A stretch of 35,098 nucleotides of DNA, taken from assembly GCA_012838435.1 (NCBI GenBank), contig DUPH01000222.1, positions 1 through 35,098 on the forward strand, read 5' to 3'. The position numbers and the translations under genes were made by a program. Each line of letters starts with the position of its first letter. Positions within the stretch are counted from its first letter, which is position 1. Shown here piece by piece: positions 1 to 35,098 of this stretch. Below the pieces are notes generated by a model. That model worked only from the letters and a program-made list of their open reading frames with translations, was not told where the DNA came from and made no database searches. The DNA comes from Lentisphaerota bacterium (GTDB lineage Bacteria; Verrucomicrobiota; Kiritimatiellia; RFP12; UBA1067).

Positions 1-1611
1 AAACCGTTCAGCATTAATCCGTGAAGGAGTACCGTCCCACCAGTGCGCACTGGGTTCTGTCTGATCGGAAAAGCGGTTTTGGTAGCCGGATGCGGGATTG
101 CCTTCGTAGTACAGGTCTTGCTCGTCGCCGCTGTTCATATTGTTCTGGAAATGCCAGAGGTTGTCAGCCTGCATCAGCGTACACTCGTAGTTCCTATGCT
201 CGGTGTTGTAGGCCAAACTCTGGTTGTCGCGGTCTCCCAACTCGTCGATATGCCAGATCGCGATACCGGAGCCCGGGATGAGGGCATCACGTCCCTCCTG
301 CTGGCGGTTCTCGAAGAGGTAGTATTCGGTGTCCACACCCGGTTTGACGACGCGATAAAACTTGTTGAAGCCGGGCTCGCCAAGCGTGGCGGTCAAGGTG
401 GCCTCGACGTATTTCCGCCATGAGACCTCTTCAATTTCAGCCCAGCCCGAAGCGTATTTGAGGTACGCGCAGATCTGAACCGGGTTGTTGCCGTGCCCGC
501 CCGAGTTCATCAGGCAGAACCCGCCGGCCCCCCCCTCTGAGTCATATTGATAGTCATAGAGGTCGGGATATCCACACAACATGTGACCGTTTTCATGACA
601 GAAAGTACCGATTTCCAGCCCCGCCCCGATGTCGGTGATCTGGTATTTAAAGATTTTTTGGTCGTTACCAAGGTTCTGCGCCCCCACGTCATACAAGCTC
701 CATGAATGGGGCCACAAGCCATACGACCACCGCCCACCGTTACTACCGGCGTAAAAGACGTTGCACGCGACAAGCTCGCCCTCATCTTCTAGCGACAACG
801 ACTCGAAGGTGGGCAGGATCTCGGCTTCGTAATTGGGCTGCGCCTTTAAGATCGCGATGGCGTCCCTGATCAGGATATTGGCTTGTTCGCCAGCATCCTT
901 GGAAATGTCGCAGTAAAAGCTGTGCGGCCTTTCCATGCGGACGTATGCAGTGACCACGTTGGTATAGGTCAACAATCCGCCGGACACATCGTAGAAATAC
1001 TCCTTGACCGAGCCGTTGTTGCCGTACCCGGTGTAACCGTCGCCATTGCAGAATTCGTGGACGTCCTCGCGCGGTACGACCGCCTCTGCGTCAGGAAAGT
1101 CGATCAGCAAGCAGAGCCCGACCTTGGTGCCGGTCGTAGTGAAACCGGGCGGAGCCATCACCGAGATCCCTCCGGCCGCCTGCGCGCGCAGCAGTTGCAA
1201 CTGACTCTTCCGCTCCCGCCAACGGCGCCGGATCTGCATGCCGGCATCCCAGCGCTCGAACCGCTGCCGCGCCTGCTCGGCGGCCACCTCGGGATCGACA
1301 CGCAGATGCTGCGGCAGGCCGTTCAGGGCCGGATCATCGCGACCGACCAACAACTGAGTCGGTATCAACTCGGTACCGTCCGCCGACAGCCGCGCATAGG
1401 CATAGGCCTTGGTTGCTTCGTCCCATACGACCGTATAGCCTTGATGTTCGAAGACCGCACGGAACTCATCGCCCTCACCCCACACCTCTATCCGCGTGCC
1501 GTCCGGCTGCGTGAAACGGAAGGTTTTGGCAAAGGGTGCAGCCGACGCGCAGGCGGCAACCAGCGCCCCGATACACAAGACAGTTAAAACTCTGTGTTGC
1601 ATCTGTGCCAT
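1..1611 (-). CDS. M6-family secreted metalloprotease (C-terminus beyond window)
   Basis: I read this frame codon by codon; it is open from the ATG at 1611 to the left edge (537 residues, no stop). An N-terminal hydrophobic segment ends in an ASA-AP type signal-peptidase site; a VAAC lipobox-like string overlaps it, so a lipoprotein is possible. The zinc motif HENGH (about residues 339-343) is followed by GYPDLYD, the arrangement HExxHxxGxPDxYD of peptidase family M6 (immune inhibitor A-like). A downstream LMNSGG segment fits the Met-turn and GSGIAIWHID is a typical M6 strand. Such enzymes are exported zinc endopeptidases. A GGAG lies 4 nt before the start. The gene follows the giant secreted protein by 51 nt, so the two are probably co-transcribed and the protease may process that protein or its substrate (inference). 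Confidence 0.88.
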   Translation of the reverse strand, partial: MAQMQHRVLTVLCIGALVAACASAAPFAKTFRFTQPDGTRIEVWGEGDEFRAVFEHQGYTVVWDEATKAYAYARLSADGTELIPTQLLVGRDDPALNGLPQHLRVDPEVAAEQARQRFERWDAGMQIRRRWRERKSQLQLLRAQAAGGISVMAPPGFTTTGTKVGLCLLIDFPDAEAVVPREDVHEFCNGDGYTGYGNNGSVKEYFYDVSGGLLTYTNVVTAYVRMERPHSFYCDISKDAGEQANILIRDAIAILKAQPNYEAEILPTFESLSLEDEGELVACNVFYAGSNGGRWSYGLWPHSWSLYDVGAQNLGNDQKIFKYQITDIGAGLEIGTFCHENGHMLCGYPDLYDYQYDSEGGAGGFCLMNSGGHGNNPVQICAYLKYASGWAEIEEVSWRKYVEATLTATLGEPGFNKFYRVVKPGVDTEYYLFENRQQEGRDALIPGSGIAIWHIDELGDRDNQSLAYNTEHRNYECTLMQADNLWHFQNNMNSGDEQDLYYEGNPASGYQNRFSDQTEPSAHWWDGTPSRINAERF

Positions 1612-1630
1612 ACCACTCCGGGAAGGGGAG

Positions 1631-1655
1631 GCGGCTGGCGTTTGACGCCAGCCGC
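1631..1655 (-). other. intercistronic hairpin
   Basis: A perfect 11-bp stem (GCGGCTGGCGT / ACGCCAGCCGC) with a 3-nt loop lies between the stop of the giant gene and the start of the M6 protease. No T-run follows on the transcribed strand, so it resembles an intercistronic processing or stability hairpin more than a Rho-independent terminator. It could lower expression of the protease relative to the giant protein. Confidence 0.55.
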
Positions 1656-1662
1656 GCCCGTA

Positions 1663-4600
1663 CTACTTTCTCAGCCGCACGCGGAAGAAGCCCTGCGTCG
1701 GATCGACAGACACCGCCGCCTTGACCTGATTGGTCAGCCTCTGCAGGCCGCCATCAAGACTCACTGTGCCGCTCTGCACCACCTGCCACTGCGGATTCGC
1801 CAGACTCGGCGTATACAGCAACTCGTAGGTCACCATCGGCGCGAGGCTTTGTGTCCTCGTAGCAGTGCTCTTTTCGACCTCGACCGACCACTCCACTACA
1901 GACTGGCCATCGGTGAACGAGAGATCCGCCAGATTCAGGCTTAGCTTGTCGGCCGGGTTAAGCCCCAGAGCCACCTTGGCGCCGTCGGTAAACCCGTCGG
2001 CGGCGGTCGAAGCCGAATTCGCGTCCGACCCCAGCAACAGCTCGTGCAGGTCACCCAGTCCGTCGCCGTCCTGGTCCGTCGTGCCCAGCGCAAGCACCGC
2101 GAAGAATCCCGTGCCTGAGGATACGCCGGCGGCCGCCGGATCGTATTCGGGATCGCCTGTCGCACCGGCGGGTGCTGGCCCAATGTGGCCGAGGAAATCA
2201 CCCGTCGGGTTCTGTTCGTACTCCCAGGCATCCGGCACCCAGTCCTGATCGGTGTCGGCATCCTCGATCACGATGTCCACACATGGCGCAATCGTGCCGT
2301 AGTGCACTTCCACGGGACGCGCCGTGTACGGCATTTCCGCGTCAGCACCATAGTAGTTCGCGTAGCCCCACGACTCCCACGGGTCGCGCACACCGTTATT
2401 GTTGTGATCAATGTAGGCACGCAGGTAGTAGGGGCCAACCGCGCTGCTCTGCCGCAATCCGTAGAGGCGTGCATTGACAACCGGCGCCGCGAGCGTTGTG
2501 AGCGCTGCGAGATCGGTTCCGGCCAGCGTATACTCCGCATCCGGCAGCCCCGTGAACGAGGCTGTACGGTAAGCCTGGACCCTGACGCGGCCCGTCAGCA
2601 TGGCCGTGGCCGGCCCGTAGTATTTGACACGCGCTTCCGCCGCGCCATATCCGTAGGATTGCATCGGTGCGTTCACGTTCAGACGGAAGACCTTCCAATC
2701 CGACCAGTTGCTGCTGGTATTGCTGAACTTAGCGTTCATCGCAATCACGCGCCAATAATACACCTTGCCCGACTGGAAGACCTGTCCGTTCGGCAGGCGC
2801 GAATTTGCGTAAATCGGCGCCTCCCAGACGAACTCGCCCTCCTCATTACGCGGGGGCACAGGCATCGGACCGGACTCGTACATCACCGTACCCTGCTGCG
2901 AGCCGAGACGAATCTCGAGCGCGAACACCGGGTACTTGGTCTCAGACCCGTCCGGCAGACGCCACCTGAAGGTCGGCCGTGCCGAGGGCACATGCGCACC
3001 GCCGATCGGAGCGACTGCCACGGCTTTGGCTCGCGTCGCGTCAAACGTGTTGGTGAAGGACGCAACCGCACCATTCGTGAACGTGGTGGTCTCGCCCAAG
3101 AACACTTCGTATGACAGATGTGTGCGGTCCTCTTGCGGATTCACGTTGGGCAGGCCCCAGTCCAAGGTGAGGTCGCCCTGAGCCCAGAAGGAAGCTTCAT
3201 TCAGCCACGCGTTGGGTGCACGAACCACCTTATCGAAGACCAGCATTTGGTACTGCTTCAGGCCGTCAACACCGGTCCGAAGGATACGTACGCGCTGTTC
3301 AAACGCACCACTTGCTTGCCCGTCGCCAAACCCGCCGCCTTCTTCACCCGCCGCCCCACGGAAGACGTCCTCAGAGCGCACACCCGAGGGGATCGCCATC
3401 CGCACATATCCCTGCATGTAATCGGTCAGCTCAATGGTGATCTCGTTGCGGTCCCAGCCGATCTGCGTCGCGAAGGGATGAGGCATCCCGCAAGGCTCGC
3501 CGGGGTCCCATGTGCCGTTGCCATCGATGTCCAAGAAGGCAAAGAAGTAGTTCTCACCTTCACGGAGGTAACCACTGTCGGCACGGCCCAAGTAGAGGTG
3601 TTGCGGCCACACCCCGCTCATCTTGGAGGTGTAGCTGACGGTAATCGTCGACACTTCGCAATCGATGTACTGATCGCGCGTCACCGTTGAGGGATCCTGA
3701 GTCCCTGTCGGCACGATAATGTCGTTCATGTAGAAGGTCAGATCAATCTCAAACTCGCCTGTCAGGTAGTTGATCTTCCCGATCGGAGTTCTAGCGCCCG
3801 TAATCGCACCGGAATAGATGATACCATCATGGTCAAAACCGGTCTCCATAGTTTGTTGCGTCCAGCTATCTGTAAAGGCCAACGCGAGGGTCCCAGGCTC
3901 CACGTTGCCCGGCGACAATGTCCCTGACACCACGCGGGCCGACCAGGCACCGAGCGGCAGACTTCTCGGGGTTGCCGTACGATCCAACTTAAAGACGGCG
4001 TCCGGCGGCCCGTCCATAGAAGGATTATCATAAGCCTGAATGACAACCTGATAGTCTGTCTCATTACCGCTGTTCAGTCTGAGGCCGTTGTAACGCAGCA
4101 ATGTTTCGACCACCGGCACGGGGAACTCATACTTGTCCGTGCCGAGCGGCTCCAGGCTCGCACCAATGTCAGGGCTGACAGGCACGAACGCCGCGGAGTA
4201 ACGCGCTTCAGCCCAATTCGACCAACCATCCTCGTCATCATCAAGATGCGGATCGTAAGCCCAAGGCGAGACCTTGTTGTATTGATTTTCCCACGTATCT
4301 TCCATGAAGTCATGGTCCGAGAAGATTTCGCCCAGATAGAGCGAGCCCTTCTTCAGGAAGTAATCCGAAACCGTTCGTGTGGTGCTGAACAGGCGCGGAT
4401 TGACCATGGGATATCCGGGGGTGCTGGAGATCAGATATTCAGCATAATTGCTGAGCCCGTCGCCGTCCGGATCACCGTACGTACCATTTTCGCCTGTTCT
4501 GTCGTTCGGGTCGAGCCCGTACAACTGCTCCCACCAATCGGGCATGCCGTCATCATCGGAGTCGGCAGTCTGGACCGGGCCGCTCGGCGACCCCAGCGTG

Positions 4601-7600
4601 TCGCCGGGCAGGTAACCTGCGGCCAGATCACGCAGATAGCGCTCACCGTTGGACACGCCAGTATCACCCGGATCGCCGTACCAGCCGTTCGCGCCGTTGG
4701 CATTGTTGGGATCCAGTCCGTAGAGATCCTCCCACCAGTCGGGCAGCCCGTCATTGTCGGTATCGACAGAGGAGTCCGTCCAGTTGCTGCTGGCCCCCTG
4801 GTCATCCCACATCACGTCGGTCTGCTTAGCCCAAGCCATACCCAGCGGCAACAGGTCGCTCTTGATCTGAACGTTGGCACCTGCTGTCGGCTGCGAGCGA
4901 TACCACATCGTGTGGGGATCGTTGCTGAACGGGAAGCGGTTGTCCGCCGGCACACCGGCCGTGCTATTGAGCGCCCAATAGACCGAGCTGAGCACCTGAC
5001 CCGACCTAGCAGGCAGGTGGTGGACACCGTTCTCGATCCACGGGATATATGAGTACTCCGTGTAGACCTGGCTGTTCACCATGCCGTAGACGGAATCCCA
5101 CCACGGCACGGGCACGCCGCCGTTGGGCTTGTTGATCGTCACGTCGGGGCTGGTGAACCCGCGCGGCGCCGTCGCGACATGCGCGGTGCTCGCGGCGCTG
5201 AAGAGGTTATCGAACGTGTAGTGGTAGAGCAACTCCGGCATCAACTGCCGCGAATCACCAATCACACGCGAGTAACCGCTGCCGCGCTGCCGCGCGACCG
5301 CCTCGCGGTTGCTGAGGAGATCAGCCTTGAGATAACGCTTGCGGTAGTTAGCCCGAATCTCTTCGGTGGTACGGGCGCCGTCCCAGATTCGGACCTCGTC
5401 CACGTAACCCTGATAGAAACTGGAGTACACACTCCAATCGGGCAGGGCCTCCGGATCGTTATTGGCCGCACCAACAACGATGACACCGGGCGTTACCACA
5501 TCATAAACACTCTGTTCAGAGGTACCTGGGGTGGGGTCGATCGCCAGATTGACCACGCCATTGGCCGGCAACAGATCCGTGTCGACAATCTGCTCCTCTT
5601 CACCGTTGATCAACAACGTAAAGCGTCCCGTATTACCATCCATGCGGGCCGCGATATGCACCCACTCGTTGATTTTGAGAGCGCGGCCTTCGGCAATGAC
5701 CATGCCGGTTTCGTCATCGTGCATGCCGGCGTTTTCGAAGCGGGCGAAAACACGCCCGGAGCCGCCTTGGATGCCGATCTGGAAGTTACGGCGGACGAAC
5801 GCCAACGGTGTGCTGAGATCCGACTGCGTATAGACGATAGGACGCTCGATCAGCACCTGTGTGTCGCTCTTGAGGTCTTCCGGTTTGGCCCACAGCTCCA
5901 CCGTGAAGCTCAGCAACGACCACGGATCGTAGCTGAACCCGGTAAGCGTCTGCGCAGCCGACTGAACACCGTCCAGCCACAGTGCCTGACGGCGGAATGG
6001 ATCGTCATGATCCTGAGGATCCGATTTGCCGCTGGGGCCCTGTAGCAGTTCGGCCTTATCAGAGATACCGTCGTTGTCCGTATCGAACCCTTCCGTCATC
6101 TCAAAGTCAAACATCTGATAGTTATCCGGTAGCATCCGCGTACCGGGCCAGAAGAACATGCGCGGTCCACTAAAGCTGGCACCGTTCGGCCCATAGAAGC
6201 GCACCGTCAGACTCTCCGGACTAAAGCCCATGAGCGGGAAGAAGCCGAGATCGGTCATCCAGAGCGGCGTTGGGTCGGTATTAGAGTGCGCCGGCGCGGA
6301 CGTGTTGGCCAGAAGCATCTCCTCGAAGTTATTCAAGCCATCGGCATCCGGATCAGCATACGGCATACCCGCCAGCCACGGATAGTTCACGAAGTCCATG
6401 GGCAGACCAGCGCCCCAGTCGTTGCCGATGAGCAGTGAACCGTAGTCGATGGTCCAACCACCGTCCTGAATGTACGCCCGACCGACGCGGTCGTCCAGAC
6501 CGCTGCCCAAAATACCCGCACCGAGAATCGGATTGAGGCCGTGGAACATCTCGTAGTAGTCGTCCATGCCGTCCTGGTCGGTATCGTGATCACGCGGGTC
6601 GGTGCAGATATACCGGTTGGCGTGGCCTACCGGCAGCAGCACCCAGAGCTGCGGGTTCTTGTCACCCCACGGATAGCGGGCGACATCCCACGTATTGTCG
6701 ACACGCGTGAAGAGGCTGGAAGGATGGAACGTGGCATCGATCGGCACGCCGACCTGAGCCATCCCCGACCTTGAATTGGCGGCGGTGAGGTCGTTGGTCG
6801 GAACGTCATAGCGGAAGTGACGCACCGCTTGGACATAATACTCCTGATAGTTCAAGAGACCGTCCTTATCCCAGTCCTCGCTGGCGTCAGCGACGGTACC
6901 GTTCATGCCGTCGGTGATCGCTCCGTCGGAAGCGGCGGGGTACGTACCCGTGAATTCAACCTCAAAGGCATCGGGCAGGCCGTCCAGATCGGTGTCCATC
7001 GAGCAGGGGTTCAGCCCACCGCCGACGATACAGGTCGAACCGTTGTCGACCGGCGTGCCATACATGAAGGCGCGCTCGGCGGCGTCGTTCAGCTTGTCGC
7101 CGTCGGTGTCTTTCGCCCACGGATCGGTCGGCCAGAACTTGTTGATCCAGTTCGCGTCAATGGCAGGGCGCGTGATCGAGACCGTTGCCAGCCCCGCGCC
7201 GTAAAGCGCCGGGTTCGCATAGCCGACCACCGAGTCCGTACCCGCGAATTCACGCTGGACCGTGAGTCCGTCGCCCACCGGATCTCCTACGTCTGAATCG
7301 TTATCGCCGTCTTCAGGCGACCACGGCGAGATGCCCATCTCATAGGTGCCAGGACTGCACGCAACATAGAGTTCCCAGCCGTCTGGCACACCGTCCATCC
7401 GCGTCGCGGTGGCGTCCGTGTCCGGCGTGAGCGGATGGGTTGACCAACGCGCCCAATCAGCCGTCTTTTCGGCGATCCTACGGGATCCGCCGATGCTCTC
7501 GCCCGCTCCGGCAAGACGTAGCTCGGACATGAACTTCATCAGCAAGTATTCGTCGAGCGACGTGAAGGGACGCGTGTTGGCCGCATCGCTTTCAAGCCAA

Positions 7601-10600
7601 GCGCCGAAGCGCTCGAAGCCCGGCGCGCTGCTGATCTCGGCCCAGCCCTCCGGTACGGGATGGTTGCGCGCGTAGTCCGGCATGCGCCCGACCGAACCGC
7701 ACCAAGCCGTGCGCGGATCAAAACCAAACTCGTGATAGACCTGGAAGTGCAGGATGAGCGCATTGACCGGGACCGCTTCGACATCGCCGTCCAGATTCAC
7801 GCCCGTAACAGGGCGGCCCACGGCGATCGGCGTGGTTTCGTTCGTGGAACCGTAGCGGTACCACGTCGTCAGGTTGCCGTCGGCGTCCTCCAGATAGGTC
7901 TCGCCGTCCAGCGCGGTCACCAGATCGCGCTTCACCACCGAGATGGCCATATAGTCGCCGTCCGGATTGTTATAGACGGGATTAAGCGCATCACGGGCAT
8001 CGGTCGGATCGAGACCGCGCATGATCTCCCATCCGTCGCATATACCGTCGCCATCAGTATCCCAGTGGATCGGGTTGGTACCGATGACCATCTCTTCGAA
8101 GTCGGTGAGCCCGTCACCATCAAGGTCACGCTCCTCAAGCTTATCGGTCGCCGCGACGAGCGGGTCGAACTTCAGATAGATATCCGTCCACGGGATCTCT
8201 ATGCCGGTCGCGATATCCAACGGATTGTAACGCACACCGTTGATTCTATTCACCAGCGAATTGTACCAGAAGAAGTACTCCCAACCGTCCGGATAACCGT
8301 CGCCGTCCGTATCCTCCTTGGTCGGGTCGGTCGGGCGCTCGGCACCCTTGGTCGCCGGTTGTGTCTGCGGGCCGATCAGGGCACCGGCCGCCTCTTCTTC
8401 AGGCGACATGTCATCGTCCGAACCGTAATCGATCCGGTTCAGGCCGGGGTGGAAACCGCGTACTTCCAAGTAGGCCGTGAAGGGCCGTCCGACGGTTCCG
8501 AACACATTCCCCATACCGCCGATGATACCGCCTTCGTCAGCCGCCGCCCCCGGCAGGAAATCGTTATCGCCGTTGTAATCGGCTGCGTTCGCCATATCGC
8601 CGCCGACCAGCGCGGGCAGACCGTAATAGTTGGCGATGAGATCGGGAATGCCGTCATTACTGATGTCACCGCAGTTGTCGGAGGGACGCCATTCGCGACT
8701 GAAGATAGCATCCACTTCGAGCGCCTTAGGAGCCGGCGCGTTGCCTTCGCCACTGGTCTCACCACCCTCAGGAAGGTTGACCAGCACGCTCGGCTTCGCG
8801 ACGGAGATGAACGCCTGAGGCCCCAGTGCCTCGGTAGAGCCACGCCACACGTACACGAAGCTGTCGTACTGCATCTCCGGTCCGTTCGGCTGGCCGAAGG
8901 CGGTCTTGCCGGGAAGGCCCGTCACCCGGGCGATATAGTTCGTGACCCGATAAGGCACAATGTTGCCATCGCCGTCAAATGACGTCTTGTAGGGTACCGC
9001 CACAAGCTCGGCGGAGGTTGCCGTCGGATCATAGCGGAAGTGGTAAACGTTGTTCTCGATGTAGCGGGAAGCCGCGTCCGGCGAGAAGATCATGCCGTAG
9101 CCGAGGCCCGGTGCGCTGGCGTAGTCGGCGCCGATGATCGGTCCGATCGGCGAAACGTTGACCTGCTTGGAGGGGGCCACGCGGATCTTGAAGTAGACAT
9201 CATCGCGCCCGCCGTCCTTGTCTTCGGCAATCACATGGATGATCTTGTCGCCGACGCCCGTGTAGTTATGGACGACACTGCCGCTCTTGCCGTACACGAC
9301 GGTGGACGAACCATCACCCCATTGCCACGTGACGCGCATGTTGGTGCCGGAACAGTCTGGCTGCACATCGTTGATGTTCCAGTAGAAGGCATGGTCGGTA
9401 TCTTGGGCGATGGTATAGGCCACGGTGGTTCCGTGAATGTCCGACGCCACCGGCGCTGTAATCACGGGAGCCTCATTCAGGACCTGCACAATGGCGGGAG
9501 AGTAATTGCCGTCGTAAAACGCGACCGCTCCGGGCGTCGCGATCACGGAAGGCGTAATCGTGAACCCGTAACCCGCCGATCGGTCAGTGCCGTCCTTGAT
9601 GTCGGCGATATAGACCTTCTGCTCGCGGACCTGACCGATCATACCGGCAGGGAAGACCACCTGATCTTGGATCAAGGTCAGAGTGCCATTGACAGCCGAA
9701 TTGCTAGGTGCCACATCCAACTGTACCGTCACGGCGTTGGTGTATGCCGACGTGAGTTGCACAACGATATAGTCCTTCTCGCCGGTGTTCGGCTTCTCGG
9801 AGATAGGCCCGGGAGGCGGCAGAATGCGGACCGCAGGCGCACCGGCCACATAGACATAGAACTCTATTTCTGAGGAGCCGCCATCTTTGTCTTCCGCACG
9901 GACGGTGACGGGGTAGACACCGGGCGTCGTGAAGGTGTGGGTGATCGAACCGATGGCAAAGCCGTTTCGATTGGAGACAGCCAACGCCTCAACCTCGGAG
10001 GTGCCGTCACCGAAATCCCAGTAGGTCCTGACCGGATTGAGGTCGGCGTTGACGTCCGCGACCTCAAAGGGGAAGACCTTGGGCACCGAAGCCGGCACCG
10101 AAACGTTGTTCGTGATCTGGCCGACGCGCTGACCCAAAACGCGCGTGACAATGGGCGGTACGTTTTCGATCGGCACACGGCGCGAACGCGCTGTGAAGAA
10201 TCCGAAAGCGGCCTCATTGGTGATGACCGGCTTGAAGATAAGGTTGCCTCCACTGCTGAGGCTATTGCCGTCCAGAATTTGGAACCTCAGGGCAACGGAA
10301 TTCGTCTCGCCCTGCCAGATTGGGATCGGCCCCAACGTCTCAAAGACCACGTTACTCTGGTCGGCGGGCTCAATTTCCAGCCGGACGTAGACATCCTCGG
10401 GATAGTCGCGTGACAGCCCGAACGAGACCTCGCCGATGCCGTTGGTCTCATCGAAACTGGGCCGACTGAGCACCGGTTCGACGTAAGGCGCGGGCTGGGC
10501 GGGGGAGGCGTTCACCGTGAAAACGGCAGTGGATGAGATGCCGCCGTCCTTATCCTTGGCGTACACCCTGACCGTGTAGGTGCCGGGGCTCAGATACATG

Positions 10601-12057
10601 TGGGTGTGCGTCCCCGAGGCACCGACCTGCACGACATCGGCGGAGCCATCGCCGAAGTCCCAAATGTTGGTTATACCGGCGGCCACGTCGGCCGCAACGT
10701 CCCGAATCTGCCAGTCGAACGGGATGTTTCGCATGGTGTACACGTTTCTGGTCGATCCGTCGACCGGTATGTCGAAGGTCGGTGCCGCATTACGGATCTT
10801 GATCTTCGCCACGGACGGGGTGTTGTAGAAATAGTTGCTGGCGGCTGCCCCAAGGATTATCGGTGTGATGGTAACCCCTGCCGAACTCGTCAGGGGGGTG
10901 CCGTCGGCGGCAGCGAAGGCGATCGCAGCCGACTGGGTCGTGTTACTGGGAACCACGACCGTCTTGGGTGAGGCGTCAAACGCGATATTGCCGGCATTGG
11001 GCGAGACATCCAACTGCACCGTGATGTCCTGCGGATAAGGTTCAGAGAGCGTGACCCACAGCGGCTTATCCATCGCGTCTGATTCTGTGAGCGTCACGTA
11101 GCCGAGTTCGTCCGGCTCTAGCGAGCTGTCTAGAGCGATACCCACCGTCGGCGGCGGGGGCGGGGTCACAGTGACCGTCTTGGTGATATAGTTGGTGACG
11201 CCGGGCGTCATGGTCGGCACGGGGCTGAGGTAGATGAGCGTCGTTCCTTCATTCTGACCATAAATACGGAAAGCGCGCTCGCTTTGCCCCGGTTGCAACG
11301 TCACCGCCGCCGAGGGCTGCCCCGGCTGCTGCTCGACGATCCGAGCGATGTTGGTGTTACCCGACCACACGTAGAGCGGCACGGTGTTGGAGACCGGCTG
11401 GCCCGTCGAGGTCCGCACCAAGCAGTTCAGTCGCGTGGTGGTCTTCTGGACCTCCCAATCCGCATGCTCGAATTCGACCGTCTGCAGACGGACGTTGGCT
11501 TTGGCAAATGTAGGATCGGCATTGACCGGGCTCTGGACGAAGCGCCAGACAACATTACTGCCGGACGTATTACGGATGGCCCATTTTTGGTTGTTCAAGA
11601 ACTGATAAGCGTCACCTGTGCCTGCGGCACCCGCGCTGCCGAACAGCGTCATCGGTAGCGCCATGTCACCGGGACGCACCGTGTAGGTGAACTCGAGGTC
11701 GGTCTGCTCACCGTTGATCGCGCTGATACCAGACAACCTGGCGTACGTCAGCCCCTGCCCGGTCACGATTCGTATCATGAGCGGGTTGTAAACCTCATCG
11801 TAAGTTTCGCTGCCGCCGCCGATATACACCTTGTCGAAATTCCCGGCGAGGCTGAACAACCGGATACGGAAGCTCACCGTCTCACCGGGCGTTGTGATCG
11901 GTGCCGCATATTTGGGATCCCCCTCCTCGTGTTTGAAGATACGCTGGATGTCTCCGTAATCTTGCGCCAAGGCCGCCGTGGCGACCATCAACATCCCGCA
12001 GGCCGCGAACGGAACCGACAGCCTCTTAAACACATTTTTCATGCAGCTCATGTTCAT
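1663..12057 (-). CDS. giant secreted multidomain PKD/TSP3/LamG protein
   Basis: A 3,464-residue exported protein. I chose the ATG at 12057 because AGGAG sits 7 nt upstream; the frame extends 7 codons further without such support. A signal peptide ends near ALAQ (about residue 30). Calx-beta-like stretches alternate with three PKD domains carrying W-D-F-G-D-G or WQWGDG and a KDKDGG end (about residues 442-512, 666-736, 904-962). A long part with many calcium-binding TSP3-type repeats follows (DTDGDG, DTDNDGLPDWWE; about 1249-2000 and again 2429-2622). Between them is a LamG/concanavalin-like domain (about 2022-2256; FTVELW, NEWVHIAARMDG, YVDEVRIWDG). A fibronectin-III-like segment lies near 3012-3126, and another TSP3 patch precedes the C-terminus, which ends FFRVRLRK. 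No catalytic domain was recognised. The role is probably a cell-surface or extracellular adhesin, scaffold or glycan binder. Confidence 0.9.
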   Translation of the reverse strand: MNMSCMKNVFKRLSVPFAACGMLMVATAALAQDYGDIQRIFKHEEGDPKYAAPITTPGETVSFRIRLFSLAGNFDKVYIGGGSETYDEVYNPLMIRIVTGQGLTYARLSGISAINGEQTDLEFTYTVRPGDMALPMTLFGSAGAAGTGDAYQFLNNQKWAIRNTSGSNVVWRFVQSPVNADPTFAKANVRLQTVEFEHADWEVQKTTTRLNCLVRTSTGQPVSNTVPLYVWSGNTNIARIVEQQPGQPSAAVTLQPGQSERAFRIYGQNEGTTLIYLSPVPTMTPGVTNYITKTVTVTPPPPPTVGIALDSSLEPDELGYVTLTESDAMDKPLWVTLSEPYPQDITVQLDVSPNAGNIAFDASPKTVVVPSNTTQSAAIAFAAADGTPLTSSAGVTITPIILGAAASNYFYNTPSVAKIKIRNAAPTFDIPVDGSTRNVYTMRNIPFDWQIRDVAADVAAGITNIWDFGDGSADVVQVGASGTHTHMYLSPGTYTVRVYAKDKDGGISSTAVFTVNASPAQPAPYVEPVLSRPSFDETNGIGEVSFGLSRDYPEDVYVRLEIEPADQSNVVFETLGPIPIWQGETNSVALRFQILDGNSLSSGGNLIFKPVITNEAAFGFFTARSRRVPIENVPPIVTRVLGQRVGQITNNVSVPASVPKVFPFEVADVNADLNPVRTYWDFGDGTSEVEALAVSNRNGFAIGSITHTFTTPGVYPVTVRAEDKDGGSSEIEFYVYVAGAPAVRILPPPGPISEKPNTGEKDYIVVQLTSAYTNAVTVQLDVAPSNSAVNGTLTLIQDQVVFPAGMIGQVREQKVYIADIKDGTDRSAGYGFTITPSVIATPGAVAFYDGNYSPAIVQVLNEAPVITAPVASDIHGTTVAYTIAQDTDHAFYWNINDVQPDCSGTNMRVTWQWGDGSSTVVYGKSGSVVHNYTGVGDKIIHVIAEDKDGGRDDVYFKIRVAPSKQVNVSPIGPIIGADYASAPGLGYGMIFSPDAASRYIENNVYHFRYDPTATSAELVAVPYKTSFDGDGNIVPYRVTNYIARVTGLPGKTAFGQPNGPEMQYDSFVYVWRGSTEALGPQAFISVAKPSVLVNLPEGGETSGEGNAPAPKALEVDAIFSREWRPSDNCGDISNDGIPDLIANYYGLPALVGGDMANAADYNGDNDFLPGAAADEGGIIGGMGNVFGTVGRPFTAYLEVRGFHPGLNRIDYGSDDDMSPEEEAAGALIGPQTQPATKGAERPTDPTKEDTDGDGYPDGWEYFFWYNSLVNRINGVRYNPLDIATGIEIPWTDIYLKFDPLVAATDKLEERDLDGDGLTDFEEMVIGTNPIHWDTDGDGICDGWEIMRGLDPTDARDALNPVYNNPDGDYMAISVVKRDLVTALDGETYLEDADGNLTTWYRYGSTNETTPIAVGRPVTGVNLDGDVEAVPVNALILHFQVYHEFGFDPRTAWCGSVGRMPDYARNHPVPEGWAEISSAPGFERFGAWLESDAANTRPFTSLDEYLLMKFMSELRLAGAGESIGGSRRIAEKTADWARWSTHPLTPDTDATATRMDGVPDGWELYVACSPGTYEMGISPWSPEDGDNDSDVGDPVGDGLTVQREFAGTDSVVGYANPALYGAGLATVSITRPAIDANWINKFWPTDPWAKDTDGDKLNDAAERAFMYGTPVDNGSTCIVGGGLNPCSMDTDLDGLPDAFEVEFTGTYPAASDGAITDGMNGTVADASEDWDKDGLLNYQEYYVQAVRHFRYDVPTNDLTAANSRSGMAQVGVPIDATFHPSSLFTRVDNTWDVARYPWGDKNPQLWVLLPVGHANRYICTDPRDHDTDQDGMDDYYEMFHGLNPILGAGILGSGLDDRVGRAYIQDGGWTIDYGSLLIGNDWGAGLPMDFVNYPWLAGMPYADPDADGLNNFEEMLLANTSAPAHSNTDPTPLWMTDLGFFPLMGFSPESLTVRFYGPNGASFSGPRMFFWPGTRMLPDNYQMFDFEMTEGFDTDNDGISDKAELLQGPSGKSDPQDHDDPFRRQALWLDGVQSAAQTLTGFSYDPWSLLSFTVELWAKPEDLKSDTQVLIERPIVYTQSDLSTPLAFVRRNFQIGIQGGSGRVFARFENAGMHDDETGMVIAEGRALKINEWVHIAARMDGNTGRFTLLINGEEEQIVDTDLLPANGVVNLAIDPTPGTSEQSVYDVVTPGVIVVGAANNDPEALPDWSVYSSFYQGYVDEVRIWDGARTTEEIRANYRKRYLKADLLSNREAVARQRGSGYSRVIGDSRQLMPELLYHYTFDNLFSAASTAHVATAPRGFTSPDVTINKPNGGVPVPWWDSVYGMVNSQVYTEYSYIPWIENGVHHLPARSGQVLSSVYWALNSTAGVPADNRFPFSNDPHTMWYRSQPTAGANVQIKSDLLPLGMAWAKQTDVMWDDQGASSNWTDSSVDTDNDGLPDWWEDLYGLDPNNANGANGWYGDPGDTGVSNGERYLRDLAAGYLPGDTLGSPSGPVQTADSDDDGMPDWWEQLYGLDPNDRTGENGTYGDPDGDGLSNYAEYLISSTPGYPMVNPRLFSTTRTVSDYFLKKGSLYLGEIFSDHDFMEDTWENQYNKVSPWAYDPHLDDDEDGWSNWAEARYSAAFVPVSPDIGASLEPLGTDKYEFPVPVVETLLRYNGLRLNSGNETDYQVVIQAYDNPSMDGPPDAVFKLDRTATPRSLPLGAWSARVVSGTLSPGNVEPGTLALAFTDSWTQQTMETGFDHDGIIYSGAITGARTPIGKINYLTGEFEIDLTFYMNDIIVPTGTQDPSTVTRDQYIDCEVSTITVSYTSKMSGVWPQHLYLGRADSGYLREGENYFFAFLDIDGNGTWDPGEPCGMPHPFATQIGWDRNEITIELTDYMQGYVRMAIPSGVRSEDVFRGAAGEEGGGFGDGQASGAFEQRVRILRTGVDGLKQYQMLVFDKVVRAPNAWLNEASFWAQGDLTLDWGLPNVNPQEDRTHLSYEVFLGETTTFTNGAVASFTNTFDATRAKAVAVAPIGGAHVPSARPTFRWRLPDGSETKYPVFALEIRLGSQQGTVMYESGPMPVPPRNEEGEFVWEAPIYANSRLPNGQVFQSGKVYYWRVIAMNAKFSNTSSNWSDWKVFRLNVNAPMQSYGYGAAEARVKYYGPATAMLTGRVRVQAYRTASFTGLPDAEYTLAGTDLAALTTLAAPVVNARLYGLRQSSAVGPYYLRAYIDHNNNGVRDPWESWGYANYYGADAEMPYTARPVEVHYGTIAPCVDIVIEDADTDQDWVPDAWEYEQNPTGDFLGHIGPAPAGATGDPEYDPAAAGVSSGTGFFAVLALGTTDQDGDGLGDLHELLLGSDANSASTAADGFTDGAKVALGLNPADKLSLNLADLSFTDGQSVVEWSVEVEKSTATRTQSLAPMVTYELLYTPSLANPQWQVVQSGTVSLDGGLQRLTNQVKAAVSVDPTQGFFRVRLRK

Positions 12058-12119
12058 GCGTATTCTCCTGATTCTCAACGTAAATCAAACGTCGTCCGGA
12101 ACCGCCCGGCGCAGAAAAC

Positions 12120-12668
12120 CTACTCCTTTTGTTGCCCCTGTGGCGTCGCCGGAACCGCCCGGCCTTCCGCCACCGCCTTCACGTCGCGCGCCTCAGCCTC
12201 CATGCGTCGGCGGACCTTTTCCCGCGCTGCCTGCATCGCTTTCTTGATCTCGGCCATTGCGCGCTCGTTCTCAGCCTCAAGCGTCTTCCACTCGGGACGC
12301 TTCGCCAATTCTTTTTTAACTGCCTCGTCATCGGCTCCGGGCGGTAGCGACGCGCGGGCTTCCGCAATCATCGCCTCCATCTTCTCGACCACCACCGAGC
12401 GTGCCGCTGCCGCCTGGGTCTGTTCACGGCGGCTCTCGACCAACGCTTTGACGTAAACGGGGTCCTGCATGCGATTGGTGATGACGGTCTCAAGAACGGG
12501 TTCGGTGCTCTGCTCCCCCTGCCCCTCGCCCTGTCCGGCGCGGCGCTTGCAGCCCGCCATCACCGTTAGCAAGCACACGAAAAGCATTGACACAGTTCGG
12601 GCCTTGCCCGCGCAAACCGCCCGCTCGGTAGCACCTGTCATGCGTTTTCCACTCAAAAACCCAACCAT
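12120..12668 (-). CDS. small predicted lipoprotein with charged coiled-coil tail
   Basis: A protein of up to 182 residues of unknown function. A hydrophobic stretch (SMLFVCLLTVMAGC) ends in a lipobox with Cys near residue 40, so the mature protein is probably lipid-anchored. The first ATG gives an unusually long n-region; ATGs at 12641 or 12587 would give more usual signal peptides, and no start has a convincing Shine-Dalgarno. The rest is rich in Glu, Lys, Arg, Ala and Gln and should be largely helical, probably a coiled coil. It lies 62 nt upstream of the giant secreted protein on the same strand, so it is probably the first gene of that transcription unit. I infer a periplasmic or envelope helper role only from this position. 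Confidence 0.7.
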   Translation of the reverse strand: MVGFLSGKRMTGATERAVCAGKARTVSMLFVCLLTVMAGCKRRAGQGEGQGEQSTEPVLETVITNRMQDPVYVKALVESRREQTQAAAARSVVVEKMEAMIAEARASLPPGADDEAVKKELAKRPEWKTLEAENERAMAEIKKAMQAAREKVRRRMEAEARDVKAVAEGRAVPATPQGQQKE

Positions 12669-12844
12669 AACCGTCTCTTTCAGGTCAAATCAAGGCGTCT
12701 GCCTCACTCCGCTAAAATTGATGTGCATACAGCCCCGTCATTTTTCGATGGTAGCACGAGATAAACCGGACGGGCAAGGCCATTTTGAAAAAAAACGTAA
12801 TTCTTTCGTCGCGCTTGCGCTCACGCCGCCACCCCATAAAAAAT

Positions 12845-12874
12845 CTCTGCGCCTCTGCGTCTCTGCGTTAAAAA
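12845..12874 (+). repeat. octamer tandem repeat CTCTGCGY x3 plus A-rich tail
   Basis: Three consecutive 8-bp units (CTCTGCGC, CTCTGCGT, CTCTGCGT) are followed by TAAAAAA. The same array with the same tail occurs at 34180-34210 inside the membrane-fusion gene, so this is a dispersed repeat family. Similar sequence is known to recur in many bacterial genomes and gives spurious peptides of the AETQRRR type on the other strand. Confidence 0.8.
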
Positions 12875-12909
12875 ATTTCGAAAAAACTCCGCGCGCCGCG
12901 CCTTTCGGG

Positions 12910-12939
12910 TTGCATACTCCCGTAGGCATGCGTTATAGT
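12910..12939 (+). promoter_or_regulatory. sigma70-like promoter of the FHA-sigma54 regulator
   Basis: TTGCAT (12910-12915) and TATAGT (12934-12939) are spaced by 18 nt. The predicted transcription start near 12946 is only about 4 nt before the ATG at 12950, and no Shine-Dalgarno is present, which suggests a near-leaderless mRNA. Confidence 0.5.
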
Positions 12940-12949
12940 GGACACACTT

Positions 12950-14326
12950 ATGGCTGAGGACCGAACCAACAACGTCGCCTCCGGGACCCTCGTACTCGCT
13001 GACGGCGAAAACCAAGAGAACCTTTTCCGCGTCCGCCGCACCAAGCTACTGGTGATCAGCGGCCCGCTGCAGGGACGGGAGTTTGTCCTGAACCGTGACA
13101 CCTTCACGATCGGCTCCGGCAATCACAACGACCTGATTATCGAAGACTCCACCGTCTCCAAGCGCCATTGCGAAATTGTGGTCGAGCAGTCCGGCTACCT
13201 GATCCGTGACCGCGACAGCACCAACGGCACTTTTGTCCAAGGCGTACGCGTCTCCTCCGCCCACCTCGCCCCGGGCTCCGAAATCCAGCTTGGCAAGACC
13301 CGCATCGTCTTCTGCCCGCTCCAAGAGGCCGCTGACATCCCGCTTTCGCGTAACGAGGCTTTCGGCGCCATGCTCGGCCGTTCGGTGCCGATGCGCCGCA
13401 TCTTCTATCTGGCCGAGACCTACTCCCCCGCCGACGTGACCGTCATGATCACCGGCGAGACCGGCACCGGCAAGGAGATTCTGGCCGAGGAGATCCACAA
13501 CCACTCCAGTCGGCGCGACAAGCCCTTTATCGTCATCGACTGCGCTGCCATCTCCAAGGAACTGATCGAAAGCGAACTCTTCGGTCACGTCAAAGGTGCC
13601 TTCACCGGCGCCAACGCCGACCGTCAGGGCGCCTTCGAGCTGGCCGACGGCGGCACCGTCTTCCTCGATGAGATCGGCGACCTCTCGCCCGACCTCCAGC
13701 CTAAGCTGCTGCGCGTGCTCGAAAAGCGCGAGATCAAGCGCGTCGGCTGCAACAAGGTGCGCAAGATCGATGTCCGCATCATCTCCGCCACCAACCGCAA
13801 CCTCGCCAACGAGGTCAACGAAGGCCGCTTCCGCGAAGACCTCTACTACCGCCTCTCAGTGGTCCATCTTGAGTTGCCCCCGCTGCGCCGCCGCCGCGAG
13901 GACGTGCCGCTACTGGTCAAAAAGTTCCTCACCGACCTACACGGCGAGGACGCCATCAACCAACTCGCAGACTTCGACAGCACCATGGACGTCCTCAAGC
14001 GCCACGAATGGCCCGGCAATGTGCGTGAGCTGCGCAACCTGATCGAGCTGGCCTTCTACAGCGAACGCCGCCCCGTGGACCTCAGCGCCTTCCTCAGCCT
14101 CGGTAGCCTACGCGCCGGACGCAGATCTGCCGAGCCCGAGGTCAACTTCGTGACCGACCGTCCCTTCAAGGACGCGAAGAACGACCTGATCGAGGAGTTC
14201 GAGCGAACCTACCTCAACGACCTGCTCGCCCGCAACAAGCAGAACATCTCGCGTTCCGCCCGTGAAGCCGGCATCGAACGCGCCTACCTCCAGCGCCTGA
14301 TCCGCAAATACGGCATGCGCGATTAG
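12950..14326 (+). CDS. FHA-domain sigma54-dependent transcriptional activator
   Basis: A 458-residue bacterial enhancer-binding protein. The N-terminal FHA domain (about residues 25-115) carries the typical [13 protein letters not shown] and [10 protein letters not shown] motifs and should bind phosphothreonine peptides. The AAA+ domain follows with Walker A GETGTGKE (169-176), the sigma54-contact loop GAFTGA (216-221), Walker [12 protein letters not shown] and a R-rich second-region-of-homology stretch. A Fis-type helix-turn-helix closes the protein ([24 protein letters not shown]). There is no receiver domain, so the input is probably a Ser/Thr kinase or a phosphoprotein. A GTG at 12938 is an alternative start, but it overlaps the -10 element. 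It is divergent from the giant-protein cluster and may regulate it (inference). Its last codons overlap the stop of the convergent M48 gene. Confidence 0.93.
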
Positions 14327-15672
14327 CGACGCTGCGTCGGCGCGGCGGGCTGCAACTGCTGCAAGCGCTGCGCGGCGTAGCGGCCTTGATTCGAACCGGT
14401 GCCGCTGCGGCGCACAAAGGCAGAATAGGCCTGCTTAGCCTGCGGGTGCTGTCCTTGTGCGTCATAGGCCAGTCCCTTGTAAAAGGCGGTAGCGGCTTCA
14501 CCCGGCACCTGACGCTCGAAGGCGTTGAGGTGCTGCAATGCTCCGGTGTAGTCTTTGCGCTGAAACGCGCACTGGGCGAGCACGCTCTGCGCACGCGCCC
14601 CGGAGGGATAGAGACGCGCGGCCTGCGCAGCGACCTGCTGCGCAGCAGCGGTGTTGCCGGCTCCTTGGTGAGCCCGCGCCACCAGCATCAGGCCAACATA
14701 ATCGTTGGGCGCGAGGCGCAGACCCTGCTCGGCCGAGGCCTTGGCCGCAGCGTACTGCTTGCGGGCGAGTTGCGCCTCGGCGGCGGCGAAGCTCTTGAAC
14801 GCCTCCTTGTTTTTTCGGATCGAGGCGGTCGCAGCGAGGTAGGCTTCGCGGTTCAGCACGCCGCTGTTCTGGCCGGCGTACTGCGTGCGGGCGCGCTCCT
14901 GCGCCGTCTGCAAGCGCTCGGTGCTCATCGGGTGCGTGGAGAACATCTGCTCGAGCGCGGAAGGATTGGCACCGCTGAGCCGTACCAGCAACTGCTGCAA
15001 TTGCACCATGCCCTGCGGGTCATAGCCGGCGCGCACCATGTAGAGCATGCCGCCCTCGTCGGCCTCGCGCTCCTGTGCACGGCTGTAGCTGGCCAGCACC
15101 ACGGCGCTGCCGAGCTGGCCGGCCGTGCCCGCGAGATCCGCCCATGAACTGCCCTGACTGGCGAGGTATCCCTGTGTGCCGGTAATCAACATGTCGTAGA
15201 CGGTACTCTTGCTCATGGCCGAGGCCGTGTGGCCGCAGTTGACGTGGGCGATCTCATGGCCCAACACCGCCGCGAGTTGCGCTTCGTTCTCCATTTCGGC
15301 CAACATGCCGCGCGTGATGGCGATCGTGCCGTCCGGAAAGGCGTAGGCGTTGACGTAGACCGCGTTGACCACATGGAAGTTGAAGGGCATGTCCGGAAAG
15401 ACGGTATCGGCGGGCGTGAGGGTGGCGACCAGCTTGCGCCCGACCTGATTGACGTAGGCGACAACCTGCGCATCACTTACCTCGCCATAGTCCGACGCAA
15501 ATTGCGACGGTGCCGCCTGCTTGGTGAGCGAGATGAGCTGGCTCTTGCCGCTCTCGCCCTGCAACAGGCTGAACTGCTGTTTGCCGGTAATGGGATTTGT
15601 GACGCAACCGCTGATTAGCAGAATCGCGCCCAGGACGGAAACCAAAACAGCCTCAATGCGTATTTTTTTCAT
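14323..15672 (-). CDS. M48-family metalloprotease lipoprotein with TPR tail
   Basis: A 449-residue protein starting at the ATG at 15672, preceded by AAGAGAG; the frame extends further but without support. A lipoprotein signal (LLISGC) is followed by NPITGKQQFSLL, usual in BepA/LoiP-like M48 proteins. The zinc motif HEIAH (residues 139-143) lies in LAAVLGHEIAHVNCGH, and the third ligand is in READEGG, as in the family. The C-terminal part (about 290-449) contains TPR-like helices rich in Ala, Gln and Leu. Such proteases act in the periplasm in outer-membrane protein assembly or quality control. It is the last gene of a probable metF-fmt-M48 unit (52 nt after fmt). Its stop overlaps that of the convergent sigma54 activator, leaving no room for a terminator between them. 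Confidence 0.92.
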   Translation of the reverse strand: MKKIRIEAVLVSVLGAILLISGCVTNPITGKQQFSLLQGESGKSQLISLTKQAAPSQFASDYGEVSDAQVVAYVNQVGRKLVATLTPADTVFPDMPFNFHVVNAVYVNAYAFPDGTIAITRGMLAEMENEAQLAAVLGHEIAHVNCGHTASAMSKSTVYDMLITGTQGYLASQGSSWADLAGTAGQLGSAVVLASYSRAQEREADEGGMLYMVRAGYDPQGMVQLQQLLVRLSGANPSALEQMFSTHPMSTERLQTAQERARTQYAGQNSGVLNREAYLAATASIRKNKEAFKSFAAAEAQLARKQYAAAKASAEQGLRLAPNDYVGLMLVARAHQGAGNTAAAQQVAAQAARLYPSGARAQSVLAQCAFQRKDYTGALQHLNAFERQVPGEAATAFYKGLAYDAQGQHPQAKQAYSAFVRRSGTGSNQGRYAAQRLQQLQPAAPTQRR

Positions 15673-15724
15673 CTTGTCTCTCTTCGTAATTCGGTTGTAG
15701 TAAGCGTCATCATACACCGCGCAC

Positions 15725-16711
15725 TCACAGCGGCACACTACAAAAGCGGTCACCCGGCTCCATGGGGTGGCCGTTCAAAAAGGATTTCCCGTCCATGCGG
15801 CGGCTGCCGTCGGGCTGCAATGCCGTCAGACGCAACAGGCCGTTGCCGGTGGCAACGACCGGGCCAGTCGGTGAGAGCAGACAGACCGTGCCGGGCGCAG
15901 CCTGCTCAAACCCGGGCACCTCCTCATTACTCACCATCTCCGCCTGCAAGATCTTGATGCGCTCCGGCGCACCCGTCTTGTCGATACGTACTGGCAAGAA
16001 CGTGAACGCACCGGGCCATGGCTCGAAAGCGCGGGTGCACCGTTCGATGAGTCTGGCCGGGAACGACCAGTCGATCTGGCCGTCGGCCTTGCGCATCTTT
16101 GGGGCGTAGGTCGCTTGCGAGTGGTCCTGCGGTTCGCGCGGCAACGTACCAGCGATCATCAAGCGCAGTGCCTTAACGATCGTGACGGCGCTGAGGATCG
16201 CGAGGCGCTCCATCAGGGTGACCGCAGTATCGTCCGAGCAGATCGGCTCGATGGCCTTGAGCAGAATGTCGCCGTCATCCATGCCCTCCGCCATCTGCAT
16301 AACGGTTACGCCGGTGACCTCGTCGCCCGAAGCGATGGCCGCCTGAACCGGCGCGGCGCCCCGATACTTGGGCAACAGCGAGAAGTGGCCGTTGATGCAG
16401 CCGTGCGGCGGCAACGCCAGCAACCGTCGGCCAAGGAACTGGCCGAAGGCGACCACAACGATCACGTCAGGCTTGAGTTGCTCGAGTTGCTCCAAGACTT
16501 CGGGCGCATTGACCTTCTCGGGCGTGATGATCGGCTCGACTTGCCTCTCAACCGCGAACGCCTTGCAGGGACAGGGTGTGAAGCGTTGCCGCCGGCCCGA
16601 AGGACGGTCCGGCTGGGTCACGACGCCGACCACGTTCACCTGCGGCGCGCGCAGCAGCGCGCGCAAGGTGACCGCCGACGCGTCCGAAGATCCCATAAAG
16701 ACAACACGCAT
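15725..16711 (-). CDS. fmt: methionyl-tRNA formyltransferase
   Basis: A 328-residue enzyme that transfers a formyl group from 10-formyl-THF to initiator Met-tRNA. The N-terminal Rossmann-like formyltransferase domain begins MRVVFMGSSDASAVTLRAL. The catalytic region reads INGHFSLLPKYRGAAPVQ, supplying the conserved Asn and His, and the Asp lies in GMDDGDIL. The C-terminal OB-like domain (from about residue 205) is present. The ATG at 16711 is used; a TTG two codons upstream is less likely. Length is normal for the family (about 310-330). metF lies 72 nt upstream on the same strand, so two one-carbon folate genes are together. No def gene is visible next to it, unlike in many genomes. Confidence 0.95.
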   Translation of the reverse strand: MRVVFMGSSDASAVTLRALLRAPQVNVVGVVTQPDRPSGRRQRFTPCPCKAFAVERQVEPIITPEKVNAPEVLEQLEQLKPDVIVVVAFGQFLGRRLLALPPHGCINGHFSLLPKYRGAAPVQAAIASGDEVTGVTVMQMAEGMDDGDILLKAIEPICSDDTAVTLMERLAILSAVTIVKALRLMIAGTLPREPQDHSQATYAPKMRKADGQIDWSFPARLIERCTRAFEPWPGAFTFLPVRIDKTGAPERIKILQAEMVSNEEVPGFEQAAPGTVCLLSPTGPVVATGNGLLRLTALQPDGSRRMDGKSFLNGHPMEPGDRFCSVPL

Positions 16712-16783
16712 GCACAATACCCTGTTGCTGAAGAGTTTTCCACGAGGTTACCACATCACGCACATCGTGACGCACACAATTTT

Positions 16784-17668
16784 TTACAAACCGGCATTTT
16801 CCGCACGCAGCGCAGCGAAGATACGGCCGGAGAGCGAGGACTGATTGAGTGTGTAGAGATGGATGCCCGGCGCACCATGCGCCAGCAGGTCGCGACATTG
16901 ATCGAGCGCAAAACAGAAACCGGCCTCTTCGACATCCTCGGCGGCGGCCGCCTGCCGCAGGGCGTCCGGGATCGAGCAACCGGAAAGCTCGACAAAGCGT
17001 TCGATCTGCTTGGCCGAACTCAGCGGCATGATGCCGGGCAGCAGCGGGATCGTGACCCCCGCATCACGAGCTTGCGCAACAAAGTCATGGTAAGCCGAGT
17101 TACTGAAAAAGAGCTGTGTGACCGCAAAGTCCGCGCCGTTCTCCTGCTTGCGCTTCAAGAAGGTGATGTCGCGCGCCGGCGAACGCGGCTGGCCCTCCGC
17201 AAAAGATTCTGGGTGGCCCTCTGGGTAGGCGGCGCAACCGATCTTGAACTGCGGCCAGCCATCACGGATGAAGCCAATCAGGTCGCTGGCATAGGCGAAT
17301 CCATACGGATGCGGGCGGAAACTGCTCTCCCCCTGCGGCGGGTCGCCGCGCAGAGCCATGATGGCCGGCACGTTCTTTTCCGCCAGCCGGTCGAGGATTC
17401 TGGAGAGATCCACCTGCGAATGGCCGAGGCAAGTGAGATGCGCCATGGCGTGCAACCCCAGATTGTTCTGCAACGACGCCACCAAGTCCACGGTGTTTTC
17501 GCGCGTACTGCCGCCAGCACCGTAAGTCACCGAGACCAAATCCACGTTCAGACGTGCGGTTTCGGCCAGCGTCGCATACAGCCGCGCCCAGCCTTCCGGC
17601 GTCTTGGGCGGAAAGAATTCAAACGAAATGGTCGGGTGACCGCTCTGAAGTTTTTCGAAAAAGGTCAT
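16784..17668 (-). CDS. metF: 5,10-methylenetetrahydrofolate reductase
   Basis: A 294-residue flavoprotein that reduces methylene-THF to methyl-THF for methionine synthesis. The start MTFFEKLQSG and the following SFEFFPPKTPEG are the classic MetF N-terminus, with the conserved Glu. SVTYGAGGSTRENT, HLTCLGHS and ALRGDPP are the folate/FAD-site motifs, and ADFAVTQLFF and LLPGIMPL follow. The size matches the family (E. coli MetF 296). Longer frames exist upstream but lack family similarity. No Shine-Dalgarno precedes the ATG; a TACGAC hexamer 6 nt before it could act as a -10 for a leaderless mRNA, but no good -35 was found. I saw no clear SAM or SAH riboswitch upstream. Confidence 0.95.
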   Translation of the reverse strand: MTFFEKLQSGHPTISFEFFPPKTPEGWARLYATLAETARLNVDLVSVTYGAGGSTRENTVDLVASLQNNLGLHAMAHLTCLGHSQVDLSRILDRLAEKNVPAIMALRGDPPQGESSFRPHPYGFAYASDLIGFIRDGWPQFKIGCAAYPEGHPESFAEGQPRSPARDITFLKRKQENGADFAVTQLFFSNSAYHDFVAQARDAGVTIPLLPGIMPLSSAKQIERFVELSGCSIPDALRQAAAAEDVEEAGFCFALDQCRDLLAHGAPGIHLYTLNQSSLSGRIFAALRAENAGL

Positions 17669-17762
17669 GGTTGTGTCGTATCGGCTTACAGAATGGCTAA
17701 TCCAGACAGTAAGAGCACCAGTATACGTACTTGGTTTCATCTTGCCAAGTCTCGACAATTTC

Positions 17763-17782
17763 AACTAAGGGACAGGTATTTT
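17763..17782 (+). repeat. RAYT-associated repeat, copy A
   Basis: AACTAAGGGACAGGTATTTT. One of seven near-identical copies in the window. This copy begins 95 nt before the metF start codon, in the metF upstream region. Confidence 0.85.
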
Positions 17783-17790
17783 GTAACTAG

Positions 17791-17890
17791 GTGTTGCGCT
17801 GCCGAGTGCGCTACTTCACGGACGGGATGGTGCTTGGGCGGCAAGGCGTTTGTCGACGGGGAGTTCGAACGGAACCGGCGGCTCTTCTGC
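17791..17890 (+). pseudogene. remnant of a second RAYT transposase C-terminus
   Basis: This stretch matches the end of the intact transposase gene at about 18948-19043: both encode CRVRYFTDGM and then KAFVDG/RAFVDG-F-NRRLF. One extra base near 17830 puts the two halves in different frames. It is bounded exactly by repeat copies A and B. It looks like what remains after internal deletion of another transposase copy, or a non-autonomous element made of the gene's tail. Confidence 0.75.
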
Positions 17891-17909
17891 AACTAAGGGA
17901 CAGGTATTT
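17891..17909 (+). repeat. RAYT-associated repeat, copy B
   Basis: AACTAAGGGACAGGTATTT followed by AGT. ACTAA and TTAGT can pair as a 5-bp stem around GGGACAGGTAT. Confidence 0.85.
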
Positions 17910-18138
17910 AGTAGAAATGAGGCTTGTAGCTCAGATGCGGAAGGTGGTAAAGTGTACGGTGTTCTGTGCTCGGGGCAGCGCCGAGGTGCTTCTGGGAATG
18001 GAAGCGTGTTTTTTTGACGGTGCTTTTCGGACGTTTTTGTCTGAGAGAGCTTTTTGGGGGGTGCGCGGCCGGACGGGCAGGGCGAGGCTCCGATGGGAGC
18101 GGATGTGGGTATGGGGTTCGAACGGGAAGGAGGAAGGC

Positions 18139-19149
18139 ATGCGGCAGGCGAGGGTGAAGGCTGAGGGTACGGGGTATTACCACGTGGTGAGCCGGATCGT
18201 GGATCGGGCGTTCAAGATGGATGATGTGGAGAAAGAGATTTTCCGCGGGATCATGCGGCGCGCGGAGGCGTTCTGCGGGGTGCGGGTACTAACCTATGCA
18301 GTGATGTCGAACCACTTCCACCTGCTGGTCGAGGTGGGTGAGCGGACTGAGGTGGACGAGGCTGAACTGGTACGGCGCATGACGCTGCTCTACGGCAAGA
18401 AGCATGTCGCGGGCGTCCAGCGGCAGTGGGCGGAGTGGCGGCGGATGGGGCTGGCGCACTTGGTCGAGGAGCAGCAGGAGCGGCTGCGGGCGCGGATGTA
18501 CGACCTGAGCGCGTTCGTGAAGACGCTCAAGCAACGCTACAGCATGTCCTACAACGGCCGCCACGGGCGCAAAGGGACGCTTTGGGAAGACCGCTTCAAA
18601 AGCGTGCTGATCGAGGGCGCCATGGGGGCGCTGGCGGCGGTGGCGGCGTATATCGACCTGAACCCGGTGCGCGCGGGGATTGTCGTGGATCCCAAGGATT
18701 ACCGCTGGGGCGGCTACGGCGAGGCATGCGCGGGCGGCAGACTGGCGCGTGAAGGACTGGCGGCGGTCCACGGCGCGGGGGTTGGCGAGTGGCGGCAGGT
18801 TCAGAAGAGTTGCCGTGAGCTGCTCTACGTAGCCGGGGAGGAACGGCGCGCGGTCGAGGAGAGCGGGCAGGTCGTCCGGCCCGGGTTCAGTGCGGCGGAG
18901 GTGGCGCACGTGCTCGATGAGGGCGGGAGGCTGACGCTCCCGCAGGTGCTGCACTGCCGGGTACGCTACTTCACGGACGGGATGGCATTGGGCAGCAGGG
19001 CGTTTGTCGACGGGGTGTTCGAACAGAACCGGCGGCTCTTCGGCCCGAAGCGCAAGGACGGCGCGCGCAGGATGCGTTTCGCCGAATGGGGCGAGTTGCG
19101 GACGGCACGCGCGCTCCGCATCGCGCCGGTTCAGCTTCCTTGCGCATAG
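18139..19149 (+). CDS. REP-associated tyrosine transposase (RAYT, Y1/HUH type)
   Basis: A 336-residue single-strand DNA transposase of the TnpA_REP (Y1_Tnp) family. The ATG at 18139 follows AAGGAGG at 5 nt spacing, a strong ribosome site; the open frame starting at 17791 is an artefact that reads through the remnant. The N-terminus GTGYYHVVSRIVDRAF and the HUH motif in MSNHFHLLVE (His59, His61) are typical. The catalytic Tyr is probably Tyr134 or Tyr138 in YSMSYNGRHGRKGTLWEDRFKS, which also carries the family signature. The C-terminal helix-turn-helix-like part ends CRVRYFTDGMALGSRAFV. Such domesticated transposases maintain palindromic REP repeats at other sites. Copies of a short repeat flank this gene on both sides. 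Confidence 0.93.
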   Translation: MRQARVKAEGTGYYHVVSRIVDRAFKMDDVEKEIFRGIMRRAEAFCGVRVLTYAVMSNHFHLLVEVGERTEVDEAELVRRMTLLYGKKHVAGVQRQWAEWRRMGLAHLVEEQQERLRARMYDLSAFVKTLKQRYSMSYNGRHGRKGTLWEDRFKSVLIEGAMGALAAVAAYIDLNPVRAGIVVDPKDYRWGGYGEACAGGRLAREGLAAVHGAGVGEWRQVQKSCRELLYVAGEERRAVEESGQVVRPGFSAAEVAHVLDEGGRLTLPQVLHCRVRYFTDGMALGSRAFVDGVFEQNRRLFGPKRKDGARRMRFAEWGELRTARALRIAPVQLPCA

Positions 19150-19186
19150 TAGCAGTGGCGGTGCGGCAGACCACAACCGGAACCAC

Positions 19187-19209
19187 GACTAAGGGGCAGG
19201 TATTTAGTC
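19187..19209 (+). repeat. RAYT-associated repeat, copy C, with 6-bp stem
   Basis: GACTAA-GGGGCAGGTAT-TTAGTC. The outer 6 bases pair perfectly around an 11-nt loop. It differs from the consensus by GGGGC for GGGAC. It lies 37 nt after the transposase stop and supplies the stop codon of the PIN-toxin remnant on the other strand. Confidence 0.85.
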
Positions 19210-19390
19210 GCTCAAACGCAGTGGATCGACAAGGGAGAGCCCTTTGAAGTGTATGCGGTAGAATCCGCGATCACGCGTCAACAAACGGTCTGCGCACTCG
19301 GCCGCATGAGCCGCGACCAAAAAATCGGCGATCACTCGATCACTGCGCGGCGTCTTGTTACAGCACATTCGTGTCGACAGCGGTGATCAC
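19204..19390 (-). pseudogene. VapC-like PIN toxin with internal deletion
   Basis: A GTG at 19390 overlaps the antitoxin stop as GTGA and starts VITAVDTNVL, the PIN-domain N-terminus with its first catalytic Asp, but a TAA follows at once. In another frame the sequence continues TPRSDRVIADFLVAAHAAE and then CADRLLTRDRGFYRIHF, ending SLVDPLRLSD, a PIN-domain C-terminus. About half of a usual VapC (near 130 residues) is missing from the middle and the frame is lost. The toxin is therefore most likely dead. Its last codons run into repeat copy C, which provides the TAA. Confidence 0.8.
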
Positions 19391-19611
19391 GGTGCGCCTC
19401 GCAGTTCAGCCACCCATTCATCCGTACGCCTGTCCGCCCCCAGACATCCCGTGACATCGGCCACGGGATCATTCGGCACGACTTTCACAGCCGTCAGAAC
19501 GCCATTTTTCACACTGAACGCCAACACGGTCGCCGGCTTGATACCCAAACGGTCACGCAAGGCCTTGGGAATCGTCACTTGCCCTCGTTCAGCAACGGTC
19601 GCAGTCAACAC
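19387..19611 (-). CDS. AbrB/MazE-type antitoxin (VapB-like)
   Basis: A 74-residue swapped-hairpin DNA-binding protein. TVAERGQVTIPKALRDRLGI is the canonical SpoVT/AbrB motif. The GTG at 19611 follows GGAGGTGA at 4 nt, a strong ribosome site; TTG at 19608 is an alternative. The stop overlaps the GTG of the PIN toxin remnant, the usual coupling of antitoxin and toxin. Since the toxin is deleted internally, this gene is an orphan antitoxin, kept perhaps as a regulator or not yet lost. Two direct repeats in its promoter are a plausible autoregulatory operator. Confidence 0.88.
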   Translation of the reverse strand: MLTATVAERGQVTIPKALRDRLGIKPATVLAFSVKNGVLTAVKVVPNDPVADVTGCLGADRRTDEWVAELRGAP

Positions 19612-19622
19612 ACTTCACCTCC

Positions 19623-19665
19623 AAAAGTATGGAAGCATGATCGAAAAGTATGGAATGGGTGTCAA
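19623..19665 (-). promoter_or_regulatory. antitoxin promoter with direct-repeat operator
   Basis: TTGACA (complement of 19660-19665) and GATCAT (complement of 19637-19642) are 17 nt apart. Two identical 12-bp direct repeats AAAAGTATGGAA (plus strand 19623-19634 and 19644-19655) have a 21-bp period, two helical turns, and lie in the -35/-10 spacer and over the predicted start of transcription. This fits autorepression by the AbrB-type protein. Confidence 0.6.
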
Positions 19666-19723
19666 CAAACATTTCCCACAAAAACTAACGGACAACCAAC
19701 TGAACTAACTACTAACTAAGGGA

Positions 19724-19887
19724 CAGGTATTTTAAAAACTCCGGAGGGTAGGCGGTGTTTGGTGAGGAGCAACGTTGGGTGAGAGAATCATATGAGCAGA
19801 GGATCAGAGATAAAAGCGTTTGAATCGAACCTTAAAACCGGTGATCGGAAACACAACCTTTTGGTTCAAAATACCTGTCCCTTAGTT
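19724..19887. mobile_element. MITE-like unit bounded by inverted repeat copies D and E
   Basis: AACTAAGGGACAGGTATTTT (19724-19743) and its exact reverse complement (19868-19887) face each other across 124 nt of non-coding sequence. This is a REP-doublet or miniature element organisation, which the nearby RAYT could act on in trans (inference). Confidence 0.6.
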
Positions 19888-19902
19888 GTCTACGAAGGTT
19901 GA

Positions 19903-19930
19903 CTCGCGACCCGCGACTTGCGACTTGCGG
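19903..19930 (+). repeat. heptamer tandem repeat CYYGCGR x4
   Basis: Units CTCGCGA, CCCGCGA, CTTGCGA and CTTGCGG follow directly on each other. It resembles short tandemly repeated heptamers (STRR) known in cyanobacteria and other bacteria. It starts 15 nt after repeat copy E. Confidence 0.7.
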
Positions 19931-20130
19931 CCAGCCCTGCCCCCAAAAAAATCTGTTGGTAATGTGGGTGGCGTTCTGGGTAGAAAGTTAGAAAGTTTTG
20001 GGTTGACTTTTACCCCCCCCCCGCACAATGCGTGCCAACCATGGGAGCCGGTGAGTTGCCGGTTTACCCTGTGGGATGGTAGTGATTTCACTACTGTGAG
20101 AACATGTCATTGTCATAGAAAGGGCACACT

Positions 20131-20322
20131 ATGAAGGAATCCATTCATTACGCAATTGCAAGTCTTGCGGGCGCGGTAATCGTTGCTTTGACCATTAAGC
20201 AAAATTTGAGTGAAGTTGAAGGAATGAACTTATATCGCTTCGATGATGGCGGGTTCGGCATTATATTGACGGCTGTTGGCGTTTACTTGATTTCAAAACT
20301 GTTGCTCATAAAAAAACAGTAA
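20131..20322 (+). CDS. small predicted membrane protein
   Basis: A 63-residue protein of unknown family. Two hydrophobic segments (about residues 7-22 and 43-58) are joined by a polar loop, and it ends in KKQ; two transmembrane helices are likely. AAGG lies 8 nt before the ATG. Its codons are poorer in G+C than those of the core genes, which fits the surrounding accessory patch. No partner or function can be inferred. Confidence 0.55.
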   Translation: MKESIHYAIASLAGAVIVALTIKQNLSEVEGMNLYRFDDGGFGIILTAVGVYLISKLLLIKKQ

Positions 20323-20399
20323 TTCACTTATTAAATGGCGTTGGCAATATCGGTCGCACAACGCTTCGTGTCTTAGCGTCGACCGGAGAAAGGATCAAC

Positions 20400-20564
20400 A
20401 TGAACAAGCGACAATGAGCGGAAGAAGTCGTGTCGGCAATCCGAACGCGACTGAATGGTATGCACCATGCGTGCGTAACAGATCAAACGCATTATCTTAT
20501 CCACTGTCGGAGCCGTAAACCGCACGGTCCGATACTAAAAAACGCAGAAGCGGTTGGGAGATGA
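20400..20564 (+). pseudogene. small ORF interrupted by an in-frame TGA
   Basis: A good ribosome site (AAAGGA, 5 nt spacing) precedes ATG at 20400. The frame reads MNKRQ, then TGA (20415-20417), then a protein-like continuation of 48 residues starting AEEVVSAIRTRLNGMHHACV and ending NAEAVGR at TGA 20562-20564. The end lies 3 nt before the ATG of the next gene and includes its Shine-Dalgarno, as in an operon. It is either a pseudogene by one point mutation or not a gene. I do not recognise the family. Confidence 0.35.
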
Positions 20565-20567
20565 GTG

Positions 20568-21062
20568 ATGAACGGAATCAGATCTTTGTTGCTGGTACTA
20601 ACAAGTGCATTGGTTCTCACAGGTTGTTCGGGAAAACCTTCGGAGATCGATGCGAAGAAGATACTCGAATCGAAGATTCAGTCACAGTCAAAGGGCTTGA
20701 TCAAGTTGACCGCGTTTCAGAAGACAAACGGGGCAATGAAGAAGGTGCCGATGACCGGGGAGAAATTCTACGAGATGGATTTCACGTACGAAATCACCTT
20801 CACAGATGATTGTATGTGGGACCGCCGAGCAATGGCTGTGTTCGGAGGCTCCGGAGGTCGGTTTAGCGCGGCCCCTGTCCCCAACGATTCCAAAGTCAAA
20901 GGGGATTACGGCTGGAAGAAGGATGGAAAAATGTTGCCTCCTGAAATAGCAGAAGGAATTGCAAATGCGCACGGCTTTTCCGAGGCTGGATATAAAGGAA
21001 AAACACTTGGATTCAACTCATCTGTGTCGCTGTCGAAAACAGAGAAAGGCTGGGCCGAGTAA
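20568..21062 (+). CDS. small lipoprotein of unknown function
   Basis: A 164-residue protein. MNGIRSLLLVLTSALVLTGC is a typical lipoprotein signal with Cys at residue 20. GGGAG lies 7 nt before ATG 20568; a GTG one codon earlier is also possible. The mature part contains charged and aromatic stretches (EKFYEMDFTYEITFTDDCMW, about 60-80) with no motif I can assign. Its stop TAA overlaps the next start as TAATG, so the two are probably translationally coupled. Weak ORF remains just upstream suggest a formerly longer operon. Confidence 0.7.
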   Translation: MNGIRSLLLVLTSALVLTGCSGKPSEIDAKKILESKIQSQSKGLIKLTAFQKTNGAMKKVPMTGEKFYEMDFTYEITFTDDCMWDRRAMAVFGGSGGRFSAAPVPNDSKVKGDYGWKKDGKMLPPEIAEGIANAHGFSEAGYKGKTLGFNSSVSLSKTEKGWAE

Positions 21063-21394
21063 TGACTCAGTATTGGATCGCCCACGCCAAGGTGGACAAC
21101 CGGCCTGTTCATGAATTGTGCCGCAAACATGGAATCTGGTTTGCGAATGCGGAAACGACTCAAGGTCGTCTCGAACAGATCAAAAAGGGCGATGGTATCG
21201 CACTCAAGACTGGCGGGCGTATCATTGCCACAGGGATCGTTGTAGATACCACAAGTCTGAAACCATATCGGTTGGTTTTTGTGGAATGGACGTCTTGTGA
21301 CAAGAAGGCACCAAGAGGTCTCCGCGAAACGCTGTACGGTCCATATGCCGAATCAAACGAATACGTCAAAGCCATATGGGGAAGCAAGGCGTAG
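21062..21394 (+). CDS. small protein resembling EVE/PUA-like domains
   Basis: A 110-residue cytoplasmic protein. The pattern MTQYWIAHAK, followed by IKKGDGIALKTG and RIIATGIVVD, resembles the start of EVE/PUA-like domains, which bind modified nucleotides and often sit next to or in restriction and defence proteins. The match is by eye only. The ATG overlaps the stop of the lipoprotein gene by one base. An 8-bp inverted repeat (GCCGGGTG / CACCCGGC, 21408-21431) follows the stop but lacks a T-run. Confidence 0.55.
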   Translation: MTQYWIAHAKVDNRPVHELCRKHGIWFANAETTQGRLEQIKKGDGIALKTGGRIIATGIVVDTTSLKPYRLVFVEWTSCDKKAPRGLRETLYGPYAESNEYVKAIWGSKA

Positions 21395-21407
21395 AATTGG
21401 AATAAGC

Positions 21408-21431
21408 GCCGGGTGCGCTGCCCCACCCGGC
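21408..21431 (+). terminator. hairpin after the EVE-like gene
   Basis: GCCGGGTG and CACCCGGC form an 8-bp stem with an 8-nt loop 13 nt after the stop codon. No T-run follows, so a terminator function is uncertain. Confidence 0.3.
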
Positions 21432-21463
21432 AAGGCCGGTCCAGTCCCAGTGCCCTGCGGGAC

Positions 21464-21483
21464 AACTAAGGGACAGGTAATTT
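21464..21483 (+). repeat. RAYT-associated repeat, copy F
   Basis: AACTAAGGGACAGGTAATTT, preceded by GAC as in the (reverse) copies E and G. One extra A lies in the GTA-ATTT part. It falls between two convergent gene groups. Confidence 0.8.
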
Positions 21484-21583
21484 GGGGACACGCCGCCTCG
21501 CCACCACACTTGTGCTTCCAAAGCGGCGGCGCGCGGAATACCGCTCGCCGCCGCACTGTCACCAACTGACTGCGGTTATGCGT

Positions 21584-21874
21584 TTATTCGTGAAGGGCGG
21601 ATAGTACGGCTTGCGGATTCTTTGCGGCCACAGTGAGGAGTGCCCGCGCGGGACCTTCCGGCTCTCGCCGCCCCTGCTCCCAGTTCTGAAGGGTGCCAAC
21701 GCTCACACCGATCATGCGCGAGAACACCTCTTGAGTGACGTTCAGCGACCGCCGCACCTTCTTGATGTCGGGTGGCGAAAACTCAAAGCGGCGGCTTGCA
21801 GGCTTTTCGCCCTTCTTGATGCTTCCCGCCTCTTTGACACTAGCGAGCAACTCGTTAAAATCATTTTTCTTCAT
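21584..21874 (-). CDS. higA: XRE-family antitoxin (HigA-like)
   Basis: A 96-residue helix-turn-helix protein. IKKVRRSLNVTQEVFSRMIG and VSVGTLQNWEQGRREPEGPA form the HTH_XRE domain in its C-terminal half, typical of antitoxins partnered with RelE/HigB toxins. AGGAG lies 7 nt before the ATG, inside the toxin gene, and the start overlaps the toxin's end by 14 nt. Gene order is toxin first, as in higBA. It is expected to neutralise the toxin and repress the operon at the palindrome over the promoter. It appears intact. Confidence 0.88.
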   Translation of the reverse strand: MKKNDFNELLASVKEAGSIKKGEKPASRRFEFSPPDIKKVRRSLNVTQEVFSRMIGVSVGTLQNWEQGRREPEGPARALLTVAAKNPQAVLSALHE

Positions 21875-22184
21875 GAAGCCACTCCTCGACGACCGCTTTA
21901 AGCTGTCGTACCTGGTTCGTTGTTAAGTCTTCTGTCTCATTCTTACGGTATGGAAACAGCATGAATAGCGTTTCTGGAACCCACCAGTAGTAAATGATGC
22001 GCGTCCCACCGCGTTTACCTCTTCCTGAACTTGACCAGCGTAATTTTCTCAGGCCTCCGCCGCCCGGAATAACACTTCCTGCACAGGGGTTCCCGACAAG
22101 AAACATCTGCAACGCCCGATATTCCTCGTCGGACATGCAGCTTCCGATACGGCGAGTGAACACGCTGGTCTCCACAATTACCAT
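21861..22184 (-). CDS. higB: RelE/HigB-family toxin
   Basis: A 107-residue predicted mRNA interferase. MVIVETSVFTRRI, then GGGGLRKLRWSSSGRGKRGG and TRIIYYWWVPETLFMLFPYRKNETEDL are typical of the RelE-like family (phage-derived Gp49/HigB group), with Lys and Arg residues that would contact mRNA and a YRKNE end. I take the ATG at 22184; the ATG at 22202 lies between the -35 and -10 elements, inside the operator palindrome, so it cannot be on the mRNA from that promoter. The predicted transcription start coincides with the A of this ATG. The gene overlaps the antitoxin by 14 nt. Confidence 0.87.
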   Translation of the reverse strand: MVIVETSVFTRRIGSCMSDEEYRALQMFLVGNPCAGSVIPGGGGLRKLRWSSSGRGKRGGTRIIYYWWVPETLFMLFPYRKNETEDLTTNQVRQLKAVVEEWLHEEK

Positions 22185-22190
22185 GCGAAA

Positions 22191-22219
22191 AGTGTACGCC
22201 ATTGGCGTAGTGTTGTCAA
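22191..22219 (-). promoter_or_regulatory. higBA promoter with palindromic operator
   Basis: TTGACA (complement of 22214-22219) and TACACT (complement of 22191-22196) are exactly 17 nt apart. TACGCCA-T-TGGCGTA (22195-22209) is a perfect 7-bp inverted repeat across the spacer, a good site for the XRE antitoxin. Counting from the -10 places +1 at 22184, the first base of the toxin ATG. Confidence 0.72.
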
Positions 22220-22285
22220 CGGGGACATCACCGTCTCAAAAAACCTCACTCCGGAATCGCATAGCCTTCCGCTGCGTGTTCGGCT

Positions 22286-25200
22286 ATGCTGTACACCACT
22301 ATGCAACAGACTCCATCAGCCGACACGCCTCATTTGAAATGGGCCGGAGATCTCTTTGAAGTGACACTGCGGCTCGACCGGCCCCGGCCGGGACGCGCCG
22401 TCTTCCGCACCAACCTCGGCATGGCGCGCGTGCGACGCCGCGAGTTGATCGCCAGCACTGAATCGGGCGAGCCGGTGCTGGCACGCGACTGGCACGATAT
22501 CCCGATGCGCGAGGAAGCGCCGGGCGTGTTCCGCGTGCGTGTGCCGTTGACCGAAGTCGGCATCTTTGAGGGCAAGGCCTGTTTCTTTGCCGAGGGTTCG
22601 TCGGTGCCGGAGTGGCCGGCGGGCGACAACCTGCGCATCAAGGTCGGCCCCGCCCACACCGCCTGCGCCAATACCATGTACACCGCCTTCGTGCGCCAGT
22701 TCGGCGCGGCACGGCATCGCAACCCGAGCACGCCGGAACTCAGGGAACACGAGGCCGCGCTCGACCGGCAAGGCTACACCGTCATCCCGCCATCGGGAAC
22801 GTTCCGCGATCTTATCCGCCAGCTCGACACCATCATGGGGCGCCAGCGTTTCCGCATCCTGCAGCTTCTGCCGGTGCATCCGGTGCCGACCACCTACGCG
22901 CGCATGGGCCGCTACGGGTCGGCCTTCGCGGCGCTCGATTTCTTTTCGGTCGATCCCGCGCTGGCGGAGTTCGATACGTACGCCACGCCGCTCGATCAAT
23001 TCCGCGAGCTGATCGATGCCGTACACAGTCGCGGCGGCAGTCTCTTTATGGATCTGCCCGCCAACCACACCGGCTGGGCCGCGACGCTCCATACCCACCA
23101 CCCGGACTGGTTCCGGCGTAGACCCGACGGCGAGTTCATCTCGCCGGGCGCGTGGGGCGTGACCTGGGCCGACTTGGTGGAGTTGGATTACAGCGACCCA
23201 CGATTGCGCGCCTACATGGCCAAGGTGTTTCTCTTCTGGTGCAGCCAAGGCGTGGACGGTTTCCGCTGCGATGCCGGCTACATGATCCCGGTCGAGACTT
23301 GGACCTATATCGTGGCCCGTGTGCGCAAAGAGTTCCCCGACACCATCTTCATGCTGGAAGGGCTGGGCGGCAAGGTCGAGGTGACCGAAGAGTTGCTCAC
23401 CGTAGCCAATCTGGACTGGGCCTACTCCGAATTGTTCCAGACCGAAGATCGCGGCGCATTCGACTGGTACCTGCCGCGCGCGATCCCGCTGGCGGAACGC
23501 TGCGGCCCGCTGATCCACTTCGCCGAGACGCACGACAACAACCGTCTGGCCGCGCGCGGCGAATGTTATGCCCGTATGCGCGTGGCGCTGTCGGCTCTGC
23601 TCTCGCACCAAGGCGCGTTCGGCATCACGGCGGGCGTCGAGTGGTTCGCCACGGAGAAGGTGGACGTACACGGCGCCTCGGCGCTCAACTGGGACGCGCC
23701 GCACAATCAAGTGGCGGAGATCGCGCGCCTGAACGCCCTGCTGGAAACGCATCCGGCCTTCGGCCCCGATACGCGCCTGCGGCCGGTGCAGCGCGGCGAC
23801 GGGCCGTTCTTGGCGGTGCTGCGCGACATCGGCACAGACGCGGCGACCGACGGAAGCGCGTTATTGGTGCTGGTCAATCTCGATTGCGCGCACCCGCAGA
23901 CGGCGCACTGGGACGAGGCGGCCTTTCACGGAACGAAGGCGTGGGATCTCGTCACCGGCGAAGCCTTTGCACTCACGCCCGGCGCGGGTCTCGCGCTTGC
24001 ACCGGGACGCGCCTGCTGCCTGACGCTGTGCGCAGAAGATGTCGCGGCGGTCGACGCCGCAGCGGCGGCGGTCGTCGAACCGGCCGCGCTGTCGCGCCGC
24101 CGGCGGAATCTCATGGCGTTGCGGGTGAAGTTGCACCTCGCGGCGGTAGACAACGGCGACGATGACGAACGCTTTGCCTGCACCTGCGAGCCTGATGAGC
24201 TGGGCGCGGCCATGACGGCTGATCCCGATGCCTTCTGCGCCGACGCGCCGAACCAACTGCCGCGCCGCACGGTGTGGTATTGGCCCGAGGATCAGCGTCG
24301 GCAGGTGATGCTGCCCGAAGGCCATGTGTTGCTGGCGCGGGCCGATACGCCCTTCCGCGCCGAGTTGAAGAGCGGACGGTACACGCAGGCACGCGAGCGC
24401 GCGGTGCGGCTGGACGACAGCACATGGGGCGCGTTCCTGATCGTGCCGCCGTACGACGCGGCGTTGGACGGCACACGCGCCGAACAGCGCTCGCTGGTGA
24501 TGACGGTCTTCACCGACGCAGGCGTGCAACGCGCCGTCTCCGACCTGCTGGTGCTGCCGCCCGCCGGTGCGGCGCGGGCGGTATCGCGTGTCAGCGGCGT
24601 ACGTGTGCGCAATGAGCCGGACTTCTGTACCGTGCTCTCGAACAGCGCAGGCGCGATGGCGCAGGCGCGTGCCGCGTGGGGCGAAGTGCGCAGCCAGTAC
24701 GACTGCCTGCTCGCCGTCAATCCCGATCCGCGGGTGCCGGCCGACAAGATGATTTTCTGGACGCGCTGCCGCACTTGGCTGCGCTATCGCGGCTATTCGC
24801 ATGCAATCGAGGCGGCCTGCCTCGACGCCTTCACGACTGATCCGGCGGGACGCTTCGCCGAGTGGTGCTTCAAGGTGCCGTGCGGCATCGGACGCTGGGT
24901 GCCGCTGCGCTTCCGGCTCGAATTGGAGCCGGGCGTCAACCGCGCGCGGCTGCGCGTGTCGCGACCGGCGGTCGGCGCGTGTGGATTGGATGCGGCGCAG
25001 GCCGGGTTGTTGGAAGCCGACGAACCGGTCAAGGTGATCGTGCGTCCGGACATCGAGTGGCGCAGCTTCCACCACAAGACCAAAGCTTTTATGGGGCCGG
25101 AGCATGAGTGGCCGGCGGCGGTGCATCCCTTGGCGCGCGGATTTACTTTCGAGCCGACCGACGGTATGCGGCTGGGCATCGAAGCCACAGCGGGAGCATT

Positions 25201-26644
25201 CCACATCGAGCCGTCGTGGGCGTATATGGTGGCGCATCCCGAAGAGCAGGAGCGCGGGCTTGACGGACACAGCGATCTTTTCAGTCCCGGCTGGTTCGAT
25301 CTGCTCCTGGATGACGGCGGCGAGATCACGCTTGAGGCGGGGGAGACGGCGGTAAGTAGCGCTCAACGCTCAACGCTCAACGCCCAACATGCAACGCCGA
25401 CGGGTGCGCTGGCGACGATACCGGAAACGCTGTCGCAGGCACTGTCGCTCTACGTGGTGCGGCGCGATGCGCTGAAGACCGTGATCGCGGGATATCCGTG
25501 GTTTCTGGATTGGGGGCGCGACACGCTGATCGTGCTGCGCGGGCTGATCGCCGACGGCCGGCACGATGACGCGCTGGAAATCCTGCGCGAGTTCGGTCGC
25601 TTTGAAGAACGCGGCACATTGCCGAATATCATCCACGGCAACACGGTGGGCAACCGCGACACCTCTGACGCGCCGCTCTGGTTCTGCGTGGCGGCCGGCG
25701 ACCTGATGGAGGCGATGGGCGACCGCAAGGTGCTTGATGTGGCCTGCGGATCGCGTACGCTGCGCGAGGTGCTGGTGTCGATCCTCACGTACTATCGCGA
25801 CGGTACGCCCAACGGCATCCACATGGATCCGGCGAGCGGGCTGATCTACAGTCCGTCGCACTTCACCTGGATGGACACCAACTATCCGGCGGCCACGCCG
25901 CGCGAAGGGTATCCGGTCGAGATTCAGGCGCTCTGGATCGCAAGCCTGCGGCTGGTGGCACGCAAGATCGACGCCGAATGGAACGCGCTGGCCGAACGTG
26001 CGACATCGGCGCTGGCGCGGCTCTACGTGGTCAAGGAGGGGTGGCTGGCGGACTGTCTGCGCGCCAAGGCTGGCGAACCGGCCGAGCGGGCGTTGCAGGA
26101 AGATACGCTGCGCCCGAACCAACTGCTGGCACTCACGCTGGGCGTGCCGCTGGCACCCGAACTGGCACGTACGATGATCAGCGCGTGCGAGCGGCTACTG
26201 GTGCCGGGCGCGATCCGCAGCTTGGCGGATCGACCGGTTTTGGCGGATTGCGCCGTCTGGCACAACGGCACCCTGCTGAACGATCCGCACCGGCCTTATC
26301 AAGGGCGTTATCTGGGCGACGAGGACACGCGGCGCAAACCCGCCTACCACAACGGCACGGCGTGGAGCTGGCCCTTCCCGCTCTACGTCGAGGCGCTGGT
26401 TCAGTTGTACGGCGACTCCGCGCGCGCCACCGGGCTCTCGCTGCTGGGGTCGGCGATCGAACAGTTGAACCGCGGCTGTCTGGGGCATCCGCCGGAGATC
26501 TGCGATGGCGACGCGCCGCACGCGGCACGCGGTTGTTGCGCACAGGCGTGGGGCGTGTCCGAACTGCTACGGGTCTGGCTGCGGATCACGCGAGGTGGAA
26601 AATCTCCGGCAGCTCCGTACAAACCGGGGAGTTGTCGGGGTTGA
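22286..26644 (+). CDS. two-module glycogen debranching enzyme (GH13 + GH133)
   Basis: A 1,452-residue protein that probably moves and hydrolyses alpha-glucan branches. After an N-terminal beta domain comes a GH13 barrel: DLPANHTG (region I), GFRCDAGYMIP with nucleophile Asp329, FMLEGLGG with acid/base Glu358, and HFAETHDNNR with Asp417. A middle part (about 560-1020) has no motif I know. The C-terminal GH133 (amylo-alpha-1,6-glucosidase) module has PWFLDWGRDT (near 1072), GTLPNIIHGNTVGNRDTSDAPLW-type strings, PVEIQALW (near 1212), LRPNQLLAL and YHNGTAWSW. The order resembles the eukaryotic debranching enzyme AGL (about 1,530 residues). No Shine-Dalgarno precedes ATG 22286 or ATG 22301; TATGCT at 22285-22290 would suit the latter. 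A heptamer array encodes the linker near residue 1025. Its 3' end overlaps rhaM by 59 nt. Confidence 0.9.
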   Translation: MLYTTMQQTPSADTPHLKWAGDLFEVTLRLDRPRPGRAVFRTNLGMARVRRRELIASTESGEPVLARDWHDIPMREEAPGVFRVRVPLTEVGIFEGKACFFAEGSSVPEWPAGDNLRIKVGPAHTACANTMYTAFVRQFGAARHRNPSTPELREHEAALDRQGYTVIPPSGTFRDLIRQLDTIMGRQRFRILQLLPVHPVPTTYARMGRYGSAFAALDFFSVDPALAEFDTYATPLDQFRELIDAVHSRGGSLFMDLPANHTGWAATLHTHHPDWFRRRPDGEFISPGAWGVTWADLVELDYSDPRLRAYMAKVFLFWCSQGVDGFRCDAGYMIPVETWTYIVARVRKEFPDTIFMLEGLGGKVEVTEELLTVANLDWAYSELFQTEDRGAFDWYLPRAIPLAERCGPLIHFAETHDNNRLAARGECYARMRVALSALLSHQGAFGITAGVEWFATEKVDVHGASALNWDAPHNQVAEIARLNALLETHPAFGPDTRLRPVQRGDGPFLAVLRDIGTDAATDGSALLVLVNLDCAHPQTAHWDEAAFHGTKAWDLVTGEAFALTPGAGLALAPGRACCLTLCAEDVAAVDAAAAAVVEPAALSRRRRNLMALRVKLHLAAVDNGDDDERFACTCEPDELGAAMTADPDAFCADAPNQLPRRTVWYWPEDQRRQVMLPEGHVLLARADTPFRAELKSGRYTQARERAVRLDDSTWGAFLIVPPYDAALDGTRAEQRSLVMTVFTDAGVQRAVSDLLVLPPAGAARAVSRVSGVRVRNEPDFCTVLSNSAGAMAQARAAWGEVRSQYDCLLAVNPDPRVPADKMIFWTRCRTWLRYRGYSHAIEAACLDAFTTDPAGRFAEWCFKVPCGIGRWVPLRFRLELEPGVNRARLRVSRPAVGACGLDAAQAGLLEADEPVKVIVRPDIEWRSFHHKTKAFMGPEHEWPAAVHPLARGFTFEPTDGMRLGIEATAGAFHIEPSWAYMVAHPEEQERGLDGHSDLFSPGWFDLLLDDGGEITLEAGETAVSSAQRSTLNAQHATPTGALATIPETLSQALSLYVVRRDALKTVIAGYPWFLDWGRDTLIVLRGLIADGRHDDALEILREFGRFEERGTLPNIIHGNTVGNRDTSDAPLWFCVAAGDLMEAMGDRKVLDVACGSRTLREVLVSILTYYRDGTPNGIHMDPASGLIYSPSHFTWMDTNYPAATPREGYPVEIQALWIASLRLVARKIDAEWNALAERATSALARLYVVKEGWLADCLRAKAGEPAERALQEDTLRPNQLLALTLGVPLAPELARTMISACERLLVPGAIRSLADRPVLADCAVWHNGTLLNDPHRPYQGRYLGDEDTRRKPAYHNGTAWSWPFPLYVEALVQLYGDSARATGLSLLGSAIEQLNRGCLGHPPEICDGDAPHAARGCCAQAWGVSELLRVWLRITRGGKSPAAPYKPGSCRG
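25360..25394 (+). repeat. heptamer array CGCTCAA in the debranching-enzyme linker
   Basis: Five 7-bp units: CGCTCAA three times, then CGCCCAA and CATGCAA. They encode the low-complexity linker AQRSTLNAQHA between the GH13 part and the GH133 module. The unit is not a multiple of 3, so gain or loss of one copy would shift frame. The same heptamer recurs near 34213-34229 and at 34471-34505. Confidence 0.8.
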
Positions 26645-26900
26645 CCTCCATCAACGGCGCCATGTAGGCCCACCACTTCTGCATGATCGCGGTCTGCGGC
26701 AATTGAGCGGCGGTGTTTGTCTCGCTGAGCTTCTGCACGGCAAAGAGCGTCAGGCTCTCCTCATCGAGAAAGATCGAGTAGTCGGAGATACCTGCCGCGC
26801 TCAGCGCCTCGGCCAGTTCAGGCCAGATCTCGTCGTGGCGGCGTTTGTACTCGGCGATAGTACCGGGCTTGAGTTTCATCTTAAAGGCGTGTCTGTGCAT
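26586..26900 (-). CDS. rhaM: L-rhamnose mutarotase
   Basis: A 104-residue enzyme interconverting alpha and beta anomers of L-rhamnose; E. coli RhaM is also 104 residues. AFKMKLKPGTIAEYKRRHDEIWPEL carries the catalytic His22, and SDYSIFLDEESLTLFA, QKWWAYM and the hallmark NPDNSPVCTELPEIFHL complete the family pattern. A GGAG lies about 11 nt before the ATG, rather far. It is convergent with the debranching enzyme and overlaps its end. Other rhamnose catabolism genes are not in view; the permease upstream on the same strand could belong to the same unit. Confidence 0.95.
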   Translation of the reverse strand: MHRHAFKMKLKPGTIAEYKRRHDEIWPELAEALSAAGISDYSIFLDEESLTLFAVQKLSETNTAAQLPQTAIMQKWWAYMAPLMEVNPDNSPVCTELPEIFHLA

Positions 26901-26968
26901 AAGTGTGTTATCTCCGTTTAGAGGTTATATCTCACCTGAAAAAGGCCATAAGGCTGGCACGGACATGC

Positions 26969-27019
26969 GGGAGGGGCAAGCGTCTGCTTGCCCTGGACGA
27001 GCAGACGCTCGTCCCTCCC
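26969..27019. repeat. double-hairpin dispersed repeat
   Basis: Two adjacent hairpins, GGGCAAGC-GTCT-GCTTGCCC (26974-26993) and GGACGAGC-AGAC-GCTCGTCC (26995-27014), are framed by GGGAGG and CCTCCC, which can also pair. The loops are complementary to each other. Related sequence lies at 34116-34145. It sits between the permease and rhaM. Confidence 0.75.
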
Positions 27020-27055
27020 CTGTGTGTGGGATCGTCCGCTTCCGTTTCTTTCGTC

Positions 27056-28506
27056 CTAGGCATTGATATCAGATGGGCAGGAGCGCTGAAGGGAACGGCT
27101 CAGCGCGACATAGACGAGTACCGCGACGAACCAACTGGGAAAGCTGACGAAGAAGATCTTGTCCGCGCCGAAGGCCGCCAACAGTCCGACGCTGAAGACA
27201 ACGCTGGCCAGCCAGGCCGCGCCCGCCGCCCAATTCATCGGTAACCGCACATGCTCGGCGATAAACCGCCGCATGCCGAAACGCGGCAACAGCCAGTAAT
27301 CAGCGAAGATCACCGCGCCCATCGGCATCAGGATCATGCCCCACATCGCCACGAATCCCATCAGCTTCATGATCACGACCGGGAAGATCGCGGTGACGCT
27401 GGCCGCGAGTCCAGTGACCAGCGTAACCTTGGCACGCGATGCCTCGGGAACCAGCGCCTGGAAAGCGAGACCCGCGCGGTACAGCGTGGGGTTGGCCGTG
27501 GTCCAGCCGGCGATCACGACAACCAGCAGGCCCAACGCACCGCAGGCGTTGTAAGCCAGCGGACCGGGCAGCACGGCGGTATTGGTCGGATCGGCCTGAA
27601 GCTGAACCGCGTAGAGGGTCGAGGCTGCGATCCACGCCATGAAGTGGCCGAGGTACATCCCCGCCGCCGAAGAGAGCGCATACCACGATTTACGGGCGAA
27701 GCGGAAAAGCGAGAGGTCGGCCATGCCGATATGCCAGACCATGTTGCAGAACCAGGAGAAAAACATTACATGCCAGAACGTGAACTTCACCTGCCCCGGC
27801 TGCGGTTCGCCGCCGGTCCAGATGCGCGTCGAAGCGATCTCCCAGAAGTTGTCGAGTCCGGTCACGCCCATCTTGCGAAAACCGATCACGCCGAAGACCA
27901 CGAACATCACGACCATCAGCGGTGCGACCAGATTGGCGAAGGCAGCCACGACCCGGTAGCCCTTCACCGCCGCAATCGAAAAGAGCACGCCGGTCGCCAA
28001 TACCGCCACAATCCAACCGAAGCCGGTCGGCAGGGTGTCGCTCAACTCCGGCATGCGGAATTTGAAGAAGACCCCAGCACCGTGGCCGACACCGTGATCA
28101 TCGCCCCGGCTTGAACCGTGAACATCACGCCGTTGACGATGTTATAGAACACCACCAGTCTGCGGCCGCAGATCTTTTCGAGGTGGTAGTAGAGCGTCAG
28201 CCGCACGCGCGTGGCGATCGGCGCAGTGAAAAGCGTCCAGCTCAGTACGGCCAGCAGATTGCCGACGAACAGGCCAGCAAAAAAGTCGAACGCACTGACC
28301 CCCGCCGCGAGAAAGAGCGGCCCGATCATCAGCTCCGTCCCGGCGACATGCTCGCCCGCGAACTGCCCCACATAGCTTTTCAACCCCAGCCAAGCGTGCT
28401 CCGGAACCGGCTCCCGCTCATACTCGGCCCCCGAGCTTGTCTCTCCGGCCTCTTCCCGTGCACCCCTTCCAATACTCTGCTTGATTTTGCTCCATCCCAA
28501 TTGCAT
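27056..28506 (-). pseudogene. NCS1-type (cytosine/purine permease-like) transporter, frameshifted
   Basis: The start at ATG 28506 follows AAAGG. The first part runs 154 codons (EHAWLGLKSYVGQFAGEHVAGTELMIGPLFLAAGV and helices with LAVLSWTLFTAPIATRVRLTLYY) and ends in a stop at 28042. The second part (28054 to 27056) continues the same protein with further hydrophobic helices. Adding one base in the run of four G at 28072-28075 restores VLG-VFFKFRMPELSD and one protein of about 483 residues with 10-12 helices. The family is the nucleobase:cation symporters, substrate unknown; the nearby rhamnose mutarotase allows other substrates. A single-base deletion, or a sequencing error, is the cause. Confidence 0.8.
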
Positions 28507-28557
28507 CGCGGTCGCCTTTCATCATTTCTGTTCGATGCCCGGACTCTTCTTCCCTTT

Positions 28558-29383
28558 CTAATTCAGATCGAGAAGTTGCGAGAGACACTTCACAAGTGGT
28601 AGAAAAAAATCTGGAAATTGATCCGGGGCTTGAGGAACCCATTCATTATCGCTGATACTGGCCTGAAGGGTCTTCCCAGGTTTCAATACACTGGTCATGG
28701 CGTGGAGGACGGCCTTGCCCTCATTTTGCCCCTTCGAGCCCAGTTCTGATCCGGGCGGAATCGCGTCTTTGGTGTTCTTAACGACTTGAATAAAGTCGTC
28801 AGCCTTTTTATGCAGGACTGGATAAACACCTTTCGCCCGTTGCAGGAGGAGCGTTTCTAAAGAGCCGCTGCTCTGATTGTCGGGCATAACGAACACGCCA
28901 AACGGACATGTGCCTGTGGTACAAACGCCGACATGTGAAGGGAACGAGTACGTCCCGAGTAATTCATTGTCTTTACTTTTTTCGCCCCACTCAGTTTTCA
29001 GTTTATCAAATTGCTTAGGCAGATTACTGTCTGCATCCAAAATGAAACCAATCGATGACGGGCGAATATCAGTTTTGTCCAGAATTACAATCGCAGAAGA
29101 CACCCCCCCCAACAAGCTTGGAGTCACCTCCAGTAGAAATCAGAACCACACACTGTTCGTCTTTGACATGGAAAGCAGGAACGTCAGAGCGTTTGTGGAT
29201 ATCACGCTCTTCGTTTGTTGGGAATGTCTTAGGAACTAACTCTCGAACCTCGGACGGGATGTTTTCCGAGGGGTTTTCCGGGTTATCCAATTTTCTCTTC
29301 TGTTCAAAACCGAAAGCGCTGAGTAGTCTCTGAACAAAAGCAAGGTCGTGTGCACCTTCAACTGCGATGAGATCGACACGCAT
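28558..29383 (-). CDS. TOPRIM (DUF3226-like) protein split by a frameshift at a G8 tract
   Basis: The ATG at 29383 lies 3 nt after the ATPase stop. The first frame has LIAVEGAHDLAFVQRLLSAF (TOPRIM Glu9) and runs to KLVGGG, then goes out of frame. The second frame resumes VSSAIVILDKTDIRPSS and contains IGFILDADSN, the TOPRIM DxD (about residues 116-118). The frames meet at a run of eight G (complement of 29103-29110); seven would give one 274-residue protein. TOPRIM domains of this kind cut nucleic acid in OLD-type systems. As written the gene yields only a 104-residue N-terminal piece with the Glu but without DxD. Slippage, RNA editing-like polymerase stutter or sequencing error could restore it. 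The region is poorer in G+C than its neighbours. Confidence 0.75.
29103..29110 (-). repeat. G8 homopolymer in the TOPRIM gene
   Basis: Eight G on the coding strand, at the exact junction of the two reading frames of the TOPRIM gene. Such tracts slip readily during replication and transcription. Confidence 0.9.
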
Positions 29384-29386
29384 GGA

Positions 29387-30499
29387 TTACCTGATCTCCA
29401 AGCCACCATGAACCCGAAGGTCTGTCAGCAGGTTATAGTTCAACCGTTTAGCGAGATGATCTTCTTTGCTCAGACGGTACGTGACAAATTCATCGGGCGT
29501 CTCTTTTGCAGATAAGAGCACAGCATCTACAGCCTCAAGGCTGTGAGTTGTTGCAAAAATCTGAATGTGGTTCTCCCGTGCCGCCTTGAACAACCATTTC
29601 ATGATCTCCGGCAAAACGAACGCATGGATGCCGCTCTCGATCTCATCCAAAAGCAAGAGGCCATTTTTGGCTGTAACGAGTCCCGTCACTATGAAAAGCA
29701 CACGCTTCATGCCGTCTCCAAAAACCATGAGCGGCGCCTCGCCAAAATCCTTGTGTTCAACCCTCAGGTAAGGTCGGCGGTTTTCGGACGCAACACTGAT
29801 ACTCTCTATGCCGGAATCAAACATTCGCGCAAGTTCGAGAAGGTCTTTTTGTTGATCGACCTTCAACTTTGAATACTTGTCGGCGCAGCGTTCAGCAAAA
29901 CGGTATTCGAATCCCAAAACTGCGGCCACAGGAAACGCGAATGAATTAGCGCGTCTCCGAATAAAGGGGACGTCTTGCCAAAAACGGCGGGTAACGGACT
30001 CCGCAACGGTCGACGAGCCGTCCTGAGCACGTATAGAGTCCAATTTGATCTCAATCCCCTCATAGGTTCCACCTGTTGCGGGATTAGAGTCTAGGGGTCG
30101 TTTCGCCAAATACCTAAGATCCTCTTCATCTGGCATACCGAAGACAGGTTGAACACTTGCCTTGACCTCTCGGACAGGACATGCCCCAGTACTGGAAAGC
30201 TGAATCGAACCAGAGCTACCAGTATCCGTTTGTTTCGTGTACGGGAACATCCACACCAAACAGTCGTTCAACGAATGGGTCGAAAACAAACGTGAACTTG
30301 TGTTTCTGGCGTTTGCTATTCTAGCCCAATCAGCCGGGTCTTCCGGATTACAAAAGGCTTGCAGGGCCTCAAGCACCGAGGTTTTACCTGAATTGTTGCC
30401 GCCGATCAAAAGGTTGAAGCGCCCCAGCCGCTCAAAAGTCATACCTTGAAGCCCACGGAATGCCCCGATTGTAAAGGAATTAAGATGGTAAGTACTCAT
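29387..30499 (-). CDS. OLD-like AAA/ABC-type ATPase, candidate defence component
   Basis: A 370-residue ATPase of the SMC/OLD type. It starts MSTYHLNSFTIGAFRGLQG with Walker A GGNNSGKTS (33-41). FGDGMKRVLFIVTGLV is the ABC-signature region, NGLLLLDEIESGIHAFVLPEI holds Walker B (Asp285-Glu286) and the D-loop, and ATTHSLEAVDAVL the switch His. It has no TOPRIM domain of its own; that is supplied by the next gene, 3 nt downstream. Split ATPase/TOPRIM pairs are found in anti-phage systems such as PARIS, and fused ones in OLD and Gabija GajA. The ATG at 30499 is chosen; a TTG nine codons earlier is possible. The two genes are probably an operon acquired by transfer. Confidence 0.87.
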   Translation of the reverse strand: MSTYHLNSFTIGAFRGLQGMTFERLGRFNLLIGGNNSGKTSVLEALQAFCNPEDPADWARIANARNTSSRLFSTHSLNDCLVWMFPYTKQTDTGSSGSIQLSSTGACPVREVKASVQPVFGMPDEEDLRYLAKRPLDSNPATGGTYEGIEIKLDSIRAQDGSSTVAESVTRRFWQDVPFIRRRANSFAFPVAAVLGFEYRFAERCADKYSKLKVDQQKDLLELARMFDSGIESISVASENRRPYLRVEHKDFGEAPLMVFGDGMKRVLFIVTGLVTAKNGLLLLDEIESGIHAFVLPEIMKWLFKAARENHIQIFATTHSLEAVDAVLLSAKETPDEFVTYRLSKEDHLAKRLNYNLLTDLRVHGGLEIR

Positions 30500-30620
30500 T
30501 TTGTCTAACCCCGTACCAATCCACAAACACCGTCATCTTAGCGGTTTGAAGTTCAGACGACAATAACCGAAATCGGGCACCCATATCCTCTGCAATCCCC
30601 TCGACCGTGCCACACGGCGC

Positions 30621-31997
30621 TCACTCCTGCGGACGAGCAATCTTGAAGGTCCAGGCGTACTCGCAGGGCAGGGTGCCGGGATTGACCACGGGCGGTTTGA
30701 TCGTGAGCACCCCGTCGCTGCACGTGAACGTGACCGGCAAAGGACTGCCGAGCAGCGAAACCGAGTCGGCCTTGGCGATGTGGTTGACCACCAGCGGCGC
30801 TTGCGGCCAGCGCGCGCAGATCACATAGAGGGCATCCGGTTTCTGAGTGAAATAGACCTTGGTTTCGCGCATGTTCTTGGGACGGTGCCGCCAGGCGGTG
30901 GTGCCGTAAATCGCCTCGCCGTTGACGCTCAGCCAACGCCCCATATCAAGCAGGCGTTCTTCCATAATCACCGGGATGAGGCCGTCGGCCTGCGGACCGA
31001 TATTGAGCAGCAGGTTGCCGCCGCGACTGACCTTCTCGATCAAGGTCTCTACGCACTGTGCACTGGTCATGTAATGCGCGGTGGTCTCAAAACGGTTAAA
31101 GCCGAACGAACCGCCGATGCCGCGGCACTCCTCCCACGGATGCGTGAACTGGGTATCAAGCGAGCTACCCGAATGAACCAGATCGTATTCGGTCGTGTAG
31201 TGGTCGCCATGCTTGCCGCGCGTCTTTTTGCCCCAGCGGTCATTGACCACCACGCTCTCCTTGACCGGCGATTCGTTGTACAGCCAGGCCAAGAAATCGA
31301 CGCTGCGCAGCTCTTCGTCGGAGTAGTCCCACTCGCCGTCGGCCCAGACTATATCGGGCTCGTAGCGCGTGACCAGCTCTTTCATCTGCGGCAGGTTCAT
31401 CTCCGCGACCCACCGGCCGATATTCTCCTTGTAGAGCGGGTTGCCCCACTCGAGCAGCGAGTAGTAGAAGCCCATGCGCAAACCGGCCTGCTTGACCGCC
31501 GCAGTCAGCTCGCCGGCAAGGTCGCGGTGCGGTCCGAGCACCTGCGCGTTCCAGCGCGGGCTGTAAGCGCTCGGCCAAAGCGCGAAGCCGTCGTGGTGCT
31601 TCGACGTAAGCACCACATACCGCGCACCGGACTTCTTGAAGAGATCGGCCCACTGGACAGGATCAAAGTGCTCGGCGCGGAACTGCGTGGCGAAGTCCGC
31701 ATAGGTGACGTTGGTGCCGTAGGTGCGGGCATGGAAGTTGGTGAAGGCCGCGTTGTTGGAGCGCATGCGGTTGTCGTAGTGCTCCGAATACTTGGCGTAG
31801 ACATTGGCCGCGTCGGTCGGCGCGTAGGCCGGTACCGAGTAAACGCCCCAATGGATAAAGATGCCGAACTTGGCCTCCTGCCACCACTGCGGAATCGGGC
31901 GTTTGTCGAGCGACTCCCACTCCGCCTTATACGGTTCAGCGCGCAACGCGAGCGCGGCACAAGCAATAAGAACACACGGCATCAAGTAACGTTTCAT
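30621..31997 (-). CDS. secreted alpha-L-fucosidase, GH29
   Basis: A 458-residue glycoside hydrolase that releases terminal L-fucose from glycans. MKRYLMPCVLIACAALALRA is a signal peptide. KFGIFIHWGVYSVPAY, YVVLTSKHHDGFALWPS and PDIVWADGEWDY are GH29 hallmarks; Asp220 in WADGEWD is the expected nucleophile. NLLLNIGPQADGLIP and GRWLSVNGEAIYGT close the barrel, and a short beta domain follows (about 380-458). GGAGG lies 5 nt before ATG 31997; the frame extends 34 codons further but without support. With rhaM this suggests use of fucose- and rhamnose-containing polysaccharides such as those of algae. No sulfatase or other fucose gene is in view. Confidence 0.95.
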   Translation of the reverse strand: MKRYLMPCVLIACAALALRAEPYKAEWESLDKRPIPQWWQEAKFGIFIHWGVYSVPAYAPTDAANVYAKYSEHYDNRMRSNNAAFTNFHARTYGTNVTYADFATQFRAEHFDPVQWADLFKKSGARYVVLTSKHHDGFALWPSAYSPRWNAQVLGPHRDLAGELTAAVKQAGLRMGFYYSLLEWGNPLYKENIGRWVAEMNLPQMKELVTRYEPDIVWADGEWDYSDEELRSVDFLAWLYNESPVKESVVVNDRWGKKTRGKHGDHYTTEYDLVHSGSSLDTQFTHPWEECRGIGGSFGFNRFETTAHYMTSAQCVETLIEKVSRGGNLLLNIGPQADGLIPVIMEERLLDMGRWLSVNGEAIYGTTAWRHRPKNMRETKVYFTQKPDALYVICARWPQAPLVVNHIAKADSVSLLGSPLPVTFTCSDGVLTIKPPVVNPGTLPCEYAWTFKIARPQE

Positions 31998-32141
31998 AGG
32001 AGCCTCCAAGGTTGTTGCGTATAAACCGATTCCGGTCATACAGGACACAACATAGCTTACACACCCCGGCCCATAGAAACAAGCCCCACGGTAGCACATT
32101 TCGTAATTTCGTAATCGTAATCGGTTGATGACAGGGGTGTG

Positions 32142-32183
32142 AGCCGTCTAAATACCAGCCGTCTAAATACCTGTCCCTTAGTT
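32142..32183 (-). repeat. RAYT-associated repeat copy G with a 15-bp tandem duplication
   Basis: The complement of 32165-32183 is AACTAAGGGACAGGTATTT. AGCCGTCTAAATACC occurs twice in tandem (32142-32156, 32157-32171); the second copy includes the end of the repeat. This is the only copy far (13 kb) from the transposase and lies upstream of the metal-efflux cluster. Confidence 0.8.
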
Positions 32184-32217
32184 GTCACCCGATTACGCGC
32201 AACCCGCATAATCCCTA

Positions 32218-32246
32218 TTGCACGGGAAACGGCGCGTTGATACTAT
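32218..32246 (+). promoter_or_regulatory. putative promoter of the metal-efflux cluster
   Basis: TTGCAC (32218-32223) and TACTAT (32241-32246) are 17 nt apart. The predicted +1 is 32253, the first base of the GTG start of the next gene, so the mRNA may be leaderless. The -35 match is only moderate. Confidence 0.4.
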
Positions 32247-32252
32247 GCCGTT

Positions 32253-32675
32253 GTGTTCTTCAAGTGTCATAGTACCAGCGTTTTGCATTGGGCTGCACGG
32301 AGCGTGCGGTTGGCGGTGGCTTTTTGCCTGTTCGCGCTGACCGTTCTCCAAGGGCTGACGTTTTGTCTCTGTGCCCCGGATCCCGACGGCTGCGGCGGAC
32401 ACTGCCACGACTGCGGAACGCCGCCTGCCCCGTCTGAAACGCATCTCGAACACCTCTGCAACCACCTGATTTTTGAAGGCCCGCCACCGGGCGAGCCGGT
32501 GCCTGCCGCAGTCAAAGAACTGAACGGCCTGCTACTGGCTCTCGCCGCAATGCCGCCTCCTGCCTGTGCGCCTGTCGCGCCGCAGACCGCGCCGCGATGC
32601 CACAGTGATCGACCGCCGGGGGTACCGGCACCGCAACTTCTCTTTCTCGCGCGCTCGACGCAATTCCTCTGCTGA
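32253..32675 (+). CDS. small Cys/His-rich secreted protein of metal-efflux cluster
   Basis: A 140-residue protein of no family I recognise. A hydrophobic segment (RLAVAFCLFALTVLQGLTFCLC, about 19-40) acts as signal peptide or anchor. Directly after it lies CAPDPDGCGGHCHDCG, then HLEHLCNH, a dense set of Cys and His that could bind metal ions. The C-terminal half is Pro- and Ala-rich and ends LFLARSTQFLC. The GTG start is supported only by a -10-like box 7 nt before it; no Shine-Dalgarno is present. It lies 88 nt upstream of a TolC-family gene, so it may be a periplasmic metal sensor or chaperone for that pump (inference). Confidence 0.6.
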   Translation: MFFKCHSTSVLHWAARSVRLAVAFCLFALTVLQGLTFCLCAPDPDGCGGHCHDCGTPPAPSETHLEHLCNHLIFEGPPPGEPVPAAVKELNGLLLALAAMPPPACAPVAPQTAPRCHSDRPPGVPAPQLLFLARSTQFLC

Positions 32676-32703
32676 AACCTCCCTGTGACGGATCTCTCGT
32701 CTC

Positions 32704-32727
32704 CCGCCGCCCGTTCGGGCTCGGCGG
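32704..32727 (+). other. hairpin before the TolC-family gene
   Basis: CCGCCG-CCCG-TT-CGGG-CT-CGGCGG can fold into a 10-bp stem with a 2-nt bulge. It lies between the small Cys/His-rich gene and the TolC-family gene and lacks a T-run, so it may act in mRNA processing or partial attenuation. Confidence 0.35.
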
Positions 32728-32763
32728 AAGTTACCGAACGCCGTTTCACACGAGGAGGTTTTC

Positions 32764-34101
32764 ATGTTCCGCATTGTCCAACGGAGCCTTTCCGTTTCGC
32801 TCATTTTGTCCATAGGCGCCGGAATCTATGCCGGCTGCCGCAATGTCGCCCCCGCGCCGATCGACTGGCCGCACGAGGCCGCTGTCTGGTCGGACGCCGT
32901 CACGAACCGCGTCACGCTCTCGGCTGCGTCGGCACGCGACCTCGCGCTGATCCTCAACCCCGAGATCAACGCGCTGCGTCTCAGCCGTCAGAACGCCGAG
33001 CGCGAGGCGCTCGCCGCCGGCTGGTGGGAAGATCCCGCCTTTGATCTGGAATCGCTGCGCATACTGCGCGGCGGCCCGCACCCTTGGATCCTCGGCAGCG
33101 GCTTGCGCTTCAGCCTGCCGCTGACCGGCATCCCCGGCCTCGAAAAGCGCGCCGCTCTCGCCTACGCGCGCGCCGATGCCCTGGCCGTGGCCGCCGCCGA
33201 ACGCGAGTTGCTGGCGGAGGTCGGGCAACGCTGGCTCGCCTGCGCGACCGACGCCCGCAACGCCGCCGCGCAGAAAGCCTATCTGGCGCGCCTCGCCGAA
33301 CGCGAGCGGCAGGTCGCCGCGCTGGTGGCGGTCGGCGAGTTGCCGCCCGACGAACGCGAACGCCTCGCGCAAGAACGGCTGGCGCTGGAAACGACCTGCC
33401 CCTGTTGTTCAGCCGAAGCAATCGCACGCCGACACGCCCTGTTGCGTACGCTCGGCCTGCATCCCGACGCGCCGGTGGAGCTGGATTTCGCGGCCGCGCC
33501 GCAACCCGACGCGCTGTACGCCGCATTCGGTGCTGCACCCGCGACCGACCTGGATCTTGTACGCCATCCGCGCGTGCAGGAACGGCTGGCGCGCTTCGAA
33601 GGCAGCGAAGAGGCCTTGCGTGCCGAACTGCGTCGCCAGTATCCCGAACTAGAGATCGGCCCGCAGTTCGGACACGAAGAAGGCAGCGCACGCGCGGGTG
33701 TGGGCGTGGGTTTCACGTTACCGCTCTGGAACCGCAACCGGCAGGCTATCGCCGAGGCCGAAAGCACCCGTGACTCCTCGCGTTTCGAGGCGGTCGCGGA
33801 GTGGCGCACGTTGGTCGCGGAGTGGCACGAAGCCCGTGCCGCGCTGCAGGCCACCGAGACTCTGGAACGACGCTTGCGCGAAGAGCGTCTGGCCTCCGCA
33901 CGGGCGGCGGTCGACCGCGCCGAGCGCCTCTACCGTCAGGGCGAAGCCACCCTGACCGAACTGATCTCAGCCGAAGCCGCCGTCTATGACATCCACGAAG
34001 CGTGGATCGAAGCCGAACGCGGATTGAACGAAGCCCGTATCCGCCTCGCGTTGCTGTATGTCGATTCTTCTACCGAACCCGATCCCAGGAGGACACCATG
34101 A
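32764..34101 (+). CDS. TolC-family outer-membrane efflux lipoprotein (CusC/CzcC-like)
   Basis: A 445-residue outer-membrane channel subunit. The lipoprotein signal ends GIYAGC (Cys25). LSAASARDLALILNPEINALRLSRQNAEREALAAGWWEDP is the first helical hairpin of the OEP domain, and two repeats rich in Ala, Glu and Arg follow. GVGFTLPLWNRNRQAIAEAEST is the typical entry of the second OEP repeat, and RLYRQGEATLTELISAEAAVYD its end. GGAGG sits 5 nt before ATG. The stop overlaps the next start as ATGA. Together with the His-rich membrane-fusion protein this indicates a heavy-metal RND pump, whose inner-membrane subunit must lie beyond the window. Confidence 0.9.
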   Translation: MFRIVQRSLSVSLILSIGAGIYAGCRNVAPAPIDWPHEAAVWSDAVTNRVTLSAASARDLALILNPEINALRLSRQNAEREALAAGWWEDPAFDLESLRILRGGPHPWILGSGLRFSLPLTGIPGLEKRAALAYARADALAVAAAERELLAEVGQRWLACATDARNAAAQKAYLARLAERERQVAALVAVGELPPDERERLAQERLALETTCPCCSAEAIARRHALLRTLGLHPDAPVELDFAAAPQPDALYAAFGAAPATDLDLVRHPRVQERLARFEGSEEALRAELRRQYPELEIGPQFGHEEGSARAGVGVGFTLPLWNRNRQAIAEAESTRDSSRFEAVAEWRTLVAEWHEARAALQATETLERRLREERLASARAAVDRAERLYRQGEATLTELISAEAAVYDIHEAWIEAERGLNEARIRLALLYVDSSTEPDPRRTP

Positions 34102-35098
34102 ACCGTTTTACTTTTGCTCGTCCGCGGGCAAGCAGACGCTTGCCCCTCCCGGCGGCGGTCACGCCGCATGCATCAAAACCTCCGCGTCTCCGCGTCTCTG
34201 CGTTAAAAAAACACTCAACGCTCAACGCTCTGCGGGCGGGGACGCCCGCGCTCCCGACTGCGCACACGCCAAGCACGCGCCCGACTCGCATGTTTCCTGT
34301 CATTAACCGATTACGGGAAACAACCTGTTTTTCATTGCCATTATCAACCGGCAAGGCACTCATTGCCTTGTTTGCGGTTCTACTCTGGCTGACCGGCTGC
34401 GGAGAACACGCACATGACCAAACGCACGCCAAGGCGTGCAAAGGACATGCGCATGGCGCGGCGTGCGGAACGCCCAACGCCCAACGTTCAACGCTCAGCG
34501 CTCAAGGAAAGGAGCACAAGCACGACAAGACATGCGAAGGGCATGCACATGGCGAGGCGTGTGAGGGTCACGCGCATGATGCGACGTGCGACCATGCCCA
34601 CGGCGAAGAAGCCTTTAGAGTGCCGGAGAGTGCCCAGCGTCTGCTTGGGTTGAGTGTCGTGACGGCGATGCCGCGCCGCGTCACCGGCACCGTGCGCTTC
34701 CCCGGCCGCTTCGAGTTGATGCCGGACGCGCGCCGCGCATACAGTGCGCCACTGCCGGGCGTGATCGAGGTTCGCGTCCGCACGCCGCAGCGTGTCGCCG
34801 CCGGCGAAACGCTCTTCACGCTGCACGCTCCGGAGTGGGTGCGAATGAACGGCGAGGTGCGCGATGCTGCGGCCGCGCTCACGCTGCTCAAGGCTGAAAG
34901 CGAGGCGTTGCGCAAACGGCTGTCGCAGCTTCGCGAGGCCGGCGTGCGCCATGCCGAACTGGAACAGCAACTCGCGGTTAAGGAGGCCGAAGCCGCACGC
35001 GCCGAACAGACGCGCCAGAACGCCGAGGCCGCACGCGCCGCCATTCTGGCGCTTTGCCGCGAGCAGGATGGCGTGTTGACGGTCGTCGCCCGCGAGGC
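34098..35098 (+). CDS. His-rich membrane-fusion lipoprotein of metal RND efflux (partial, repeat-invaded N-terminus)
   Basis: I followed this frame from ATG 34098 to the right edge (333 complete codons) without a stop. The ATG overlaps the TolC-family stop (ATGA) and follows AGGAGG, so it is almost certainly the original start. Yet the lipoprotein signal (ALIALFAVLLWLTGC) reaches its Cys only at residue 101. Residues about 6-57 are encoded by a nest of short dispersed repeats. After Cys101 comes a metal-binding region with GHAHG/GHAHD motifs and spaced Cys (about 102-172), interrupted by a heptamer repeat. The barrel-sandwich strand TVRFPGRFELMPDARRAYSAPLPG and VIEVRVRTPQRVAAGETLFTLHAPEW is CusB/CzcB-like, then a coiled-coil hairpin begins. 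An internal ATG at 34290 could start a shorter protein (Cys at 37), but it has no ribosome site. Confidence 0.85.
   Translation, partial: MNRFTFARPRASRRLPLPAAVTPHASKPPRLRVSALKKHSTLNALRAGTPALPTAHTPSTRPTRMFPVINRLRETTCFSLPLSTGKALIALFAVLLWLTGCGEHAHDQTHAKACKGHAHGAACGTPNAQRSTLSAQGKEHKHDKTCEGHAHGEACEGHAHDATCDHAHGEEAFRVPESAQRLLGLSVVTAMPRRVTGTVRFPGRFELMPDARRAYSAPLPGVIEVRVRTPQRVAAGETLFTLHAPEWVRMNGEVRDAAAALTLLKAESEALRKRLSQLREAGVRHAELEQQLAVKEAEAARAEQTRQNAEAARAAILALCREQDGVLTVVARE
34116..34249 (+). repeat. nest of five short-repeat types inside the membrane-fusion gene
   Basis: In order: GCTCGTCC plus the hairpin GGGCAAGC-AGAC-GCTTGCCC (34126-34145); the hairpin GCGGCG-GTCA-CGCCGC (34152-34167); three octamers CTCCGCGT/CTCTGCGT with A-rich tail (34180-34210); about two heptamers CTCAACG (34214-34227); and the hairpin GCGGGCG-GGGA-CGCCCGC (34232-34249). 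None introduces a stop in the frame of the gene. Confidence 0.8.
34471..34505 (+). repeat. heptamer array CGCYCAA in the metal-binding region
   Basis: Five 7-bp units: CGCCCAA twice, CGTTCAA, CGCTCAG, CGCTCAA. They encode TPNAQRSTLSAQ between two groups of His/Cys metal-binding motifs. It is the same family as the array in the debranching enzyme. Confidence 0.8.

What the first reader, a model, noticed from the sequence alone, without database searches (positions are those of the whole stretch)
28558..30499. Candidate two-gene anti-phage module: OLD-like ATPase plus separate TOPRIM protein
An ATPase with Walker A GGNNSGKTS, DEIESGIH and ATTHS is followed after 3 nt by a gene with the TOPRIM Glu (VEGAHD) and DxD (ILDADS). 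Known systems have this chemistry fused (OLD, Gabija GajA) or split (PARIS, with a DUF4435 TOPRIM). Here the TOPRIM partner looks DUF3226-like, a different subfamily, so this may be a distinct split class. The pair is poorer in G+C than its neighbours and sits between metabolic genes, as acquired defence genes do.
Basis: partly seen in the sequence, partly recalled or inferred. Interest (0 to 1): 0.72.

Follow-up and report, generated by a model that had tools for sequence, protein, structure and literature searches.

The report
Acquired split ATPase–TOPRIM module, nuclease broken
This is a horizontally acquired two-gene module of an ATPase and a separate TOPRIM nuclease, a widespread and untested phage-defence candidate that PADLOC already lists as PDC-M38; in this genome the nuclease gene is broken by a frameshift and the restriction gene beside it has been deleted.

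Summary
The pair is real. ATPase 29387-30499(-) is an intact 370-aa OLD/AbiL-type ATPase. Three bases later comes a DUF3226 (PF11536) gene. The same G8 is in a 98.8%-identical contig; intact copies exist in two relatives.

Both proteins match PADLOC's PDC-M38A/B, so the module is already catalogued. I found no paper on it. Linkage is near-universal: 78 of 80 ATPase loci from GTDB have the partner or its remains next door, and 20 of 20 DUF3226 loci in the phylum have the ATPase upstream. A family member folds like the OLD TOPRIM region, and by alignment the family keeps the OLD two-metal catalytic residues.

The module is acquired. Three congeners have an empty site (fucosidase–MmeI restriction gene), one has fucosidase–intact pair–MmeI, and the window has fucosidase–pair–first ~28 MmeI codons fused to a broken permease. 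In another genus the pair follows a type I R-M system.

Likely mechanism (inferred): the ATPase senses infection and releases or activates the nuclease, as in PARIS. This copy is probably inactive.

The parts
29387..30499 (-). ATPase gene, 370 aa, intact (PDC-M38A; AAA_21/AAA_15); C-terminus GGLEIR
   Evidence: model pLDDT 89.6, Rad50/SMC/PtuA/GajA fold; E368 and R370 invariant among the 9 sequences of A1
28558..29383 (-). DUF3226 TOPRIM nuclease gene (PDC-M38B), interrupted reading frame
29069..29383 (-). 5' fragment ORF (104 aa) carrying the TOPRIM Glu and the Asp four residues later (VEGAHD)
28558..29127 (-). 3' fragment ORF (189 aa) carrying DAD (29029-29037), the helical-domain Glu (SGSLE) and the conserved Lys (NEGKAV)
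29103..29110 (-). G8 run at which the reading frame is lost
28524..30620 (-). inserted segment (about 2.1 kb) relative to the empty fucosidase-MmeI site of congeners
28423..28506 (-). remnant: first ~28 codons of an MmeI-like type IIG restriction gene
   Evidence: aligned with L008:3488-4978
27056..28422 (-). cytosine-permease-like sequence fused to the MmeI remnant, itself frameshifted near 28071
30621..32003 (-). alpha-L-fucosidase, left flank of the insertion, conserved in 5 of 5 genus genomes

Best explanation
It is a horizontally acquired copy of a widespread split OLD-type module (PADLOC PDC-M38), inserted beside a type IIG restriction gene. The intact module most likely works like PARIS or AbiL: an ABC-type ATPase assembles into an oligomer that holds or controls a separate two-metal TOPRIM nuclease; infection changes the ATPase state; the nuclease is then freed and cuts nucleic acid (tRNA or DNA), stopping phage growth by growth arrest or cell death. 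Shown here: the two genes, their linkage, the fold of a family member, the conserved catalytic residues by alignment, the insertion and the patchy distribution. Inferred: defence function, sensing, the target and the release step. In this genome the nuclease frame is lost and the adjacent restriction gene is deleted, so the copy is most likely a decaying remnant with only the ATPase intact.
For: PDC-M38A 4e-63 and PDC-M38B hits; all 30 partners tested match PF11536 and 29 match PDC-M38B. Linkage: 72 of 80 loci with an intact partner (66 within -20..+10 nt), 6 more truncated or decayed; 20 of 20 reciprocal. TOPRIM model of homologue L036, pLDDT 91, with PDB matches to OLD C-terminal regions at Z 8.7-9.2 (rmsd 4.5-4.7, 168-175 aligned), above unrelated rows at 7.2 or less. 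BpOLD ligands E400/E404/D455/D457/E508 and K562 (PMC6755086) match conserved E9/D13/D116/D118/E177/K224. Empty sites in G001, G002, G004; filled in G003 and the window. The G003 pair is nearer to that of another genus (90% aa) than to the window's (78%). Type I R-M directly upstream in G028. Pair as main cargo of ~4-kb ColE1-type plasmids.
Against: No phage assay exists for any DUF3226 pair that I could find. Enrichment of other defence genes beside the 80 loci is only modest against a rough control (108 versus 32 PADLOC families at E 1e-15). One OLD-family protein, archaeal Cran1, works in cell-cycle progression and gave no defence (PMC12796447). HGT rests on topology and patchiness; synonymous distances are near saturation.
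Confidence: 0.75

Rival explanations
1. The pair is primarily a toxin-antitoxin or selfish plasmid-stabilisation module: the TOPRIM protein is a toxin held by the ATPase, with phage defence secondary.
For: Pairs of an AAA protein with a separate TOPRIM toxin were validated by toxicity neutralisation (PMC10440598); F. nucleatum AbiLii is toxic in E. coli, though AbiLi did not neutralise it (PMC3985639). Tiny plasmids carry the pair as main cargo. Four loci in the survey have a decayed nuclease and an intact ATPase (L041, L043, L064, L083), as does the window.
Against: Position beside R-M genes in two genera. The nuclease-lost-first pattern is biased, because the search required the ATPase.
Confidence: 0.2
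2. The G8 run is a functional switch: slippage during replication (phase variation) or during transcription or translation restores the nuclease in some cells or molecules.
For: The run lies between the two catalytic halves, both of which remain otherwise open; the ATPase and flanks are conserved; the same G8 is in two assemblies.
Against: No length variation seen (n=2). Relatives lack a G run. The neighbouring MmeI and permease genes are also destroyed, which points to decay. Many of the other G8-or-longer runs sampled in this genome lie in intact genes or between genes.
Confidence: 0.08
3. The frameshift is an assembly or sequencing error and the module is intact.
For: It is in a homopolymer of a metagenome-type assembly (449 contigs).
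Against: The same G8 is in a second assembly that differs by point changes; no other indel separates the two across the ATPase, TOPRIM and fucosidase genes; intact long ORFs carry G8 elsewhere in this genome.
Confidence: 0.12

Closest known systems
PADLOC candidate PDC-M38 (M38A + M38B)
   Same: Same ATPase family (4e-63), same DUF3226 partner family, same order and adjacency.
   Different: In the window the B gene is frame-broken; the candidate has no published test that I found.
PARIS (AriA/AriB; OLD class 4)
   Same: Split ABC ATPase plus TOPRIM nuclease encoded side by side.
   Different: AriB is a DUF4435 protein; here it is DUF3226. The ATPase scores higher with PDC-M38A and AbiLi than with AriA.
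AbiL (AbiLi/AbiLii, RloB-type TOPRIM)
   Same: Split ATPase plus TOPRIM; the ATPase matches an AbiLi model at 1e-40.
   Different: No partner of 30 matched AbiLii at E 0.01.
OLD class 1/2 and Gabija GajA
   Same: ATPase fold (GajA Z 16.8); TOPRIM plus helical domain fold (Z about 9); by alignment the same metal-ligand set.
   Different: Two separate genes; no helicase partner among the neighbours.
PH0156 of Pyrococcus horikoshii (PDB 2p62)
   Same: Closest solved fold, Z 15.0 over 220 residues.
   Different: 16% identity; hypothetical protein without known function.

Membership tests
PADLOC PDC-M38 | ATPase matching PDC-M38A | tested here: met
   E 4.2e-63 over 4-370
PADLOC PDC-M38 | adjacent partner matching PDC-M38B | tested here: met
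   fragments 1.5e-7 and 2.5e-12; intact orthologues in G003 and G028 4e-12 and 8e-14
PADLOC PDC-M38 | both genes with an open reading frame in this genome | tested here: not met
   partner split by G8
PARIS (OLD class 4) | TOPRIM partner of the AriB/DUF4435 family | tested here: not met
   DUF3226 above its cut-off, no DUF4435 or AriB match for the window protein; among 30 homologues only 1-2 weak hits
PARIS (OLD class 4) | ATPase hexamer sequestering the nuclease, released by a phage protein | not testable with these tools
   no complex prediction or assay available
AbiL | AbiLii/RloB-type partner | tested here: not met
   no AbiLii hit in 30 partners at E 0.01
OLD class 1/2 (fused) | ATPase and TOPRIM in one polypeptide | tested here: not met
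   separate genes in the window, G003 and G028, and in all 72 survey loci with an intact partner
OLD-type TOPRIM fold | TOPRIM plus helical domain with the two-metal residues | tested here: met
   fold of homologue L036; residues by alignment
Anti-phage defence system | protection against phage | not testable with these tools
   needs plaque assays
Toxin-antitoxin pair | toxic nuclease neutralised by the ATPase | not testable with these tools
   needs expression assays

The most novel reading that the evidence does not exclude
The DUF3226 pairs are a separate class of split OLD immunity with their own trigger and nucleic-acid target, and in this lineage the nuclease arm is switched on and off by slippage at a G8 run inside its catalytic domain, so that the ATPase is always made and the costly nuclease only in a minority of cells.
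Probability: 0.06. Interest if true: 0.65.

Novelty: new member of a known kind. Interest (0 to 1): 0.42.

Why it matters
A split ATPase/TOPRIM module found across many bacterial phyla, in some archaea, in viral contigs and as main cargo of small Klebsiella, Salmonella and E. coli plasmids has no published function that I could find. The fold and conserved residues say that the DUF3226 'unknown function' family is an OLD-type two-metal nuclease, which makes it directly testable. The locus also gives an empty, filled and decayed series of one defence insertion site within one genus, in which the nuclease has lost its frame while the ATPase stays intact.

Tried and rejected
Phage records: no match to the ATPase. 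Papers naming DUF3226 or PDC-M38: none in the held library. Solved structures by sequence: only weak hits (2p62 E 0.03, AriB E 0.17). Foldseek alone gave only 2p62 below E 0.001; the OLD match came from VIA-align. AriB did not appear in the fold list; that is not evidence of a different fold. Genome-wide phase variation: some 50 G8-or-longer runs in 4 Mb, many inside intact genes or between genes, so no sign of a switch system. dN/dS of the two TOPRIM fragments: still low (0.20 and 0.27 against G003), so the break is recent or the test lacks power. A PADLOC control for neighbours was rough, using other genomes and a simple ORF picker, so the enrichment is called modest. The window TOPRIM itself was not folded; a homologue was used. 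G066 as an independent host of the module: rejected as likely mis-binning, since its VatB is 82% identical to that of G000 while the contig is 98.8% identical.

Full report
The locus. On the minus strand, 29387-30499 encodes a 370-aa ATPase with Walker A GGNNSGKTS, Walker B LLLDEIESGIH and ATTHS. Pfam gives AAA_21 and AAA_15. The best defence model is PADLOC PDC-M38A, E 4e-63, ahead of AbiLi (1e-40) and AriA (1e-26). Three bases after its stop an ATG opens a DUF3226 gene. G+C of the pair is 49% against about 61% in the flanking genes.

VEGAHD lies in ORF 29069-29383 and ILDADS in ORF 28558-29127 in another frame. The change of frame falls at a run of eight G (29103-29110 on the minus strand). 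An almost identical contig binned in another genome (G066:C434, 98.8% identical) has the same G8. Orthologues in G003 (same genus, 278 aa) and G028 (same family, 274 aa) are uninterrupted and have no G run. A sequencing error is unlikely: the two assemblies differ by substitutions but by no other indel across the ATPase, TOPRIM and fucosidase genes, and several G8 runs elsewhere in this genome sit inside long intact ORFs. So in this strain the TOPRIM Glu and the DxD cannot be on one normally translated chain.

What the partner is. The two fragments match DUF3226 (1e-15 for the C-terminal part) and PDC-M38B; the intact orthologues match both. A model of a family member (L036 partner, about 30% identical to the G028 orthologue) has pLDDT 91. 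VIA-align places it on PDB 2p62 (PH0156, Z 15.0, 220 aligned, rmsd 3.6) and then on the C-terminal regions of class 2 OLD proteins (6njv, 6njx, 6nk8, 6njw; Z 9.2-8.7, 168-175 aligned, rmsd 4.5-4.7), above unrelated rows at 7.2 or less. In Burkholderia OLD the metal ligands are E400, E404, D455, D457, T506 and E508, with K562 nearby (PMC6755086). In 38 DUF3226 partners the conserved acidic and basic positions have the same order and spacing logic: E9, D13 (four on), D116 and D118, E177 at the start of the helical part, K224. The correspondence is by sequence and order; I could not superpose coordinates.

Linkage. A scan of GTDB species genomes returned 80 ATPase relatives from many phyla. Of these, 72 have a TOPRIM partner with its Glu motif immediately downstream, 66 of them within -20 to +10 nt. 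Six of the other eight show a partner in truncated or decayed form: L087 is cut by its contig end, and L041, L043, L064, L083 and L102 are broken. Only L062 and L093 have none. Starting from DUF3226 in 388 genomes of the phylum, all 20 loci have the ATPase just upstream. Viral contigs also hold pairs, e.g. L114-L118 and L132. Small plasmids of Klebsiella, Salmonella and E. coli carry the ATPase; where the gene table shows the partner it is annotated DUF3226 and the pair is the main cargo. The ATPase C-terminus ends in [ED]-x-R in nearly all relatives; I suggest, without proof, that it docks the partner.

How it got here. All five genomes of the genus have the fucosidase gene. In G001, G002 and G004 it is followed directly by an MmeI-like type IIG restriction gene. 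In G003 the intact pair sits between the two; the G003 MmeI matches PADLOC type IIG at 3e-171 and Pfam MmeI domains. In the window the order is fucosidase, pair, then about 28 codons of the MmeI start (28423-28506) fused to a cytosine-permease sequence that has its own frameshift. The G003 ATPase is 90% identical to that of G028, another genus, but 78% to the window's, although G003 and the window are congeners whose fucosidases are 93% identical. In G028 the pair stands directly downstream, same strand, of type I R-M genes. So the pair moves, and lands beside restriction genes. Synonymous distances are high, so the direction and date of transfer are not resolved.

Mechanism. The closest understood relative in architecture is PARIS: the AriA hexamer holds AriB, a phage protein triggers release, and the AriB dimer cuts tRNA (PMC12409363). 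AbiL is another split ATPase/TOPRIM system, and AAA-neutralised TOPRIM toxins have been validated (PMC10440598). By analogy the DUF3226 nuclease should be held in check by the ATPase and freed or activated on infection. The trigger, target and oligomeric state are untested.

Novelty and verdict. PADLOC lists the two families as one candidate, PDC-M38, so this is not a new class found here; it is a new, damaged member. No held paper names DUF3226 or PDC-M38. What this work adds is the OLD-type active site for DUF3226, the near-complete linkage, the empty/filled/decayed series at one site, and the broken nuclease. I give 0.75 to the acquired split OLD-type defence module with a decaying copy here, 0.20 to toxin-antitoxin as the primary role, 0.12 to a sequence error at the G run and 0.08 to a G8 switch; these readings are not all mutually exclusive.

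Noticed in passing
L010:6087-7720 (G000:C448, minus strand): A second ATPase/DUF3226 pair in the same genome, only distantly related, is inserted between V-type ATPase subunits A and B; in G004 and G066 these two genes are adjacent with nothing between.
   Followed up: partly
L010:1536-2296: An MNT nucleotidyltransferase/HEPN gene pair lies in the same V-ATPase operon, before subunit K.
   Followed up: partly
L231:29-469 (G028:C321): A DUF488-like gene, judged by eye, is the ORF picked upstream of V-ATPase subunit B in G028; this operon may be a general insertion site.
   Followed up: no
L041, L043, L064, L083: Loci with an intact ATPase and a decayed TOPRIM partner, as in the window; possible nuclease-first loss, but the search was biased to the ATPase.
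   Followed up: partly
L156, L157, L154: Klebsiella and Salmonella plasmids of about 4 kb carry an ATPase plus DUF3226 protein as main cargo; 134 Klebsiella plasmid records hold the ATPase.
   Followed up: partly
window 20013-20022: A C10 run in a low-G+C stretch (48% at 20-21 kb) without a long ORF over it.
   Followed up: no
L007 (G066:C434): Contig 98.8% identical to the window but binned in a genome of another family; probably mis-binned. Its permease has its own different indel.
   Followed up: partly
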